From Chryseobacterium gleum (GTDB lineage: Bacteria; Bacteroidota; Bacteroidia; UBA10329): a DNA stretch of 64,000 nt. Within the stretch, counting starts at the first letter, position 1; the number at the start of each line of letters is the position of its first letter. Both the position numbers and the translations under genes were made by a program. Shown one piece after another: positions 1 through 64,000 of this stretch. The stretch spans positions 1-64,000 of the forward strand of contig CAMDOM010000004.1 of NCBI GenBank assembly GCA_945903645.1, written 5' to 3'. A model generated the notes under the pieces. The model was not told the origin of the DNA and searched no databases. It was given only the letters and a program-made list of their open reading frames with translations.

Positions 1-125
1 AAATCATCTTTAGAATAAAAGTTTTTTGTTCTAAATTGATTAAACACATCGAACCAATCAATATTAAGTTTAGTTGAATACTCGTTTAAATATTCAGCAG
101 TAAGTATTTTTAAATGTTTTCCCAT
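1..125 (-). CDS. Hypothetical protein, 3'-truncated by window edge
   Basis: An open reverse-strand frame begins at ATG 125 and runs off the left edge of the window. About 41 codons are visible, starting MGKHLKILTAEYLNEYSTKL. Composition is polar and charged, with no signal peptide or membrane segment. The frame also stays open upstream of this ATG (a GTG lies some ten codons further), so the start is uncertain. The DNA is AT-rich compared with the genes that begin at 971. I do not recognise a family. Confidence 0.45.
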   Translation of the reverse strand, partial: MGKHLKILTAEYLNEYSTKLNIDWFDVFNQFRTKNFYSKDD

Positions 126-205
126 TCGATGATTTGATTTTAAAAGTGGCACAATAAATACATTGCACCACTTTTTGATTTAAAACTTTGTAATCGCACC
201 AGCTT

Positions 206-394
206 TTAGTAACGCCATTTTAGCAACTTTTCAGCTTCGGTTTTAGTTGTAAATGTACCGATAATTTCGCATCCAGACAGGCCTCCTTTAAACTGTAATT
301 CCATTCGTTTCATATCTGCACTAAACAGAATGTCAATCAGCGTGGAATGCTTTGTTGGTTTTGTTACAACCCAAAAATTTTGAACTTTACTCAT
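206..394 (-). CDS. Small hypothetical protein (62 aa)
   Basis: This 62-residue frame (MSKVQNFWVVTKPTKHST...) has the mixed charged and hydrophobic make-up of a small soluble domain. The C-terminal half ends in FTTKTEAEKLLKWRY, which reads as an amphipathic helix. There is no signal peptide. It lies on the same strand as the partial gene at the left edge and the 38-residue frame to its right, all in AT-rich DNA. The family is not recognised and the coding call rests on composition and an intact ATG-to-stop frame. Confidence 0.5.
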   Translation of the reverse strand: MSKVQNFWVVTKPTKHSTLIDILFSADMKRMELQFKGGLSGCEIIGTFTTKTEAEKLLKWRY

Positions 395-436
395 ATTAAT
401 ATAGTCGTTTTTCTATACCACGACAAAAGATTTTAG

Positions 437-553
437 TTAATAATTAAAACCACATTTGGAAATATGCCAGCCCATAACAACACCTAAAAGAAATGCGGAG
501 ATTGTGCAAGCTGCAAATGCTAAATTTTGGTTGTTACGCGAAATATTTTGCAT
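437..553 (-). CDS. Putative 38-aa membrane peptide
   Basis: A short reverse-strand frame encodes MQNISRNNQNLAFAACTISA followed by a hydrophobic stretch FLLGVVMGWHI and a short tail. It would form a single membrane-spanning helix. An AAAGGAA purine stretch lies about 8 nt before the ATG, which could serve as a ribosome site. It is on the same strand as the 62-residue frame downstream. At this length the frame could be chance; the hydrophobic segment and the purine stretch are the only support. Confidence 0.35.
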   Translation of the reverse strand: MQNISRNNQNLAFAACTISAFLLGVVMGWHISKCGFNY

Positions 554-970
554 TTGCAATTTCCTTTTGTACTTTTAATAAAGTTTTTCGGTTAATTTAT
601 TTTTGTGCTTTTAATTTCCGCACTTCTTTTAGCTGTAAAACGTTAGTCCTATTCCCAAAGTAAAAAGCCATTCATCCCGCGTTAAAAAATGGCGGGATAG
701 ATTTGGCATATAAAGCAACGTGTTTGCCTGTGGCGGTGGTTATTGCATCGCCATGTAGTCCCTCCCACCTATTTAACCAATTGAACCCGTTGTGCGCTTA
801 CCACAAGGTGAAGCTGCACTTGGGGTAGAAATGCTAACGAGATGCTGTAATCAACATACCCACACGCATAGCCCCAAAAAGGATATCGGGTATGCGCACC
901 CCCAACCCCATGGGCAAGCCCATGCCACCTCGCAGCCTTCGGCTGCCCACGCTTGCCGTATCTTCGCGGC
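554..970. other. Intergenic region upstream of uvrB with two hairpins
   Basis: No gene can be supported here; overlapping frames between 769 and 1075 are on both strands and resemble no known protein. Two inverted repeats are visible. ATCCCGC at 674-680 pairs with GCGGGAT at 692-698 across an 11-nt loop. GCAGCC at 932-937 pairs with GGCTGC at 941-946 across TTC. The second lies just before the uvrB promoter box. Base composition shifts from AT-rich to GC-richer at about 700-780. Confidence 0.6.
959..966 (+). promoter_or_regulatory. Bacteroidota -7 box of uvrB (TATCTTCG)
   Basis: TATCTTCG matches TAnnTTTG except for one T-to-C change. It ends 4 nt before the ATG at 971, so the expected transcription start falls at or next to the start codon. 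The TTG at 953, which would add six residues, lies upstream of and overlaps the promoter region and is not a credible start. Confidence 0.55.
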
Positions 971-3001
971 ATGGAGGAAGATAAGTTCCATTTGGTGTCG
1001 CCTTTTGAGCCCACAGGCGATCAGCCCGAGGCCATTCGGCAGTTGGTAGCGGGCATCGAGCGGGGCGATAGGCATCAGGTACTGCTAGGTGTAACGGGTT
1101 CGGGAAAAACCTTCACGATGGCCAATGTGGTAGCGCAGCTTAACCGACCTACGCTTATTCTAAGCCACAACAAAACCTTAGCAGCTCAGCTCTTTGGCGA
1201 GATGCGTCAGTTTTTCCCCAACAATGCGGTAGAATACTACGTATCGTACTACGATTATTATCAGCCCGAAGCTTATTTGCCTACGTCCGATACGTATATT
1301 GAAAAGGATTTGGCGGTGAACGATGAAATAGAAAAACACCGACTAAGCACCGCATCTACCCTACTTTCGGGCCGCAGAGATGTGCTGGTGGTAGCTTCCG
1401 TGTCGTGCATTTATGGCATAGGCAACCCGACAGACTTCAAAAAGAACGTTATAGCCCTAAAGGTGGGCCAACAAATAAGCCGCGAAAAACTGCTGCATCA
1501 ACTGGTAGCGTCCTTGTATTCGCGCAGCAATGTGTCGCTGGAACGTGGTCAGTTTCGCGTGAAAGGCGATGTGATAGACGTGTGGCTGGCCAATGCCGAC
1601 TATGGTTATCGCGTTTTCTTTTTTGGCAATGAGATTGAAGAATTGGAGCGCATAGACCCCAATTCAGGCTCAACGTTGGCTGTCCTCAAAAACGTGGTCA
1701 TTTATCCCGCCAACAACTTTGTCACCAGTCGCGACACGCTGACCGCCACCATTTGGCAAATACAGGAAGACATGGTGAAGCAGACCGACTATTTTAAAGA
1801 AATAGGAAAGCCGCTAGAAGCGAAACGCCTGCAAGAACGCACCGAATACGATATTGAAATGATGCGCGAATTGGGCTATTGCTCTGGCATCGAAAACTAT
1901 TCGCGCTATTTTGATGGACGAAAAGCTGGTACGCGGCCGTTCTGCTTGTTAGACTATTTCCCGGAGGATTATCTCATGTTTATAGACGAAAGTCATGTGA
2001 GTGTGTCGCAAATAGGTGCCATGTATGGTGGCGACCGCAGTCGCAAAACCAACTTGGTAGAATATGGCTTTCGCTTGCCCGCAGCCATGGACAATCGTCC
2101 CTTGAAGTTTGACGAATTTGAAGGACTAACCAACCAAGTGGTGTATGTATCTGCTACACCTGCCGACTACGAACTGGGCAAAACAGGAGGCGTTTTTGTA
2201 GAACAAGTAATCCGCCCTACAGGTTTGCTCGACCCCGTAATTGAGATTCGCCCGAGCATCAACCAAGTAGATGATTTGCTGGAAGAAGTGGACAAGACGG
2301 TGAAAAAGGGAGATCGCGTGTTGGTAACCACCCTCACCAAACGCATGAGCGAAGAACTGGCGAAATACATGACGCGTCTTTCCGTAAAATGCCGCTACAT
2401 CCACAGCGAGGTAGACACCGTGGAGCGCACCGAGATACTTCGCGATTTGCGCTTGGGCAATTTCGATGTGTTGATTGGCATTAACCTACTCCGCGAAGGC
2501 TTGGACTTGCCCGAAGTGAGTTTGGTAGCCATTTTAGATGCGGACAAAGAGGGATTCTTGCGATCGGAACGGTCGCTAACGCAAACGGCAGGACGCGCAG
2601 CACGCAACATAAACGGCAAGGTGATTATGTATGCCGATAAAATAACTCGCTCCATGCAAGCCACTATGGACGAAACCGACCGCAGGCGCGAAAAGCAAAT
2701 TGCCTACAATACCGAGCATGGCCTTGTGCCAACCGCACTCAAAAAGAGTCGTGAAGCCATCATGGAACAAACCACAGTGGCCGGCACCATGAAACGCAAA
2801 GCGAAATACGACATGCAAGGCACCCTAAATAGAGCTGCCGAGCAGGGATTGACCTACATGAGCGCTGACGAGTTGAAAGACCGCCTAGCCCAAACCCGCA
2901 AAGCCATGGAAAGTGCCGCAAAAGACCTCGACTTTGTGGAAGCTGCCAAGTTTCGTGACGAAATGCGCGAGTTGGAAAAAGCCTTGTCGGGAAAAGCGTA
3001 G
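971..3001 (+). CDS. uvrB: UvrABC system protein B (excinuclease helicase subunit)
   Basis: UvrB verifies damage in nucleotide excision repair. It receives DNA from UvrA, opens it with a limited helicase activity and recruits UvrC. The 676-residue protein has the family's usual length. Visible in order: the Walker A motif GVTGSGKT (about residues 40-47), the beta-hairpin YYDYYQPEAYLPTSDTYIEK that clamps DNA, the DESHVS motif II, motifs VYVSATP and TQTAGRAARN of the helicase C-terminal domain, and a C-terminal UVR motif (LDFVEAAKFRDEM) that contacts UvrC. ATG 971 is chosen because MEEDKFHLVSPFEPTGDQPEAI is the usual N-terminus and the upstream TTG falls in the promoter. No uvrA or uvrC is nearby. 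Confidence 0.97.
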   Translation: MEEDKFHLVSPFEPTGDQPEAIRQLVAGIERGDRHQVLLGVTGSGKTFTMANVVAQLNRPTLILSHNKTLAAQLFGEMRQFFPNNAVEYYVSYYDYYQPEAYLPTSDTYIEKDLAVNDEIEKHRLSTASTLLSGRRDVLVVASVSCIYGIGNPTDFKKNVIALKVGQQISREKLLHQLVASLYSRSNVSLERGQFRVKGDVIDVWLANADYGYRVFFFGNEIEELERIDPNSGSTLAVLKNVVIYPANNFVTSRDTLTATIWQIQEDMVKQTDYFKEIGKPLEAKRLQERTEYDIEMMRELGYCSGIENYSRYFDGRKAGTRPFCLLDYFPEDYLMFIDESHVSVSQIGAMYGGDRSRKTNLVEYGFRLPAAMDNRPLKFDEFEGLTNQVVYVSATPADYELGKTGGVFVEQVIRPTGLLDPVIEIRPSINQVDDLLEEVDKTVKKGDRVLVTTLTKRMSEELAKYMTRLSVKCRYIHSEVDTVERTEILRDLRLGNFDVLIGINLLREGLDLPEVSLVAILDADKEGFLRSERSLTQTAGRAARNINGKVIMYADKITRSMQATMDETDRRREKQIAYNTEHGLVPTALKKSREAIMEQTTVAGTMKRKAKYDMQGTLNRAAEQGLTYMSADELKDRLAQTRKAMESAAKDLDFVEAAKFRDEMRELEKALSGKA

Positions 3002-3084
3002 TACCTTACAACAATTCGAATACCACATTCCTAACGCTTTACTACTTACTTCTTATGCCTTAGTCCTTATCAATTAAGCCTTTT

Positions 3085-3750
3085 ATGCTTTCTGCCCTAC
3101 TCGGACTTCTTATCGGATTTATTGGTTCCATTCCACTTGCGGGCCCTATTGCACTACTTGTATTCAACAAGGGCATAGAAAAACGTTATTCCGAAGGCGT
3201 TGCAATTGCATTGGGGTCAGCCATATCCGAAGCGGTATATTGTGGTTTGGCTTTCTTCGGCTTCGACTATCTCTTTGCGCGCTATTTGTGGGTAGAGCCT
3301 TTGTCCAAATTGCTTGGTGCTGTGCTTATGGTGGTGCTTGGGTTGGTATTCATTTTATCTAAAGCCAAAAAACAAACCGACACCAAACAGCCCAAAATAG
3401 CAGTGAAATTTGGGGGACGATGGGTTTCTAGTTTCTTCTCTGGCCTAAGCATCGCAGCCATCAATCCGGTACTTATCGTTACGTGGTCGGGTGTGGCAGC
3501 TATTGTGTTTTCCGTTTTGGGAAACCTTACGCCCTTCGATATGATAGCCTTTTCTGCCATGGTTGGGTTGGGTATTTTCGCATGGTTTGGGGTAATGTTG
3601 CTGCTAATGAAACGCTTTCAGAGCAATTTCAAGCCCGAAACACTCGCCAAAACAGTCAAACTATTTGGTGGATTGCTCATAGCCCTTGGATTGTGGATGC
3701 TGTATGGCGGCATAATGGGCGCTATTGTTTGGGGAAAATCGCTCAGTTAA
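3085..3750 (+). CDS. LysE-family amino-acid exporter
   Basis: This 221-residue inner-membrane protein has about six hydrophobic segments. The N-terminal GFIGSIPLAGPIALLVFNKG, followed by an ALGSAISEAVYCGLAFFG helix, is typical of LysE/RhtB translocators, which export amino acids or similar small molecules. A polar linker (about residues 95-110, KAKKQTDTKQPK) separates the two halves. It starts 83 nt after uvrB and ends 45 nt before ribD. ribD has its own promoter, so co-transcription is possible but not required. The substrate cannot be read from sequence. Confidence 0.8.
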   Translation: MLSALLGLLIGFIGSIPLAGPIALLVFNKGIEKRYSEGVAIALGSAISEAVYCGLAFFGFDYLFARYLWVEPLSKLLGAVLMVVLGLVFILSKAKKQTDTKQPKIAVKFGGRWVSSFFSGLSIAAINPVLIVTWSGVAAIVFSVLGNLTPFDMIAFSAMVGLGIFAWFGVMLLLMKRFQSNFKPETLAKTVKLFGGLLIALGLWMLYGGIMGAIVWGKSLS

Positions 3751-3780
3751 CCCAACTAAAAATTGCCCACACCGCAAAGC

Positions 3781-3788
3781 TATCTTTG
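3781..3788 (+). promoter_or_regulatory. -7 box of ribD (TATCTTTG)
   Basis: This is a perfect TAnnTTTG match. It ends 6 nt before the GTG at 3795. That GTG gives VEPIQYMQRCLELAQLG, which matches the usual RibD N-terminus, so the transcript would have almost no leader. Confidence 0.65.
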
Positions 3789-3794
3789 CCACCC

Positions 3795-4835
3795 GTGGAA
3801 CCCATCCAATATATGCAGCGCTGCCTCGAATTGGCCCAATTGGGACAATGCAATGTGGCGCCAAATCCCGTGGTGGGGTGCGTTATTGTACACGATGGAA
3901 TTATAATTGGCGAAGGCTACCACGAACATTACGGCCAAGCTCACGCTGAGGTAAATGCCATTCGTTCGGTCAAGAATCAAGCGCTGCTGCCGCACTCCAC
4001 GCTGTTTGTGAGCCTAGAACCATGCACCCACTTTGGAAAAACTCCTCCGTGTGCCGACTTCATTCTAGAGCACCGCATTCCTGAAGTTTACATCGCTTGT
4101 AAAGATTCGTTTGCGCAAGTTGCTGGTCAAGGCATAGAAAAGTTGCGCAATGCAGGAGTCAAGGTGCAAGTGGGTTTGCTTGAAAATGAAGCACGAATTC
4201 TGAACAAGCGATTTTTCACCTTTCATGCCAAACAGCGGCCCTACATCATTCTAAAATGGGCCGAATCGCAAGATGGTTTTGTAGATGCCTCGCGAATTTC
4301 ACTAACCACGCCACCGCAATCCATAACGTGCGCATCCGCCAACGTACTTTCCCATCATTGGCGAAGCCAAGAAGCAGCAATTATGGTAGGCACTAGCACT
4401 GCAATGCTGGACAATCCTTCCCTCACCACACGTTTGGCCACAGGGCGAAATCCTACCCGAATAGTGATAGACCGCTATGCCCGTCTTCCCGCCACCCTCA
4501 GGCTGTTTAATGGCGAGGCCGATACCATCATCATCAATCAATCAAAAGATGCAGAAGAGGGCCGAAACCGTTGGATTCGCGTAGCTTCTGTAGATGACTT
4601 GAACAGCGTGTTACATGCCCTATGGCAAGCCAACATTCAATCCATTATTGTAGAAGGCGGGCCAACGTTGCATACCAGTTTTATAAGACAAGGCTTGTGG
4701 GATGAAGTGCGCAAATACGTCAGCCCAACATTATTGCATAGCGGAATTTCTTCTGCACATCTGCATGCCAATCCAATCGAAATTCAATCTATTGGTACAG
4801 ACAGCCTTTACATTTACAAGCAGCATAGCACATGA
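3795..4835 (+). CDS. ribD: Bifunctional riboflavin biosynthesis deaminase/reductase RibD
   Basis: RibD carries out two consecutive steps of riboflavin synthesis: deamination of the diaminopyrimidine and NADPH-dependent reduction of the ribosyl side chain. The N-terminal deaminase domain shows the zinc motif HAEVNAI and PCTHFGKTPPC. The C-terminal reductase domain shows ILKWAESQDGFVD and IVEGGPTLH. The frame is open far upstream, into the LysE-type gene, so the start must be chosen. GTG 3795 gives a 346-residue protein of normal length beginning M/VEPIQYMQRCLELAQLG, and it lies 6 nt after a perfect promoter box. ATG 3813 would remove conserved residues. The stop overlaps the next ATG (ATGA), so translation is probably coupled. 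Other rib genes are not in the window. Confidence 0.93.
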   Translation: MEPIQYMQRCLELAQLGQCNVAPNPVVGCVIVHDGIIIGEGYHEHYGQAHAEVNAIRSVKNQALLPHSTLFVSLEPCTHFGKTPPCADFILEHRIPEVYIACKDSFAQVAGQGIEKLRNAGVKVQVGLLENEARILNKRFFTFHAKQRPYIILKWAESQDGFVDASRISLTTPPQSITCASANVLSHHWRSQEAAIMVGTSTAMLDNPSLTTRLATGRNPTRIVIDRYARLPATLRLFNGEADTIIINQSKDAEEGRNRWIRVASVDDLNSVLHALWQANIQSIIVEGGPTLHTSFIRQGLWDEVRKYVSPTLLHSGISSAHLHANPIEIQSIGTDSLYIYKQHST

Positions 4836-5695
4836 TTGACCTAATTCTTTGCATCGTATCCACCACGCTGCTGTTCGTTATTCTCAAGTATTTCAATCAG
4901 TATAAGATTGAAAATCTGCAAGCCATCACGGTCAATTATGTGGTGGCGGGCACCTTAGGATTAATTCTTTCCGGACAGTCACTTCCCACCACAGCTGCAT
5001 TTGGCGAGCCGTGGTTTTGGGGTGCTGTAATTATGGGCGGCTTTTTCATCGTGATGTTTAGCCTCTTAGCGCTCTCAAGCCAACGCGTGGGCGTGGGCAT
5101 TACTTCTGTTGCCAATAAAATGTCGCTGGTGATTCCCGTGTTGGCTGGTGTTCTCTTTTTTGGAGAAACCCTTGGCGGACTCAAACTGCTTGGGGTGATA
5201 CTCGCGCTCATTTCCGTGGCCCTCGCCATTTGGCCCCAAAAAGAATCCCAATTCGACCCAAAAGACTTGTATTTGCCTGTGCTCATCTTTTTTGGCAGTG
5301 GAAGCCTAGACACCTTCCTCAACTACATGCGCGAATACCGCATGAAAGAGGAACATTTCGCCCATTTTTCGGCAATGCTCTTTTTTGTGGCCGCCACGTT
5401 TGGCATGGTGGCAATCTTATTCCGGAAATTCAAACACAAAACGGAGTTCGAACGCAAAAGCGTAATCGCGGGCATTGCATTGGGTGTGCCCAACTATTTC
5501 TCCATTTATTTCCTTCTCAAGGCATTGGATATTCCCAATTTAGAAAGCACCGTAATTTTTCCCATCGTTAATGTAGGCATTGTGCTACTTAGCTCTGTTC
5601 TGGCTTTTGTACTGTTTAACGAACGCCCATCACGGGTTAACCTCGCAGGGGTAGCGTTGGCGGCTTTATCCATATTTCTCATTTCGCGCGGATGA
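4832..5695 (+). CDS. DMT/EamA-family permease
   Basis: This 287-residue membrane protein has about ten hydrophobic segments in two EamA-like halves. The halves are linked around the polar KESQFDPKDL stretch, and TSVANKMSLVIPVLAGVLFFGE is a typical end-of-half motif. Members export or import diverse metabolites, and the substrate is unknown. The gene overlaps ribD by 4 nt (ATGA) and the next gene by 4 nt (ATGA), giving a tightly coupled three-gene unit. The position after ribD invites a guess at flavin or precursor transport, but nothing in the sequence shows this. Confidence 0.82.
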   Translation: MIDLILCIVSTTLLFVILKYFNQYKIENLQAITVNYVVAGTLGLILSGQSLPTTAAFGEPWFWGAVIMGGFFIVMFSLLALSSQRVGVGITSVANKMSLVIPVLAGVLFFGETLGGLKLLGVILALISVALAIWPQKESQFDPKDLYLPVLIFFGSGSLDTFLNYMREYRMKEEHFAHFSAMLFFVAATFGMVAILFRKFKHKTEFERKSVIAGIALGVPNYFSIYFLLKALDIPNLESTVIFPIVNVGIVLLSSVLAFVLFNERPSRVNLAGVALAALSIFLISRG

Positions 5696-7065
5696 AATCA
5701 TTCTTATTCTTTTCCATTCTCCTCCTCCCATTTTCAGCGTTAGCTCAACGCGGATTATCACTAAAAATGGAAACCAAACCAATTGGCAGCACCATTCGCT
5801 TTTCGCAGTTTCAAGGCGAAATGATTGTGCCTTTGGATAGCCTGAAGTATGACAATCAACCCGTAGTTAATTTTCGTGTAAAAGAATCCTTTCCAGACGG
5901 GCTATTTCTCCTCGAAATTGGCGGATTAGAATCATTTAAGTTGGTATTTGTTGGCAACGAAAAAATCGAAGCCTCTTTATACGAAAGCGGTTCGGGCATG
6001 GCATTTCGCACCATTGGTTCGAAAGAAAATGATGCGTTCAATGTGTTGCTCAACTTATCTCAGAATTACTCCCGCAGCATGGATTCACTTTCGCGCGGCA
6101 TGAATAGCCTTTCAGACTTTAACCCGCGCCACGATGCCATTTCCGACTCGCTTTCCGTGGCATATCATCGTATTGCGGTTGCTTACAACAATTCTATAGC
6201 ACTTATTCCAACGCTATTCCCAACCAGCTATGCTGCTCAAGTCTTGGTGCCATTAGACAAAATTCCAGTACGCGAAATGAAGCCCGAATGGTTGGCTACG
6301 TTCGATAATGACCCTGCATTCAATCACGTGCATTTCCTTGAATTTGTGCCGTGGCATGACCCGCGCATTATCACCAATCCATACCTCAGCAGCAAGGTGT
6401 TGGAGTATCTCTACAATTTCACAGAACGTTCGGAAGATGGTATCGAAAAGGCGATTGACTGCGTAATGACTCATCCTGAAATTCATCCGAAAGTAGAAGC
6501 ATTCTTGGTGGAATTGCTGGTAGATTTTTTTACCGAGAAAGGCGTGACGGAGTTTGTAGCTTACATGCAAGAAAAGTACCTCACCAACTGCAAAGCGCCT
6601 TTATCGCCCGAGTTGCAGGCAAAAATTGAAGCAGCAGTTCCAATTGCCAACGGAGAATCCATGCCCAATATTGCCTTACCTGATGGCGATGGAATGCTGG
6701 TGCCCTTATCTATGATGAAAGGTGATATAAACGTTATTGTGGTTTGGGCAAGTTCGTGTCCGCATTGCATGATTGAATTGCCAAAACTCAAAGCATTGTA
6801 CGACCATCTTGGTTCCAAGACAATGAACGTGTATGCCATATCGCTCGATACCGACCAAGGCGCTTGGATACAAGCCATTCGCCAAGAGAAATTGAATTGG
6901 ATAAATGTGAACGACATGCAAGGTTGGGATAGTCCAATTGTTCCTCAAATTGGTGTTTCGGGCACTCCAGCGCTGTTTCTGTTGGATGAAAACCTCAATT
7001 TGCTAGGACGCGCATCTTCCTTCGATCATTTGCAGAAGATTGTGAAGGAGATGATTGAACCGTAA
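5692..7065 (+). CDS. Exported thioredoxin-like protein with CPHC motif
   Basis: A signal peptide (MKSFLFFSILLLPFSALAQ) is followed by about 300 residues resembling the DUF4369/DUF5106-type regions of Bacteroidota thiol proteins. A C-terminal TlpA/AhpC-like thioredoxin domain then begins near residue 320 (SMPNIALPDGDGMLVPLS). The active-site sequence is VVWASSCPHCMIELPKL, and the cis-proline loop is VSGTPALFLLDE. The protein should act in the periplasm as a disulfide oxidoreductase; CPHC suits an oxidising or isomerising role, but the direction is a guess. It is the third gene of the overlapping ribD operon. A related protein with CGHC is at 49177-50625. Confidence 0.82.
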   Translation: MKSFLFFSILLLPFSALAQRGLSLKMETKPIGSTIRFSQFQGEMIVPLDSLKYDNQPVVNFRVKESFPDGLFLLEIGGLESFKLVFVGNEKIEASLYESGSGMAFRTIGSKENDAFNVLLNLSQNYSRSMDSLSRGMNSLSDFNPRHDAISDSLSVAYHRIAVAYNNSIALIPTLFPTSYAAQVLVPLDKIPVREMKPEWLATFDNDPAFNHVHFLEFVPWHDPRIITNPYLSSKVLEYLYNFTERSEDGIEKAIDCVMTHPEIHPKVEAFLVELLVDFFTEKGVTEFVAYMQEKYLTNCKAPLSPELQAKIEAAVPIANGESMPNIALPDGDGMLVPLSMMKGDINVIVVWASSCPHCMIELPKLKALYDHLGSKTMNVYAISLDTDQGAWIQAIRQEKLNWINVNDMQGWDSPIVPQIGVSGTPALFLLDENLNLLGRASSFDHLQKIVKEMIEP

Positions 7066-7116
7066 CTTTCACAAGCGATACAGACTTCATTTCCGAATCA
7101 CATTACATCCCATTTC

Positions 7117-7749
7117 ATGACTTCGATTGCAGAGATACTCCACAATCATTTCCCGAAAATTCAAGATTCGGATTTAATCAATGGCATTGTTGCTAATGGC
7201 AAACTTGAAACCATAGCCGAGGGCGACTACGTGATGGATATTGGAAGCATGATTAAAAGCATCCCAATGATTGTGAGTGGCACAGTGAAAGTGATGCGTG
7301 AAGACGAAGAAGGCAACGAACTTTTGCTGTATTACCTAAAAGCGGGCGAAACTTGTGCCATGTCGCTTACGTGCTGCATGGAAGGACGTAAAAGTGAAAT
7401 TCGCGCCATAGCCATTGAAAATGTGCAAATGATTGTGCTGCCAGTGCAGCTTATGGAGCAATGGATGGCCTTTCGCGATTGGCGGGCTTTTGTAATGAAT
7501 ACCTACGCAAAACGATTTGAGGAATTGCTCGAAACCATTGATAGCATTGCGTTTCAAAAGATGGATGAGCGATTGGAACACTACCTTCAAAACAAAGCCG
7601 AAAGTTTGGGTTCGCAGCTTTTGGGCATTTCGCACCAAGATATTGCACAGGATTTGAATACCTCGCGCGAAGTGGTTTCTCGCTTGCTAAAGCAAATGGA
7701 GAAACGCGGAAAACTGCACCTTGGAAGGAATAAAATAGAACTGCACTGA
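7117..7749 (+). CDS. Crp/Fnr-family transcription regulator
   Basis: The 210-residue protein has an N-terminal cyclic-nucleotide-binding-like beta-roll (GDYVMDIGSMIKSIPMIVSG; then LLLYYLKAGETCAMSLTCCM) and a C-terminal winged helix (ISHQDIAQDLNTSREVVSRL) that reads as a Crp-type recognition helix. Several cysteines lie in the sensor domain (ETCAMSLTCCM). There is no N-terminal Fnr cysteine cluster. Bacteroidota proteins of this kind often sense redox or nitrogen oxides, but no ligand can be assigned. It begins 51 nt after the thioredoxin-like gene and may respond to or control the same thiol functions. Confidence 0.87.
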   Translation: MTSIAEILHNHFPKIQDSDLINGIVANGKLETIAEGDYVMDIGSMIKSIPMIVSGTVKVMREDEEGNELLLYYLKAGETCAMSLTCCMEGRKSEIRAIAIENVQMIVLPVQLMEQWMAFRDWRAFVMNTYAKRFEELLETIDSIAFQKMDERLEHYLQNKAESLGSQLLGISHQDIAQDLNTSREVVSRLLKQMEKRGKLHLGRNKIELH

Positions 7750-7839
7750 ATTTCAATTAGAACCTTTTAAACGAAACGCACACCACGGTTGAATATTCAA
7801 CGCATGGATGTTTCTTTGTAGCGTATTACAACAGTCACT

Positions 7840-9543
7840 ATGGATATTACACAGGAAGAAATTGTTAGTCAATTTGAAGCATTGATCGAGCGTCCCGTAG
7901 AAGAAACGCAACGCGAGGCACTTGAATTTAAAGCCCAGTTTTATAAGCTGCAACACGCCATGATTGCCGAAGACAGGCTTCAATTTGAACGCAATGGTGG
8001 CGATATGGCCGATTTTGTGGCAGATATAAATCCATTGGAAGAAAAATTCAAAGAACAGCTGAGCCGCTATAAGGACAACAAAGCCAAGTATGTTCATCGA
8101 AAAAACGAAGAAGAGAAAAAGCATCTTGCAGAAAAAACACAAGTAATTGCTGAGCTAAAGGCACTGATTGACAACGAAGAAAACATTGGCAAAAGCTTCG
8201 AACGCTTTAAAGATTTGCAAGATCGTTGGAGAAAAATTGGAGGTGTTCCAGCAGATAACGTGAAGGATTTGCAAAATGCCTACAAGTTTGAAACGGATCG
8301 GTTCTACTACAATATCACCATCAATAAAGAGCTAAAGGAATATGATTTAGCCAAAAACTTAGAGTTGCGCCAGCAATTGGTGGCCAAGTTGGAAGACTTG
8401 CGCAGCGAAGAAAAAATTAAAGATGTAGAGTTCATTTTGCACGCTGCCAAAGAGCAATGGGACGATTGCGGCCCTGTGCGTAAAGAAGATTATCCTGAAT
8501 TACGCGAGCGGTATTTCAGCGCTGTGAAGGATTTGCATAAGCGCATTCAAGACTATTATTCCGAGCGAAAAGAAGGCAACACTGCCAACCTAGAAGCCAA
8601 AAAAGCTATGCTAGCCGAAGTGGTTGCCATGGTAGAACAATGTTGCGATTCCTTGCCAAAGTTCAATAAAGCCACCGAGCGCCTTGAACAAATTAAGGAA
8701 GAGTGGAATCAAGTTGGCCCTGTAGAAAAGAAATTCAACACCAAGGTTTGGAAAGATTTTAAAGCTGCTCAAGACGCATTTTTCACTGCCAAGAAAGCAT
8801 TACTAGGCGAGGCGCGCGAAAGTTTCAAGGGACACAAGGATGCCAAAGTTGCTTTAATCGCGAAGGCTACCGCGCTGCAAACGAGCACCGATTGGAAAGA
8901 AACAACCGAGGAAGTGAAACGCCTTCAGCAGCAATGGAAAGCCATTGGTTCGGCTGGGCAACGGGACGAAAATAAACTGTGGTCAACGTTCCGGAAAGCG
9001 TGTGATGCATTCTTCGAAAATAAAAAACAGTATTTCGACACACTAGATGACCGACAAGCGGATAATCTGAAAGCAAAAGAAGAAGTGCTTAAACTGATGC
9101 TTGCTACCGAATTGAAGGGCAGCCGTGACGAAATGATGGCCGCTATCAAAGAATTGAACCAGCAATGGACTGCTGCTGGCCATGTGCCTAAATCGGATAT
9201 GGCGCGCATGGAAGAGGCTCACAAAAAGGCGCTTGATAAATTGTATGCTCAAATGAAACTGGACCGCAGCCAAGCGGTAACCATTCGTTTAAAGGATAAA
9301 TTGGAACGCGTTTCGGCAGAAAAAGGAGGCGGAGTGCAAGTGGAACGCGAAATGCGTCAGTTGCAACAAACCTTGAAAGAAAAGGAGAGCGAGCTTTTCA
9401 ACTACGAGAACAACATGGCGTTTTTCGCCAATGCCAAAAAGGACAATCCGCTTTTGGCAGCTGCGCAGAAAAACATTGAAAATCTAAAGGTTGAAGTGGA
9501 CGAACTGCGCAAGAAGATGAAAGTCTTCAGGCAGTTTTCGTAG
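7840..9543 (+). CDS. DUF349 repeat coiled-coil protein
   Basis: A 567-residue, highly charged, Lys/Glu-rich protein with no signal peptide. At least five repeated units each carry a W..xG or G.V pattern: LQDRWRKIGGVP, AKEQWDDCGPV, IKEEWNQVGPV, LQQQWKAIGSAG and LNQQWTAAGHVP. This is the hallmark of tandem DUF349 domains. The ends are predicted coiled coil (C-terminal LKVEVDELRKKMKVF). The biochemical role of DUF349 proteins is not established to my knowledge. The gene is preceded by TTTCTTTG at 7809-7816, a one-mismatch -7 box, and it converges with the gene ending at 9551. Confidence 0.85.
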   Translation: MDITQEEIVSQFEALIERPVEETQREALEFKAQFYKLQHAMIAEDRLQFERNGGDMADFVADINPLEEKFKEQLSRYKDNKAKYVHRKNEEEKKHLAEKTQVIAELKALIDNEENIGKSFERFKDLQDRWRKIGGVPADNVKDLQNAYKFETDRFYYNITINKELKEYDLAKNLELRQQLVAKLEDLRSEEKIKDVEFILHAAKEQWDDCGPVRKEDYPELRERYFSAVKDLHKRIQDYYSERKEGNTANLEAKKAMLAEVVAMVEQCCDSLPKFNKATERLEQIKEEWNQVGPVEKKFNTKVWKDFKAAQDAFFTAKKALLGEARESFKGHKDAKVALIAKATALQTSTDWKETTEEVKRLQQQWKAIGSAGQRDENKLWSTFRKACDAFFENKKQYFDTLDDRQADNLKAKEEVLKLMLATELKGSRDEMMAAIKELNQQWTAAGHVPKSDMARMEEAHKKALDKLYAQMKLDRSQAVTIRLKDKLERVSAEKGGGVQVEREMRQLQQTLKEKESELFNYENNMAFFANAKKDNPLLAAAQKNIENLKVEVDELRKKMKVFRQFS

Positions 9544-9550
9544 TCAAAAG

Positions 9551-10282
9551 CTAGAAAGGGTTTTGGGCAATTCCCAAATCCTCTAACGACTGTCCTGTTT
9601 TCAAATCGGTGATTTCTAAATCGAGCAATTGGCTATGGTGTGTGGTAGCTAGCCATGCGCCTGATGATTGCTGTACCCAATTGTCCCAAGTAAATGCCAC
9701 ACCGCCAATGGGAATAATCTTCACCCAAAGCTTCCACGCTTTTGGGCGGTAGTTCTCGTCCAAAATCCAAACATAGCTATCGCCCGGAGTTACGCCACCT
9801 TCCATGTAGGTTACCTTCAATGCTTCGGTGCCATCCTTTAATGTGACTATGCTGCGAACAGTGCCTGCATCAAATACCTTGGATGGCGCATAGACCCAAA
9901 ATCCATCGTTGCAAAAGGATTTCCAAGCGTTTTGCACGGCATTATCCGCAGCTTCTCCCGTTAGAAGAACTTCATCTTGATAGGCTTTTCCGGTAATGGT
10001 ATTGGCATCCAAAACAACACGCGTATTCGAAGAAATTACCTGAACCACGTTCTGCTCCTTGTCCCACAAGTAGTTGTTTGCCCCCTTAAAAGTCCAGGAC
10101 ACATAGCGAGTTGCATTCCAAGCGGAATCGTTTAATGCAGCAAGCATGTGCTCGGCCATTTGGTCGGCTTCAGGCCCTGTTTTGCCTTGTGGTTCAGTTT
10201 CGTGTACAGCGAGAAATACTGCCGCGCCTATCGCAGCAAAAACAAAAACGGTGATGACAAGACCTTTCAGAAACTTCTTCAT
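9551..10282 (-). CDS. Membrane-anchored hypothetical protein (243 aa)
   Basis: One N-terminal membrane segment (MKKFLKGLVITVFVFAAIGA) is followed by about 215 residues of periplasmic domain. That domain contains ARYVSWTFKGANNYLWDKEQN and a run of beta-strand-like sequence (SYVWILDENYRPKAWKLWVK). I have seen similar Bacteroidota proteins but cannot name the family. It begins 12 nt after the end of the C-terminal processing protease gene, so the two are almost surely co-transcribed. It might be a client or partner of that protease; this is inference from position. Confidence 0.75.
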   Translation of the reverse strand: MKKFLKGLVITVFVFAAIGAAVFLAVHETEPQGKTGPEADQMAEHMLAALNDSAWNATRYVSWTFKGANNYLWDKEQNVVQVISSNTRVVLDANTITGKAYQDEVLLTGEAADNAVQNAWKSFCNDGFWVYAPSKVFDAGTVRSIVTLKDGTEALKVTYMEGGVTPGDSYVWILDENYRPKAWKLWVKIIPIGGVAFTWDNWVQQSSGAWLATTHHSQLLDLEITDLKTGQSLEDLGIAQNPF

Positions 10283-10294
10283 TCACATTAATGC

Positions 10295-11893
10295 TTACTT
10301 GAAGGCCAACTTCAGTTTCTTGAAAGTTTTATCTTCTATGGCAGTAATAGCGGCATTCACAGCCTCGTCTTCTCGATTAATTACGCGGAAAAATTCTTCG
10401 GTTCTCCAAAGCGTACTTGCCACGCGGGCTTTTAAATTTAAGCGAATCCTTTTTCCGGAAACCACCATGCCTTCTCCATCATATTTCACACTGTCTTTTT
10501 CTGCTTGTGCTAGAAACTCATCCATAAACGGACCTTCCACTTGAAAATTGGTTTCGAAATCCTCATAGGTTGGGTAGGTTTTCTTCAGTTCGTCACGGTG
10601 CGCATCCACGTATTCGCTTACGAAGGTGAACAACACTCCTTTATTCAATATATCCCGCAGGTATTTTGAGTTTTCGCTGGTATCAATTGGGATGAAAATA
10701 TCAGGCATAATGCCACCTCCACCATAAACTACACGCTTGTTTTGGGTAAAGAATTTCTCATTCTCATTAAACTTGATACTATCGGCACTAAACCATTCGC
10801 CTTGCTCGGCCCTGCGCTCATTTTCTTTGCGATATTCCTCTTGACCTTCCTCGTAAGGACGTTGAATGCAGCGACCGCTTGGTGTATGATAGCGTGCCGT
10901 GGTGAGTTTTAGAGTAGAGCCATCGCGCAAACGAAACGGCCGTTGCACAAGCCCTTTGCCAAAGGACCTACGACCAATTATAAGCCCACGGTCTTGGTCT
11001 TGCACCGCACCAGAAACAATCTCGCTGGCTGATGCCGAACCTTCGTCAATGAGCACTACCAATTTACCAGTAGCAAAACTTCCCTTTGGCGTGGCATTGC
11101 TGTCTTTGCGTGGGCTGGTAGCACCTTCGGTATAAACAATGAGTTCGTTATTGTCCAAAAACTCATCCGACAAATCGATGGCAGTATTAAGATAACCTCC
11201 AGAATTTCCGCGCAAATCGAGCACCAAACTGGTCATGCCCAATGGTTTCAATTTAGACAGAGCAGTATTGAATTCTTCCATAGTGCTTTGCGCAAAACGG
11301 TTGATTTTGATGTAGCCCACTTCTGGTTTCAGCATATAGCCTGCATCCACGCTGTAAATTGGAATCTTATCGCGAACAATGGTGTACGCAATGGGAGCAG
11401 CCACACCTCTGCGCAAAATCTTAACGTTGACTTTGGTGCCTTTATCGCCCCTCAATTTCTTTAATACGTCATTGTTTGTGATTCCAATGCCCGCTACCAC
11501 GGTATCTTCAATTTCTACAATGCGGTCACCAGAGCGAATACCAAGTTTTTCGGATGGGCCGCCAGATATGGGCGATACAACGGTGATGGTGTCTTTCAAA
11601 ATATTGAACTGAACCCCAATACCCTCGAAATTGCCCTGCAATGGCTCGTTCATTTTCTTGTATTCATCGGCTGTCATGTATTCTGAATGCGGGTCGAGTT
11701 CCTGCACCATGGCCACAATTGCCTTATCAATCAGCTTGTCGAACGGTGGTTTCTCCACATACTTCTCGTCCATAAGGCTGAGCACTTCTTCAAATTTCAT
11801 ACGTGCTTCCCCTTTGATGTCTTGCTGGGCAAATGCACCAAACGAAAGGACGAGCAGTGCAAAAAGCGATAATCCTTCTTTCCTAAACATCAT
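10295..11893 (-). CDS. S41-family C-terminal processing peptidase
   Basis: A periplasmic serine protease of the CtpA/Prc type. The start is ATG 11893, giving MMFRKEGLSLFALLVLSFGA as signal peptide; upstream in-frame codons lie over the promoter. A PDZ domain runs from about residue 75 (GIGVQFNILKDTITVVSP; SEKLGIRSGDRIVEIEDT). The catalytic domain has VLDLRGNSGG, then GSASASEIVSGAVQD with the nucleophile serine, and GRRSFGKGLVQ with the catalytic lysine. The length of 532 residues is usual. A one-mismatch -7 box, CACTTTTG, lies at 11919-11926 on this strand. It leads a two-gene unit with the hypothetical protein downstream. Confidence 0.92.
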   Translation of the reverse strand: MMFRKEGLSLFALLVLSFGAFAQQDIKGEARMKFEEVLSLMDEKYVEKPPFDKLIDKAIVAMVQELDPHSEYMTADEYKKMNEPLQGNFEGIGVQFNILKDTITVVSPISGGPSEKLGIRSGDRIVEIEDTVVAGIGITNNDVLKKLRGDKGTKVNVKILRRGVAAPIAYTIVRDKIPIYSVDAGYMLKPEVGYIKINRFAQSTMEEFNTALSKLKPLGMTSLVLDLRGNSGGYLNTAIDLSDEFLDNNELIVYTEGATSPRKDSNATPKGSFATGKLVVLIDEGSASASEIVSGAVQDQDRGLIIGRRSFGKGLVQRPFRLRDGSTLKLTTARYHTPSGRCIQRPYEEGQEEYRKENERRAEQGEWFSADSIKFNENEKFFTQNKRVVYGGGGIMPDIFIPIDTSENSKYLRDILNKGVLFTFVSEYVDAHRDELKKTYPTYEDFETNFQVEGPFMDEFLAQAEKDSVKYDGEGMVVSGKRIRLNLKARVASTLWRTEEFFRVINREDEAVNAAITAIEDKTFKKLKLAFK

Positions 11894-12041
11894 GTTTTTC
11901 CTGTAATAAGGGTAACCCCAAAAGTGGTAAAAGTGTTTTCTCGAACAATCTGCAATTTCGCCAAAAGATGCCAATAAGCTAACAGCAGATGTTTGTGTTC
12001 AATTACTATGCGTTGCCCAATTTAACCGCGAGCAGTGCTCT

Positions 12042-13169
12042 TTAATGGATAAGATTGAACAGGCGTTTCCAGCGAATACGCTCCGAAAGTCCAGAGGCAG
12101 TGTTGTCTAACGAAAGCCAAATAAACACCGCTTTGCCCACAATGTGATCTTCGGGCACAAAGCCCCAAAACCTACTATCGGCAGAATTGTGGCGGTTATC
12201 ACCCATCATGAAATAGTAATCCATTTTGAAGGTGTAGCTCGTGGTTTCTTCCCCATTTATAAAGATGGTACCGTCTTCAATGCGCAATTCATTGCCTTCA
12301 TAGAGGGTAATAATCCGTTCGAAAATGGGTAGATTTTCCATTGTAAGTTCAACAGTAGCATCTTTTTTTGGAATCCAAAGCGGACCGAAATTGTCTACGT
12401 TCCAAAAGAACTTTTTGCCCTTATTGGACTGCATTGCCACATCCGAATTTGGAAATATATACTCGGCATATTCGCCTTTTTTGGCAATGGTTGGGGTTAT
12501 TTCCTTCACATTATTGAACTTCTTCATTTGCGCCACCGCTGCCTTTGTCATGGTGAGAGCAAAGTCGCCTTGGTTTGAAACGCGGCCGCCTTCGGTAATG
12601 TCAAATTTGCGCAGCACTTTGGGGTTGAAACCACTGCCGTCTGTTTTCACATTGTAAGAATACTGCATGCCGTCATTCTTTTCGGCTAGCTTTCCGTTTA
12701 CCCACAACTCGCGTTCGCGCACTTCTATCGTGTCTCCAGGAATGGCAACGCATCGCTTGATGTAGTTTTCGCGCTTATCTACTGGACGAAAATCTTCCAT
12801 GGGATAGTTGAATACCACCACATCGTTGTTCTTAATGCTTCCAAAACCGGGCAACCGGAAATAAGGAAGCTTAATCCATTCCAAATAACTTTTGGAATTG
12901 GTGCCTGGCATGGTGTGGTGCGCGAATGGAAACGCAATAGGTGTGTTTGGAATACGTGGGCCATAGCTCACCTTGCTTACGAAAAGGAAATCGCCAATAA
13001 GCAGCGATTTTTCCATAGACGAGGTAGGAATAGTGTAGGCTTCAATAAGGAATAGACGGATAATAGTGGCCGCTACTACTGCAAATAGAATGGCATCAAA
13101 CCACTCGCGAAAGAATCCCTTTTTCACTTGTGGTGCAGCTTTCTTCTTCTCCCAAAATTTTAAATTCAT
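12042..13169 (-). CDS. lepB: Signal peptidase I
   Basis: Leader peptidase cleaves signal peptides on the outer face of the inner membrane. One N-terminal membrane segment (AILFAVVAATIIRLFLIEAY) precedes the serine box IPTSSMEKSLLIGD. The lysine box is YIKRCVAIPGDTIEV and the C-terminal box is MGDNRHNSADSRFWGFVPE. At 375 residues it is longer than the E. coli enzyme type because of an inserted region between the lysine box and the C-terminal box, as in other Bacteroidota. It lies 78 nt downstream of dapB on the same strand, a pairing common in this phylum. Nine or more exported proteins in this window are presumably its substrates. Confidence 0.94.
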   Translation of the reverse strand: MNLKFWEKKKAAPQVKKGFFREWFDAILFAVVAATIIRLFLIEAYTIPTSSMEKSLLIGDFLFVSKVSYGPRIPNTPIAFPFAHHTMPGTNSKSYLEWIKLPYFRLPGFGSIKNNDVVVFNYPMEDFRPVDKRENYIKRCVAIPGDTIEVRERELWVNGKLAEKNDGMQYSYNVKTDGSGFNPKVLRKFDITEGGRVSNQGDFALTMTKAAVAQMKKFNNVKEITPTIAKKGEYAEYIFPNSDVAMQSNKGKKFFWNVDNFGPLWIPKKDATVELTMENLPIFERIITLYEGNELRIEDGTIFINGEETTSYTFKMDYYFMMGDNRHNSADSRFWGFVPEDHIVGKAVFIWLSLDNTASGLSERIRWKRLFNLIH

Positions 13170-13247
13170 GTGTGTTGGATAAAATTATTGTTAGGTGTGA
13201 ATGGGGCTAAAGTGCCTCATTTCCTACTGAACTCAAAATACGGGAAA

Positions 13248-13991
13248 TTATTGGGTGAATCCTTCGAATTTAACATCTCTTATGATGTCGGTCATGGTGT
13301 AGATGCCTTTTTTACGGGCCACAAGCCATTCAGCAGCAATCACAGCACCATGGGCAAAACCTTTACGACTTTTTGCAGTGTGTTTTAGTTCGATGGTATC
13401 AATATCCGAATCGTAGGTAACCACATGCGTGCCCGGACTGGCATCATCGCGGTGGGAAATAACGGGCAATTCCCAACCCTTTTTGGCATCATGGTCCACC
13501 CACACATTCTTGCGGTTTACCTTATCCAAGATATCTTTAGCCAAATGAATGGCAGTGCCACTGGGGGAATCCACTTTGCTTTTGTGGTGGGTTTCATCAA
13601 TGCGAATGCTGTAATTGGCATGGTCGTTCATCAAGGCGGCCAAATGCTGATTAATTTCAAAAAACAAGTTGACCCCGATACTAAAGTTGCTAGCATAAAA
13701 CAAACGTTGCTCATGTTCGCGGCACACTTCCTGCACGTGCTCTAGCTGTCCAAACCATCCAGTAGTGCCTACAACCACGGGCACCTTAGCATCAAAACAT
13801 TTGAAGATGTTGCCCACCACACTTTGGGGCATGCTAAACTCAATGGCCACATCTGCTTGACCCAATTGGTCTTCTTTGCCCGTCCAATCGTCTGGATCAT
13901 TGAAGGTTACTAGTATTTGATGCCCACGTTGCAAAGCAATTTGCTCAATCTCCTTGCCCATTTTACCATATCCTGATAGTGCTATTTTCAT
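13248..13991 (-). CDS. dapB: 4-hydroxy-tetrahydrodipicolinate reductase
   Basis: DapB reduces the dihydrodipicolinate precursor with NAD(P)H in the lysine and meso-diaminopimelate pathway that feeds peptidoglycan. The N-terminus holds the dinucleotide motif SGYGKMG (residues 6-12). GTTGW lies near 75-79, and the substrate-binding and catalytic stretch ETHHKSKVDSPSGTA spans about 133-147. At 247 residues it is full length. It has its own promoter box TAAATTTG at 14026-14033 on this strand, leaving a leader of about 30 nt, and it likely leads the dapB-lepB transcript. Confidence 0.95.
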   Translation of the reverse strand: MKIALSGYGKMGKEIEQIALQRGHQILVTFNDPDDWTGKEDQLGQADVAIEFSMPQSVVGNIFKCFDAKVPVVVGTTGWFGQLEHVQEVCREHEQRLFYASNFSIGVNLFFEINQHLAALMNDHANYSIRIDETHHKSKVDSPSGTAIHLAKDILDKVNRKNVWVDHDAKKGWELPVISHRDDASPGTHVVTYDSDIDTIELKHTAKSRKGFAHGAVIAAEWLVARKKGIYTMTDIIRDVKFEGFTQ

Positions 13992-14025
13992 CTGAAGTGC
14001 GTTGACTTATGGCTATGCTAGCTGG

Positions 14026-14033
14026 CAAATTTA
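14026..14033 (-). promoter_or_regulatory. -7 box of dapB (TAAATTTG on the minus strand)
   Basis: This is a perfect TAnnTTTG match on the reverse strand, ending 34 nt before the dapB ATG. Unlike the uvrB, ribD and mtaB boxes it leaves room for a normal leader. Confidence 0.6.
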
Positions 14034-14099
14034 GACTTTTAAATATGGGATAAAAGCACAATTTTCGCTTTTGTACGGACCAATGTGCCTTTAGCAAAA

Positions 14100-14333
14100 C
14101 TAAGCGCCCTTGTGCCGAAAGCTACGATAGAGTGCAACAGTGGCGTGACGCAATCCCATCGTTAGGGCATAAAGCGCAACGGTAAGGACAAAAATGAGCA
14201 GGGACATCATACCAATCTCAAACAGGTTGGTGGCGATAGATGAATTACGCACATCACTATCGATTAAGAAACCCGCTATGGACAGCACTACCGACATAAC
14301 GAACATGGGAAACAATCGTTTTTTGAGTTGCAT
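14100..14333 (-). CDS. Small two-helix membrane protein (77 aa)
   Basis: Residues 9-25 (MFVMSVVLSIAGFLIDS) and 43-62 (MSLLIFVLTVALYALTMG) form two membrane helices, followed by a basic tail (RHATVALYRSFRHKG). No family is recognised. The ATG and frame are clean. It lies between dapB and another small membrane protein, all on the reverse strand. The basic C-terminus suggests both ends face the cytoplasm. Confidence 0.6.
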   Translation of the reverse strand: MQLKKRLFPMFVMSVVLSIAGFLIDSDVRNSSIATNLFEIGMMSLLIFVLTVALYALTMGLRHATVALYRSFRHKGA

Positions 14334-14378
14334 GTGTTTAGTTTTTACCGTAACGGAGAATTCAACAAAATAGTGGAA

Positions 14379-14807
14379 TCAATTTAAAAGAATTACCGCC
14401 TGCCCGCCACTAGCATCCCCCGCCAAATAAGCCATGGGGAAATACGCCCCTGCAACATCCAAAATGCTATACCACAAAGGCGATGGCAACATAAATATGC
14501 TTGCAATACCGCCTACTATAAAAAATGCCCCAACGCCCAATGCCAAGCGCATCGGTTGGCTAGCAGCCAGCAACGCGGCCACAAGGGCACCTACAAACGT
14601 GCCGAACGCATGCGCCAAAAATGGCATAATGAAGTGCTTGGGCTGAAACAAGTGCATGGATGCTTTCAAGCCTTCGGTGGTGGTCACGTCTGCCCCATCG
14701 GGAGGAGGAATAATGGAACCGCTATGGGTGATGATGCCCATGTTGACCACACTGCCCACCACAAGACCACCGACTACTGCTAGAACGTTTCTAATTATGG
14801 GATGCAT
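14379..14807 (-). CDS. Four-helix membrane protein (142 aa)
   Basis: The start is placed at ATG 14807 (MHPIIRNVLAVVGGLVVGSV), because codons upstream of it read as non-protein sequence and overlap the 3' part of the SRAP gene. About four hydrophobic segments are seen, with a polar loop ITHSGSIIPPPDGADVTTTE after the first. The motif GALVAALLAASQPMRLALGVGAFFI and the end SILDVAGAYFPMAYLAGD recall a group of conserved Bacteroidota membrane proteins of unknown role. No catalytic residues are evident. Confidence 0.65.
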   Translation of the reverse strand: MHPIIRNVLAVVGGLVVGSVVNMGIITHSGSIIPPPDGADVTTTEGLKASMHLFQPKHFIMPFLAHAFGTFVGALVAALLAASQPMRLALGVGAFFIVGGIASIFMLPSPLWYSILDVAGAYFPMAYLAGDASGGQAVILLN

Positions 14808-14866
14808 CAACTTAAAATGTTCGTTAAGAATACCGCTAATGTATTGTTTAAATGTACTAAGAACTG

Positions 14867-15643
14867 CTAAGACTCTAGGGCTTCCTGCAATTCGGTGTCG
14901 AATGCCAATTCGGGATAGGTATAAGGTGCTTTGGCCTCTGGGGTGTTGCCCGCAGCAAGCTTGCCTACCAAGGGCCTGACGGTATGTGCCTGCAATGCTA
15001 CATTGGGCGTGGGCACTTCGGGAGTGGCGAGCCATTGTTCCAATTGGTCGGGTTGCAGCATTAGCGGCATGCGCGAACCTTCTGCCTTGGGGCTATTATG
15101 CAACGTGGCCATAAGCCCTTGACCCATGGTGGTAACTATGGCAAAAGAGCGCATCACTTCACCCGTTGAGGCGTTCACCCATTCGTCCCACAGGGCGGCC
15201 ATAAGCAAAGGAGCTTCTGTTGGGCTGTGCACATAAAAAGGATAGGCCTGATTCATAAAATGGTGGTATTCGTAAAACCCACCCACAGCCACTACGCCTC
15301 GCCCAGCAGCAGTGCGAAATGCTGGTTTGTCTTCCATGGTTTCGTTGCGGGCGTTGAGGCATTCGTTGGCCAGCTTGGCTGCTGTGGCCGCATCGCCACA
15401 CCAATGTGGAACCAAGCCCCAATGCATGGGTACTACTGTGGGTTGGCTGGTAGGCAATGCCATAACGAGCAACAGCGGATGGACAAATCCACTCACGTTG
15501 TGGTGCACCCTTGGCATGGCATCGCCACTTTCGCTCAGGTTATTGTACTGGTCTATAAGGGCATTGATGGCATCGGTGGGCGCGCCTTTGCGCTGGGCAT
15601 GGCGTATTTGTTTTTTAAGCAAACCATCAATGGTGTAGCACAT
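14867..15643 (-). CDS. SOS response-associated peptidase (SRAP/YedK/HMCES family)
   Basis: SRAP proteins crosslink through an N-terminal cysteine to abasic sites in single-stranded DNA and shield them. Met is followed directly by the required Cys2 (MCYTIDGLL). The family motifs WGLVPHW, LNARNET(M)EDKPAFR, GFYEYHH and the ending HNSPKAEGSRMPLML are all present. In the last of these the usual H..R.MP.IL histidine is HN and the MP is kept. The length of 258 residues is normal. It is the first of three genes on this strand. Confidence 0.9.
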   Translation of the reverse strand: MCYTIDGLLKKQIRHAQRKGAPTDAINALIDQYNNLSESGDAMPRVHHNVSGFVHPLLLVMALPTSQPTVVPMHWGLVPHWCGDAATAAKLANECLNARNETMEDKPAFRTAAGRGVVAVGGFYEYHHFMNQAYPFYVHSPTEAPLLMAALWDEWVNASTGEVMRSFAIVTTMGQGLMATLHNSPKAEGSRMPLMLQPDQLEQWLATPEVPTPNVALQAHTVRPLVGKLAAGNTPEAKAPYTYPELAFDTELQEALES

Positions 15644-16052
15644 GTGGCGATACTATAACATGGCGTTTTGCCTACTGAGGAAACCCATTTTTTGCCCAAC
15701 AGGTAATCGTTACAATGTCGCTGTTCGATAGCTTGCTAGAACCTTGGGGGATAGCATTGCATTCGCTGCCGTGGTTTATGGAGCACAGCAATTTGTGTTG
15801 GTCGAAGGTGCTGAATTACTTTCGTTTGAGGGGCTAAAAATAGCAGAAGCCGAGGAGCTGCGCGTGTGGGTCAGCAGTAGGGCTTCGGGCAAGTCTATCC
15901 GCCATTTGTATGCCGTTTCACATCATTAGTCGAATAGTAACCTACACATTCTACTTTTGCCCATCCAATAGTGTAAAACGTCAGGCTGCGGATAATTCTA
16001 CAGGAATACCCACCGATATATTTGCCACTGCTTTAACTAAAAAACAAAGGGA
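15644..16052. other. Intergenic region between divergent SRAP and M43 genes
   Basis: Two overlapping short forward frames are open, neither persuasive. ATG 15715-15837 gives 40 residues (MSLFDSLLEPWGIALHSLPW...). A TTG-initiated frame at 15744-15929 gives 61 residues. They share DNA and cannot both be real; one may be a gene remnant. The promoter of the M43 gene (TATATTTG, 16017-16024) lies at the right end. Confidence 0.5.
16017..16024 (+). promoter_or_regulatory. -7 box of the M43 protease gene (TATATTTG)
   Basis: This is a perfect TAnnTTTG match 28 nt before the ATG at 16053, giving a short leader that contains an AAAGGGA purine run just before the start. Confidence 0.6.
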
Positions 16053-17984
16053 ATGAAAAAAAAATTACTTACGTTATCCTTCGGTTTGCTAGGGTTGGCC
16101 TCTGCTAATCAAACCTATGCCCAGCGCCAATGTGGTGTGGTTGAATACCACGAAATGCTGAAAGCACAAGACCCAAACTTTGAGGAAAACCAAAGTCGTA
16201 TTGAAGATTTTACCCAGCGTTTTATAGATGAAGGCGGCCACCTAAGCCAACGCGCAGTGGTTACCATTCCAGTAGTATTTCACGTTGTGTATGGTACAAC
16301 AGCCGAAAACATTAGTGATGCCCAAATTCAATCGCAATTGGCGATACTCAATGCAGATTTTCGCAAACTAAATGCCGATGCTAGCCTTATTCCTGCTGCA
16401 TTTTCTGGCGTGGCATCTGACGTAGAAATTCAGTTTTGCCTTGCCACAGTTGACCCTAATGGCGCAGCCACTACTGGCATTGTACGGAAAAGCACCACCG
16501 TGGCTTCTTTTTCGAGCAACAACGCTGTGAAGTACACTGCCAATGGAGGTTCTAACGCTTGGCCATCTGCCAGCTACCTCAACTTTTGGGTATGCGACCT
16601 AGGCTCTAGCTTGTTGGGCTATGCGCAGTTTCCTGGTGGTGCTGCTGCCACAGATGGTGTAGTGTGTAACTACACTGCAGTTGGCAATATAGGTACTGCC
16701 TCTGCTCCGTTTAATAAAGGCCGCACAGCCACCCACGAAGTAGGCCATTGGCTTAACCTTCGTCACATTTGGGGCGATGCTACGTGCGGCAGCGACCTTG
16801 TAAGCGATACCCCTACGCACAACACATCAAACACAGGTTGCCCAGCTTATCCGCATTACAGCACCTGCACTGGTACACCTACAGAGCAAACCATGAACTA
16901 CATGGATTACACCGATGATGCGTGCATGTACATGTTTACCGCAGGTCAAAAAGCTAGAGCAACGGCCTTGTTTGTTTCGGGCGGAGCGCGTGCAAGTTTG
17001 CTTACTAGCGCAGGTTGTGGCACAGTAACTCCGGTGGCATGTGCTGTTCCAAGCGGATTGGCTACTTCGGTCATCACTGCAAGCAGTGCTACATTATCGT
17101 GGTCGGCTGTTTCGGGTGCTACTTCCTATGATGTGCAATACCGCGTAGCTGCTGGCACATGGACCACTGGCAACGTAGCTGGTACAAGTGCTAACCTTAC
17201 GGGTCTAAGTGCTGCTACAGGCTACGAATGGTCGGTTCGGGCCAATTGCGCTTCGGGCATCAGCGCCTATTCGGGCAATGCCACGTTTACTACAACTAGC
17301 TCTACTCCTGTTACTTGCACAAACGATAGCTACGAAACCAACGAAACGTTTGCCACAGCAAAAACGCTAACGGTGAACACCACCTACAGCACTATAAAAC
17401 TTTGCAGTGCCGATGTGGATTGGTTCAAGTTTACTAGCAGTTCCACACAAAGAAAAGTTCGTGTGCGCCTCACCAACCTTCCTGCCGACTATGATTTGGA
17501 GTTGTACAACTCGGCTGGCACCTTACTTGGTCGCAGCGAAAATAATGGAACTACCAACGAAGGTGTGTATTACAACGCAAGCAGCACAGGCACCTATTAC
17601 GTGAAAGTGTATGGCTACAATGGCGCAGCAAGCAACACTGCTTATTCCATTCGTTGTGAACGTCAGAAAAACAACTACACCACCACAGATCGTTTGAATG
17701 GTGAGGACGAAAGCGCTATCGAATTGTCAACTAGCCTTGCTTTCACTGCTTTCCCAAATCCAACCAACGACATGATGAACCTAATGGTGAATGGTGGCAC
17801 TGGAGACCTTATTACCATACAGGTGTATGACATGAGTGGTCGCATTGTGCAATCCCTAACCAGCGCATATGGCACTGATGGTGTGAATGTGCATTTCGAT
17901 ATGAGCAGCCTGAAAGGCGGATTGTATCTCATTGAAGTAAACAACGGAGAAGAGCGCACCACGCAACGTGTGATGCGTAATTAA
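16053..17984 (+). CDS. Secreted M43-family metalloprotease with FN3, PPC and T9SS domains
   Basis: A signal peptide (MKKKLLTLSFGLLGLASANQ) is followed by a propeptide and then a pappalysin/cytophagalysin-type zinc protease domain. The zinc site is HEVGHWLNLRHIWGD (about residues 228-242) and the Met-turn is MNYMDYTDD. Two accessory domains follow: a fibronectin type III domain (about 330-420) and a bacterial pre-peptidase C-terminal domain (about 430-540, VDWFKFTSSSTQRKVRVRL). The end is a type A T9SS sorting domain (FPNPTNDMMNLMV...GGLYLIEVNNGE). The enzyme should be released or anchored outside the cell and degrade proteins or peptides. A strong terminator lies 22 nt after the stop. Confidence 0.93.
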   Translation: MKKKLLTLSFGLLGLASANQTYAQRQCGVVEYHEMLKAQDPNFEENQSRIEDFTQRFIDEGGHLSQRAVVTIPVVFHVVYGTTAENISDAQIQSQLAILNADFRKLNADASLIPAAFSGVASDVEIQFCLATVDPNGAATTGIVRKSTTVASFSSNNAVKYTANGGSNAWPSASYLNFWVCDLGSSLLGYAQFPGGAAATDGVVCNYTAVGNIGTASAPFNKGRTATHEVGHWLNLRHIWGDATCGSDLVSDTPTHNTSNTGCPAYPHYSTCTGTPTEQTMNYMDYTDDACMYMFTAGQKARATALFVSGGARASLLTSAGCGTVTPVACAVPSGLATSVITASSATLSWSAVSGATSYDVQYRVAAGTWTTGNVAGTSANLTGLSAATGYEWSVRANCASGISAYSGNATFTTTSSTPVTCTNDSYETNETFATAKTLTVNTTYSTIKLCSADVDWFKFTSSSTQRKVRVRLTNLPADYDLELYNSAGTLLGRSENNGTTNEGVYYNASSTGTYYVKVYGYNGAASNTAYSIRCERQKNNYTTTDRLNGEDESAIELSTSLAFTAFPNPTNDMMNLMVNGGTGDLITIQVYDMSGRIVQSLTSAYGTDGVNVHFDMSSLKGGLYLIEVNNGEERTTQRVMRN

Positions 17985-18006
17985 TCTCCCATTTCGTGTA
18001 AATCAA

Positions 18007-18040
18007 AGACCTCATCGCGCAAGTGATGGGGTCTTTTTTT
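18007..18040 (+). terminator. Rho-independent terminator after the M43 gene
   Basis: AGACCTCATC (18007-18016) pairs with GATGGGGTCT (18025-18034), with one G-T pair and an 8-nt loop. A run of seven or more T follows directly. It ends the M43 transcript before the CotH gene's own promoter region. Confidence 0.9.
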
Positions 18041-18147
18041 GTTCGAGAAAAACAGTCCAGTCTGCGGGTAACAGGAATTTTCTTTTCTCCCATTTGAAAC
18101 GCAACCCCTGCGTAGCTTTCCACCTTCGTAGCAGAACATTCTTCCAG

Positions 18148-20811
18148 ATGAAAAAAGCTTTACTTAAATGTGCATTCCTTTTGGCGTTGGTTCCGCTTGG
18201 AGTTTTGGCACAAACCACCAGTCATTGGGAAACATTGGTGCAGGATAATGTGCAATGGCGCTACCGCATACCCACAACTCTCGTTAATGCCACTTGGAAA
18301 AACATAACCTACAATGATGCCGCTTGGAGTATAGGCACAGGAGGAATAGGCTATGGCGATGGCGATGATAGCACAGACATAGCCAACACCACCACCTCGG
18401 TGTATATGCGCCATACATTTCAAATTGTGGATGCATCTGACATTGTAGAACTGCGCTTAGCTGTGGATTATGACGATGCCTATGTGGCCTATTTGAATGG
18501 TGTGGAAGTATCGCGCAGAAACATTGGAACCGTGGGTACGCTAGTACCCTTTTCCGATTTGGCCTTTGATCAACATGAAGCTACATTATACCAAGGGTTT
18601 GCACCCGATATAAATGTGATAGACCCTGCATTGCTCACCACCGGTACCAACGTATTGGCCGTACAAATTCACAATCAATTCTCGGGATCGTCCGACCTTA
18701 CAGGAAGGCCATTCCTTATTGCAGGTATTGCCAGCAGTGCCATAAACTACTCGCCCACTCCCGACTGGTTTGTGACGCCTACCCTACTCATTTCCGAGTT
18801 GCCCATAGTGGTGTTGAATACGCTGAATCAGGAAATAATGGACGATCCACGCATTGTAATAGAAATGGGCATTATAGATAATGGCGCAGGAAACCTCAAC
18901 ACCGAAACCGACCCGTTTAATGCCTACAATGGATTGATAAGTATTGAAGTGCGGGGCTCTAGTTCTCAGGGATTCCCAAAAAAGCAATATGCCTTAGAAA
19001 CCCAAGATGCCCTTGGCAATTCGCTGGATGTGCCACTTCTTGGACTGCCCGTAGAAAATGATTGGATACTGCATGCACCCTTTAGCGACAAAACCCTAAT
19101 GCGCAATTATCTCACCTACAATTGGTGGCGCGAAATGGGCTGGTATACCACCCGAACACGCTATTGCGAAGTGATACTGAACGGAGAATACCAAGGCATC
19201 TATCTACTGTTTGAACAAATTAAATGGGACAACGACCGCGTGGACATTGAAAAAATGGACACCAACGATAACGCAGGCGATTCGCTTACCGGTGGCTACA
19301 TATTTAAGGTGGACAAAACCACCGGAAGCGGTCAATACGACTGGGGTTCGCATGTGGTAGATTTTCAAGGCCAGCCCAAAAATGTGCCTTATCAATATGA
19401 CTATCCCAACCGCGATAGCATTACCACAGAACAAGAAAACTACTTGCAGCAATTTGTATACGACTGGGAACAAGCTCTTATTGACCCCACGTTTATGGAT
19501 GCCGAAGTGGGCTACCGCAAATACATGGATGTAAATTCATTCATCGATTTCTTCCTAATTCAAGAAATCACCAAAAACGTGGATGGTTATCGCTTAAGCA
19601 ATTACCTCAACAAGCAACGCGATTCGCGCGGAGGCAAGCTGCAAGCTGGTCCTGCCTGGGATTTTAACATTACCCTAGGCAATGCAGATTATTGTGGCGG
19701 TGGAGAAACAGATGGTTGGGCGTTGGATTTCCCTTGCGACCCATCAGTTATTCCCTTTTGGTGGCATAGAATGCAGCAAGATCCTGTGTATCAAAACCAA
19801 GTACAATGCCGATGGGCAGAGCTTCGCACAGGATTTTTAAGTAACGATAGTATTGATGCCAAAATAGATTCGACCGTGCAGCTATTGGGCACTGCAGTAG
19901 ATAGAAATTTCGTGCGCTGGCCGGTGTTTGGAACCTATGTTTGGCCCAATAATTTTATTGGAAACACGTATCAGGAAGAAATTGACTACCTCAAAAGTTG
20001 GATGTCGCAACGCGTTGCATGGCTCGATGCCAATATTGGTAGCCCAGCTAATGCCTGCGAATCGGCTTTTCAACCCGATGTTACCGTTTCGGAAATCAAC
20101 TACAATTCGGCCAATAACTTAGATACCGATGATTGGTTTGAGCTTCAAAACTTAACTTCCATCCCACTCGACATCTCCTTTTGGACGTTGAAAGACGGGA
20201 ATGAATTCAACACCTTTACTTTTCCAATGGGAACCAGCATCTTGCCCGATAGCTTCCTTGTGGTGATGGCAAACACAGCATTGTTTTCGGCCATCCGCCC
20301 AGAGGTAACCAATCGCGTAGGACAATTCAACTGGGGCATGGGCAATGGTGGCGATAGCTTTACCCTCCATGATTTTGAGAACAACTTGGTGCTATCCATG
20401 GCCTTTGACGACCAAGCACCTTGGCCCTTGGCTCCAGATGGCAACAGCGAAACCTTGGAAAAGTGGGATTGGGCCACCGACCTCAACGACCCTGCAAGTT
20501 GGCGCGCGGGCTGTTCGGCTGGCTCGCCCGGCAGGTCATATACCACCTGTCTGTTTGTGGGCACAGAAACTCCAAATGCCGAAGCCAACTTTGGGCTATT
20601 TCCCAATCCTGCCAGCAATCAATGTTGGGTAGCATTAGATAAGCCTGCTACAGTTTGGATATACAATTCAGTGGGGCAGCAAATGCTTTCTCAAGCTGTT
20701 CAGGCCGGCACTAGCTCCATTGCTATTAATACCCTTTCCGAAGGGCTCTACATTATCCGCGCAGAAACCGCTGATGGAGAGCGGTTTGCCAAGCAATTGG
20801 TGATTTATTAA
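18148..20811 (+). CDS. Secreted CotH kinase-family protein with lamin-tail and T9SS domains
   Basis: Start ATG 18148 gives a proper signal peptide (MKKALLKCAFLLALVPLGVL); the frame is open upstream but those 18 codons are not signal-like. After about 230 residues of beta-rich sequence comes a CotH domain. Its motifs are EVRGSSSQGFPKKQYALE, YLLFEQIKWDNDRVDI, GGYIFKVDK and AGPAWDFNITLGN. CotH proteins are atypical protein kinases first known from spore coats. A lamin-tail domain (VSEINYNSANNLDTDDWFEL) follows near residue 650, and the end is a type A T9SS domain (FPNPASNQCW...EGLYIIRAE). The protein is 888 residues long. A TAGCTTTC box lies at 18113-18120. Any kinase target would be outside the cell. 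Confidence 0.9.
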   Translation: MKKALLKCAFLLALVPLGVLAQTTSHWETLVQDNVQWRYRIPTTLVNATWKNITYNDAAWSIGTGGIGYGDGDDSTDIANTTTSVYMRHTFQIVDASDIVELRLAVDYDDAYVAYLNGVEVSRRNIGTVGTLVPFSDLAFDQHEATLYQGFAPDINVIDPALLTTGTNVLAVQIHNQFSGSSDLTGRPFLIAGIASSAINYSPTPDWFVTPTLLISELPIVVLNTLNQEIMDDPRIVIEMGIIDNGAGNLNTETDPFNAYNGLISIEVRGSSSQGFPKKQYALETQDALGNSLDVPLLGLPVENDWILHAPFSDKTLMRNYLTYNWWREMGWYTTRTRYCEVILNGEYQGIYLLFEQIKWDNDRVDIEKMDTNDNAGDSLTGGYIFKVDKTTGSGQYDWGSHVVDFQGQPKNVPYQYDYPNRDSITTEQENYLQQFVYDWEQALIDPTFMDAEVGYRKYMDVNSFIDFFLIQEITKNVDGYRLSNYLNKQRDSRGGKLQAGPAWDFNITLGNADYCGGGETDGWALDFPCDPSVIPFWWHRMQQDPVYQNQVQCRWAELRTGFLSNDSIDAKIDSTVQLLGTAVDRNFVRWPVFGTYVWPNNFIGNTYQEEIDYLKSWMSQRVAWLDANIGSPANACESAFQPDVTVSEINYNSANNLDTDDWFELQNLTSIPLDISFWTLKDGNEFNTFTFPMGTSILPDSFLVVMANTALFSAIRPEVTNRVGQFNWGMGNGGDSFTLHDFENNLVLSMAFDDQAPWPLAPDGNSETLEKWDWATDLNDPASWRAGCSAGSPGRSYTTCLFVGTETPNAEANFGLFPNPASNQCWVALDKPATVWIYNSVGQQMLSQAVQAGTSSIAINTLSEGLYIIRAETADGERFAKQLVIY

Positions 20812-20967
20812 CCCATTTCAAGAAATTAGAGATGGCCCTTGCGCCATCATCGCTCAGTTTAGCGCGGGCGGATAGGCAGTTTATTAGCTGTAGTATGCTA
20901 TTTCAGCGCCCGAATTAAGTTATCATTATCAATAGACTGCGTTTGATATTGCCCTGTAAGTGAGGTA

Positions 20968-20975
20968 TACTTTTG
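20968..20975 (+). promoter_or_regulatory. -7 box of the glycine-rich T9SS gene (TACTTTTG)
   Basis: This is a perfect TAnnTTTG match 47 nt upstream of the GTG start at 21023. A short inverted repeat, GATGGC/GCCATC (20831-20836 and 20843-20848), follows the CotH gene and lacks a T tract. Confidence 0.55.
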
Positions 20976-21022
20976 CGGCTTCGTAGCCAAAAATTTGAAA
21001 TGGCAAGAAATCATTCTTTTAG

Positions 21023-24000
21023 GTGACACGTTATTTCTTTAGTGCTAGTTTGATTTTCCTTTTTTTAAGTGGTGTATGTTCAAGCCATTTAACTGCCCAA
21101 GAATGTGGAATAATCTATGTCTCTATTAATGGTGCTTCATCTGGCATCACTGGCACACAAGCCAACCCTGCAACCCTTGATTATGGCCTTACCTTAGTTA
21201 GCCCCACAAGTGCCGTTCTGCGACTTTCCAATGGCTTATACACTATAAATAATGAAATTGCACTCTCCTCGGGGGTAACCTTGGAGGGAGGATTTGACCC
21301 TGCAACATGGATTAAAGATAACAGCGGTTCCACCATCATCAGAAGAACGGCACTCAATCCTCGGCCTGCTCCAATCAATGCAATCATCGCGTTTTCAGGT
21401 GTTAACATCAACGGATTTAGTTTGCACGAAATCACCATTAACGTGGATGATGCCCCGCCATCTTCTGGTCTCAATCCACAAGGTTTTACTGTTTATGGCA
21501 TCTATCTAAACAATTGCTCAGACTATTTGGTATCACGCTGCGAGGTTACTACGGGCGATGGCAGCCAAGGCCAATCTGGAGTGAATGGACAGGTTGGGGC
21601 TGCTGGTTCCAATGGTGCAAACGGCCAAGATGGAGACCCTGACAATCAGAATTTTAATACTGCTACATCAATAGCACAAGGCGGAGTATCGCCCTGTGGA
21701 TGCAACGGTGGTGCAGGCGGCAAAGGAGGCTGGTCTGGCAACAACGTTGGTCTTGTTGGTCAAGCAGGAGGATGCACCGGTGGAACTGGTGGCGCTGCAG
21801 GGCAGAATTTCTGCTCGTCTAACTGTAGTCATCCTGCCAGTGCAAATGGAGGTATTGGACAAGCTGGCTCCACTGGAACAGTTGGGGCCAACGGTGCTGC
21901 AGCTTCTGCAGGGGCGGTAACAAACAATTATTGGATAGCGGGCGGACAGGGAGGTCAAGGTGGTGATGGAGCCTGCGGTGCAGGTGGTGGCGGTGGTGGT
22001 GGTGGTGGTTCGGAATCGGGCTTCCTATGCGATGACGGCTCTGGCGCTGATGGTGCTGGTGGCGGTGGCGGTGGTGGCACGGGGGGCACAGGTGGATATG
22101 GCGGGGGTGCATCGCTCTGCATATTTGTTACCGCCAATGGAGCCAATGGCATGGTGCAAGACTGTGCGCTGAATCCTGGGCTAGGTGGTGCAGGAGGCAC
22201 AGGTAGTGCGGGTGGCACAGGAGGTATTGGTGGCACGGGTGGCACAGGTGGTGGTGGTAGCTGCGATGTAGGTTCGGGTGGCAATGGGGGCAATGGCGGA
22301 AATGGCGGAAATGGTGGCAGCGGCAGTGCAGGGGCCAGCGGAATTTCTGTGGCTATTCTGGAGGCATCGGGCCAGCCCGTTGCAGCTATCAATAACAACG
22401 GAGTGCCGGGCAATCCACCTTTGATAACGGTGCAAAGCAGCGGATGCACAAATTCGGATGTAGTTTTCACATCAACATCTTCTGGCAATTGGGATTTTGG
22501 CGTAGGAGCAGTTCCGCAGACTGCCACGGCAACCAGCGGACCAGTTACCGTATCATATTCCACGTTAGGGCTGCGTTCTATAACGTTTAACGGAACAGTG
22601 CTCAACGCATTCGTCAACATTTTCAACAATGGGCCCACTTTACCGTCCATAACCCCTGCTTCTCCAACACTTGACCTTGGATGTCCATACACCTTTACTA
22701 CCTCATTGCAAGGCGTGCAGTATGATTGGAATTTTGGCGCAACAGCCAACCCCGCTGTCGCATCAGGCCCATTAGTGACCACAACACCCAATATTATTTT
22801 CAACACTCCTGGAAGCTATTGGGTGCGAGTAACGGTGCAGACTGCCTGTTGTGGCCCAGTCACGGATTCTACCTTAGTAACCGTGCAGCTTAACGCATTT
22901 GATATTGCTCTTTCTCCAGCAGCATTAAGCCTTTGCGAGGGCGAAAGCGTCACACTTGCTGCTCTGCCAAACACCTACGCCAGTTATGAATTCTTTTTAG
23001 ATGGCGTATCGGTTCAAGCAGGACCAGGCAACACATTGACCAGTAGCACGCTGCAAACAGGAGATAGTATTTGGGTAGAAGCTTTTGCAGGAAGCTGTTT
23101 TACCAACCCGAGCGATACTGTAGTGGCTACGGTTACACCGCTTCCTATAGCTACGCTCGTATCCGATGACGCTGACAATACGGTTTGCGAAGGCGATGTT
23201 GTAAGCTTCACCGCCTCACCAGCTGGCATGGACAACTATATATTCCTTGATGGGGTGAACGAATTGGAGAATGGCCCTTTGGGCACGTTTACCCTACCCT
23301 TGTCTGCCTCTGCGAGTGTGCGTGCTGTGGTTACTATAAATGGCTGTACCAGCCAACCTTCGACCCCTGTGAACATTCAGGTTGAACCGTTGCCTGCGGT
23401 ATCAATAGTATCTTCCGTCCCTGGAAACAGTATTTGCGAAGGCGATGCTATTGTATTCACTGCCACTCCTACAGGATTGTTGGATTATGTTTTTGCCGAG
23501 GACGGAATTCCGGTGCAGAATGGTGCATCAAACGTATATCAAACCTCAAGTGCTGTGGATGGGGTTGCTATCACGGTTCAGGCGCAAAGTTCTGCAGGTT
23601 GCATTGGTTCATTTTCTGCTGCCGAGGTCATTACCGTTACCGCCTATCCTGTGGTTACACTTAGCAGTTCGGATGCCGACAATGAACTGTGCGCAGGCGA
23701 ATCATTGACCTTCACGGCCGCTTCTTCTGGATTCAGTCAGTACGTGTTCTTTGAAAATGGGGTGCAGGCACAGTCCTCTTCATCAGAGGTGTGGACCACT
23801 GCCTTGGCTGCTGGCACTAGCAATGTGACAGTGCAGGCTACTCAGTTGGGATGCCAAGGACCTGAGAGCACCCCAATTGCTATAGTGGTCATTCCAGCAC
23901 CCATTGTAGATGCTGGAGTTGCTATTGAGGTTTGCGAAGATGGCCTTGACCAGCCCCTTTTGGGTGGCACACCAGTTGGTGGCGTTTGGACTGGCATTGG

Positions 24001-25126
24001 GGTTAATAGCGGTTTGCCCTTGTTTTCGCCTGCACAGTCGGGCGCAGGGTTATTCAGTTTGGTCTATACCGTTTCTAATGGTAGTTGTTCGGCTAAAGAT
24101 ACCCTTATAGCAACGGTGCATTCTTTGCCAACTGTAGAGGCAGGAACATATGCTCCAGTGTGTGTAGACGCCACTGTTCAGCTGACCGCTAGCGGTGCAC
24201 AGCAATTCTTGTGGTCTCCTGCAAATGGGCTTAGTGCAGTGAATATTACCTCGTCTGTTTTCACAGCAACGCAACCTGGAACATTCCTGTACACCGTTAC
24301 GGGTGTTGATTCCTTGGGCTGTTTTTTTTCGGATGATGTAACACTTGTGGTAGAACCCGTACCTCAGGCATTCTTCGCATCAGAAAATGATGTGTGCCTT
24401 GGTGACTCCTTGGGTTTTACCAACCAATCCGTTCCGCAGACAGGAGTTACCTACCAATGGCTTTTTGGCAATGGATTTGCATCTACCGAAAGCGACCCTT
24501 ATGTGCTTTATCGTGGTGAAGGAACCTTTGGTGTGACGCTTATAGTAACTCAAGGCATTTGCTCGGCACAGTATGTAGACAGCGTTACTGTCCATTCTAG
24601 ACCTGAAGCTGCCTTTAGCCCTACTCCCCGAATGGCTGCTGCCATAATTCCGTTGATTAGTTTTGACAATCTCTCTACGGGTGCAGTGGAATGGGAATGG
24701 GATTTTGGTGATGGATTGGGAACAACAACCGAAGAACATCCCATCTATGCTTTTGCCGACACGGGTTTATACACTGTAAGGTTGATAGCTATAAGCGAAT
24801 ATGGTTGTGAAGACACGACCTACGACCAAATTACCATTACGCCCTATACCACCTTGTATGTGCCAACTGCTTTCTCTCCAGGCACAGATGGCGTTAACGA
24901 CACTTTCAGGGCCTACGGAGAAGATATGAACGCCTATACCATGCAGATTTTTGACCGTTGGGGCCGCGAGCTGTTTGCATCACAAAATATTGCTAGAGGT
25001 TGGGATGGCCGCGAGCGGGGTACGGATAAAGAGCTTCCGATTGGCGTGTATGTGTATCTGATTACCTACGAGGATTTCAGGGGAAGAACCCAGCAAATGG
25101 GAGGCAAGGTCACTCTGATTCGATAA
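21023..25126 (+). CDS. Giant glycine-rich PKD-type secreted protein, T9SS type B
   Basis: GTG 21023 gives a signal peptide (MTRYFFSASLIFLFLSGVCS). An upstream ATG at 21000 is out of frame and soon hits a stop. Residues about 30-185 resemble a right-handed beta-helix. They are followed by about 270 residues of glycine-rich sequence (roughly 185-460) with GGTGG, GGNGGNG and AGGG runs and scattered cysteines. Several Ig/PKD-like modules follow, including repeated CEGD.V.FTA.P units, and PKD signatures such as WEWDFGDG near residue 1230. The last 90 residues form a type B sorting domain: YVPTAFSPGTDGVNDTFR, then FDRWGRELF, GWDGRERG and LPIGVYVYLITYED. This is a surface or released structural protein, perhaps an adhesin; no enzyme motif is seen. 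Confidence 0.9.
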   Translation: MTRYFFSASLIFLFLSGVCSSHLTAQECGIIYVSINGASSGITGTQANPATLDYGLTLVSPTSAVLRLSNGLYTINNEIALSSGVTLEGGFDPATWIKDNSGSTIIRRTALNPRPAPINAIIAFSGVNINGFSLHEITINVDDAPPSSGLNPQGFTVYGIYLNNCSDYLVSRCEVTTGDGSQGQSGVNGQVGAAGSNGANGQDGDPDNQNFNTATSIAQGGVSPCGCNGGAGGKGGWSGNNVGLVGQAGGCTGGTGGAAGQNFCSSNCSHPASANGGIGQAGSTGTVGANGAAASAGAVTNNYWIAGGQGGQGGDGACGAGGGGGGGGGSESGFLCDDGSGADGAGGGGGGGTGGTGGYGGGASLCIFVTANGANGMVQDCALNPGLGGAGGTGSAGGTGGIGGTGGTGGGGSCDVGSGGNGGNGGNGGNGGSGSAGASGISVAILEASGQPVAAINNNGVPGNPPLITVQSSGCTNSDVVFTSTSSGNWDFGVGAVPQTATATSGPVTVSYSTLGLRSITFNGTVLNAFVNIFNNGPTLPSITPASPTLDLGCPYTFTTSLQGVQYDWNFGATANPAVASGPLVTTTPNIIFNTPGSYWVRVTVQTACCGPVTDSTLVTVQLNAFDIALSPAALSLCEGESVTLAALPNTYASYEFFLDGVSVQAGPGNTLTSSTLQTGDSIWVEAFAGSCFTNPSDTVVATVTPLPIATLVSDDADNTVCEGDVVSFTASPAGMDNYIFLDGVNELENGPLGTFTLPLSASASVRAVVTINGCTSQPSTPVNIQVEPLPAVSIVSSVPGNSICEGDAIVFTATPTGLLDYVFAEDGIPVQNGASNVYQTSSAVDGVAITVQAQSSAGCIGSFSAAEVITVTAYPVVTLSSSDADNELCAGESLTFTAASSGFSQYVFFENGVQAQSSSSEVWTTALAAGTSNVTVQATQLGCQGPESTPIAIVVIPAPIVDAGVAIEVCEDGLDQPLLGGTPVGGVWTGIGVNSGLPLFSPAQSGAGLFSLVYTVSNGSCSAKDTLIATVHSLPTVEAGTYAPVCVDATVQLTASGAQQFLWSPANGLSAVNITSSVFTATQPGTFLYTVTGVDSLGCFFSDDVTLVVEPVPQAFFASENDVCLGDSLGFTNQSVPQTGVTYQWLFGNGFASTESDPYVLYRGEGTFGVTLIVTQGICSAQYVDSVTVHSRPEAAFSPTPRMAAAIIPLISFDNLSTGAVEWEWDFGDGLGTTTEEHPIYAFADTGLYTVRLIAISEYGCEDTTYDQITITPYTTLYVPTAFSPGTDGVNDTFRAYGEDMNAYTMQIFDRWGRELFASQNIARGWDGRERGTDKELPIGVYVYLITYEDFRGRTQQMGGKVTLIR
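21560..22350 (+). repeat. Low-complexity glycine-codon (GGN) repeat region
   Basis: This stretch encodes the glycine-rich segment and contains imperfect tandem GGTGGC, GGCACAGGT and AATGGCGGA units, for example at 21983-22012 and 22195-22325. Changes in copy number of 3, 6 or 9 nt would keep the frame. The complementary strand has a long proline-rich open frame (21955-22806), which is a by-product of the repeat. Confidence 0.85.
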
Positions 25127-25261
25127 GCGAAGGGCATAGCGAACCAATTGCCAAGTAACGACAGTATTGCATAAGCAATGCGCTTGTTTTGATTTATTGC
25201 GCTCAGAAAAGGCTAGCTAGTGCATAGGTTGCACATTGGGGAGAGCTACGTTGTGGCAGCC

Positions 25262-26380
25262 TTACAATTTCTGAACTACCTCTTCGGCCAGACCGAATGA
25301 AAGGGTCATTCCTGCGCCACCGAGGCCGTTTATGATAAACACTCCGCTTTCCACTTCCAATACCAATTCGGTATCACCGTTTGTCATCTTTGCATACGTA
25401 CCGTTCCAAGTTTGTGCAATGTGGCGTGAGGGAAAATGCGTAAAGCTGTCCAATTGATCTAGAATCAATTTGTTGATGGCATCCTTATCAAAGGGATCAG
25501 ACACCAATCCGTATTCGTGGGAGTCTCCGAGCGTGACTTCGCCACTTGCCTGCTGCGTTGCCAATACGTGAACACCCCATTTGACGTACTTGGGCATTTC
25601 ACTTTCATAACGCTTTTTTAGGGATGCAAGTGCAGCGCAGTCTTTGAAAGCGGCATAGTGCGGAAGCGACAGTCCCGTACTGAGGGCTGGCCCCATCCTC
25701 CAGTTGTCAGATTGCGGTGCGGTGCGCAGCATTTGCAGTTTACACTTGGTGATAGGCTGTATATGATAGACTTCTGGATAAACTGTTTCAAAATCATGAC
25801 CGCTGCACACAAAAACAACATCTGCTTGCACTAGTTCTTTTCCGCAATAAACCCTTCCGTTCTCAATATGCCTTACGCCTGTATTGAACTGGAACTTCAC
25901 ACCATATTTTTCACTCAGAATTGATGGAAGACAGGCTAGTGCTTGGCGGGGATCCACTATCAGTTCGCTGTTGCTCCAAAGCGCCCCTAAAAGATTCTTC
26001 TTTCTTAAAGCAGATGATTTGCCCATGGCACTTTGAGGTGAAAGAATTTGGCAGTGCCGAGCTTCTTTGTTCTGTTCCACAAATTCTTCAATCACTTGCA
26101 ATTCATCGTTGTGATGAACGGCCAAGAGCAACCCCGACTCTTCGAACCACAACTTTCCTTCGTTACACAGTTCTTTCCATATACTTCGGCTGCGCATGGC
26201 GCGATCCAATAATTTCCCTTGAGGCTGTGCAATAGGCAGCACCAAGCCGAAATTGCGGATGGATGCTCCTACCGTCTGCTCATTTCGCTCAAGGACGGTA
26301 ACGGAATATGCCCTTGCAGCCAGTGCTCTTGCCGTGGCAAGACCAACAATTCCAGCACCTATTACAATTGCCTTTTTCAT
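25262..26380 (-). CDS. FAD-dependent oxidoreductase, TIGR03364-like (aminophosphonate oxidase type)
   Basis: A 372-residue DAO-family flavoenzyme. The FAD-binding Rossmann motif is AIVIGAGIVGLATARALAAR (residues 4-23), followed by TVLERNE. ASIRNFGLVLPIAQPQG fits the subfamily TIGR03364. The C-terminal FAD contact is FIINGLGGAGMTLSFGLAEE. TIGR03364 members have been proposed to deaminate an aminophosphonate because they neighbour phosphonatase-like genes; that role is from family knowledge and no phn gene is visible here. The next gene upstream on the same strand is the PhoD-like phosphatase. No signal peptide is seen, so it should be cytoplasmic. An amine or amino-acid oxidase of other specificity is the main alternative. 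Confidence 0.8.
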   Translation of the reverse strand: MKKAIVIGAGIVGLATARALAARAYSVTVLERNEQTVGASIRNFGLVLPIAQPQGKLLDRAMRSRSIWKELCNEGKLWFEESGLLLAVHHNDELQVIEEFVEQNKEARHCQILSPQSAMGKSSALRKKNLLGALWSNSELIVDPRQALACLPSILSEKYGVKFQFNTGVRHIENGRVYCGKELVQADVVFVCSGHDFETVYPEVYHIQPITKCKLQMLRTAPQSDNWRMGPALSTGLSLPHYAAFKDCAALASLKKRYESEMPKYVKWGVHVLATQQASGEVTLGDSHEYGLVSDPFDKDAINKLILDQLDSFTHFPSRHIAQTWNGTYAKMTNGDTELVLEVESGVFIINGLGGAGMTLSFGLAEEVVQKL

Positions 26381-26591
26381 GCTTTGTATGCATTACTATT
26401 CACTATAAAAACGCGGCTGTGCATAGGCATTGTAGTTTAGCAACTGCAAGCAAACTTGCGAAGAGCAGCCTTTGTTCGTTTTTTTGGTTTTATCTGCCAG
26501 CAATTGTGTCACCTGGGCGCATAGCTTTGACTCGCGTGTACCATTCCCACCTACCTAACGCAAATCTAAAACATGTTGGCACCGTAACCGC

Positions 26592-28379
26592 TTATTGCTT
26601 CACAAACACCTTAGCTGCTTGAATTTCTTTACCCGATATATAAATAATGTAGGTACCTGGGGCTAGGTCTGAAGTGCTGAAACGGATGGTTTGTTTTTGA
26701 TTGATACCAGTTGTTGTCTTTTGAGTAAGCTTTAATTTTCGCAAAAGCTGAACATGATAAACTTCTATATCAAGATTTTGATTGGAAGAAAAGCTAAAAT
26801 CAATCTTAATCTCGTCAGTAGCAGGATTGGGATAAGGTTCAGAAATAAAGTGTCCAGCAGGCAGGATATCTTTTATTGCAGACGGCAATTGTTGTCCCTC
26901 TCGTTTATAATGATTTGCCCCATTATACACCACAAGCTCCTTGCCTAGTTCTTCTTCTGTCGTTGAGGTTAGAATATCACTATACCATATTTGCCCTATG
27001 GCGCTGTCCTGACCCAAATCCCACAGCCCATAGCCATGTTTGGTTAGTTCTACATACACTTGGTGGGGGTTATTCTGCGCGTTTATAGTGTACAGCACGT
27101 TTAATAGAAAGTCCGGAAGCCCTTGCTCGTCAAAGTTTCCACGCGTAACACTGGTAGGCAGCAACTCGACACCTAGGGCACCTTCTCCAGTTTCAGGGTT
27201 ATACTCGCCATTGCTTCCGGTGGGGTCGCGGGTAAGGTCGGCAGCAAGCGACACGTGAGAATCGCCACTAATCATAATTACGTTATCAATATTGTTTGCA
27301 TCAATAAAATCGAGCACATTTTTTCGTTCTAGCATATATCCGTCCCACGTGGCCGCATTAAATACGCCACCTTCTGTAGGAATAATGGCATCTAAGCCTT
27401 GCGCACCCCAAAAGCTAAACATTTTTTGAAAGCCTACTATTTTCCATTTGGCAGTGGATGCTCCCAATTCACTCAAAAACCAATCGTATTGCTCGGTTCC
27501 CAATATGCTGTATTCATCCGCACTTATTAGCTCAATATCGCGATATAGCATTATATCTAGGATAAAAATATCGGCAAGGTCTCCATACGAAAGTTTGCGG
27601 TAAATCTTTTTTACATCGGTTTGGTTTAAAACGCGGGTGGGAGTCCATTCCAGAAACGCCTTTGTAGGGATATTCACATCACTCAAAGCGAGGTCATGAT
27701 TATCCCACATTATGGTGAACGGGTGCTGTTGTTTTACAAAACGAAAATCGGGGTCAAGCAGCCAATAGGCTTCCCGTTCGCGCCATTCGGCAAGGTTTGC
27801 TGGGTTTTCGGGATAGGGAATGGGAATGCGAACTTCCTCATTGGCATCGGCAAAATCGTATACATAATCACCCAGATGAATAACAAGATTAACATCATCG
27901 CGCTCACCTATGCGTCTGTAGGCATTGAAGTAGCCCGAATAGGCACTACTGCACGAAACCACGGCAAACTTAAGTTCGCTGCTGTTTCCGGAAGGGGCGG
28001 TTTTTGTTCTTCCTATTACCGAATAATTGCTTTGCTCATCGCTAAAACGGTAGTAATAGGTGGTTCCGTGCATAAGGTTTGCAACATCAATTTTTACCGT
28101 CCAGTCTATGGTTGAATCGGTGGTAATGGTTCCAGATTGAAGCGACTGCGTAAAAGCTAAATCTGTTGCTATTTCCCACGTTACCAACTTGTTTTCAGTG
28201 CTATCGGGCGTTATGCGCGTCCAAATGATTACCTTATCGATAAGTGGGTCGCCCGAAGCTACACCATGCATAAAAGGAGCATGCGCTGAATCGGCATACA
28301 TATTATCAGGAAGCACTATTTGTGCAGAGAGGCCAGTGTATACAAAGGAAAATAATACGAGAAAAAGATTTGTTTTCAA
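26592..28379 (-). CDS. phoD: PhoD-like alkaline phosphatase/phosphodiesterase with T9SS domain
   Basis: A signal peptide (MKTNLFLVLFSFVYTGLSAQ) precedes the PhoD N-terminal domain (FMHGVASGDPLIDKVIIWTR). The metallophosphatase core has HLGDYVYDF (about residues 155-163), MWDNHDLALSDV and MISGDSHVSLAAD. These provide the Asp, Asn and His ligands expected for the calcium/iron PhoD centre. The C-terminus is a type A T9SS domain (SEPYPNPATDEIKIDFSF ... PGTYIIYISGKE), so the enzyme is exported through type IX rather than Tat. It would release phosphate from phosphodiesters or monoesters outside the cell. The length of 595 residues includes the sorting domain. A TACTTTCG box lies at 28401-28408 on this strand. 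Confidence 0.9.
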   Translation of the reverse strand: MKTNLFLVLFSFVYTGLSAQIVLPDNMYADSAHAPFMHGVASGDPLIDKVIIWTRITPDSTENKLVTWEIATDLAFTQSLQSGTITTDSTIDWTVKIDVANLMHGTTYYYRFSDEQSNYSVIGRTKTAPSGNSSELKFAVVSCSSAYSGYFNAYRRIGERDDVNLVIHLGDYVYDFADANEEVRIPIPYPENPANLAEWREREAYWLLDPDFRFVKQQHPFTIMWDNHDLALSDVNIPTKAFLEWTPTRVLNQTDVKKIYRKLSYGDLADIFILDIMLYRDIELISADEYSILGTEQYDWFLSELGASTAKWKIVGFQKMFSFWGAQGLDAIIPTEGGVFNAATWDGYMLERKNVLDFIDANNIDNVIMISGDSHVSLAADLTRDPTGSNGEYNPETGEGALGVELLPTSVTRGNFDEQGLPDFLLNVLYTINAQNNPHQVYVELTKHGYGLWDLGQDSAIGQIWYSDILTSTTEEELGKELVVYNGANHYKREGQQLPSAIKDILPAGHFISEPYPNPATDEIKIDFSFSSNQNLDIEVYHVQLLRKLKLTQKTTTGINQKQTIRFSTSDLAPGTYIIYISGKEIQAAKVFVKQ

Positions 28380-28400
28380 TTGAAGTGTTTTTACAGTTTT

Positions 28401-28408
28401 CGAAAGTA
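28401..28408 (-). promoter_or_regulatory. -7 box of the PhoD-like gene (TACTTTCG on the minus strand)
   Basis: This is a one-mismatch TAnnTTTG match 21 nt before the start. No Pho-box-like direct repeat is apparent to me upstream. Confidence 0.45.
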
Positions 28409-28720
28409 TGAGGTAAGCATTAAATGAACATTAACCTATTGCTAGCATTTAATGATTTGCAACGTATCCTCGCGATTAGAAAGATGCTTTCAGATCTTCG
28501 TTTGCAGTACTATTCTGCTTCCCTGTTTCCCTAACCGCCTTATTCCCTGACCACCTAGCCTCTTAAAATCCCCCTTCCGAAGCTTCTGAACTACGGGTAC
28601 CTCATTTTAAAAGAGGGGAACGAGCGCATCAGTCTCCAATGTAAAACTGATAGAACTCCACAAAAACATGACCCCGACCATTTTATAGGTGGTGCAGCTC
28701 GGTATTCAAATTGCCGCGCT

Positions 28721-28744
28721 GCAATGAGCTCCAGTTGGTCGGTT
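28721..28744. repeat. Dispersed intergenic motif, copy 1
   Basis: The motif reads GCAATGAGCTCCAGTTGGTC plus GGTT. It shares GCAATGAGCTCC-n-TTGG-CGGT with copies at 32315-32337 and 59967-59990. All three lie between genes. The centre contains the palindrome GAGCTC. Confidence 0.6.
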
Positions 28745-28859
28745 CGGTCGGTTTCGAACACTTGCCTGCCTCAATTTCCTTGCGGCCTCAATTCATGATA
28801 GGCAAATTCTTGGCAAGTAAAGGTTGTCTAAATTTTACATGGGATTAACGCTGCCCGCA

Positions 28860-28867
28860 TAGCTTTG
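28860..28867 (+). promoter_or_regulatory. -7 box of the first GH28 gene (TAGCTTTG)
   Basis: This is a perfect TAnnTTTG match ending 6 nt before ATG 28874. The TTG at 28865 is part of the box and cannot be the start. Confidence 0.6.
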
Positions 28868-28873
28868 TCAAAA

Positions 28874-30532
28874 ATGCGCTGCATGAACTGTTGCACTAAG
28901 GGTAGAAGGAAGCTCACTATTGGTTTGGGCCGAAATGTTGGTTTAATGCTGCTGTTCTGTATGGCACTGAAGTGTCAGGCGCAGGTAAGTCTGAACGTAA
29001 TTGATTTCGGAGCGGTGGGTAATGGTTCAACGGTGAACACGGTCGCCATTCAGGAGGCGATTGATTCATGTTTCAATGCCGGAGGTGGCGAAGTGCTGAT
29101 ACCTGCTGGAGATTTCAAGAGCAACACGCTTGTCCTCAAGTCTGAAGTAACGCTGCGCATAGAGGGAGTACTTATAGCCATTACCGGACTTGGAAACTAT
29201 CCTGAAATGCCGTTCAACCAGCCCTCATGGTCGGACACCTACACTACCAAATCGCTAATCTTTGCTGAGGAGGCACACAACATACGCATCACCGGTGGTG
29301 GAACCATCAAATGTTCCGGGCAGGATTTAAGCATTCTGTTGAATTCGGAGGTGAAGCCGCGCCCGCATGGGATTCGCATGCATAAATGTGTTGGTGTTAT
29401 GTTGGACAGCATCCGTTTGGAAAACGCACCGCAATGGATGGTGCATATTCAGCGCTGCGATTCGGTGCATATCCATGATGTGTCTATTTACAATCAGGGT
29501 TTTGGGAGCAATGATGGGATAAACATTGACGCTTGCCGACATGTGCTGATCGAGGACTGCGATGTAGATTCGAATGATGACCCAATCGTTATCAAGTCGC
29601 ATAGCGAGGACGAAACCAGTGACGTGCTGGTGCGAAGATGCACCGTGGCAACGTTTGAACGGGCCGTAAAGGTTGGAAACGAAAGTCTCGGGGCCTTTCG
29701 CAACATACGTTTCGAGGACATAACGGTAAATCCGTCCTCGCTGCCTCCACTTGTTCTTCCTCAGACGGCCATCTATCTGGCGATTACCGATGGAGGTTCT
29801 GCCGATTCCATTTCTTTTGAACGCATCACCATCAACGCTGAATATCAAACACCAATTTTTATCCGACTCAACAACCGCGGCAATAGTTACAATGGTAGTG
29901 ACCCGCCAGTTCAGTTTCTTCGGAATGTGGTGATTCGCGATGTGGTTTGCACATCAGCCTCTACCATTCCGTGCTCCATCACCGCCATACCCGGATATTA
30001 TGTGGAGAATGTGCTTTTGCAGAACATCCAAATTACTGTGCCGGGTGGTGGGTCGCCTGATGTGGTGCCCGTTCCTGAACTGGAAGGCGACCGCCCCGAA
30101 AACGACATGTGGGGAGAGATTCTTCCTGCACATGGATTTTACGTGCGCCATGCCCGCAACATCACATTCGATAATGTGTGCTTTTCGATTGAAGGTACCG
30201 ACCCACGTGCCGAATATTGGATGGAAGATACCATGCAAGTAGCGATAATCAACGGTTGCGATGCCAACGCTGTGGCAGAACATCCATCTGAACTTGAGTT
30301 TTCCCTTTATCCCAACCCCACCTCCACCAGCAGCATCACCATTGCCTCCAAGGCCAATCATTCTGAAGGTGTAATAACGGTAGTGAGCGTTACAGGACAA
30401 GAGGTGTTGCGCACATCTTTGAACGGAAACCAGCAAACAGTAAACACCTCCAAACTGTGCCATGGCCTTTACTATCTCAGTATAAGGACCATGGAAGGAA
30501 TGACGACCCAAAGATTTGAAGTTGTGCGGTAG
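28874..30532 (+). CDS. GH28-type polygalacturonase-like beta-helix protein with T9SS domain (1)
   Basis: A long basic N-region and a hydrophobic segment (VGLMLLFCMALKCQA) form the export signal. The mature part opens with VIDFGAVGNGSTVNTVAIQE, the usual pectate-lyase-3/GH28 entry. The central helix carries SNDGINIDACRHVLIEDCDV, then SNDDPIVIKS with the paired aspartates, and RAVKVGNES. This matches the active-site strip of Bacteroidota GH28 relatives, whose canonical GHG is replaced. The end is a type A T9SS domain (LYPNPTSTSSI...HGLYYLSIR). The likely role is hydrolysis of galacturonate-containing polymer outside the cell. A paralogue of similar length lies at 32385-34007 in the opposite direction. 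Confidence 0.87.
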   Translation: MRCMNCCTKGRRKLTIGLGRNVGLMLLFCMALKCQAQVSLNVIDFGAVGNGSTVNTVAIQEAIDSCFNAGGGEVLIPAGDFKSNTLVLKSEVTLRIEGVLIAITGLGNYPEMPFNQPSWSDTYTTKSLIFAEEAHNIRITGGGTIKCSGQDLSILLNSEVKPRPHGIRMHKCVGVMLDSIRLENAPQWMVHIQRCDSVHIHDVSIYNQGFGSNDGINIDACRHVLIEDCDVDSNDDPIVIKSHSEDETSDVLVRRCTVATFERAVKVGNESLGAFRNIRFEDITVNPSSLPPLVLPQTAIYLAITDGGSADSISFERITINAEYQTPIFIRLNNRGNSYNGSDPPVQFLRNVVIRDVVCTSASTIPCSITAIPGYYVENVLLQNIQITVPGGGSPDVVPVPELEGDRPENDMWGEILPAHGFYVRHARNITFDNVCFSIEGTDPRAEYWMEDTMQVAIINGCDANAVAEHPSELEFSLYPNPTSTSSITIASKANHSEGVITVVSVTGQEVLRTSLNGNQQTVNTSKLCHGLYYLSIRTMEGMTTQRFEVVR

Positions 30533-30687
30533 TTAGGTGAAGGCCACCATGCATTGGTTTGTAGGAAATCGATGTGGTCTATTAGCCAAATACTTTGGCA
30601 CCTGAATCAAAAACAAGCATATGTGGCATTTTCTCTAGAAAATCAAATAGAAAAAACCTGGGAATGGGCAAGGAACCACCAACGACC

Positions 30688-30695
30688 TACCTTTG
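30688..30695 (+). promoter_or_regulatory. -7 box of the PhoX-like gene (TACCTTTG)
   Basis: This is a perfect TAnnTTTG match 45 nt upstream of ATG 30741. Short frames that start earlier (30554, 30693) overlap it and are not used. Confidence 0.55.
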
Positions 30696-30740
30696 ATTCT
30701 CAAACCTTCGTTTTACAGTTTTACTCAAATAACGCATACC

Positions 30741-32222
30741 ATGAATACAGCTACTTCCCTATTTTTAGCCTCAGCACTACTGTTTTTCGGGTGCTCCGAA
30801 AAACCAAGTCCATCTGCTGATGATGTTGTAAATGAAGGATTGTTATTCACTTCCGTTATCAATAACTACGATACCAAGACTCTTATTGTACCCAATGGGG
30901 CAGTGGTAGATGTGCTGTATAGAAGTGCATATGATAGTGCCATTTACGCAAATGGTGCATTGCTGCCTGCTAAACGAGGGATTGATTTTCTAAGCTATTT
31001 GCCTATTGAAGGTTCAAATGAACATGGTCTGTTGTTTATGAACCACGAATTGCGGAATGATGATCCTACCTTGGGCAATGGAGGAGGGATGTCTTGGATA
31101 GAAGTGAAACGCGAAAACGGAAACTGGAAGCGGGTAGGAAACGGAAACAACATCGATTTTTCCTCTTTAGGAGGCACTTGGCACAACTGTGGGGGAACGG
31201 TTACTCCCAACGGAACTATTCTTACCGCTGAGGAATACCCACCTGCCACAAATATGGAACTGTATAATGAGAAATTTGACTATGCCGATACTGCCGACAT
31301 TAATGGTTTAAAGCGCAATGAGAACCTTGGCTGGATGGTAGAAGTGGATATGTCGACCCGAAAACCGCTTCGAAAGGTGCTTGGAATGGGGCGCTTCTCC
31401 CACGAGGATGCCTTTTGCATGCCCGACAATCGTACCGTTTTTCTTACGGATGATGCCCAGCCAGGTGTTTTCTTCAAGTTCGAAGCCGAAAGTGCTGGCG
31501 ATTATTCAAAAGGTCAGTTGTTTGCCTACCGTCAGAGTGATGATGCGGAACGTGGGTCATGGTTGGTACTTCCAATGGCTTTGGACTCGTTAGTTTATAT
31601 CCGCGACATTGCAATCCGCAAAGGAGCTACGTTATTTACATCGCATGAATGGATTGATGAAATCAATGGGAAGATTTACATAAGTGAATCGGGCGGAAGT
31701 GTGGATTATTCCGAAGCTGTTTCGAAGGGCGGTAAAATGGCCCAGCATTTAACAAAAGCGCCTATCAGCAACGGAAACAACACCACACATGACCCATTTG
31801 GAAGAATTCTTGTATTTGAACCTGAAACAGGTCGGTTGGATGTATTCTTAGAAGGCGGAAAATTGCCCGATGGGGGCTATCTTACTGCTCCTGACGGGTT
31901 GATTGCAATCCATCAATTTGGTAAGGATTATCTGATTGTTTGTGAGGATGCCAGCGTGAAGATGATTGTGGATGAAAAGATTGAATCGTGGAAGCAGGGA
32001 AAAATTTACATGGAAACGTATCTTATTCCTATTGATGGCCCTAAGGCGGACCCCACAAAGGTGAAACGACTTACAGTGGGCCCTGAAGGTTGCGAACAGA
32101 CAGGACTTGCAATGACGCCTGATGGTTCAACGTTATTTTTGACCGTTCAGCATCCCGCATCAACAAATCCGGAGCCCTACAACGAAACAACTATTATTGC
32201 TATCACAGGTATTTTCCAGTGA
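30741..32222 (+). CDS. PhoX/DUF839-family lipoprotein phosphatase-like protein
   Basis: ATG 30741 gives a lipoprotein signal (MNTATSLFLASALLFFGCSE) with the lipobox LFFGC. The frame is open upstream, but those codons cover the promoter. The body is a PhoX-type beta-propeller with GLLFMNHELRND, GTWHNCGGTVTPNGTILTAEE, GMGRFSHEDAF and a long C-terminal NTTHDPFGRI...APDGLI blade. These include the Glu and His positions used for calcium/iron binding in PhoX phosphatases. It is 493 residues, somewhat shorter than classical PhoX, and is lipid-anchored rather than Tat-exported. With PhoD nearby it suggests organic-phosphate scavenging. Confidence 0.83.
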   Translation: MNTATSLFLASALLFFGCSEKPSPSADDVVNEGLLFTSVINNYDTKTLIVPNGAVVDVLYRSAYDSAIYANGALLPAKRGIDFLSYLPIEGSNEHGLLFMNHELRNDDPTLGNGGGMSWIEVKRENGNWKRVGNGNNIDFSSLGGTWHNCGGTVTPNGTILTAEEYPPATNMELYNEKFDYADTADINGLKRNENLGWMVEVDMSTRKPLRKVLGMGRFSHEDAFCMPDNRTVFLTDDAQPGVFFKFEAESAGDYSKGQLFAYRQSDDAERGSWLVLPMALDSLVYIRDIAIRKGATLFTSHEWIDEINGKIYISESGGSVDYSEAVSKGGKMAQHLTKAPISNGNNTTHDPFGRILVFEPETGRLDVFLEGGKLPDGGYLTAPDGLIAIHQFGKDYLIVCEDASVKMIVDEKIESWKQGKIYMETYLIPIDGPKADPTKVKRLTVGPEGCEQTGLAMTPDGSTLFLTVQHPASTNPEPYNETTIIAITGIFQ

Positions 32223-32314
32223 TACCACTAGACGCGCTTCATCGCACTATTTTATTGGCTTTTCTCCTTTACTACCCCACCTGCGTGGGTAGTTATGGAC
32301 AGTTATTGCATACT

Positions 32315-32337
32315 GCAATGAGCTCCCTTTGGGCGGT
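32315..32337. repeat. Dispersed intergenic motif, copy 2
   Basis: The motif reads GCAATGAGCTCCCTTTGGGC plus GGT, in the same orientation as copies 1 and 3. It lies in the gap between the convergent PhoX-like and second GH28 genes. Confidence 0.55.
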
Positions 32338-32384
32338 ACAACGAGTTTAAGAACACTTAGCCCAACTGGGGAAAGCATTCTTCT

Positions 32385-34007
32385 TTAGCGCACAAACCGC
32401 AAGGTTTGGTGCGATTTATCCGTTTGAAGTACCGCAATATATGACCCTGCGCGAAGCTCAGAAAGGTCATGCATCGCAGCTACTTTAACGGTTGGCCACA
32501 CTAACTGACCGAGGGCATTATATACGCTGACCGATGCCCCAAATGCCTGAGCCAAAGGAGCATGTAGTTTGCCGTCTATGTCAATCCAAAAAACTTCGAG
32601 GTCCTTACTCTCATTAATGCTAGACGCTAGCCCAGCGCAGCCTCCCATGGCATTTGGAACCACTGTATAGTTAGGACTATTGGTCACATCTTCCATAATG
32701 ATACCCGGTCTGCCATCAGCATCTTGCCAATTGAAGCAAACATTATTCAACTGCAAACTGTCTACATGGCGTATGTAAAGCCCATAGGCTGGCAACACAT
32801 CTCCAAAAATGGTGTTCTCTGGGCGCTCGGTTTCGTTTTCTGGCACAACAAAGCCCGACCATAAGTTTTCTTGACCTCCTGGAAAATTGATTACAATATT
32901 TTCCAATTGAAGATTTCTTGCATAGAAACCGGGAATACCCGTGATGGATGAAGTGGTGTTACTTTCCTGCGTTACCGTGACATTTCTTACAATCACATCT
33001 TTCAGATATCCCACAGCTGGAAGGGGCAGACCTTCCTCCCAAACACGGCCACCATTGCCCAATCTAATCACAAGCGCTGTTTCCACACTTTCAATGGTAA
33101 TGTCTTCCACCACCACGTTTTCCATAAATCCGCCATCCATTATAGCCAGATTGATACCGCACGTAGCCACGCCAATAAATGGAGGAAAGGCAAGTGAACT
33201 CCAAACCACATTGATATCATGGATATGAACATTGCGAACTCCTGAGAGTGTTTCTGTTCCAATTTTAATGGCACGCGACCACGTGGCCACAGTGCAGTTG
33301 CGTATTTCTATGTTCTCGCTCAACGCAGGGCTAGTGGTTTTAATTACCAAAGGATCATCATTGCTGTCTACCGTGCAATTTTCGATAAGCACATTGCGAC
33401 ATCCATCCAGACTTAGTCCGTCATTGTTGCCATTGGTGAGATTTATTATGTCTACATTTCGTATGACCATGGTATCCACATCCAAATTATTCATCATCCA
33501 AAACCCTGAGTTTCGCATAGACAAGTTTTCTAAAACAACATTTTGGCATGATACTAATCTCAAACCAAAAGGTCGGGTATCAGCACCCAAAAAAGACGCT
33601 CCCTGACCATTGATAGTTCCTCCACCGCGAATACCTATATGGTGCTGGCCTTCAGCATAAATTAACGTCTTCTTGGTGTATGAGTTTATACAGGTTGGAA
33701 TTTGCGGAGTAATGTCAGGATAATCATCAATAGAAGTACTTCCACGCAACTCAACATCTGCTTGAATAACCAACGAAACGTTGTTTTTGAGAACAATGGT
33801 TCCGGTCACAAAGTTTCCCGAGTCAAACACTACATCTCCTCCACCATTTGCACTACAATCGTCAATAGCTGCTTGTATTGCGATGGTATTTAACGTGATA
33901 CCGTCACCTAATGCTCCATAATCTGTAACTAAATAGGATTGCGCATGTAGCCCCGAAATGAGACAGGTAGAAATCAAAAATAAAACCACTTTTTTCAGAA
34001 CTTCCAA
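32385..34007 (-). CDS. GH28-type polygalacturonase-like beta-helix protein with T9SS domain (2)
   Basis: The first in-frame start codon, TTG 34022, lies inside a perfect promoter box. I therefore place the start at TTG 34007, giving a good signal peptide (MEVLKKVVLFLISTCLISGL). The mature protein begins VTDYGALGDGITLNTIAIQA. The active-site strip has NNDGLSLDGCRNVLIENCTV, SNDDPLVIKT and RAIKIGTETL, equivalent to the first paralogue at 28874. The type A sorting domain is degenerate: no clear PNP, but VSVYNALGQLVWPTVKVA and RAGSYIAVLQTD are recognisable. The two paralogues flank the PhoX-like gene in inverted orientation. Function is as for the first copy. Confidence 0.85.
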   Translation of the reverse strand: MEVLKKVVLFLISTCLISGLHAQSYLVTDYGALGDGITLNTIAIQAAIDDCSANGGGDVVFDSGNFVTGTIVLKNNVSLVIQADVELRGSTSIDDYPDITPQIPTCINSYTKKTLIYAEGQHHIGIRGGGTINGQGASFLGADTRPFGLRLVSCQNVVLENLSMRNSGFWMMNNLDVDTMVIRNVDIINLTNGNNDGLSLDGCRNVLIENCTVDSNDDPLVIKTTSPALSENIEIRNCTVATWSRAIKIGTETLSGVRNVHIHDINVVWSSLAFPPFIGVATCGINLAIMDGGFMENVVVEDITIESVETALVIRLGNGGRVWEEGLPLPAVGYLKDVIVRNVTVTQESNTTSSITGIPGFYARNLQLENIVINFPGGQENLWSGFVVPENETERPENTIFGDVLPAYGLYIRHVDSLQLNNVCFNWQDADGRPGIIMEDVTNSPNYTVVPNAMGGCAGLASSINESKDLEVFWIDIDGKLHAPLAQAFGASVSVYNALGQLVWPTVKVAAMHDLSELRAGSYIAVLQTDKSHQTLRFVR

Positions 34008-34435
34008 TTTATTTTCAAGCAAATATAGGATAAGTGGTTCAAGCTGGCCATTTGAATTAAAGCGTATAATCCCCGCCCGGCTGAGTGAAGGAATGCGGGC
34101 AAAGATGTGTATGGTTGCTCCCGTCCCGAAGCCTCGGGATTGGGATTATCGCAGCGATCTGTATGCCTTTGGCAGAAAACCTTCCGTGTACTATTTCATT
34201 AAAGAGACCCTAAGGACTCTCTTAGATAGGGAGCCAAAGCTTCCATGGTTTGGCCATCTAACCTTGGGTCTATGCCCTGCATTCGATTTGATATTGGAAA
34301 GTTTGGTTGTGAATAGAATTCTTCCGCGTCAAATAATTTCTCCTGTTTCACTTTTGGATGTTTTCGTAAAGTTGAGTAAAGTTGAGATAACCCAAAACTA
34401 TTGTGAGACAGATGTGAGACAACATAAAGGCCATA
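34008..34435. other. Intergenic region between the second GH28 gene and tRNA-Phe
   Basis: No gene can be supported. Reverse frames at 34199-34459 and 34348-34548 resemble no family, and the second reads through the tRNA. A short perfect hairpin, TCCCGA-AGCC-TCGGGA, lies at 34124-34139. The GH28 promoter is at the left end. Confidence 0.55.
34020..34027 (-). promoter_or_regulatory. -7 box of the second GH28 gene (TATATTTG on the minus strand)
   Basis: This is a perfect TAnnTTTG match on the reverse strand. Its last three bases are the TTG at 34022, so that codon cannot be the translation start. Confidence 0.6.
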
Positions 34436-34476
34436 AAAGCAAAAACCCATGATAAACAAGGGTTTATCAAGGGTTT
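34436..34476 (-). terminator. Terminator of tRNA-Phe
   Basis: On the reverse strand, AAACCC-(2 nt)-GATAAAC pairs across a 4-nt loop (34443-34457 with 34462-34476). It is followed by a T run (A run at 34441-34445 on the plus strand). It sits 15 nt after the tRNA 3' end. Confidence 0.75.
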
Positions 34477-34490
34477 CTTATCTATAAATG

Positions 34491-34563
34491 TGGTACCAGC
34501 TGGATTCGAACCAGCGACACATGGATTTTCAGTCCATTGCTCTACCAACTGAGCTATGGTACC
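34491..34563 (-). tRNA. tRNA-Phe (anticodon GAA)
   Basis: The reverse strand folds as a full cloverleaf. The acceptor stem is GGTACCA/TGGTACC with discriminator A. The D arm contains AGCTCAGTTGGTAGAGC, the anticodon arm is ATGGACTGAAAATCCAT with anticodon GAA, and the T arm is GCTGG-TTCGAAT-CCAGC. The gene is 73 nt and CCA is not encoded. No other tRNA is adjacent. Confidence 0.97.
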
Positions 34564-34622
34564 TCAATTGGGAGCGCAAATGTAAAAAAAAATGTTATCC
34601 ACAAAGCGTTTGAAATAATCTA

Positions 34623-35863
34623 TCAGGGTCAACGCATCAAACTCAAAACAATACGGTTTCAATGTTGCTATAATGTATTGATTGTAAATAATATAGAGGT
34701 TATTTTTGATTGGAAATTTGTATATTTATGTGACAATCAATTAGATAAATATGAAAGCTACATCAATTTCAGGCATTTTTTCAAGGATGGAAGACCCTCG
34801 TGTGGAGGGTAAACAGAATACAAAATGACCGATATTATTGGTATTACCCTAGCCGCAGTGCTATGCGGTGCGGAGAGTTGGAACGAAATTGAAATGTTCG
34901 GTGAGGCAAAAAAGGGATGGTTTAGCACGTTTTTGGAACTGCCAGGGGGTACACCCTCGCATGACACATTCAATAGGTTTTTCGCTTTTTTAGAGCCAGA
35001 CTCCTTTGAAAGCTGCTTTAGAGAATGGACTAGTTCATTTGCTCAGTTGTCGGAGGGTTCGATTATCAATATTGATGGCAAAACTATTAGGGGCGCCAAG
35101 CAAGCAGTGAGCAGGTCTTACGTTCACATGATAAGTACTTGGGTGGGAGAGAATAGCACGTTGCTCGGTCAGCTCAAGGTGGACGACAAATCCAATGAAA
35201 TTACTACCATTCCTCGACTGCTTGATGCCCTGATGATAACAGGTACGATGATAACCATTGATGCCATGGGCTGCCAGAAGGATATAGCCCAAAGCATAGT
35301 GGAAGGTAGAGAAAATTACATTCTGGCGGTAAAGGGCAATCACGAAACTCTTTTTGATGACATCCAAGCCTCTTTTCGAATGATGCCGCCTTTAGAAAAG
35401 GTTGAGACCCTAGACCTCGGCCATGGCAGGATAGAAACCAGACGATGTTCCATTATCACCGAACTTGGACTGATGGAGCATGCCCAAAGTTGGAAATCGC
35501 TCAATACTTTGGTGAGAGTAGACAGCGAACGATGCATTAAGTCAACCGGAGAAGTACAGACATCCACAAGGTTCTACATATCGAGCCTAAAGGCAGAGGC
35601 GAGCACCTTCATCAGAGCCATACGTCATCATTGGTCTATAGAAAACGGATTACACTGGGCGTTGGACGTGTCTTTTCATGAGGATGACCCCGAAAACGTG
35701 CTGGAAATGCTGCCCAAAACTTCTCAATCATCAATAGAATGGCCCTTACAGCACTCAAACAAGAACAATCCATCAAACTCGGAATCAAAAGCAAAAGACT
35801 CAACGCTGGTTGGAATCACGCATACCTTAGAACACTAATGAAATTTTGATGCGTTAACCCTGA
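34623..35863 (+). mobile_element. ISAs1-family insertion sequence, decayed
   Basis: The left end TCAGGGTCAACGCATCAAA (34623-34641) matches the reverse complement of the right end (35845-35863, TCAGGGTTAACGCATCAAA) at all but one position. The 1.24-kb span between these terminal inverted repeats holds a single transposase gene. No clear target-site duplication is seen. The element lies 59 bp from tRNA-Phe and 52 bp before mtaB. The transposase frame is broken twice, so it is unlikely to move by itself. Confidence 0.88.
34751..35849 (+). pseudogene. ISAs1-family transposase with two frameshifts
   Basis: Translation starts at ATG 34751 (MKATSISGIFSRMEDPRVEG) and hits TGA at 34826. The family sequence resumes one frame over (MTDIIGITLAAVLCGAESWN) and runs to about 35690. 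There the frame again loses register: beyond it the reading frame ends at 35838 with non-family sequence. The other frame gives RKRAGNAAQNFSIINRMALT and LGIKSKRLNAGWNHAYLRTL, ending at TGA 35849. Both breaks look like loss of one base in a homopolymer (AAAA 34822-34825 and CCCC 35688-35691). The DDE residues remain: NIDGKTIRG, ITIDAMGCQ and HHWSIENGLHW. Sequencing error in homopolymers is an alternative to decay. Confidence 0.9.
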
Positions 35864-35901
35864 CTATCGACTGTGGTTTATCGACTATGGTCTATCCATC
35901 T

Positions 35902-35909
35902 TATCTTTG
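35902..35909 (+). promoter_or_regulatory. -7 box of mtaB (TATCTTTG)
   Basis: This is a perfect TAnnTTTG match ending 6 nt before ATG 35916. The TTG at 35907 belongs to the box. Two near-identical stretches, TATCGACTGTGG and TATCGACTATGG, lie just upstream at about 35864-35890. Confidence 0.65.
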
Positions 35910-35915
35910 CGCCAA

Positions 35916-37229
35916 ATGCCCAAAACGGTTGCTTTCCATACGCTTGGCTGCAAGCTAAATTTTGCCGAAAGCAGCACCATTGGCCGCCAATTGCTCGATG
36001 CAGGCTTCCAAAAAGTAGATTTTAAGGACCCCGCAGATGTCTATGTCATCAACACCTGCTCTGTTACCGACCAAGCCGATGCCACTTGCCGCAACATAGT
36101 GCGCCAAGCATTGCGCAGCAATCCCGATGGTTTTGTGGCAGTAATTGGATGCTACGCCCAGCTAAAACCAGATGAAATCGCACAAATTCCAGGGGTAGAT
36201 ATTGTACTAGGTGCCAACGAAAAGTTCAACCTTCCCGCTTACCTCCACGACCTCGCCAAGCGCCCCGAAGCCGGGGTGCATAGCTGCGAAGTGATGCAGG
36301 TGCGCGAATTCGTATCGTCCTACTCTGCTGGCGATCGCACCCGCACCTTCCTAAAAGTGCAAGATGGCTGCGACTACCATTGCGCCTTTTGCACCATTCC
36401 ATTGGCCCGTGGGCGCAGCCGCAGCGAATCCATTGCCAAAACTCTAGTAGCAGCGCGCGAAGCTGTGGCGACAGGAGTAAAAGAAATTGTACTCACAGGC
36501 GTAAACCTTGGCGATTTTGGCGCAGGTACAGACGAAACATTCCTCCAGTTAATTCAGCAATTGGATACCATAGACGGTGATTTGCAGCGGTTTCGCATCT
36601 CGTCCATAGAGCCCAATTTGCTTAGCGATGCGGTTATCGATTTCTGTGCGAGTTCCAATCTGTTTGTGCCCCACTTCCATATTCCATTGCAAAGTGGTAG
36701 CAATCGTATTCTAAAAGCCATGCGCAGGCGCTATGATGCGCAGCTGTACGCCAGCCGTATTGCCTACATAAAAGCAGTGATGCCCACCTGTTGCATTGGC
36801 GTGGATGTTATTGTTGGTTTTCCGGGAGAAACAGACGAAGACTTTCAGGAAACCTACCGTTTCCTCAACGAATTGCCCATTTCCTACCTCCACGTGTTCA
36901 CCTACAGCGAACGCCCCAACACCACCGCTTTGCGCATTACCGAAGATGTGGTACCCATGGCCGAACGCAAACGCAGAAATAAAATGCTCACCATATTGAG
37001 CGAGAAAAAGAAGCGTGCTTTTTACGAGCAGTTTGCCCATACCGAGCAACACGTGTTGTTCGAACACGAAGAGAAAGACGGGCGCATGTTTGGTTTCACC
37101 GCCAATTACCTGCGCGTTAGTGCGCCCTTCAACCCCGATTTAACCAATACCCTAGTTCCTGTCCTTTTAGAAAACCTGAATGCCGAAGGTGTTTTCGAAG
37201 CCAAGGCAAGTCAGCCACTCCACGCCTAA
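35916..37229 (+). CDS. mtaB: tRNA t6A37 methylthiotransferase
   Basis: MtaB is a radical-SAM enzyme that adds a methylthio group to N6-threonylcarbamoyladenosine at position 37 of tRNAs reading ANN codons. The N-terminal methylthiotransferase domain shows AFHTLGCKLNFAESS and VINTCSVTDQADATC with cluster cysteines. The radical-SAM cluster is CDYHCAFC (CxxxCxxC), followed by TIPLARGRSRS. A short TRAM-like domain closes the protein (HVLFEHEEKDGRMFGFTANY). The length of 437 residues is normal. ATG 35916 is chosen because the upstream TTG is inside the promoter. lgt follows after 15 nt, so the two are probably co-transcribed. Confidence 0.93.
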   Translation: MPKTVAFHTLGCKLNFAESSTIGRQLLDAGFQKVDFKDPADVYVINTCSVTDQADATCRNIVRQALRSNPDGFVAVIGCYAQLKPDEIAQIPGVDIVLGANEKFNLPAYLHDLAKRPEAGVHSCEVMQVREFVSSYSAGDRTRTFLKVQDGCDYHCAFCTIPLARGRSRSESIAKTLVAAREAVATGVKEIVLTGVNLGDFGAGTDETFLQLIQQLDTIDGDLQRFRISSIEPNLLSDAVIDFCASSNLFVPHFHIPLQSGSNRILKAMRRRYDAQLYASRIAYIKAVMPTCCIGVDVIVGFPGETDEDFQETYRFLNELPISYLHVFTYSERPNTTALRITEDVVPMAERKRRNKMLTILSEKKKRAFYEQFAHTEQHVLFEHEEKDGRMFGFTANYLRVSAPFNPDLTNTLVPVLLENLNAEGVFEAKASQPLHA

Positions 37230-37244
37230 TAAACCAACCAGCCC

Positions 37245-38402
37245 ATGTATCCCACTATTTACGACCTCGTTCTCGACCTCTTCGGACTATCCATTCCCGT
37301 TCTAAAACTGGTGCAAAGCTTTGGGTTTATGGTGGCGTTGGCCTTTGTGGGAGCCAGCTTCACCCTTGGTTTAGAATTGAAGCGAAAAGAGCGCGATGGT
37401 CTGCTCATTCCCTTCACCGAAAAAGTGTGGATTGGCAAAACCAGCTCTTTATTGGACAAGATTATTTCGGGAGTTGTGGGCTTCCTAATTGGCTACAAAG
37501 TCATTGGCTTGATGCTCGATTTTGATGTGGCTACTGCCAATCCGCAAAAGTTCATTCTTAGTGCGCAGGGCAGCATTTTAGGTGGGTTTATCGGAGCGGC
37601 TTTATCTGTGGCTGGCCGCATCTACGAAGACCGCAAAGAAGGCCTAGCCGAACCCAAACTGGTAGACCAAACCACGCATCCCTACGAGCAAGTGGGCAAC
37701 ATCACCATCATTGCTGCCATTATGGGCATTTCTGGTGCCAAGCTATTCCACAATCTCGAAAACATTGACGACCTCATTGCCGACCCTGTAGGCTCCATTG
37801 TTTCCTTTAGTGGATTGTCGTTCTATGGTGGACTGATTTGCGCAGCAGCCACCATCATGTGGTATGCCAAAAAGAAAAATATCCAAGTATTGCACCTCAT
37901 GGACAGTACCGCACCCGGGCTAATTCTGGCCTATGGAATAGGCCGCATGGGCTGCCAAATAGCTGGAGATGGCGACTGGGGTTTGCCTAACGATACGCCA
38001 ATGCCCGCATGGCTTTCCTTTATGCCCGAGTGGGTTTGGGCCTACGACTATCCCAATAATGTGTTGGGCATCGACCTAAAGCAAGATTTTGCCGATATGG
38101 GTTTGGTAAGTGTGACGGGCAAAGCTTGGCCCACTCCAATCTATGAAACAACCATGGCGTTCATCATTTTTGGAATACTTTGGAGCATTCGTAAAAAACT
38201 CAAATACCCTGGATTGCTCTTTAGTGTCTACCTCATTTTTAATGGCTTAGAACGCTTCGCCATCGAAAAAGTACGCATCAACAATGAGTTGTTTGGCGCG
38301 GGCATCACCCAAGCAGAAATCATTTCTACGGTGCTTATCATCATTGGCATAACGGGTATTTTCCTCATGCCAAAAGTGGGTAACAAGTGGGCGAAATGGT
38401 AA
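37245..38402 (+). CDS. lgt: Prolipoprotein diacylglyceryl transferase
   Basis: Lgt moves diacylglycerol from phosphatidylglycerol to the lipobox cysteine of prelipoproteins in the inner membrane. The 385-residue polytopic protein has about seven membrane segments. The Lgt signature is GLILAYGIGRMGCQIAGDGD, with conserved GRMGCQ near residue 230, and NGLERFAIEKVRIN lies in the last third. It is longer than the E. coli type, as is usual for Bacteroidota, with an extended N-terminal half. The lipoprotein-type proteins at 30741 and 51254 are potential substrates. It lies 15 nt after mtaB. Confidence 0.93.
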   Translation: MYPTIYDLVLDLFGLSIPVLKLVQSFGFMVALAFVGASFTLGLELKRKERDGLLIPFTEKVWIGKTSSLLDKIISGVVGFLIGYKVIGLMLDFDVATANPQKFILSAQGSILGGFIGAALSVAGRIYEDRKEGLAEPKLVDQTTHPYEQVGNITIIAAIMGISGAKLFHNLENIDDLIADPVGSIVSFSGLSFYGGLICAAATIMWYAKKKNIQVLHLMDSTAPGLILAYGIGRMGCQIAGDGDWGLPNDTPMPAWLSFMPEWVWAYDYPNNVLGIDLKQDFADMGLVSVTGKAWPTPIYETTMAFIIFGILWSIRKKLKYPGLLFSVYLIFNGLERFAIEKVRINNELFGAGITQAEIISTVLIIIGITGIFLMPKVGNKWAKW

Positions 38403-38415
38403 CTTTGAGTTTGTA

Positions 38416-38520
38416 GCTATTGGGTGCTAGGCGTTAGTTTTCTTTTCTCGCTATGTGGAATTAAAAGACAAAGCTGGTTACACCCTTTTCCCAAATATCT
38501 AATGCCTAATACCTAGAACC
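38416..38520. repeat. Imperfect inverted repeat between lgt and the IMPase gene
   Basis: GCTATTGGGTGCTAGGCGTT... (38416-38437) is partly complementary to CTAATGCCTAATACCTAGAA... (38499-38520), at 15 of 22 positions plus G-T pairs. The arms are rich in CTAA and CCTA steps. The motif spans most of the 131-nt gap and could fold in RNA; no T tract follows. Confidence 0.4.
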
Positions 38521-38533
38521 TAATTCTTCCAAG

Positions 38534-39340
38534 ATGAACCTTGAACTGCTTACCCAAGAAGTTGCCGCCATAGCCCGCAAGGCTGCAGCCTTCATTTTGG
38601 AAGAACGGCAGCATTTCAGTTCGGGCGAAGTGGAAGTGAAAGGTCGCAACGATTTTGTATCATACGTGGACAAAGGTTCCGAACGCATCATTGTCAATGC
38701 CCTAAAATCTCTGCTACCCGAGGCTGGTTTTATTGCAGAAGAAGGCACCGAAGTGGCGTCAGATACTGCCCATCGCTGGGTGATAGACCCACTTGATGGC
38801 ACTACAAACTTCATTCATGGCATGCCATTTTTTGCGGTGAGCATTGCTCTATTGCACCAAGACGAACCCATTATTGGCGTGGTGTACGAAATCAATCGCG
38901 ATGAGATGTTTGCCGCGTTCAAAGGTGGTGGTGCCCAGTTAAACGGTGCGACCATTCATGTTTCCGATACCGCCAATGTAGCGTCTTCGCTTGTGGGCAC
39001 GGGTTTTCCATACTACGATTATCACCTGCTGGATGAATACCTCGCCCTGTTCAAGCATTTGATGCAATTTTCTCACGGATTGCGCAGACCGGGCTCTGCC
39101 GCTACAGACCTAGCCTATGTGGCTTGCGGACGATTTGATGCCTTCTATGAGTACAGCCTTAGTCCTTGGGACGTGGCAGCAGGAGTTCTTTTGGTAACAG
39201 AAGCCGGAGGCAGTGTATCTGATTTTAACGGGGGAAATACTTCCATTTTTGGTAAAACAATTGTAGCCACCAACGCACACGTTCAAAACGAAATGCTTGA
39301 TTTAGTTAGGCGATTTGGTTTGGCAAATCCTACGGTATGA
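38534..39340 (+). CDS. Inositol monophosphatase family protein
   Basis: A 268-residue magnesium-dependent phosphatase of the IMPase/SuhB/CysQ superfamily. Metal and substrate motifs are IAEEGTEVAS (the Glu ligand, about residue 77), WVIDPLDGTTNFIHGMPFFA (about 92-111) and YEYSLSPWDVAAGVLLVTEAGG (about 210-231). The natural substrate could be inositol phosphate, PAP or another sugar phosphate; the motifs do not decide. It has no signal peptide. Its TGA overlaps the ATG of the broken membrane-protein gene that follows (ATGA). Confidence 0.9.
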   Translation: MNLELLTQEVAAIARKAAAFILEERQHFSSGEVEVKGRNDFVSYVDKGSERIIVNALKSLLPEAGFIAEEGTEVASDTAHRWVIDPLDGTTNFIHGMPFFAVSIALLHQDEPIIGVVYEINRDEMFAAFKGGGAQLNGATIHVSDTANVASSLVGTGFPYYDYHLLDEYLALFKHLMQFSHGLRRPGSAATDLAYVACGRFDAFYEYSLSPWDVAAGVLLVTEAGGSVSDFNGGNTSIFGKTIVATNAHVQNEMLDLVRRFGLANPTV

Positions 39341-40188
39341 TGCTAAAGTCTGCAGGATTTCTGGCTGTACTACTTGTTCTCACTGGTTGTGGCAATCTTT
39401 CCACCATCCTCTAAGAACCAAAGACAACTCCAGAGACTTTTTTGGCTGCGCAACATTGGATAGTTATCCAATTAGGTGAAGCAGAAATTGTTATTTCTCA
39501 GCCCACTTCTTCCATTATCGTCTATTTCGTAGGGTTTTTCACCATCCTTGTAGGCTTCAAATTCTACCAGCAGAGCGATAACCAACAATCGAAATTGTGG
39601 TGGGCTATTGGTCTATTCCTAATAGGTTTTGGAGCGCTCTTAGCAGGCATTAGTTATCATGCATTTGGGTACGAAATCAAATGCCGTGGCAGAGAATTTT
39701 GCGCCTACACCAGTTGGTGGGAAGTACATTATATGCTTTTGTCTGCATTAGGAATGAATGCTTTTCTAATAGCCAGCGCCTATTCCTCTACCAAAGGAAT
39801 TTTTCAAAAATCCATAGTGGTTTAAGCTGTAATTCATTCCATCTTCTACAGCGTGCTTTTGATGTACGGAGCCTTTGTTCCTGTTCAGTTCTTGGTATCG
39901 TTTGAGTTTTTAATGCTTTCATCCGCACCTACTTTGGCGTTTGTGCTTGGCTTGCACACCAACGCATTTCGCATTTCGCATGATGCTATAAACCGAAACC
40001 TAAGCAACGCATGGCTAGTTTTCCTTTTGGTTGGCGGTGCTTATGGAACTTGGTTGGCCCTTGGACTTAAACAAACCTTGTGGAACCACGGCATTTGGTT
40101 CACCGAAAATGATGTGCTCCACGTGGGCATGATTGGTTGGGTTTATTGTCTGCTAAAGCGATTGCCCAAAGTACTTCGCGACCAGTAG
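39337..40188 (+). pseudogene. Membrane-protein gene interrupted by two in-frame TAA codons
   Basis: From ATG 39337 one reading frame stays protein-like for 284 codons but contains TAA at 39412-39414 and again at 39823-39825. The first part reads as a lipoprotein-type leader (MMLKSAGFLAVLLVLTGCGN). After the first TAA comes a protein with several membrane segments (SIIVYFVGFFTILVGFKFYQ; LWWAIGLFLIGFGALLAGIS). It continues after the second TAA without any frame change (AVIHSIFYSVLLMYGAFVPV ... DVLHVGMIGWVYCLLKRLP). Neighbouring genes use TAA as a normal stop, so this is best read as nonsense decay. The family is not recognised; about six to seven helices are present. The ATGA overlap with the IMPase gene suggests it was once co-translated. 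Confidence 0.7.
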
Positions 40189-40280
40189 GTGATACTCAGA
40201 AAGTATTCCTACTACTTTTCTTCTTTCTCTACTTCTGCCATTTATAGCTTATGTTCGCTGATGGATATACACCCAAAGCA

Positions 40281-41657
40281 ATGACCAAAAAAACTTCGGT
40301 TTTCGTAGCACTTGCCCTATTTACAGCAGTGGCGCTGTTGCATTTAATGCATGTGAAGCAATGGATTACCTTCGCTCCTAGCCTGCTTTTCTCCATGCGT
40401 TGGGCTTTTGTGGCTTCATTGGTGGTATTTGCCGTTCTAAAACGTTCGCTCACTACGTGGATTTTGGTTTCAATGGCCATTGGTGTTGAAATAGGCCACG
40501 ACTTTCCTGAGTTTTCGCAAAATCTCCAAGTGCTCAGTAAGATATTCTTAAGGATGGTTAAAACCATTGTGGCTCCCTTGCTTTTTGCCACGCTTGTGGT
40601 AGGTATTGCAGGCCACAGCAACTTGAAACAGCTAGGTCGAATGGGCTGGAAATCGCTACTTTACTTTGAAGTAGTCACTACCTTGGCTTTGGTTATTGGT
40701 TTAGCATTCATCAATTTAACCCAAGCTGGAGTGGGTATCGAAGTGCCTGAATCTCTTTTGGTAGAACTGCCCAGCACCACACCAAAAACATGGCAGCAGC
40801 ACATTATCGACATCTTTCCGGAGAACATTATCAAGTCGGTATATGAAGGAAATGTGCTACCCATTGTAGTGTTTAGCGTGCTCTTTGGCATTGCACTCGC
40901 TATGCTGAGCGAAAAGAAACGCAAGCCCATGCTCGACTTTGCGGAGAGCCTATCGGAAACCATGTTCAAGTTTACCAACCTCATTATGTATTTCGCACCA
41001 TTTGGAGTAGGTGGTGCCATTGCAGTAACGGTAGGGCATTTGGGCATTGATGTGCTTAAAAACCTCTTCCTTTTGCTCATAACCTTGTATTTGGCTTTGG
41101 GGGCATTTATCCTGCTGGTGTTGCTGCCTGTAGCGTTGGCCATTCGCTTGCCCATCAAGAAATTCATTCAAGCCATTCGCGAGCCCGTTTCCATTGCTTT
41201 TGCCACCACCAGTTCGGATAGCGCATTGCCCATTGCGCTCGAAAACATGGAGAAATTTGGGGTGCCAAGAAAGATTGTTTCGTTCGTAATACCCACGGGA
41301 TACACCTTCAATTTGGATGGCACAACACTATATTTATCACTAGCATCGGTGTTTGTAGCGCAAGCCGCTGGCTACGACCTTAGCATTGGGCAACAACTCA
41401 TTATGGGACTTACCCTAATGCTTACCAGCAAAGGCGTTGCTGCTGTGCCCCGCGCATCATTGGTTATTCTTATTGCCACTGCCGAAACCTTTAACCTCCC
41501 TTTGTGGCCCATTATGGCCATTTACGGTATTGACGAACTAATGGACATGGCGCGCACTTCCGTAAACGTGATTGGAAACTGCTTGGCAAGTTGCGTTATC
41601 TCCCGTTGGGAAGGAGAGTTTGACGATGCCAAAGCCTTAGCTTTCACTGAGGATTAA
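40281..41657 (+). CDS. Dicarboxylate/amino acid:cation symporter (DAACS family)
   Basis: A sodium- or proton-coupled transporter of the GltP/GltT/DctA type. The family core is present: the serine-rich hairpin FATTSSDSALPIALENMEKF, then IVSFVIPTGYTFNLDGTTLY and GVAAVPRASLVIL in hairpin 2 and helix 8. About eight transmembrane helices are seen across 458 residues. The start is set at ATG 40281 (MTKKTSVFVALALFTAVALL); an earlier ATG at 40251 would add ten polar residues. Substrates of the family are glutamate, aspartate or C4-dicarboxylates; which is used cannot be read here. Confidence 0.88.
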   Translation: MTKKTSVFVALALFTAVALLHLMHVKQWITFAPSLLFSMRWAFVASLVVFAVLKRSLTTWILVSMAIGVEIGHDFPEFSQNLQVLSKIFLRMVKTIVAPLLFATLVVGIAGHSNLKQLGRMGWKSLLYFEVVTTLALVIGLAFINLTQAGVGIEVPESLLVELPSTTPKTWQQHIIDIFPENIIKSVYEGNVLPIVVFSVLFGIALAMLSEKKRKPMLDFAESLSETMFKFTNLIMYFAPFGVGGAIAVTVGHLGIDVLKNLFLLLITLYLALGAFILLVLLPVALAIRLPIKKFIQAIREPVSIAFATTSSDSALPIALENMEKFGVPRKIVSFVIPTGYTFNLDGTTLYLSLASVFVAQAAGYDLSIGQQLIMGLTLMLTSKGVAAVPRASLVILIATAETFNLPLWPIMAIYGIDELMDMARTSVNVIGNCLASCVISRWEGEFDDAKALAFTED

Positions 41658-42052
41658 TCGCAAATGCAAAAAGGAAAAACCAATTACAGTGCCGAAATTG
41701 TAGCTTCCATGTGGGCGACAGCGCTCTTTTTCTCAACCGATTTAGAGGATTTTCAACGCTCCTAGGATACTACGATTTAAAAGTAACACTGGCAAAAACC
41801 TCAACTTGAAACAATCATCTTGACAATCAACAACCCCAGCCCTGCAAACCCCATTACAGCCAATAGGAACGTGCGCCAAAACGGATAGCCTTGTTGGCGA
41901 TGATATGCAGCAGAGAGATAGGCCAACACTAAGACAATTAAAGCAAAGTAAAACCAGATATTAGCAATCATGCTGCAAATATGCCACGCATTTCCGGAAT
42001 GTATTAGGTGATTCTAACGAATTAGCGTTAGAGTCTAACTAAAATGAAACCC
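41658..42052. other. Gap between the symporter gene and the barrel-protein gene
   Basis: The reverse-strand 56-residue membrane protein (41801-41971) is the only gene I support. A 33-codon forward frame, ATG 41664 to TAG 41765 (MQKGKTNYSAEIVASMWATA...), begins 6 nt after the symporter stop; it may be chance or a gene remnant. A direct repeat of TCTAAC steps lies at about 42013-42040. Confidence 0.45.
41801..41971 (-). CDS. Small two-helix membrane protein (56 aa)
   Basis: The reverse frame encodes MIANIWFYFALIVLVLAYLS, a short polar turn YHRQQGYPFWR, then FLLAVMGFAGLGLLIVKMIV. This is a helical hairpin with a positively charged turn. It is intact from ATG 41971 to TGA 41801. It resembles small DUF-type Bacteroidota membrane proteins in plan only. 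The strong hydrophobic periodicity makes it likely to be real despite its length. It lies between two forward genes and would need its own promoter. Confidence 0.6.
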   Translation of the reverse strand: MIANIWFYFALIVLVLAYLSAAYHRQQGYPFWRTFLLAVMGFAGLGLLIVKMIVSS

Positions 42053-42060
42053 TACCTTTA
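42053..42060 (+). promoter_or_regulatory. -7-like box of the barrel-protein gene (TACCTTTA)
   Basis: This is a one-mismatch TAnnTTTG match ending 5 nt before ATG 42066, the same close spacing as for uvrB, ribD, mtaB and the first GH28 gene. Confidence 0.4.
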
Positions 42061-42065
42061 CTCGC

Positions 42066-42839
42066 ATGCGTGCTGTGCTATCTTGCCTTCTATTTGTGCT
42101 TCTTGCGGGGCATGGTATAGCTCAAAAAAATGTGCTTACTGCTGGCATACAGTTTCAGCCCATTTTTCCAGTAGCGTTTCTCAATACTGCCGACCAAACC
42201 GTTACCAATAGCCAACAAACCGTGTCGGCTCTTGTGTCTCCCACCTTTAGCTATTCTGCTGGCATGGTGGTTCGTTGGGGATTTCACAAACGGTTATCCT
42301 TAGAAACAGGCTTGAGCTACGTGCAGCGCAACTACGACCTCACAATGGCAACAGATACCTTTTCGGGTAAGAGCGACTTTAGCATTGTAGGCTACGAGCA
42401 TCCTATAAAACTCCTGGTGTTTGTGCAGCTAAGCGAACGCTTTTTCATGAACGCTGCTGGTGGTTTTCAGCTCACTTTTTTTCCATCCGACATATTTACT
42501 TCCGACACCTACTTCAAGCATTCAGGTCTGCGCCTGGGCTTGGGCAATTTTTTGCATGGAGGTGCTATTACGAACTTGGGCTGTGAGTATCGCACCAAAA
42601 AAATTGGTTTTTTCTATTTAGGCGCCACCTACCATGTACCCTTTGGCGACATCTATCGCAGCAAGTTTCAATACATCAGCAATAACGAGCCTAGCGAAGC
42701 CATGCCCATTTGGCTTAACGGCAGCTACATGACCTTCGATATTCGTTATTTCTTCCACTCTATGCCTTTGGAGCGCAAGGATGGCAAGAAACGTAAATCA
42801 CGCAAGGATCGTCTAAATGATGCCGAAAGCGATGAGTAA
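42066..42839 (+). CDS. Outer-membrane beta-barrel protein
   Basis: A signal peptide (MRAVLSCLLFVLLAGHGIAQ) is followed by about 220 residues of alternating hydrophobic/polar strands with aromatic ends. Examples are SYSAGMVVRWGFHKRLSLET, GLSYVQRNYDLTMA, FFMNAAGGFQLTFF and GFFYLGATYHVPFG. The last strand (YMTFDIRYFFHSM) ends in an aromatic residue, but a basic tail of about 25 residues (RKDGKKRKSRKDRL...) follows. It resembles small PorT/OmpW-like eight- to ten-stranded barrels of Bacteroidota. The function is unknown. The basic tail after the barrel is unusual. Confidence 0.8.
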   Translation: MRAVLSCLLFVLLAGHGIAQKNVLTAGIQFQPIFPVAFLNTADQTVTNSQQTVSALVSPTFSYSAGMVVRWGFHKRLSLETGLSYVQRNYDLTMATDTFSGKSDFSIVGYEHPIKLLVFVQLSERFFMNAAGGFQLTFFPSDIFTSDTYFKHSGLRLGLGNFLHGGAITNLGCEYRTKKIGFFYLGATYHVPFGDIYRSKFQYISNNEPSEAMPIWLNGSYMTFDIRYFFHSMPLERKDGKKRKSRKDRLNDAESDE

Positions 42840-42909
42840 TTACTCTACATTGTTAACTCAAGGTTAGCATCTTATTGCATTTTTTTTAAAGTTTTCGCTT
42901 CTTATAGGT

Positions 42910-42917
42910 TATTTTTG
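42910..42917 (+). promoter_or_regulatory. -7 box of the 1487-residue T9SS gene (TATTTTTG)
   Basis: This is a perfect TAnnTTTG match 27 nt before ATG 42945. Confidence 0.55.
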
Positions 42918-42944
42918 ATGCCCATTTCATTTTATTCTTAGCTC

Positions 42945-45900
42945 ATGAAGAAAATAGTATTTATATCCATTCTTGGCATCAGCACATTATTTGCTCAAGG
43001 ACAAAACATCAATGTTCAAAATTTTGATGGTTGCTCATTACCTGCCAACTGGGCTGCAAATGCAGTTACTGGAACCAACACTTGGCAATTTGGTGCAGCC
43101 TCTAACTACGATGGAGGCAGTGTAGATGGCAGCTGCTATGCCTACTTAGATGATGATGCTTTGGGAAGTGGTGCAGCTGCACTTATTGCAGATTTGATAA
43201 CTCCAGTTATGGACTTATCTGTGTACAACAATGCTGAACTGCATTTCGACTACATATTTGAAGACCTTGGAGGCTCATCGCTTAGTGTTTCATTGTGGAA
43301 TGGTTCAAGTTGGGATGTTGTTTGGACAGAAACATCCGACCCAGGATGCCTTGGTTTTTATCCAGATTGCAATTCCCGCCAAGCAGTAATTCCAATTGCG
43401 GGATATTTAACCGCTGACTTTCAAGCCAAGATTACCTACAACGACAATGATGCCTGGGCTTGGTGGGCAGCTATAGACAATTTCTCTATTTATTTACCTC
43501 CTTCTGATGATGCCGAACTTGTAGGCATTGCTTCGCCTGTTACAGGATGCGGACTAGGCGCTTCGGAAAACGTATCATTTTACATTTACAATAACGGGCA
43601 AAATGAGATTACTACTCTTGACGCTAACTATATTTTTGATGGCGGAACGCCAGTAACGGAAGCTTTCGTTACTTCTATTATGCCAGGCGACACTGGACTT
43701 ATCACTTTCACAACCCAATTGGATGCAAGTGCGCTTGGCACTTTTACCCTTGATGGCTCAATTACTATGGCGGGAGACCTCGACCCGATAAACGATGAGA
43801 CCAATAGCTCCGTTACTAATATTCCTTTGCTTGGAGCCACGTTGCCCTATTTTCAAGACTTTGAAAGTGGCGATGGCGGCTGGATAGCTGGTGGAACACT
43901 AAGCACTTGGACATTGGGTGCTCCAGTTGGAACATTTATCGATGCTGCATTTTCCGGAACGAATGCTTGGGTTACAAACCTAGCTGGCACTTACAACGAC
44001 TTAGAGAACTCTTATGTAGAATCGCCTTGCATGGATTTCTCCTCACTGGTTGTGGACCCTTTGTTGCGGTTTAAGCAGATATTCAATACCGAAGAATGCT
44101 GCGATGAAGGTTGGGTGGACATTTCTTATGATGGCGGAACTACTTGGACACGTCTTGGTCTATCTGGTGAACCCGATAACTGGTACAACTACGAATTTGA
44201 TAATTACTGGAATGGCGACTCTGGCGACCCAAGAGTATGGCGCACCGCCACCCATTTGTTAGATGGTGCAGCTGGTGAATCATCTGTAAAGATTAGATTT
44301 TTCTTTAGTTCCGATGGGTCTGCGGTGTTTGAAGGTTTTGGCCTTGACGATATAGAGATATTTGAACAACCAGCAGTGAACGCTGGTGTTGTTGCCATCA
44401 TAAGCCCCGTAACAGGTTGCGGATTGGGCGTTACAAACGTAGTAGTAACCATCGAGAACTTTGGTTCTGAGGACATCACAGGTTTCGATGTATCGTATGA
44501 TGCTGGCGCTGGCGTTGTAGTAGAGCAGTTTACTGGCACTATTGGAGGTGGCCAAACTGCCGAATTTACGTTTACTGTGCCTGTAGACCTAACCGTACCA
44601 AGTACCTACAGCGTTTTGGCCTACACAGATGTGACCAACGATGGTGATTTATTGAATGATAGCCTTGAAGTATCCATTACGAATAGCCCTGTTGTGGCAG
44701 GTTTGCCTTATTTCGAAGACTTTGAAGCAGGTCAAGGGGGTTGGTATGGCGAAACAATAAGTGATGTAAACTCCTGGCAATTTGGTGAGCCAACAGGCAC
44801 ATTTATAGATGCTGCAAATTCCGGCATCAATGCTTGGGTTACTAACCTTAGCGGAACGTATACCGACAATGAGGATAATTATATTGTTTCTCCTTGCTTC
44901 GATTTTAGCTCTTTGGTTTTGGACCCAATTCTCAGCTTTGCTCATATATACAACACCGAAGAATGTTGCGATGAAGGTTGGGTAGACCTATCGCTGGACG
45001 GTGGATTGACATGGGAAAAAGTTGGTGCTTTTGCTGAGGGCGAAAACTGGTATGTGGATGAATTCAACAACTGGTGGAATGGTAATTCTGGTGTTGCTGG
45101 CCAATGGATTAATGCCACCCATCTTTTAGATGGTGCTGCAGGCGAGTCCTCGGTTCGCATTCGTTTCTTCTTTAGTTCCGATGGTTCTGTAGTGTATGAA
45201 GGCTTTGGCGTTGATGACATCAGCATTACGGAACAAGCCGCTATCAATGGAGCAACTGTAGCAGTAAATAGCCCTATATCGGGTTGCGGTCTTTCCGATT
45301 CGGAAATGGTGTCCGTAAAAGTTGCCAACGTAGGTTCTGACATTATCGACCCTGTTTCGGTAAGCTACCAAGTGAACGGAGGCGAAGTGTTTACGCAATC
45401 GTTTGCATTAACGCTCAACGCATTCGACACTATTGATGTGGCGTTTGATGATTTACTCGACCTTTCTGTTGCGGGAGATTATACGCTATCGGTTTGGTTT
45501 AACGTGGCTGGCGATGGCAATACCACCAACGACACCATCACTCTTTTGGTACAATCTGTTCCTACCATAACTGCTATTCCTTACGCACAAGATTTTGAAA
45601 ACGGAACTGGCGGTTGGTCGAGCTCTGGCGTTAATGGTGTTTGGGAATTGGGACAGCCCCAAAACGTGCTAATCAATACTGCATTTAGTGGTGAAAACGC
45701 ATGGTGTACCAACTTGACTACCCCGAACTATGTAGACCAGCAAGTGTCTTACTTAACATCTCCTTGTTTGGATTTCTCTTCCTTAACTGACGACCCAATC
45801 ATCTCCTTTGCTATTCAATACAATAGCGAATTGGGTTGGGATGGCACCGTGCTCGAAGTATCTACCGATGGTGGAACCACTTGGGATGTGCTTGGCAATG

Positions 45901-47408
45901 CTGGCGAAGGCATTAACTGGTACAATGACGAGTTTGACAACTGGTGGGCAGGCAATTCTAATGGTGATGCTACTTGGGCAGTTGCCGAGCATATTCTAGA
46001 AGGCGTGGCTGGCGAAGCTAGTGTGCGGGTACGTTACACTTTCACTACCGATTTTTCTGGAAGTTTCTACGAAGGATTTGCCATAGACGACATCAACATT
46101 TACCCACAGCCCCAATTTGACCTTGCTACCGTTTCGCTTCAAGGACCTACAGATGGCTGTTCATTAGGCACGCAACAAGTGACCTTCACATTCTGGAACA
46201 AAGGGCTGGCTGCACTAAGCAATTTTCCTGTTGGTTTCTCGGTTAATGGTGGTACGGTACAAACCGAAACTGTTTCTGTTTCTCTTGCTCAAGGCGATTC
46301 GCTTACGTATACCTTCAATGTGGAATATGCCGACCTAAGCACAACCGGAGCAAACACAATTGATGTGTTTACACTCTTGGCTACAGACGAATTTCCTGCA
46401 AACGATTCTTTGCTTGGCAGTGTAGTATTCAACTATGGCAGCAGCACACCACTTGCACAAGGCGTTGATGTGACTGAGCCCATATCGGCCAATTTAGTAG
46501 AGGGCACTTCCTCTACCATTTTCTTTTGTGGTTTGCCTGCGGGATTGAATGGAGGATGCTTCGGCATTAAAAGTGTGACCATTGGCTCTATTACGCATAG
46601 CTATGTGAGCGATTTGACACTTGCGCTTATCTCACCTGCTGGCGACACGGTACTGTTGAGTGCCAACAATGGTGGAACTGGCCAAAACATTGCTAATATT
46701 TCATTTGATGGTAATTCCACCAACGACATTACCCTGCAAACTGCGGGTATTGCACCAGGAAACTACGCGCCACAAGGCGGAAATGGTTTTAATGATTTCT
46801 ATGATGGACAAGACCCTAATGGAGGTTGGACGCTTTGGATTCAAGATGTGTTTTTTGGTGACGATGGCACGCTTGACAATTGGTCGTTAGAGTTTGAAGA
46901 CAACAGCCCAGTGGTTCAATTGCCTTACGCAGATACTGTAATCTGCCTAACACACGAGCTTGACCTAACTGTTCCTGGCACCTACGATTCGTATTTATGG
47001 AGCACTGGTCAAAACACACAAACAGCCACTCTGTTTGGTAATGTTCTTGGGTTGGGTGACCATGAGGTTTCTGTTACGGTAGATTACCAAGGATGTTCTG
47101 CGAGCAGTAATTCGTTTACGGTAACAGTTGATGCATGCGCTGGCATTGCAGAATTGGGCAACTTGAGCATTGATATGTATCCTAACCCTTCTAATGGTTT
47201 GCTCACCGTAGATGTGCAAGGAGAAACGAATGCATTGACGGTGCAAGTGCTAGATGTAAGTGGAAAACTGTTGCTTACTCAAGGCATCGGATCTGTAGAA
47301 TCCAGTGTGCGTAAAACCATCAATTTGGAAACGTTGGCTGCAGGAGTTTACTTCGTTAAGTTTAGTACACAGGATGCAACTATTACCCGTAAACTTGTAA
47401 TGCAATAG
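42945..47408 (+). CDS. Modular secreted protein with jelly-roll/CARDB repeats, P-domain and T9SS domain
   Basis: A signal peptide (MKKIVFISILGISTLFAQGQ) is followed by a 1487-residue modular protein. Four MAM/choice-of-anchor-J-like jelly rolls alternate with CARDB/Ig-like modules that begin C-G-L-G (VTGCGLGASENVSFYI, VTGCGLGVTNVVVTIE, ISGCGLSDSEMVSVKV). Repeats two and three are closely similar, sharing FNTEECCDEGWVD or YNTEECCDEGWVD. Then comes a proprotein-convertase P-domain (about residues 1165-1320, LTLALISPAGDTVLLSANNG ... WTLWIQDVFFGDDGTLDNWS), an Ig-like module and a type A T9SS domain (MYPNPSNGLLTVDV...AGVYFVKFSTQD). No protease catalytic domain accompanies the P-domain. It is likely an adhesive or structural surface protein. 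A strong terminator follows. Confidence 0.9.
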   Translation: MKKIVFISILGISTLFAQGQNINVQNFDGCSLPANWAANAVTGTNTWQFGAASNYDGGSVDGSCYAYLDDDALGSGAAALIADLITPVMDLSVYNNAELHFDYIFEDLGGSSLSVSLWNGSSWDVVWTETSDPGCLGFYPDCNSRQAVIPIAGYLTADFQAKITYNDNDAWAWWAAIDNFSIYLPPSDDAELVGIASPVTGCGLGASENVSFYIYNNGQNEITTLDANYIFDGGTPVTEAFVTSIMPGDTGLITFTTQLDASALGTFTLDGSITMAGDLDPINDETNSSVTNIPLLGATLPYFQDFESGDGGWIAGGTLSTWTLGAPVGTFIDAAFSGTNAWVTNLAGTYNDLENSYVESPCMDFSSLVVDPLLRFKQIFNTEECCDEGWVDISYDGGTTWTRLGLSGEPDNWYNYEFDNYWNGDSGDPRVWRTATHLLDGAAGESSVKIRFFFSSDGSAVFEGFGLDDIEIFEQPAVNAGVVAIISPVTGCGLGVTNVVVTIENFGSEDITGFDVSYDAGAGVVVEQFTGTIGGGQTAEFTFTVPVDLTVPSTYSVLAYTDVTNDGDLLNDSLEVSITNSPVVAGLPYFEDFEAGQGGWYGETISDVNSWQFGEPTGTFIDAANSGINAWVTNLSGTYTDNEDNYIVSPCFDFSSLVLDPILSFAHIYNTEECCDEGWVDLSLDGGLTWEKVGAFAEGENWYVDEFNNWWNGNSGVAGQWINATHLLDGAAGESSVRIRFFFSSDGSVVYEGFGVDDISITEQAAINGATVAVNSPISGCGLSDSEMVSVKVANVGSDIIDPVSVSYQVNGGEVFTQSFALTLNAFDTIDVAFDDLLDLSVAGDYTLSVWFNVAGDGNTTNDTITLLVQSVPTITAIPYAQDFENGTGGWSSSGVNGVWELGQPQNVLINTAFSGENAWCTNLTTPNYVDQQVSYLTSPCLDFSSLTDDPIISFAIQYNSELGWDGTVLEVSTDGGTTWDVLGNAGEGINWYNDEFDNWWAGNSNGDATWAVAEHILEGVAGEASVRVRYTFTTDFSGSFYEGFAIDDINIYPQPQFDLATVSLQGPTDGCSLGTQQVTFTFWNKGLAALSNFPVGFSVNGGTVQTETVSVSLAQGDSLTYTFNVEYADLSTTGANTIDVFTLLATDEFPANDSLLGSVVFNYGSSTPLAQGVDVTEPISANLVEGTSSTIFFCGLPAGLNGGCFGIKSVTIGSITHSYVSDLTLALISPAGDTVLLSANNGGTGQNIANISFDGNSTNDITLQTAGIAPGNYAPQGGNGFNDFYDGQDPNGGWTLWIQDVFFGDDGTLDNWSLEFEDNSPVVQLPYADTVICLTHELDLTVPGTYDSYLWSTGQNTQTATLFGNVLGLGDHEVSVTVDYQGCSASSNSFTVTVDACAGIAELGNLSIDMYPNPSNGLLTVDVQGETNALTVQVLDVSGKLLLTQGIGSVESSVRKTINLETLAAGVYFVKFSTQDATITRKLVMQ

Positions 47409-47428
47409 GGTTTAACCAATTCGAATTT

Positions 47429-47462
47429 AAAAAGGCGGAGCACCACTAGCTCCGCCTTTTTT
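47429..47462 (+). terminator. Strong terminator after the 1487-residue gene
   Basis: AAAAAGGCGGAGC (47429-47441) pairs perfectly over 13 bp with GCTCCGCCTTTTT (47449-47461) around a 7-nt loop. The A and T tails mean it could work in both directions. Confidence 0.95.
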
Positions 47463-47491
47463 ATGCCCTGAAGTCCAACAGCCGTATCTCC

Positions 47492-47499
47492 TATCTTCG
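47492..47499 (+). promoter_or_regulatory. -7 box of the thioredoxin-family gene at 47522 (TATCTTCG)
   Basis: This is a one-mismatch TAnnTTTG match 22 nt before ATG 47522, just after the terminator. Confidence 0.5.
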
Positions 47500-47521
47500 T
47501 ACCGAAACATAGTAATTGCAC

Positions 47522-48100
47522 ATGGCACGTACCCCCACCTACCCTATTCCACTCGGTTTTACTGCTCCCAATTTTGAATTGTTTGAACCCGCCTCTGGCA
47601 AACTCCGCAACCTTGGTGCGTTGAAAGGCGATAACGCCACAGTGCTGCTATTCATTTGCAACCATTGCCCATTTGTAGTTCATATGCAAGATGAGCTTGT
47701 GCGTATGGCTCACGATTTTATGCCGCTTGGCGTTGGATTTATAGCCATATCGAGCAACGATGCAGAACATTATCCGCAAGATGGCCCACACGAAATGGCG
47801 GCACATGCCCTGCTCCATCACTACCCTTTCCCATATTTATATGACGAAACGCAGGAGGTTGCAAAAGCATATTATGCCGCTTGCACTCCGGATATAAGTG
47901 TGTTTGATGCCCAGATGCGGTGCGTTTATCGTGGGCAATTAGATGCATCGCGACCGGGAAACACCATACCCATAAACGGAGAGGATGTTCGGCTTGTGTT
48001 AAATTGCATGCTAAACAAAACAGCTACACCCGAGATACAGACACCCAGCATTGGCTGCAACATCAAATGGAAGCCTGGCAATGAACCAGACTACTACTGA
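47522..48100 (+). CDS. Thioredoxin/AhpC-family protein with CNHCPF motif
   Basis: A cytoplasmic 192-residue thioredoxin-fold protein of the AhpC/TSA kind. It opens TYPIPLGFTAPNFELFEPAS. The redox motif is FICNHCPFVVHMQDEL (CxxCPF, about residues 47-52), followed by IAISSNDAEHYPQDGP and a peroxiredoxin-like YDETQEVAKAYYAACTPDI. The C-terminus has GCNIKWKPGNEPDYY. Proteins of this group are widespread and often annotated only as thioredoxin family; a thiol-peroxidase role is possible. ATG 47522 is preferred over the TTG six bases earlier. It converges with the reverse genes that end at 48114. Confidence 0.85.
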   Translation: MARTPTYPIPLGFTAPNFELFEPASGKLRNLGALKGDNATVLLFICNHCPFVVHMQDELVRMAHDFMPLGVGFIAISSNDAEHYPQDGPHEMAAHALLHHYPFPYLYDETQEVAKAYYAACTPDISVFDAQMRCVYRGQLDASRPGNTIPINGEDVRLVLNCMLNKTATPEIQTPSIGCNIKWKPGNEPDYY

Positions 48101-48113
48101 TTAAACCCAAGCC

Positions 48114-48599
48114 TTACTTAGGCCGCACCGCTACAGATGCAACTATCGCACTAATAAATCCTGTGAACAAGGTAGCGATGGTGCCAATGAGCACTTGTGT
48201 AGCTGGCGAATATATGCGTTGGGCAGAAAGTAGTCTACTGGCTTGCTCCTCTGCTGTTAATCCGGAATCCTTTAAAAGCTGCTGTATCACCACAAGGCGG
48301 TCGTGTATAAGGTACTCACCCGATGTGTTGAAGAGAATAGCTGTGGTTATAGCCATACATAATACGAAAATGGCTACTGCCTTAAGCGACACTTTTACCC
48401 GCGAGGGCATATCTATGGGCAATTGCTTCTGCTTGAATAGCAGAATAAGATAAATGGGCACCAACGAAAGTACGGTGATAGTGTTGGCAAATATGGTTTG
48501 GCTAGCCACAGCAGCTAGCTCAACACGCGTGGCAAAAATGTAAACGTTAACTGCTACTGCCAATGCAATAGCGCTCAATACCGCGTAAATGGGTTTCAC
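48114..48599 (-). CDS. Four-helix membrane protein, DUF4199-like
   Basis: A 161-residue membrane protein with about four hydrophobic helices: AVLSAIALAVAVNVYIFATR, TITVLSLVPIYLILLFKQ, AVAIFVLCMAITTAILFN and LIGTIATLFTGFISAIVA. Between helices three and four lies a soluble amphipathic stretch (VVIQQLLKDSGLTAEEQASR). The plan fits DUF4199-type proteins of Bacteroidota, but I hold this loosely. It starts 9 nt after the stop of the next gene on the same strand, so the two are probably co-transcribed. Confidence 0.65.
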   Translation of the reverse strand: MKPIYAVLSAIALAVAVNVYIFATRVELAAVASQTIFANTITVLSLVPIYLILLFKQKQLPIDMPSRVKVSLKAVAIFVLCMAITTAILFNTSGEYLIHDRLVVIQQLLKDSGLTAEEQASRLLSAQRIYSPATQVLIGTIATLFTGFISAIVASVAVRPK

Positions 48600-48608
48600 T
48601 CGCTGGTA

Positions 48609-49121
48609 TTAGGCATTCGCCAATTTAGGAAATCGGCTTGTCGCCAAGGCATAAACACCAAAGAAAGCGGTGGTAAAAAATAAATCACCCATCAATGAGT
48701 TGCGGTAAAACGGCAAACCAGCAGTGTAGCTATCCAATAATCCGCCTAAGCCAGGAGCATAAAAACCACCCGACATCCAAACCGCAGCATTGGTAATCAA
48801 GAAAAACACAACGGAACCAATCAAAGCTCCAACAAGTCCATTAACGAAACTAAATCGTTGGCGAACGAACTGACCAATTCCAACTACCAGAACTAGGCTT
48901 AGATATACTGCCCACATAGTATCGTGAAAGCCGAGAATTAAATCGGAAAGCAACATTATAGCCAATGGTGCAGCAAAGGCCATCAATCTATTGGAAAACA
49001 TAGCACCTGCAAACAACGCAATGGCGGCCACGGGAGAAAAGTTAAAAGGCAGGATTCCTGAAACACGCAAACCAGCTGCAATGAGAATAATGGTCAGAAT
49101 GAATATGTTCTTCGAGTTCAT
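48609..49121 (-). CDS. Membrane protein, DUF6580-like putative transporter
   Basis: ATG 49121 gives a 170-residue membrane protein (MNSKNIFILTIILIAAGLRV) with about five helices. Codons further upstream overlap the 3' end of the next gene and are not used. ILPFNFSPVAAIALFAGAMF, LLSDLILGFHDTMWAVYLSL and AGLPFYRNSLMGDLFFTTAF fit the DUF6580 group, thought to be related to ECF-type substrate-binding subunits. The substrate is unknown. It lies 55 nt after the thioredoxin-like gene and 9 nt before the DUF4199-like gene. Confidence 0.75.
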   Translation of the reverse strand: MNSKNIFILTIILIAAGLRVSGILPFNFSPVAAIALFAGAMFSNRLMAFAAPLAIMLLSDLILGFHDTMWAVYLSLVLVVGIGQFVRQRFSFVNGLVGALIGSVVFFLITNAAVWMSGGFYAPGLGGLLDSYTAGLPFYRNSLMGDLFFTTAFFGVYALATSRFPKLANA

Positions 49122-49176
49122 GCTATGCTTCCTTATTACTTTAATGTTTAATGCTGGCAAATATACAACCACAGCC

Positions 49177-50625
49177 TTATGGGAACATCTTTTTATACCT
49201 GCGAATAAAGCTTTCCAAATCTTCGGCACCTAAACGTTTTGCAATAATCTTCTTGTTCTTATCTAGGAGATAAATTACAGGTGTGCTGTAAATGTCATAC
49301 AAGTATTTGTAGGCTGTTTTTTGCTCTGGATCGCTAAGGTTTAGCCAATTCAAGTTTTTCTCTTTAATAAAATCAATCCATTCCTGTTTTTTATCGGCTA
49401 CGTGTGTGCTCACCGCAAAAATTCCAATACCCAATTCATCTTTGAATTTGTCGTAGAACTCTTTTACTACAGGCGTTACCTTTTTGCAATGTCCACACTC
49501 AGGATCCCAGAAATAGGCGATTGTAAAATCGGCTTTTACCTTGTGTAATTCGTGCCACATTCCATCGGGGTCTTGCATGCGCAGGTTAGGAGCCACTTTT
49601 CCCATAAGCGACCAATCGAGCTTTTGAGCACGCTCACTTATCTTTGCTACAGTGGTGGAATCTGCCCAATAGGCTTGGCCAGTCATGTAATAGGTTTTGG
49701 CCATGTGAACAAACACCGCGTCCATTCCCATCTGTTTTGATGTTTCGAAATGTTGAGTTACCCAATACACTACATATTTAAACAAATCGTTGTTTGCCCG
49801 CGCTTTTTCAATAAGGATATCCGCTTCCTTGTTAATGCTGTCAGGAATTTGATAAATAGTTTTGGTCATAAATTGCTCCAGCTTCCCGTGAAACACAGGA
49901 GTGCGAATCAACCTTCCATCCGAAAAATCGATGTTGTCCCAATAGTGTTGTTTGAAATAACGGTATTGAAACGTGCTATCCACTTTGCCATTTTCTAGCA
50001 GTGGCGCATCGGGTATTTCCACATCTTTAGAGGCGTAGAACACCTTAGTCATGAAGGCATTGGGAAACTTCGTCATAAAACTCAGTTTATATTCTTTAAC
50101 ATCGGCATCAACAGCACCAAGCTTTTCCTTTAAAACTTTGAATTCCGCAGTTTCTGTATATCCAACGCTGTCGGATTTTTGCAACTCTTGGATGGCATCA
50201 GTCCACGGTTTTGTTACAGTTTTCTTATCACCAATATATTTCAGGTATTCGTAGAATTCTTTGTTCTCATTACTGCCGGTAACCTTCATTCCAGCAATAG
50301 GATTGTTGAATTCGGTTTCCATTTTAAAATGCTGCTGGTCGTCAATTACCACTTCGAAGTATTTATTGTCTGGCGGCATCACTACTATGTAAATGCCTTG
50401 TTCGAGTGAAGCAACTCCTTTAAACAGGAATTTACCTGACACATCAACGCGGGTTGAATCTTTAATGTACTGCTTATTGCCATAATAATAGGCTAAAATC
50501 ACCTTGCCTTGTTGACAACCATCAACCTTAAAATCGAGCTGATAGCCTGGTTTAACCGTTGCCTTTTGTGCAAAAGCAGTTTGGACCAACAGCACCATCA
50601 TTAGGGAACTAATTATTCTTCTCAT
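49177..50625 (-). CDS. Exported TlpA-like thiol-disulfide protein (DUF4369/DUF5106 type) with CGHC
   Basis: A signal peptide (MRRIISSLMMVLLVQTAFAQ) is followed by a DUF4369-like beta domain (about residues 25-130, GKVILAYYYGNKQYIKDSTR) and a helical DUF5106-like middle. The C-terminal thioredoxin domain starts near residue 340 (GKVAPNLRMQDPDGMWHELH). The active site is IAYFWDPECGHCKKVTPVVK and the cis-proline loop is IYSTPVIYLLDKNKKII. It should work in the periplasm. Together with 5692-7065 (CPHC) it gives two exported thiol proteins with similar plan and different dipeptides. No cytochrome c maturation genes are present. Confidence 0.87.
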   Translation of the reverse strand: MRRIISSLMMVLLVQTAFAQKATVKPGYQLDFKVDGCQQGKVILAYYYGNKQYIKDSTRVDVSGKFLFKGVASLEQGIYIVVMPPDNKYFEVVIDDQQHFKMETEFNNPIAGMKVTGSNENKEFYEYLKYIGDKKTVTKPWTDAIQELQKSDSVGYTETAEFKVLKEKLGAVDADVKEYKLSFMTKFPNAFMTKVFYASKDVEIPDAPLLENGKVDSTFQYRYFKQHYWDNIDFSDGRLIRTPVFHGKLEQFMTKTIYQIPDSINKEADILIEKARANNDLFKYVVYWVTQHFETSKQMGMDAVFVHMAKTYYMTGQAYWADSTTVAKISERAQKLDWSLMGKVAPNLRMQDPDGMWHELHKVKADFTIAYFWDPECGHCKKVTPVVKEFYDKFKDELGIGIFAVSTHVADKKQEWIDFIKEKNLNWLNLSDPEQKTAYKYLYDIYSTPVIYLLDKNKKIIAKRLGAEDLESFIRRYKKMFP

Positions 50626-50818
50626 TTGTGGATTTTGTTTACGCTAAGCAAGTGCGAAATTAGTAATTCGAATCTAGGGACAAAGTGCATTTATATCCAC
50701 ATGAAACGCTCATAGGCATTGAAGTTGCTCCCTAGAAATGTCAATAAATGTTAACGCGAATTTCTCGAAGAGAAAGGAATACTAGGCACATCAAATTGCA
50801 TGAAACGCAATCATTAAC

Positions 50819-51226
50819 TCAATTGTCAGAGCTAGGTTTTCCTTCTTGAAATCGTCTTCTCACCTCCCCAGCAATCGGAATTTTATTTCCATCCTCATCG
50901 ATGCGAACAAATACTATTTGAGTTGAGCAAACCACTACCTCTTCTTCGGTATAAACATTGTATCGTCTGGCCTGCATGCTCAAGGCTATGGAAGTGGTTC
51001 CCATAGAAATAGCTTCACCATAAATATTGATTATATAACCCACCTTCACTGGTTTTTCGAACAGAATCTCGGTCATCTTTCTGGTCACCATATTAGGCGT
51101 TTTGCAAATGCGGTTGGCCATAGCCACCGCTGCTTCATCCATCCAAGACAACATGAATCCCCCAAAAAGATTACCGTGCACACCAAGATCTTTGGTCATG
51201 CATACTTTGGTCATTAGTAATTCCAA
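50819..51226 (-). CDS. Acyl-CoA thioesterase, hotdog fold
   Basis: A 135-residue single hotdog domain of the YciA/BACH type. It shows the usual MTKDLGVHGNLFGGFMLSWM with a catalytic Asp-Glu pair (WMDEAAVAMAN). NMVTRKMTEILFEKPVKVGY and TQIVFVRIDEDGNKIPI follow. It should hydrolyse cytoplasmic acyl-CoA. The start is a choice between TTG 51226 and ATG 51214. The TTG is kept because a stop lies just upstream and family members usually have these extra residues (ELLMTKVCM). Confidence 0.87.
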   Translation of the reverse strand: MELLMTKVCMTKDLGVHGNLFGGFMLSWMDEAAVAMANRICKTPNMVTRKMTEILFEKPVKVGYIINIYGEAISMGTTSIALSMQARRYNVYTEEEVVVCSTQIVFVRIDEDGNKIPIAGEVRRRFQEGKPSSDN

Positions 51227-51253
51227 TGTGACTGCTGTAAGTTATTGTTTCTA

Positions 51254-51808
51254 TTAAAGTTTGCGGCCTTTGGCCACCCGTGTATCTCGGTCTACGTTAT
51301 TTAACATTGACTTTTCAATCATTAATCTGCTGTCCAATCCGCGCACCAATGTGTAAACCTTGCCATCGTAGTCCAATTTACCCACTTTGTTTCCGCGCTG
51401 TGTGGTTACCCATTCATTAGCACCAATTTTGAATCCGCTTGATTTATCGACAACATCGTTTTTTCGTTCCACCACAAATGCAATTTGTTTACCATCGCCT
51501 GTTTCGAAACTTATCTTAAACGTTTTCTCATCATTCAACTCGCATACTCCAGGAGTAAAAGCTGGGATTATAACCTCCTCAATCTGTTTGCCATTCTCAA
51601 TTTTAATTCGGCCTTTATCTACTCCAATATCTTCTTTAGATAACTGACGAATCAGTACTATTTCTTCTGAATTAAAAAATTGCACTTGATTGAGGGCAAT
51701 CTTGGCTTTTTCAATTTGCTGTTTGGTGTCTACCGTGAGAAAAATTCGACTAGTAGAACAAGATGTAATAGCCAACGTACTTAGGGTAAAAAGAACTGCG
51801 TATTTCAT
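51254..51808 (-). CDS. Hypothetical lipoprotein (184 aa)
   Basis: The signal MKYAVLFTLSTLAITSCSTS has a lipobox (LAITSC), so the protein should be lipid-anchored. The mature part is soluble and charged (RQLSKEDIGVDKGRIKIENG, FKIGANEWVTTQRGNKVGKL), with a beta-rich middle. The end VYTLVRGLDSRLMIEKSMLN is unlike any family I can name. It lies 27 nt before the thioesterase gene on the same strand. Confidence 0.7.
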   Translation of the reverse strand: MKYAVLFTLSTLAITSCSTSRIFLTVDTKQQIEKAKIALNQVQFFNSEEIVLIRQLSKEDIGVDKGRIKIENGKQIEEVIIPAFTPGVCELNDEKTFKISFETGDGKQIAFVVERKNDVVDKSSGFKIGANEWVTTQRGNKVGKLDYDGKVYTLVRGLDSRLMIEKSMLNNVDRDTRVAKGRKL

Positions 51809-51854
51809 AACTATAGTTTTAATAGAATTGAGCTATTCAACAATTGTTCCAGTT

Positions 51855-52304
51855 TTACTTTTTGTGGGAGACAAAATTCAAGATTTCTTCCATGAAATTA
51901 CCTTGGATTGTTCCTTCCAAAATTACTCGCAAAGTATCTTCTTTTCGAATGTAGGATAGCTTACTCGGGAAATCATTGCTCGAATCGGTAAAACTGACAT
52001 AGTTATTTCCAATAGAATCCAATTGAAAAACACCAATTTTGGTAGGCAATCGCGCTTCATACAAAGTTGTATTTAGCGTATCGTGAATACGCAATACTTC
52101 CGTAAAAACAACTTTGTCGCCCGATTTAGTTTCGGAACTTCCCATTAACGAACCATTGGCAAATGTCCAAGATTCGGTGGTCACAAAAGCGTCATTTCGT
52201 TGCTCCCAAGTACCTTCGAGCCATTGAAGGTTTCGGAAATTTTGAGCGCAAGCGTAGGTTACTAAATTGATTATGACCGTAATTATCACAAGTATTCGCC
52301 CCAT
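51855..52304 (-). CDS. Exported DUF6265-like protein
   Basis: ATG 52304 gives a signal peptide (MGRILVIITVIINLVTYACA). The mature domain begins NFRNLQWLEGTWEQRNDAFV and continues TTESWTFANGSLMGSSETKS. This is the pattern of DUF6265/YesU-like small beta-barrel domains (a W-L-E-G-T-W entry followed by an E.W motif). At about 130 mature residues it fits one domain. The role is unknown. It is separate from its neighbours by 46-75 nt and shares their strand. Confidence 0.72.
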   Translation of the reverse strand: MGRILVIITVIINLVTYACAQNFRNLQWLEGTWEQRNDAFVTTESWTFANGSLMGSSETKSGDKVVFTEVLRIHDTLNTTLYEARLPTKIGVFQLDSIGNNYVSFTDSSNDFPSKLSYIRKEDTLRVILEGTIQGNFMEEILNFVSHKK

Positions 52305-52378
52305 AATCGGCCAAGGTATACATAAGAAAGGTCGACTCAATAAATGAATCGACCCTTCAAATGTGGATAATATAGTGG

Positions 52379-52570
52379 TTAAATACTTTTTCGCTTTTCC
52401 CTAAACCTATTCGCACCATAACCTACCCCAGCGGCAATAAGTATCAGCGAGAATCCATCTAGCGGCACTTCATTCTGCGCTGGAGGTGGTGCAGGCCCCT
52501 GAGCCTGCAACTCTACGCAGATAAAGGTGAATAACACAACTACGGATAGACCTATTTTTATAATTCGCAT
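52379..52570 (-). CDS. Small exported protein with PID-CTERM-like sorting tail (63 aa)
   Basis: The protein has three parts. A signal peptide MRIIKIGLSVVVLFTFICVE ends at LQAQ. A short proline-rich spacer, GPAPPPAQNE, follows. The tail is VPLDGFSLILIAAGVGYGAN followed by a basic end (RFREKRKSI). The tail has the motif-hydrophobic-basic plan of sortase- or exosortase-processed proteins and fits what I know as the PID-CTERM domain of Bacteroidota, with PLDG for the usual P-[IL]-D-G. After cleavage almost nothing but the spacer would remain, so it may be a peptide carrier or a membrane hairpin. It begins 13 nt after the 2324-residue adhesin gene. Confidence 0.75.
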   Translation of the reverse strand: MRIIKIGLSVVVLFTFICVELQAQGPAPPPAQNEVPLDGFSLILIAAGVGYGANRFREKRKSI

Positions 52571-52583
52571 CTCTTCTAAAGTT

Positions 52584-55500
52584 TTACTTTATAACCTTTT
52601 GTACATACGCCTTCTTGGAATCTTGAATTCTTACCGAGTAAACTCCCTTAGCCAAATGCGACACATCAACTTTAAGAAGCTCCGTTCCTAAGATGACGTT
52701 ACTCGATTGCAATACCATCTTACCCGACATATCGAACATTTGTAAAGTTCCAGTAATTCTGCTATTACTGCGCAAATTCAACATATCGTTTGCTATGTAG
52801 GCTTGCATTTCTGGTGCAATAGTGTTGGAAGAAACCCCCGTTACCATTTGCGGTGCGAAGTGAAGGAAGAATCTATCGCTATACAGCATTGGTGAAGATT
52901 GGAATACATAGGAAGACACACGCAAATCATGGAATAGACCATAGTATCTATCTTCCAGTATAATGTCCTCCACATCCATGTTTTCAGTGCTATCCAAAGA
53001 TATAGTCACAACTGTTTGGTAATCGGAGTTAAGGCCCAGTGGCACAATGCGTCCTTGTTCAAATGGACCATATCCCTGAATGGCAAGCGGTTCTCCATCT
53101 ATATAGCTGTACAAACTAAGTTCTCCTAGCGCGTTAAGCTTTGGTGCATCATAGGCCCAATCATTACCATCTGTACCATCCTCAGTAAACCCTACTAACG
53201 TCTGATTGAATCGATTATCTGAACTAATCGCATTCAACCACAATAGTTGTGTTTCTGACTGACGAAAAATGTTTGTGGTGTTTGAAGCCGTTCGCATTGC
53301 ATTGGTAAATTGAATAGTGCCGTTTCCGTTCACATTCACCTTAAAGCCTTGAGCAGTGCCTAATACTCCAGTTGGCGCATTGCCTCCTCCACCAGCTGTT
53401 CCGCTCAGTGCGTTACGCACAGCGTAATCACCCGTTACGTATGTAGTTGTTCCTGGGTTATCCCACAGATACACTGCTCCAACTGCAAGCAATGCACTGT
53501 TGGTGGAAAGGAATGTGCTTACATTAACTCCACTTGGATAGGGGTTTCCTATAAGATTATAAGAAACGTTTGGCGAAGCATTAGAAGTAACTGCAATCCC
53601 AATATCACCATTGTTTACCGTTCCAGTAAAAGTTTTTGTTCCTGCTCCATAAGCTGCGTAACCTTTAGCAGCAACCATAGAACCTCCAGCACCTACCCAA
53701 CCTGGATCAAACTCATCATCTGATGGGTCGGATGTACCAGATGCTGGGTTATATTGATACACAGTTCCTCCAAGAAATCCTGAGCTGACATTGGCAGTAG
53801 GTGAACTCCAATAATCATAGACAGAGCTTCCATTTCGAGTAACATTATAGCTACCCGCACCTGCCAAAGTGCTTCCAGTACCCTGCACCAGACTTCCTCC
53901 ATTGGCAACACTGATTGTTCCGCTATTGGTCAGCACACCTGTCACTGTCATTGAATTGCCCGACTGGATATTCAATGTGGCACCTGTTGCCAATGTCAAC
54001 GTAGCAATCTGGGCAGCCTCGTCAATCGTAGGGAAATTCGCTCCTGCGGGCGATGTTGGTATGTAAGCTGTTCCGCTTGATGTTGGGGCTGTGCCCGTGC
54101 TCCAGTTCCCGTTGGTGGCCCAATCTGTATTCAACGCATTGCCTGTCCATTCATTCACAGTGCAGGTTCGCGAGATAGTGAACGTTCCTGTTGAAGTATT
54201 TGCAGCTCCTCTGTGGGCAATATAGACATAATAGGTTACGCCCACTGCGGTGGTAAAGGTATGGGTCTCAGCAAAAGATCCGAAAACTGCATCTCTACAT
54301 GCTATATTGGTTAATGCACCGCATGAACCACTGGCTATACCCATTTCATGATCGAAAGTAGCGGTGCTAGACAATGTGGTCGAGAATCCGTTGCCCACAA
54401 AAGAGTACCATACCCCTATTTGGCTCATGGTGCAACCTATACTTACTGTCTCGGCAACACTGGCAACTGTAGTTCCAGCCAAACTGGTGGTACCGCAAGG
54501 CAAAGGCGTGGCATTGGCGCAGGCATCGTTCACGGGAGGGGCCGGAGGGCAATCTATTCTCCAATTGATGGTATATCCAGTAGTTAATTCAGGTTTTAGA
54601 AGGAAATAGTAGGTAACTCCAGCTGTCATAGAGAATGGAAGAGTTGTTCCCGTTCCATTCCCTTCATCAATACAATTCCATACACCTACAGCACTGCATG
54701 TACTTGCTTTGTACAAGAAGTTAATATAATTTCCAGTTCCACTTGGGGAAAGAGAATTTACGGTAAGGGTATAGGCCGAACTTGTAACCGTAGGCGTATA
54801 GGTGAATACTGATTCTTTTCCTAGTAAATCATAAAATAATGTAGTGCAATCATAATACCCTGACCAATCTCCAGCTCCTGAAGCAATCACGGTATTGATA
54901 TTGGTGCCACATGACGCGATATTTGTTGGAGCATCACAAGCACTCACAGGAATTTCCACTTCCAATGTGAATGTAGAGGTAGCTGGATAAGCAGTTCCAC
55001 TACCGTTGTAGTCGTAAACGCGCACGAAATATGTTCCTGGGGTTAGACTGTAGGTTGCGAATTCCAAATAACCTTCAATGAACCCATCAATACAGGAAGT
55101 TGTACCCCCAAAGGAGCTGCTCGTGGAACTTACCAAAGATCCTCCGCAACCGTTATACAATTGAAACAAGCCATCAAAATTTGCACTAGGCAATAGATTA
55201 ATTTTATAATCTGCAGTACTACCAACCGTGAAAGAATACCATACATCATAGTCTGAAGTTGAGCCACCGCAACCTCCACTACCAGCTGCAGCACAAGCCA
55301 CGCTACCTGTAATAGCTGCAGCACCAACGGTGATAGCTTGAGCTGTGGCACAGGCATCGTTGGCAGGTGTGCCCACGGTGATGTTGATTCCTGTGGTAGA
55401 GGCGCTTTGAGAGGATGGTGTGCACAGCACCGTGAAACGGTACTGCTTGCCAGCTGTAAGCGCAGGCGTTGTGTAGGATGTCGTTGTAGCACCACTTCCA

Positions 55501-58500
55501 CCCACGGCACTCACCCAAGCACTTCCATTCCACTCTTCCCATTGATAAGAAATACCCGACCCAGTTGTAGCGCCAGTAACAGTAAGAGTAGTTGTACCTC
55601 CGCTGCACACATTGGTAGCAGCGGGTGCTGTTCCAGCAGATGGTGCACCTGAACAGTTAGTTCCTGCTATCACCACTATGGTATACATCTCATATTCGCC
55701 ATAAAGCAATGGATCGCCACAGGCGGTTGGTGCGGGATTCGATTCTTCTACAGCACCAACGCGCATGTAGGTGGTGCCTACCAGTGCACCAACGGGCACA
55801 GTTACACTTGGCGTAAGACTCGTAATCCCGTTTGCCGTATTAGTCGCACTACCAAGGTTATATTCCTCCGAGGGCACATCAAACACAGTGTTCTGGTTCC
55901 AGTCAATCCAAGCTTTTGAATTCACGGTCCAGTTGCCATCGGTGTTGACGCGCGTAGACAGGGTGTAGGCTGAGCCTTGGGCCACGGTAGTGGACACTGC
56001 TGTGAAATCGGTGACAGCAGGATCACCAACGGAGGTGTTGTTGATGGTGTTGAATGTCACATTGGTTATCCCTGTGAAATCACTGTTGGTTATGGAAACC
56101 AAGCAGTAGCCCGTATAGAACGTGCTGCTGCCCGCCCATGTGGAGAAATCAACACCATCGCAATTGCTGCGAACCCAGTAATAGTAGGTGGTGTTGGCGG
56201 TGAGGCCTGTGAGGTTGGCGGTAACAACCCCTGCGGCAGTAGTGCCTGTGGGCGTAGTTCCAGCCGTAGGCGCAGTTGCACTGGTGCTTACATAATAGTG
56301 ATAGCCACTGCCGGGAGCAGGGCTGGCCGCTGTCCAAGATATGGTGGCAGTGGTAGCGGTAACGGCACCCAGTGTTAGAGCAGTGGGGGCGAGGCAAGTT
56401 GGAGGAGCGACAACACTAAATGTGTAATCCTCCGCCTCGCCCGTGGCGATGTTACCGCAGGAAGCAACAGCTAAATTATCGAAGTCTACTCGGATGCGCA
56501 TCCTATAATTGCCGGGCACTGTGCCAGCAGGAACGGTTATGGTCCCTGTAAATGGGCTATAGTTCCAGCCAGCGGTGACCGCAATCTGCTCATTGGCGTC
56601 ATTGAAATCCAAATCATTATTCCAGTTTATCCAAACACTAACACCTGCCCCGTTAAAGGTCTCATTGTGGGTCAGGGTGAAGTTCACTGTGCTTGAAGGT
56701 ACCTGACTTGCAGAGAGCCCTGTGAAATTGCCATAACCCCCTGCTGATTGCCCGCTGGACAGATTGGAGATATTGGTAATGCCTAACGTAGTAGAGAAAT
56801 TGGTGATGCGGGTCAATGTGCTTGTTGAGGAAACCAAGCAGTAGCCCGTATAGAACGTGCTGCTGCCCGCCCATGTGGAGAAATCAACACCATTGCAATT
56901 GCTGCGCACCCAGTAGTAGTATTGGGTGCTGGCAGTGAGGCCCGTGAGGTTGGCTGTAACGACACCAGCCGCAGTAGTACCTGTAGGCGTGGTGCCTGCG
57001 GTGGGCGCAGTGGCGCTCGTGCTTACATAATAGTGATAGCCACTGCCAGGCGCGGGGCTGGCCGCTGTCCAAGAAATAGTAGCAGATGTGGCTGCTATGT
57101 TGGAAGATACCAAGGCGGTGGGAGCAATACAAGATGGGCTTGCCTCCACGACAACATTATCAATTACATTGGCCCTGCCCTCGTTATTCCTACCCTCAAA
57201 TGCAATCTGATAGGTCGCTGAAGGATTAGGTAGCGCCAAAATAACTTCCGTCCAAGTGGAAACATTACCTGTGTAGTTTGCTATCTCAACCCATGAGTCA
57301 GTCGGACTTATACGATAATAGACACGTGTAGTATTCTGATCGGGGCTCCAAAACTCTTGCCCATACCAGAACCTAACTCGCGGATTGGTCAATGAAGTCA
57401 GGTTAAAAATTGGGGATATGAGTTTTGTAATCGGACTGTTCACTCCCACAACAGAAACGAATCGTGCATTAACAGTGCCTCCCTGAGCGGTAGTGATTAT
57501 TCCTGCACCAGCACCTGTTGCGTAGGTCCAGTTGGAAGTACCTGTTACATACCCATTTACCTGCCAACAGCTGCGTGAACTGCTCGCAGCCTCGAACGTC
57601 TCTGTGAAAGGATAGGCACTAATTGAAGCACAGGCCGTAGTGAAGGTGGCCGCTGTTGTCCAACCACTGTTAAGCCCAACCGCGCAGTTCGTGCGCACAT
57701 AGATGCTGTAGGCGGTGGAAGCTGTTAGACCTGTAACGTTGGCCGTAACCGTTGGGCTAGTGGTAGAACCGCTAGCCGCAAGGCCCGTAGCACCGCTTCC
57801 TGCCGCATTGCTGCTGCGCACTTCCCATTGGTAGCCTGTTGGGCTGCCCACTGCTGGGGCTGTCCAAGATATAGTGGCAGTGGTGGCTGCTACAGCAGAC
57901 GAACCTACTCCGGTAGGCACATTGCATGATAGCGTGGTGAAAGTGCTGCTTGACCAACTGCTATAAGTACCGCCACAATTCGTGCGCACATAATAGGTGT
58001 AGGCTGTTGCACTTGCTAAACCTGTAATGTTAGCCGTAACAGCACTTGTGGTTGTGCCGCTGGCCGCAAGGCCTGTAGCACCGCTACCGGCCGCACCGCT
58101 TGTGCGCACTTCATATTCATAGCCAGAAGGCGAACCTGATGGTGCTACCCAGTTGATTGTGGCAGTAGTGTAGTTTAAACTGGAGGATGACAAGGTGCTC
58201 GGCTGCCCACAACTTGCATTAGTGATACTTACGTTGTCAATACCAAGGTTTGTGTTGACATCGTTATAGGCACTGGTAGCCTCAAACCTAACAACCACTG
58301 TTGAAGAAGTGGAAGCCCCAAGAACCACAGCAGTTTGAGATGTCCAGCTTGCTACAGTGGCTGTGTAAGTTGCAACCGCGGCTCCAAACGTTGCCCCACC
58401 ATCTGTAGAAAGGTAAATACGAAGAGATGCCGTGCCTGGATTACGAAAGTCAAAGGTTAAGGCTTTCGTGCCTGCTGGACTAAAATTCACATGGTAATCC

Positions 58501-59558
58501 ATATACCCAGTGCGCGTTTGACAAGCATCGTAGTTATTGAATGTAGCAGCTCCATCAGATGCAGGTGCCGCAATGGTAATGACCCCCGAAACAGTTGCCC
58601 ATCCACTATTGGCTCCTGCGGTCACATTTTGTCTTCTCCATGAACGATCGCCAAACGATGGCCACGTTCTCCAATTAGAAGTATTTGGCAAATCTTGAAC
58701 ACTATTTCCATTTGCCCAAGTAGTGGCGTCAAAATTTGCGGTAGCCGGCAGGGTTACGTAAGTTGGTGCAGATAATGCGGCTGGTGGTGTCCAAGTAAAG
58801 GTTCTGCCACTGTTTGGAACAACAGTTGCTGTGGTGGTGGTGAAGCGAACCGTAGAGGCAGAAACCGCAGTACCTAAGGTGCCCTGAGATGTGACAGAAG
58901 ACCAGTTACTTACAGTAGTGGCCGCTAAAGTCACGTTTTTCCAATCGAAATAGCTAGCTCCTCTTAAACCAACCTGTGGTTGTATTGTAGTGCCGGCAGA
59001 ACCAGTGCAAGCACCATACACTATGCTAACTACATTGGTTGTTTGAGTAAGGCGAATCTGAAAGGTTATTCTATCTGTGGTAACTCCAGAACGAGCCATT
59101 TGCGTAAATTGAACAACAAAATCGCTTCCAGAAGCTCCATATATAATTGTTGGCGCTCCAACTGATGCCAAAAGATTACATCCAAAACCAGAGATTGCCC
59201 CATCGTATCCATTAGTTGCCGTTCCACTGTTAGAAGTTTGAGAAATTGGAGTATAGTTGGCTATGGCAGGTGACTGATCGCCAAAAACGATAAATCCATT
59301 GTTCGAAATACGGATGTTCGTATAGTTCTTATTGTTGTACCGGAAGGTGAACCCAATCGGAATATCACCAGAAATCAAATTTGTACTTACAGTTACGCCA
59401 GATTGCCAAGTGGTCCCTCCAGAAAGGGCGGTGTAGGTGCCTGAACTGTTTGCAAATGTGTAGCTAGCCACCTGCCCCATCACCCCCTGAAGGGCCACGG
59501 TGATCAGAACAAGAACAGTGAGCAGGGCACTACGTGAAACTAGTAGAAAATTCTTCAT
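52584..59558 (-). CDS. Giant FN3/GEVED/PPC surface protein with T9SS domain (2324 aa)
   Basis: The signal peptide is LVSRSALLTVLVLITVALQG. In order follow: an N-terminal domain with YTFANSSGTYTALSGGTTWQ (about 30-260), a jelly-roll (about 285-450), and FN3 domains with TATISWTAP signatures. A second jelly-roll, further FN3 domains, and two GEVED domains come next (VWINWNNDLDFNDANEQIAV; KAWIDWNQNTVFDVPSEEYN). An Ig-like module and several PPC-like domains (YDVWYSFTVGSTADYKINLL) follow. The end is a long beta-rich region and a type A T9SS domain (GTLQMFDMSGKMVLQSSNVI, AKGVYSVRIQDSKKAYVQKV). No enzyme domain is seen. It is probably a surface adhesin or matrix protein. A TAAAATTG box at 59617-59624 on this strand is a possible promoter. 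Confidence 0.9.
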   Translation of the reverse strand: MKNFLLVSRSALLTVLVLITVALQGVMGQVASYTFANSSGTYTALSGGTTWQSGVTVSTNLISGDIPIGFTFRYNNKNYTNIRISNNGFIVFGDQSPAIANYTPISQTSNSGTATNGYDGAISGFGCNLLASVGAPTIIYGASGSDFVVQFTQMARSGVTTDRITFQIRLTQTTNVVSIVYGACTGSAGTTIQPQVGLRGASYFDWKNVTLAATTVSNWSSVTSQGTLGTAVSASTVRFTTTTATVVPNSGRTFTWTPPAALSAPTYVTLPATANFDATTWANGNSVQDLPNTSNWRTWPSFGDRSWRRQNVTAGANSGWATVSGVITIAAPASDGAATFNNYDACQTRTGYMDYHVNFSPAGTKALTFDFRNPGTASLRIYLSTDGGATFGAAVATYTATVASWTSQTAVVLGASTSSTVVVRFEATSAYNDVNTNLGIDNVSITNASCGQPSTLSSSSLNYTTATINWVAPSGSPSGYEYEVRTSGAAGSGATGLAASGTTTSAVTANITGLASATAYTYYVRTNCGGTYSSWSSSTFTTLSCNVPTGVGSSAVAATTATISWTAPAVGSPTGYQWEVRSSNAAGSGATGLAASGSTTSPTVTANVTGLTASTAYSIYVRTNCAVGLNSGWTTAATFTTACASISAYPFTETFEAASSSRSCWQVNGYVTGTSNWTYATGAGAGIITTAQGGTVNARFVSVVGVNSPITKLISPIFNLTSLTNPRVRFWYGQEFWSPDQNTTRVYYRISPTDSWVEIANYTGNVSTWTEVILALPNPSATYQIAFEGRNNEGRANVIDNVVVEASPSCIAPTALVSSNIAATSATISWTAASPAPGSGYHYYVSTSATAPTAGTTPTGTTAAGVVTANLTGLTASTQYYYWVRSNCNGVDFSTWAGSSTFYTGYCLVSSTSTLTRITNFSTTLGITNISNLSSGQSAGGYGNFTGLSASQVPSSTVNFTLTHNETFNGAGVSVWINWNNDLDFNDANEQIAVTAGWNYSPFTGTITVPAGTVPGNYRMRIRVDFDNLAVASCGNIATGEAEDYTFSVVAPPTCLAPTALTLGAVTATTATISWTAASPAPGSGYHYYVSTSATAPTAGTTPTGTTAAGVVTANLTGLTANTTYYYWVRSNCDGVDFSTWAGSSTFYTGYCLVSITNSDFTGITNVTFNTINNTSVGDPAVTDFTAVSTTVAQGSAYTLSTRVNTDGNWTVNSKAWIDWNQNTVFDVPSEEYNLGSATNTANGITSLTPSVTVPVGALVGTTYMRVGAVEESNPAPTACGDPLLYGEYEMYTIVVIAGTNCSGAPSAGTAPAATNVCSGGTTTLTVTGATTGSGISYQWEEWNGSAWVSAVGGSGATTTSYTTPALTAGKQYRFTVLCTPSSQSASTTGINITVGTPANDACATAQAITVGAAAITGSVACAAAGSGGCGGSTSDYDVWYSFTVGSTADYKINLLPSANFDGLFQLYNGCGGSLVSSTSSSFGGTTSCIDGFIEGYLEFATYSLTPGTYFVRVYDYNGSGTAYPATSTFTLEVEIPVSACDAPTNIASCGTNINTVIASGAGDWSGYYDCTTLFYDLLGKESVFTYTPTVTSSAYTLTVNSLSPSGTGNYINFLYKASTCSAVGVWNCIDEGNGTGTTLPFSMTAGVTYYFLLKPELTTGYTINWRIDCPPAPPVNDACANATPLPCGTTSLAGTTVASVAETVSIGCTMSQIGVWYSFVGNGFSTTLSSTATFDHEMGIASGSCGALTNIACRDAVFGSFAETHTFTTAVGVTYYVYIAHRGAANTSTGTFTISRTCTVNEWTGNALNTDWATNGNWSTGTAPTSSGTAYIPTSPAGANFPTIDEAAQIATLTLATGATLNIQSGNSMTVTGVLTNSGTISVANGGSLVQGTGSTLAGAGSYNVTRNGSSVYDYWSSPTANVSSGFLGGTVYQYNPASGTSDPSDDEFDPGWVGAGGSMVAAKGYAAYGAGTKTFTGTVNNGDIGIAVTSNASPNVSYNLIGNPYPSGVNVSTFLSTNSALLAVGAVYLWDNPGTTTYVTGDYAVRNALSGTAGGGGNAPTGVLGTAQGFKVNVNGNGTIQFTNAMRTASNTTNIFRQSETQLLWLNAISSDNRFNQTLVGFTEDGTDGNDWAYDAPKLNALGELSLYSYIDGEPLAIQGYGPFEQGRIVPLGLNSDYQTVVTISLDSTENMDVEDIILEDRYYGLFHDLRVSSYVFQSSPMLYSDRFFLHFAPQMVTGVSSNTIAPEMQAYIANDMLNLRSNSRITGTLQMFDMSGKMVLQSSNVILGTELLKVDVSHLAKGVYSVRIQDSKKAYVQKVIK
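56094..56400 (-). repeat. Near-identical internal repeat in the adhesin gene, unit A
   Basis: This stretch encodes one FN3 domain plus linker ending in AGSSTFYTGYCLV. It is nearly identical at nucleotide level to 56835-57130; for example the first 60 or so bases match. Such identity is much higher than between other FN3 units of the gene. Confidence 0.85.
56835..57130 (-). repeat. Near-identical internal repeat in the adhesin gene, unit B
   Basis: This is the partner of 56094-56400, about 740 bp away. Differences are mostly single third-position changes. It is a likely site for recombination that adds or removes a GEVED-FN3 block while keeping the frame. Confidence 0.85.
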
Positions 59559-59810
59559 TTCAGGAGAGATGAATTGATGTATGCGTAGATGAAAAACGGT
59601 TTTTGGAAATAGGAACCAATTTTAGTAACGTTAATTTAATTTCCAAACATAGAATTAAAAACTATTCGAAGACAACAAAACCTTTCAAAAAGTTGAGTTT
59701 TCGTAAAAATATTTTCCAATTTGTCCAAAAAATTTCACAATACTGCCTAGACCGCCACTGCGTGAATCACGGATGTCATTATTGCATGTGAACGTTAGGT
59801 TACTTATTGA

Positions 59811-59830
59811 CCTGAGTTCGGGTTAAGCGA
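59811..59830. repeat. Outer arm copy, CCTGAGTTCGGGTTAAGCGA
   Basis: It differs at one base from the copy at 59854-59873 and is in the same orientation, 43 bp away. Confidence 0.8.
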
Positions 59831-59850
59831 ACACGACAATCCCTACTCAG

Positions 59851-60103
59851 TAACCTGAGTTCGGGATAAGCGAAAGGCCAAGATTGAACTATCCTATTGA
59901 AAAACATGGTGATAGCCACAGACACACAGAACTTCACTGAAAAAAACACAGAATTTACTGCGTTCCGCAATGAGCTCCCGTTGGTCGGTTCTGTGGCAAT
60001 CAGATGTTTTTCATAAAGAAACAACATCCAACTGGTATGTAACTGTTTGTTTTTTAAATGGAAACTCAAACATGATTTCATAGCTTATCCCGAACTCAGG
60101 TTA
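59851..60103. repeat. Inverted-repeat element with perfect 21-bp arms
   Basis: The left arm 59851-59871 (TAACCTGAGTTCGGGATAAG plus C) is the exact reverse complement of 60083-60103. The 253-bp unit encloses 211 bp of non-coding DNA with the dispersed motif (59967-59990). It has the form of a short non-autonomous transposable element. No transposase frame or clear target duplication is visible. Confidence 0.75.
59967..59990. repeat. Dispersed intergenic motif, copy 3
   Basis: The motif reads GCAATGAGCTCCCGTTGGTC plus GGTT. It differs from copy 1 (28721-28744) at a single position. Confidence 0.65.
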
Positions 60104-60143
60104 TTTGTTTTTCAGAGACAAACTAAAGCATGATTTTATGGAT

Positions 60144-60162
60144 TATCCCGAACTCAGGTTAG
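60144..60162. repeat. Outer arm copy, reverse orientation
   Basis: TTATCCCGAACTCAGGTTA repeats 19 bases of the right arm. The preceding ATGATTTTATGGA resembles ATGATTTCATAGC before the inner copy, so the two right-hand copies form a tandem repeat of about 59 bp. Confidence 0.75.
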
Positions 60163-60247
60163 TGACACTATTTCGATTTTTCACATCACATTTGATAAGA
60201 CATCGCACTGCGGGAATAGATAAATTTAGTCCAGAAAAGCAAACTTG

Positions 60248-60378
60248 GGGGTTGTCTCATAAGTCGCCATTGCGAACGAAGTAAAGCCATCTCAAGCAAG
60301 TATGACATTGGCTCACAACGAGATTGCTTCGGTCATTCTTCCCTCGCAATGACGCGACACGACTTATGAGACAACCCC
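60248..60378. mobile_element. 131-bp MITE-like element with perfect 19-bp terminal inverted repeats
   Basis: GGGGTTGTCTCATAAGTCG (60248-60266) is the exact reverse complement of 60360-60378. Just inside each arm is a second, looser inverted pair related to CATTGCGA...GAAG and TCGCAATG, with GCAATCTC-like blocks. Similar CATTGCGA/GCAATCTC interspersed repeats are known from many bacterial genomes. The unit has no coding capacity and ends about 25 bp from the rluD stop. Confidence 0.8.
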
Positions 60379-60402
60379 GTGCATTGCTTATTGGGGTAGC
60401 TT

Positions 60403-61467
60403 CTACTCCTCCCCTGCCCCACCACGAGTAGCAACATAGGCCCGCCATTTTTGAATTAAGGCTTGCATGTCAGATGCAATTTCAGAATCGAAGATTAGGC
60501 GTTTGCCACTGCTGGGCTGTGTGAACGCCAATGATTTGGCATGGAGGCCATGTCGTGGCATAATCTCAAAGCAGTTTTGAATAAACTGCTTGTATTTGGT
60601 GTAGGTAGTTCCTTTTAGAATTTGGTCGCCACCATAGCGTTCGTCATTGAACAACGGATGGCCTATGTAACGCATATGGGCACGTATTTGATGCGTACGA
60701 CCCGTTTCGAGCTTGCATTGCACGAGGGTTACATATCCAAAACGCTCTAATACTTTATAGTGGGTTACGGCATGTTTCCCAAAATCACCATCAGGAAACA
60801 CATCCATTTGCAATCGATTTTTTAATGAACGACCAACGTGCCCAGTAATGGTGCCTTCATCTTTATCGAAATCGCCCCAAACGATGGCAACATAAAGTCT
60901 ATCCGTGCTGCGATCAAAGAATTGTTTCGCCAACCCAGCCATAGCCAATTCGCTTTTAGCAACTACCATAATGCCCGAAGTATTCTTGTCTAAGCGATGT
61001 ACCAATCCTGGGCGTGGCTCTTCAGTACTGCCCATATCGGGCAAGTTTTTGAGATGGAACATCAATGCATTAACCAACGTGCCGCTATAGTTTCCATGTC
61101 CAGGATGCACTACCAAGCCAGCAGGTTTGTTTATCACCATCAAATCCTCGTCTTCAAACACAATATCCAATGGGATATTTTCGGGAATGATAGTGGTGTC
61201 GCGTGGCGGATGTGCCATCACCACAGAAATTAAATCCAGTGGCTTCACGCGATAGCTACTTTTCACAGCAGTGCCATTCACCAACACACAGCCCGCCTTA
61301 GCAGCTACTTGTATGCGATTGCGCGAGGAATTGCGCATTCGGTCAAATAGGAACTTATCAATCCGAAGCATCTCTTGCCCTGGATCTACTTTCCACGAAA
61401 AATGTTCGTAGAGTTCCTGGTTCTCGTCTTCTATTTCGAGCGCTTCATCATGGAGTTTTTCCTCCAT
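60403..61467 (-). CDS. rluD: RluD-type 23S rRNA pseudouridine synthase (RluA family)
   Basis: The enzyme isomerises uridines in large-subunit rRNA (helix 69 for RluD). An N-terminal S4 RNA-binding domain (RIDKFLFDRMRNSSRNRIQV) is followed by the catalytic domain with VINKPAGLVVHPGHGN. The active-site motif is VHRLDKNTSGIMVVAKSELA (the HRLD aspartate). LETGRTHQIRAHMRYIGHPL follows, then the end AFTQPSSGKRLIFDSE. The length of 354 residues is normal with a short acidic N-terminal extension. Its ATG overlaps the stop of the upstream T9SS gene by one base (TAATG), so translation is likely coupled. RluD versus other RluA-family members is by overall resemblance. Confidence 0.9.
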   Translation of the reverse strand: MEEKLHDEALEIEDENQELYEHFSWKVDPGQEMLRIDKFLFDRMRNSSRNRIQVAAKAGCVLVNGTAVKSSYRVKPLDLISVVMAHPPRDTTIIPENIPLDIVFEDEDLMVINKPAGLVVHPGHGNYSGTLVNALMFHLKNLPDMGSTEEPRPGLVHRLDKNTSGIMVVAKSELAMAGLAKQFFDRSTDRLYVAIVWGDFDKDEGTITGHVGRSLKNRLQMDVFPDGDFGKHAVTHYKVLERFGYVTLVQCKLETGRTHQIRAHMRYIGHPLFNDERYGGDQILKGTTYTKYKQFIQNCFEIMPRHGLHAKSLAFTQPSSGKRLIFDSEIASDMQALIQKWRAYVATRGGAGEE

Positions 61468-63404
61468 TAGGATTGAATAATAATGCGTTGGGTGAAGCGT
61501 TGTCCTGCGGCATCAATCACTTCTAATATATATAGACCATTTCCAACAGCGCTGGCATCTATACCATTGGTATATCCATTTTGAACAAGCACAGCACGCC
61601 CCGTTACATCATACAATGTGATTGAGGCCGAAGCAAATTGCTCCACTCGCGACTCGGAAAGGAATATTATTCCTGAACTTGGATTGGGATAGGCCGTAAG
61701 CTTCGAAGATGGATAGTTTTCATTAACTCCAATGGTCCAAACGTACGGAGCACCAAACACAGGACGAAACATTACCGAACCTGGTACGGACGATTGCGCC
61801 CAGGGTGAGAAACCTATGGAATAGAACAGGTTTTCTGAAGCATCAAAGCTGCGGTCGAACCCAATGGAGAATTTTTGTCCTGACACTGGTTGCTGCTGCC
61901 AACCAATAAAAACGGTTCCTTCAATATCAATAGGTTGGTCCAAGAAGAAATGATTCATGTAGTTCATCCCAGTGCTGTAGGACATATATACTTCATCAGA
62001 GATATAAATAAGTTGCTCTGGTATATCTGTTCCAGACCACACCAAGAAACGAATGGGGTCGTTAGATAAATCTTCGGCCACTGGATTGAGATAATACTGA
62101 ATGGCTCGCAGTGTATCTCGTTTCACCACATCATATTTAATAGCTACTTGCCCGGGAAACTGAAGATTTCCCAATCCATACGCCACTTCGGCAGTACCAT
62201 CGTCATAGGCGTAGTAATTGTAGAATTTCTGCTGATAAACAACCGTATCATTACTTAAAACATCATCTGCCGTGGCTCGAAAAATATTCTTTACCGTAAA
62301 GTAAGAAGAGTCGCTAGACAACTGTGATATAGTATCAAAAATGTAGTACGTAGGTTCCACATTAGTGTTAAGACTGAATAAAAAACCATCTAAAGAATTG
62401 TTATTACAATCATTTAATCGGTTACCACACACAACGCTTGGATCAACAACAGGAGAAGATTCATCATTCACAAACAACTCATTGCCATTTACATCCAGTA
62501 TTTTGAATTGATAATTTACGGATTGAGCTGTGTCTTGATTATTTCTCATCATGAAATAATTGGTGTCGCCCATCATCAACTCAGGATTGAACTTAAAATG
62601 CTTCCAAGGCATGCTCTGATATGTTTTCAGTAGGCTTGTTGTACGATAGAGAAAAGTGACGTCTTTGTATATTGTGTCATTCTCTGTTCTTCCCTCATCC
62701 AAAAGCACATAATCTAAATGCCAATGATCAACAGAACCTGCCTGAGCAGCATAGTTTATAAATCGGAATTGAAAGCCGCTATGTAAAAAGGCGGCATCAA
62801 TAATGGGCAACATAGCACGCTTAAAAACGCTATCGGTCAAAGCGTAGCCTGAGGCAAACCACACTTCTTCCCACGTATTTGCCGTGTCCTTAAACTCCAA
62901 CAAAAGCACATCTGCTAAGTCTGGAGCCAATCCATTGCCTTGGGCTTGGTAATGAAAACTTAGATAAACTCCCTCTGTCCCAGCTAAATTGATGGGTTTG
63001 GAAGTGAGTGAATCGGATAACGAAGGAATGGAGATTCCAAATCCATAGGCCAAACCGTTTTCGTCCAGACCATCGAAAGTGGCCACTCCAATCGAAATGG
63101 GATTTATGGCCATGTGGTCGTTGATGTACACACTTCGGCCAATCCATTTTAGGGAATCAGGAAATAAATCGGCTGGGCGATTATTGCGTGAAAATGGTTC
63201 AGAAAAATCGTCAAAAAACGGCAGACTAAGGGTATCGTTGGCCCTCGAACCGTTGAATGTTGGTCGATGATTGAGTTGCTTGGCCGCTTCATAAATCATT
63301 GGATTGCCACCCAATGGCACCAATTGCTCTTGCGCATAAATACTACTTACACAGGCCAATAGAAAGGAAGCAATTGCCCCCGCACTTCGTTTCGATATAC
63401 TCAT
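61467..63404 (-). CDS. Hypothetical secreted T9SS type A protein (645 aa)
   Basis: A signal peptide (AGAIASFLLACVSSIYA) is followed by PLGGNPMIYEAAKQLN and a long beta-rich region. SLPFFDDFSEPFSRNNRPAD and VYLSFHYQAQGNGLAPDLAD recall jelly-roll/choice-of-anchor folds. The C-terminus is a type A sorting domain (LTAYPNPSSGIIFLSESRVE ... GLYILEVIDAAGQ). No enzyme motif is seen. It overlaps the PASTA gene by 4 nt (ATGA) and rluD by 1 nt. A T9SS protein lodged in a housekeeping operon is common in Bacteroidota, but its role is not known to me. Confidence 0.85.
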   Translation of the reverse strand: MSISKRSAGAIASFLLACVSSIYAQEQLVPLGGNPMIYEAAKQLNHRPTFNGSRANDTLSLPFFDDFSEPFSRNNRPADLFPDSLKWIGRSVYINDHMAINPISIGVATFDGLDENGLAYGFGISIPSLSDSLTSKPINLAGTEGVYLSFHYQAQGNGLAPDLADVLLLEFKDTANTWEEVWFASGYALTDSVFKRAMLPIIDAAFLHSGFQFRFINYAAQAGSVDHWHLDYVLLDEGRTENDTIYKDVTFLYRTTSLLKTYQSMPWKHFKFNPELMMGDTNYFMMRNNQDTAQSVNYQFKILDVNGNELFVNDESSPVVDPSVVCGNRLNDCNNNSLDGFLFSLNTNVEPTYYIFDTISQLSSDSSYFTVKNIFRATADDVLSNDTVVYQQKFYNYYAYDDGTAEVAYGLGNLQFPGQVAIKYDVVKRDTLRAIQYYLNPVAEDLSNDPIRFLVWSGTDIPEQLIYISDEVYMSYSTGMNYMNHFFLDQPIDIEGTVFIGWQQQPVSGQKFSIGFDRSFDASENLFYSIGFSPWAQSSVPGSVMFRPVFGAPYVWTIGVNENYPSSKLTAYPNPSSGIIFLSESRVEQFASASITLYDVTGRAVLVQNGYTNGIDASAVGNGLYILEVIDAAGQRFTQRIIIQS

Positions 63405-64000
63405 TCTTCCTCCTCAAATTCTTCAAAATCCTCCATCGGTTCGGTGCTCACCGAAACGGTATCAACACGCCAAACACTTTCAAAACGGAAGCGGTCATAC
63501 GTTATGCTTGTTGAATCTTGCGTGAGGAACAAGTCCACACTATTTCCTCCACTTATGGTCATATCAGGACTAAATGCTGGAATTTGCCGAAACACTCTCA
63601 ACTTGGTAGAATCCGTCACAGTTCCTTCAACCACAACAGCTCCAACATTGAGAGAAAGTGACCGAAGCAATGCCACAGCAGAATCGAGGCGCTGATAGAT
63701 AAGATAGGGCATCGCTATTTCGGCACCACTCAATCCATCTCCAAGCACCAAATCCACTTTAGCTCCTTTGAAAAGCAGCTGACCTGGTTTCATAGACCTG
63801 CCACGCACCACTTGATCCAACACTGCATTTTTTGCAATGTCGGGGCGGAACGAAGTGCCACCTAATTTCAGTCCTACAGTTTCGAGAATGGCTTTGGCCT
63901 GACGAAGGCTAAGATTGCGCAAATCGGGCATTTTGATTTGCTGCGGCATCATTGCATTTACCGTCAAGTAAATTTTGCGCCCCCTTTTGGCACTTGTTCC
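63401..64000 (-). CDS. PASTA-domain protein, 5'-truncated by window edge
   Basis: The reading frame is open to the right edge of the window (GTSAKRGRKIYLTVNAMMPQ), so the gene starts beyond it; the TTG at 63967 is internal. KIYLTVNAM is the usual stretch after the membrane segment of Bacteroidota PASTA proteins. Two PASTA repeats follow: MPDLRNLSLRQAKAILETVG and MPYLIYQRLDSAVALLRSLS, each with the G..V.L.L end. The tail is very acidic (MEDFEEFEEEE). PASTA domains bind cell-wall fragments in other bacteria; no kinase domain is attached here. It leads the overlapping PASTA-T9SS-rluD unit. Confidence 0.87.
   Translation of the reverse strand, partial: GTSAKRGRKIYLTVNAMMPQQIKMPDLRNLSLRQAKAILETVGLKLGGTSFRPDIAKNAVLDQVVRGRSMKPGQLLFKGAKVDLVLGDGLSGAEIAMPYLIYQRLDSAVALLRSLSLNVGAVVVEGTVTDSTKLRVFRQIPAFSPDMTISGGNSVDLFLTQDSTSITYDRFRFESVWRVDTVSVSTEPMEDFEEFEEEE

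Follow-up and report, generated by a model that had tools for sequence, protein, structure and literature searches.

The locus and its reading frame

The window, by which we mean the whole stretch of 64,000 nucleotides that was analysed, contains on its forward strand a gene whose single reading frame (39337–40188; 852 bases, or 284 codons when the final TAG at 40186–40188 is counted) is interrupted by two in-frame TAA codons, at 39412 (codon 26) and at 39823 (codon 163), and by no other stop. That there is one 284-codon frame broken solely by two TAA codons had already been claimed in a sequence-only reading of this DNA, and this is confirmed on the sequence, in which there is no frameshift. 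The features of the locus are the following.

38534–39340, forward strand: intact gene of the inositol-monophosphatase family, upstream of the broken gene
39337–39411, forward strand: piece 1 of the broken gene, start and first helix, with a lipobox-like LTGC
39412–39414, forward strand: first in-frame TAA, codon 26
39415–39822, forward strand: piece 2, beta hairpin, TM2 to TM4 and the first part of TM5
39823–39825, forward strand: second in-frame TAA, codon 163, inside TM5
39826–40188, forward strand: piece 3, remainder of TM5, TM6 to TM8, conserved block GIWFxENDVLHVGMIxW and final TAG
40251–41657, forward strand: intact DctA/GltP-type symporter gene, downstream of the broken gene

The two flanking genes were assigned with NCBIfam, the phosphatase gene below the equivalog cut-offs and the symporter gene below the cut-offs. 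The broken gene starts with ATGATG, which overlaps the TGA stop codon of the phosphatase gene.

The frame is not the product of chance, since its three pieces all align along one homologue of 285 amino acids (L006, from another genome of the genus) and the two ORFs that follow the stops both match relatives. In tblastn, the ORF at 39442–39825 (piece 2) matches all 26 relatives described below, and the ORF at 39853–40188 (piece 3) matches 25 of them, the single miss being L025, which is truncated by its contig end. Piece 1 aligns to the N-terminus of L006 and of its relatives. Start codons are found after both stops: TTG at 39442 in piece 2, and GTG at 39853 and ATG at 39862 in piece 3. A restart ATG had been proposed near the second break; it exists, at 39862, but the position initially given for it, 39859, is a TTG.

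The phosphatase gene is present in nine of nine genomes of the genus, that of the window included, and in seven of the eight loci of the other genomes it is adjoined by an Lgt gene. In none of these eight genomes was the broken gene or the symporter gene found within about 1.5 kb behind the phosphatase gene. In five of the eight loci (L066–L070; Pfam assignment on L066 only) the phosphatase gene is directly followed by an NfeD-like gene, which in the genome of the window sits on another contig (G000:C21:21000-22265). Given this displacement, there is a rearrangement breakpoint immediately behind the phosphatase gene, where the broken gene is located, which accords with an acquisition.

A DDE transposase gene (34751–35849, forward strand; PF13808 and PF01609), which adjoins tRNA-Phe, lies about 3.5 kb upstream of the broken gene. 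Its main frame of 337 amino acids seems to be without start and end, both of which appear to continue in other frames; the transposase gene is probably broken by two frameshifts. A stretch of 33 amino acids that is 88% identical to the tail of the transposase occurs elsewhere in the genome, at G000:C20:34390-34488.

Relatives of the protein and possible signs of decay

Twenty-six homologous loci (L006–L031), from many phyla, were found by scanning the genome collection. They were retrieved via two short peptide patterns, neither of which spans a stop position; any invariance within these patterns is therefore partly built in. The host labels, which cover MAGs as well as genomes, are Bacteroidota, Spirochaetota, Actinomycetota, Thermodesulfobacteriota, Bacillota, Hydrogenedentes and Archaea; L023, which is intact, comes from Desulfosediminicola flagellatus. 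None of the 26 relatives has an internal stop within the match, and each is a single gene, with the qualification that L025 is truncated at the end of its contig, that L014 runs to a contig end before any stop codon and that L028 has undetermined residues. The family can be described as one of sparsely scattered 8-helix membrane proteins of the DUF6962 type, with archaeal MAGs among the hosts. No neighbour gene was seen to be shared by the 11 of 26 loci that were inspected by eye, so that no function is deduced from the neighbourhood.

The nearest relatives of the window gene come from a Bacteroidetes MAG (L024, 52.5% identity) and a Leptospirales MAG (L010, 50.4%), followed by two Hydrogenedentes MAGs (L011, 47.0%, and L015, 43.9%). 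In a tree of 25 rows, which omits L025 and L028, the window gene pairs with L024 (support 96/84), and then with L010 (100/98). Among the other eight genomes of the genus, one (G003) has a homologue, L006, which is uninterrupted, has the same kind of leader and is 38% identical. L006 is placed outside the group formed by the window gene, L024 and L010, on a long branch whose placement is unsure; the two copies within the genus are therefore probably independent acquisitions. The family is rare among the relatives of the host, with a match in 2 of 59 genomes, the window's genome counted. Two wider searches, both counting the window's genome, gave 3 matching genomes of 395 (one match being weak and partial, with an internal stop, E 8.4e-4) and 2 of 395 (one of them weak, E 9.5e-4). 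A search with the PF22285 profile found nothing in the nine genomes of the genus, where the window gene itself was missed, nor in 14 control genomes; since the controls gave nothing either, this search is uninformative on absence. A horizontal acquisition of the gene is probable in view of its scattered occurrence, its position in the tree and its altered surroundings.

The structure of the protein was predicted with AlphaFold2 from 23 intact relatives, with L024 as the first sequence (mean pLDDT 92.9, pTM 0.88). The model of L024 consists of an N-terminal helix (residues 2–26), a beta hairpin and seven long helices. The first stop corresponds to residue 29 of L024, just past helix 1, and the second to residue 166, within the helix 157–184. 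Since the leader corresponds to the first helix of the relatives themselves, all three pieces belong, as modelled, to one 8-helix membrane protein. The sequence-only reading had seen a lipoprotein-type leader followed by a polytopic membrane protein. As for the leader, the LTGC is present, but it is not part of a separate module, the segment being the helix with which the full-length protein begins. Cysteine occupies the lipobox column in 13 of 26 relatives. A strict lipobox pattern fits the window sequence and 7 of the 26; in the model of L024 the helix runs on through its Cys up to residue 26.

Whether codons 26 and 163 encode sense residues in orthologues was the comparison that the sequence-only reading had put forward, and the answer is that they do. 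A sense residue is found at codon 26 in 25 of the 25 relatives that have a letter there, and at codon 163 in 26 of 26. The residue at codon 163 is mostly Tyr (21 of 26; Phe in two, and Val, Trp and Leu in one each), while the column of codon 26 is more varied, with Tyr in 12 of 26, His in four, Ser in three, Phe and Leu in two each, Gln and Met in one each, and one gap. The four nearest relatives all have Tyr at both columns. That both stops fall at Tyr columns needs no special cause, because Tyr codons supply 29–58% of the single changes that lead to TAA (30% in L024, 29% in L010, 44% in L011 and 58% in L015). Two hits at Tyr were considered as a sign of recoding, and this idea was rejected for the same reason.

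Apart from the two stops, little in the gene is clearly decayed, and its private changes, counted within the set of the five nearest sequences, show no overall excess: 12 in 94 columns for the window gene, compared with 13 in 95 for L024, 9 in 91 for L010, 3 in 85 for L011 and 8 in 90 for L015. The 12 changes are distributed as 2 of 5 in piece 1, 9 of 59 in piece 2 and 1 of 30 in piece 3. When L015 is left out, the window gene has 19 in 109, versus 15 in 105, 12 in 102 and 20 in 110 for the other three. Indels with respect to L024 amount, after column 36, to one column at the extreme C-terminus. When neutral decay of L024 was simulated, the median number of changes between the first and the second stop was 14–16, and the chance of zero indels between the stops was 18–49% for assumed indel/substitution ratios of 0.05–0.2.

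In a leave-one-out test on 24 sequences (L008, L025 and L028 are omitted from this test, as from alignment A2), the window gene departs at 2 of the 24 columns that are invariant in the other 23, with Gly replaced by Ala at codon 90 and Gln by His at codon 108. Two such departures in 24 columns are also seen in L027 and in L030; five of the other sequences have one in 23, and the remaining 16 have none. The Gln of codon 108 is present in 26 of 26 relatives, and its invariance is not built in, because the search pattern that covers it allowed Gln or His. The leave-one-out score of the window gene, 332 bits, is the lowest of the five nearest sequences (348–393 for the others) and falls inside the range of the 23 members tested (236–404). 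Its end branch is the longest of the five-row clade, 0.81 versus 0.48 for L024, 0.43 for L010, 0.13 for L011 and 0.57 for L015. The evidence for relaxed selection is mixed: the data fit a recent loss but do not prove relaxation.

Origin of the two stop codons

We propose that the locus is a pseudogene, a gene for a membrane protein of the DUF6962 type (PF22285), probably of horizontal origin, that has recently decayed through nonsense changes, and we put the probability of this explanation at roughly 80%. An 8-helix gene of the DUF6962 kind would have been acquired horizontally, landing behind the inositol-monophosphatase gene, and two nonsense substitutions would then have silenced it, recently. 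No functional protein would be made, because translation would stop after 25 residues. Recent decay was one of the options considered in the sequence-only reading, and it is supported by the sense codons of the homologues and by the fact that none of the 26 is split. The nearby transposase gene also looks broken, which is cited as support for decay. We infer that the loss is real rather than an error of assembly, and also that it is recent, given that the frame is still free of frameshifts and that the gene has about the same low number of private amino-acid changes as its intact siblings.

An error of the assembly or of the consensus, or a chimera of strains, is nevertheless the main rival, because the species is represented by one draft genome only (105 contigs, 95.33% complete) and such errors are documented: PMC11017572 reports that many bacterial pseudogenes stem from errors of assembly, that coverage plays a role and that the occurrence of internal stops follows assembly quality. 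The living gene would then be intact, and one or both of the TAA codons, for each of which there is a single observation, would be artefacts of the draft consensus; the private changes of the window gene, no more numerous than those of the intact L024, agree with this. However, two independent substitution errors would be required within one gene of 852 bases, and the Gln to His change at a position where all relatives have Gln, together with the longer branch, hints at a real relaxation. A screen for two adjacent open stretches in the same frame, each of at least 80 codons, flagged six places in the window, this gene and the transposase region included, which argues weakly against an artefact. 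On balance we regard an error as unlikely.

The two remaining explanations keep the gene functional despite its stops, and both appear very improbable to us. If the two TAA codons were read through, for example by a near-cognate tyrosyl-tRNA, the product would be a full-length protein carrying Tyr at the two sites, which would suit the Tyr residues of the nearest relatives at both columns and the absence of an excess of private changes. In this one gene TAA would then be put to a special use, although it is the main stop elsewhere in this Bacteroidota genome. But TAA ends 19 of the 32 ORFs of at least 200 amino acids in the window and is the commonest stop there, and all 35 tRNA genes found in the genome (with Rfam, and read with ARAGORN) have sense anticodons. 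No suppressor tRNA reading TAA is among these 35, an absence that is not absolute because not all tRNAs are covered (the scoring took in 150 of 200 candidates, the Ile tRNA with anticodon GAT is missing, and the genome itself is incomplete). Given this stop usage and the tRNAs found, TAA acts as an ordinary stop in this organism, and a recoding of TAA was rejected. The gene moreover already uses TAT six times and TAC five times, Tyr codons are a frequent source of TAA in any case, and the Gln that all relatives keep is lost.

The other option raised in the sequence-only reading, the separate expression of three pieces, would give a functional split protein made of a lipoprotein-like peptide and two membrane fragments. 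The start codons after each stop and the single private change of piece 3 at 30 conserved columns speak for it. Against it, none of the 26 loci has orthologues split into short genes that share these boundaries, and the second stop lies inside the TM5 helix, not in a loop. The candidate start codons are within blocks common to the unsplit relatives; the ATG at 39862, for instance, is not a newly evolved start, because its Met is also present in L024. As for piece 2, its first start codon is a TTG, and its first ATG, at 39733, comes beyond TM2 and TM3. On these grounds separate genes were rejected, and we retain recent nonsense decay as the explanation of the two stops.

Comparison with known systems

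As a pseudogene, the locus resembles ordinary bacterial pseudogenes of the nonsense type, in which internal stops occupy sense positions of intact homologues and little else has changed. Nothing notable sets it apart from them, the two stops being both TAA and both at Tyr columns of the nearest relatives. It carries little weight as such: a patchily distributed membrane protein would have been lost again in one lineage.

DUF6962 (PF22285) is matched by L024, whose residues 66–275 score 40.2 bits against a Pfam cut-off of 27; at E ≤ 0.1 the profile matches 10 of 23 members of the family. The window gene differs in that all its pieces are below the cut-off of 27, piece 3 reaching 18.8 bits; its frame read through with X gives no match, nor does the genus-mate homologue L002. 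The relatives also differ from DUF6962 in carrying an additional N-terminal helix and the beta hairpin ahead of the core. Our literature search found no paper with the word DUF6962.

Structural comparisons place the model of L024 near the alkaline ceramidases. Foldseek against the PDB gave no match at E ≤ 0.001, and a sequence search of the PDB with the family profile returned only matches to BamE, which were rejected as chance-level (E 0.18 and above). In a second structural search, human alkaline ceramidase 3 (ACER3) ranks first (Z 14.3, rmsd 3.6, 218 aligned residues), with ADIPOR1 at Z 13.0 and unrelated 7-helix receptors (GPCRs) at up to Z 13.5. ACER3 belongs to the CREST superfamily of membrane hydrolases, which comprises alkaline ceramidase, the PAQR/adiponectin receptors, Per1, SID-1 and TMEM8. 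According to PMC3146951 and PMC9436119, these enzymes are defined by three His, one Asp and one Ser, arranged as SxxxH ... D ... HxxxH.

The model has seven core helices, as CREST does, and ACER3 ranks first, with the GPCRs nearly level. By their helix positions in the model, we tentatively equate three conserved sites of the family with the CREST motifs: a Ser (25 of 26), at the end of core helix 2, with the Ser of SxxxH; an acidic residue, Glu (25 of 26), where core helix 3 starts, with the Asp; and a His (25 of 25), where core helix 7 starts, with HxxxH. The His of SxxxH would then be replaced by Phe in 26 of 26, and the second His of HxxxH by Ile, Leu or Met (25 of 25). Judged from the model, the family is CREST-like in its layout and, because two of the three His sites are lost, not a member by the defining residues; for want of these His, it is expected to bind little metal. 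This by-product of the analysis is somewhat more useful than the pseudogene itself: a scattered family with a confidently predicted fold near that of the alkaline ceramidases, in which two of the three metal-binding His are missing.

Follow-up and report, generated by a model that had tools for sequence, protein, structure and literature searches.

Two genes lay next to each other on the minus strand of the window, which is the whole stretch of 64,000 nucleotides that was analysed. The features of this locus were as follows.

59623..59679 (approximate), minus strand: promoter-like TTTG...TATGTTTG upstream of the adhesin, from a scripted motif scan
52584..59558, minus strand: adhesin-like ORF of 2324 aa with a signal peptide, fn3 and GEVED domains and a T9SS tail
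52587..53606, minus strand: C-terminal 340 aa of the adhesin, a RemA/RemZ-like module with a CTD lacking the YPNP motif
52571..52583, minus strand: intergenic gap of 13 nt between the adhesin and the small gene
52379..52570, minus strand: PID-CTERM protein of 63 aa, from the NF046080 match and an alignment with genus members
52454..52501, minus strand: codons of the 16-residue core QGPAPPPAQNEVPLDG
52326..52358, minus strand: terminator-like 14-pair hairpin 3' of the small gene, from a pattern scan, which alone is no functional proof

The ORFs and the gap agreed with the initial annotation, which had placed a 63-residue gene 13 nt past the adhesin. The promoter-like sequence preceded the adhesin start by about 93 nt, and the spacing of its boxes exceeded the usual length. 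Since this sequence was found 5' of the adhesin, the hairpin was found 3' of the small gene, and the 13-nt gap was too short to house a promoter, the two genes looked like one transcript, with co-transcription predicted from these elements. Repeated occurrences of CCTGAGTTCGGG(A/T)TAAGCGA were noted at 59810-60180 of the window, in the intergenic DNA 5' of the adhesin.

The large protein had been described as a giant T9SS adhesin with FN3 and GEVED domains. The domain assignment held. The protein scored 35.2 bits with the T9SS type A tail model TIGR04183 (cut-off 23), and its Pfam domains were GEVED (two), fn3 (four), the T9SS-associated galactose-binding domain GBD_T9SS_assoc and Por_Secre_tail. 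The word giant does not hold throughout the group, because the paired partners varied in length between about 570 and 2324 aa. The 3.2-Mb genome of the window had 146 TIGR04183 matches, of which three were paired. This was a very high density, and about eight such genes were located in the window.

The C-terminal module of the adhesin was homologous to those of RemA (8gl6, E 5e-35) and RemZ (8gl8, E 1e-30) by phmmer. RemA is a gliding adhesin of Flavobacterium johnsoniae and RemZ is its homologue, and the CTDs of both have been solved in the translocon (PMC10994853). As in these two proteins, the adhesin CTD lacked the YPNP motif. The PNP of this motif was absent, and the TIGR04183 match began at profile position 12, whereas most type A tails of the same genome had YPNP at the start of the CTD. 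RemA differed in that its CTD reached 50.8 bits with NF033708, the T9SS type C model, while the window adhesin gave only 20.5 bits, below the cut-off of 40. In the genus alignment, the module carried the motif series GNPYPS..FTNAMR..YDA.K..VPL..DRFFLHF..VTG. AlphaFold prediction of the C-terminus from three sequences gave a mean pLDDT of 45.6, and only about the last 75 residues were mostly above 70.

This subtype was tied to the pairing. All 14 unique paired tails of the genus lacked the PNP of YPNP and carried RFxLxF before the CTD. Among the unpaired tails of the window's genome, about 17/143 did not match the CTD profile in its N-terminal part, and the RFxLHF motif was clear in only one of these, on contig C81. 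A search of this genome with the C-terminal 340 aa returned four proteins, namely the three paired ones at 440-556 bits and the C81 protein at 108 bits. In the genus, 13/17 close module proteins with readable downstream DNA were followed by a PID gene, and 4/17 had none. In the class-wide sample, PNP was absent in 37/52 paired tails. These results showed that the adhesin partners of the genus form a RemA/RemZ-like subtype with a CTD lacking YPNP. Members of a sister clade of the module (L221, L214, L226, L228) were instead followed by another conserved peptide, MNTKKKTYKKPEVKKVTIDNEISMVMMSFGPGGDPEASVIKKLNPLRWWK, which had about 50 residues and no signal peptide and resembled a RiPP precursor.

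The small protein, which had been called PID-CTERM-like, proved to be a genuine PID-CTERM protein. It matched NF046080 at residues 35-59 with 33.8 bits, above the curated cut-off of 26. Its order was a signal peptide, QGPAPPPAQNE, VPLDG, a hydrophobic stretch and a basic tail. The signal peptide was read by eye as MRIIKIGLSVVVLFTFICVELQA, with the cut before Q. The expectation that only about 10-15 residues would be left after removal of signal and tail was borne out, with 11 residues preceding VPLDG and 16 when VPLDG was included.

Conserved pairing of T9SS proteins with PID-CTERM proteins of fewer than 80 residues had been proposed as a check, and the pairing was found, but it was not universal. 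The window's genome had three PID genes, namely the window gene, a second above the cut-off on contig C98 and a third on contig C3, G000:C3:97850-98032 (L137, L109). Each was directly 3' of a T9SS-tail gene. Because the C3 copy carried the identical 16-residue core at only 14.3 bits (cut-off 26), the public NF046080 model overlooks true members. The order sample consisted of nine genomes, all of the same genus as the window's genome. With a profile built from the genus PID proteins, PID-like genes were found in 9/9 genomes, 19 of them convincing. A same-strand T9SS-tail ORF preceded 17/19 of these genes, including those with the drifted motifs APLDA or IPLDV, and the exceptions were G001:C17 and G005:C2. 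A close relative of the window's genome was a MAG labelled Flavobacteriales. When named genomes were scanned with the PID alignment, only two loci were found, both in one MAG.

The class sample covered 395 genomes, and the neighbourhoods of 91 PID genes were inspected. PID_CTERM matches were found in 158/395 genomes, nearly always on ORFs of 60-120 aa. TIGR04183 matched 52/61 same-strand upstream neighbours of PID genes compared with 4/71 control neighbours, which were other same-strand genes within three genes of the PID gene (Fisher p about 2e-22, with counts uncorrected for relatedness). These pairs were spread over 19 families, and the gap had a median of 34 nt and was mostly below 50 nt. 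In 18 loci, the order was T9SS gene, PID gene and exosortase. A divergent gene of about 800 codons stood beside several loci, and the one inspected encoded a Wzc-type exopolysaccharide kinase, as expected for exosortase systems. The adhesin-PID pairing is thus real and broader than the single locus showed.

Flavobacteriaceae gave a different picture. A PID match was present in 26/60 genomes of this family, but a T9SS gene preceded at most 3 of the approximately 27 PID genes inspected. Most were orphans beside ribE- or pdxA-like genes, as named by eye from the sequence. Universal pairing of PID proteins with T9SS genes was ruled out by these orphans. Since the PID genes of this family are mostly unpaired, the core system is the exosortase and the micropeptide, and its use in pairs with adhesins is widespread but depends on the lineage. 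The lone Flavobacteriaceae genes (L235, L237, L241, L243, L244, L254, L256 and others) shared a conserved start, IQNKKIxASILFVLISFVCVAQ.

The initial annotation had also asked whether the genome encodes an exosortase-like enzyme. A single such gene was detected with TIGR04128 and NF046083 at G000:C13:12306-12788(-), unlinked to the small gene, and no linkage to any PID gene was found. A Pfam PF09721 search of the same genome gave no match, which was misleading, as it misses the C13 gene. The protein scored 45.4 bits with the exo_archaeo signature (cut-off 23), and NFCLG, NIAR and DHH provided the expected catalytic Cys, Arg and His (read in L046/L110). It scored 81.4 bits against XrtX (NF046081), far below 170, and was likewise far below the cut-offs for XrtY (63.1 bits, cut-off 160) and XrtF (40.1 bits, cut-off 90). 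It is a divergent relative that is assigned to none of the three. In the class sample, an exosortase match was found in 154/158 genomes with PID_CTERM and in 67/237 without it, and an exosortase was located within three genes of the PID gene in 45/91 inspected loci. In several genus genomes (L040, L041, L043, L044, L045, L047), the genes beside the exosortase encoded a short protein with a LuxR-type HTH and two secreted proteins that were repeat-like. This neighbourhood was absent in the window's genome. A sequence search for a solved exosortase structure found none.

We compared the parts of the PID proteins within and between genomes. The three PID proteins of the window's genome carried an identical 16-residue core, although 10-11/16 codons differed synonymously in each pair of copies. 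Their signal peptides were only 9-23% identical, and their TMs were 27-45% identical. G004 had two copies with a different common core, QGPAPPPAPNEVPLDG, and G190 (three copies), G142, G188, G224 and G108 each had their own version common to their copies. The cores were near-identical within G007, G133, G240 and G396, and a shared mature peptide was absent in G006, G064 and G267. Codons were counted in pairs from one genome whose signal peptides had diverged and whose mature parts were equally long. In the mature part, 113 codons were identical, 140 synonymous and 8 non-synonymous. The TM had 161, 217 and 249, and the signal peptide had 59, 83 and 584, respectively. In these counts, the equal-length filter favours similar pairs, the pairs are not independent, and the script misplaced a few signal-peptide cuts, e.g. 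in one G006 copy. In all 36 pairs with diverged signal peptides, mature identity exceeded signal peptide identity (p 8e-8), and it was only marginally above TM identity (p 0.05). Mature parts from different genomes had a median identity of 0.38.

Because the core was identical despite synonymous codon differences and diverged signal peptides and TMs, and because other genomes shared other cores, the mature peptide is held by selection, probably through one shared partner. Gene conversion was considered as the source of the identical peptides and rejected, since the codons would then be equal as well, and a common partner exerting selection is the better fit. Gln was located at +1 in 60/89 PID proteins. 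Two cysteines were present just before the motif in 46/89, often as CWPPPC, and in many XrtX-linked loci such as L015, L019 and L036. These paired cysteines suggest that the mature peptide forms a disulfide or takes part in thiol chemistry.

Overall, we consider it probable, with some reserve, that the locus is a cassette of a RemA/RemZ-like adhesin and an exosortase-processed micropeptide. The first gene of this two-gene cassette would encode the T9SS adhesin, and the second would encode a substrate of the single detected exosortase of the genome, encoded elsewhere on contig C13. The small protein would enter the inner membrane by Sec and lose its signal peptide, leaving a mature N-terminal Gln. 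Cleavage by the exosortase, at the VPLDG motif, is strongly predicted. A peptide of approximately 11-16 residues would be freed or joined to a carrier. Because all cassettes of the genome carry the same mature peptide, a single cellular partner probably reads it in every case. As its most likely use, it would be a co-made anchor or adapter by which these adhesins, whose CTD is non-standard, are kept at the surface or matrix. This role is a guess, and we give it somewhat less than even weight. Three roles had been suggested for the small protein, namely help in surface display, a membrane plug and a signalling peptide. The divergence of the TM beside an identical peptide speaks against a plug with an active TM. 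It fits a peptide with a shared partner, either an anchor or adapter or a signal.

The main rival to the anchor or adapter model is the signalling peptide. The mature peptide would then be a secreted pheromone or kin tag, the cassette would report adhesin expression, and one receptor would recognise the genome-specific sequence. Unlinked copies do share a genome-specific identical peptide, which is short, Pro-rich and likely to start with pyroglutamate, and LuxR-type HTH genes lay close to the exosortase in several genomes of the genus and, in one case, close to a PID gene. However, no receptor or transporter was identified, and the products of the LuxR-type genes are short and bind DNA, with at most a putative sensor. 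A tie to one surface-protein subtype would also be unusual for signal genes, and the XrtX-linked PID loci of other genomes adjoin the exopolysaccharide gene Wzc. We therefore regarded a signal as unlikely. The identity of the segment could instead reflect an extended exosortase recognition site, where the freed piece is functionless and the membrane tail matters as a plug or coupling device. One exosortase meets all copies of a genome and would also keep the segment identical, and the segment adjoins the presumed cleavage motif. This reading is improbable, because the identity extends to residue 1 of the mature peptide, while the parts usually recognised, namely the TM and the basic tail, diverge within the genome (27-45% for the TM, as given above).

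The gene order also matches that of a type B substrate with a downstream PorP/SprF shuttle (PMC12618676), and the CTD of the partners is atypical. The small protein might thus be a dedicated helper of adhesin secretion that stays uncut in the membrane, as SprF is for SprB. In contrast, type A CTDs use PorV, and the RemA CTD was exported efficiently alone in sfGFP fusions (PMC12618676). The small protein belongs to an inner-membrane type, its tail is predicted to be cleaved off, and it is no outer-membrane barrel. Moreover, a helper would not need the co-occurrence with an exosortase, which makes such a role quite improbable. Fortuitous neighbourhood, in which mobile or duplicated DNA spread the pair without joint function, is consistent with the finding that, in the genus, PID distances correlated only weakly with those of the adhesin C-termini (Mantel r 0.26, 217/10000 permutations) and with the mostly missing pairing in Flavobacteriaceae. 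The neighbour counts of 52/61 compared with 4/71, the spread over 19 families, the mostly short gaps and the strict tie, within the genus, to a single CTD subtype render it very improbable.

PEP-CTERM substrates are mostly normal-sized proteins, whereas the mature part of the PID proteins has only about 10-35 residues, with a sequence shared within many genomes. In other respects, the PEP-CTERM/EpsH system (Haft 2006, 2012, as cited in PMC10936215 and PMC7468200) was similar. It likewise combines a signal peptide, a short motif, a hydrophobic stretch and a basic tail with a membrane Cys/Arg/His enzyme, and the Wzc-type exopolysaccharide gene beside XrtX-type loci of other genomes is a further likeness. 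Another close system was PID-CTERM/exosortase X (NF046080-NF046083), whose C-terminal signal was found above the cut-off in the small protein. Class-wide, this signal is carried by tiny proteins, and many genomes have XrtX-like exosortases and an XrtX-associated membrane protein adjoining. The difference here is that the exosortase is unlinked and falls far short of the cut-offs for XrtX and XrtY, and the PID genes are placed behind T9SS adhesins. SprB-SprF and other pairs of type B CTD and PorP-SprF likewise place a dedicated partner directly 3' of a T9SS adhesin gene (PMC12618676). That partner is an outer-membrane shuttle and the CTD is type B, whereas here the partner is a micropeptide precursor and the CTD is type A-like.

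PID-CTERM and XrtX are already known as database models. The accessions NF046080-NF046083 are consecutive and comprise PID_CTERM, XrtX, the XrtX-associated protein and XrtY, which suggests that NCBI curators already treat them as one system. In our literature search, neither PID-CTERM nor an exosortase named XrtX was the subject of any paper. The adhesin cassette, the RemA-like partner subtype without YPNP and the genome-specific identical peptide appear to be undescribed in the literature searched.

Bacteroidota exosortases matter for biofilm and surface colonisation, as known for xrtF of F. johnsoniae (PMC10936215). Deletion of xrtF or of its neighbour Fjoh_1449 caused losses of biofilm, zorbs and sand colonisation, which resembled those of porV, porU, porZ or sprA deletions, although the authors did not know the substrates (PMC10936215). 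Because the family of F. johnsoniae rarely shows the pairing, this support for a link to surface life is indirect. The xrtF phenotype may concern other substrates, since PID genes are mostly unpaired in Flavobacteriaceae. A wider reading is conceivable but doubtful, namely that many Bacteroidota exosortases mainly make one genome-specific micropeptide, in step with RemA-like T9SS adhesins, as a surface anchor or recognition tag, and that such peptide-based surface attachment would be distinct from A-LPS conjugation and SprF shuttles. The T9SS-PID pairs name a candidate substrate class for Bacteroidota exosortases. This class is linked to a definable T9SS adhesin subtype, with selection acting on the short mature peptide, and the question of exosortase substrates is reduced to a set of one-gene deletions.
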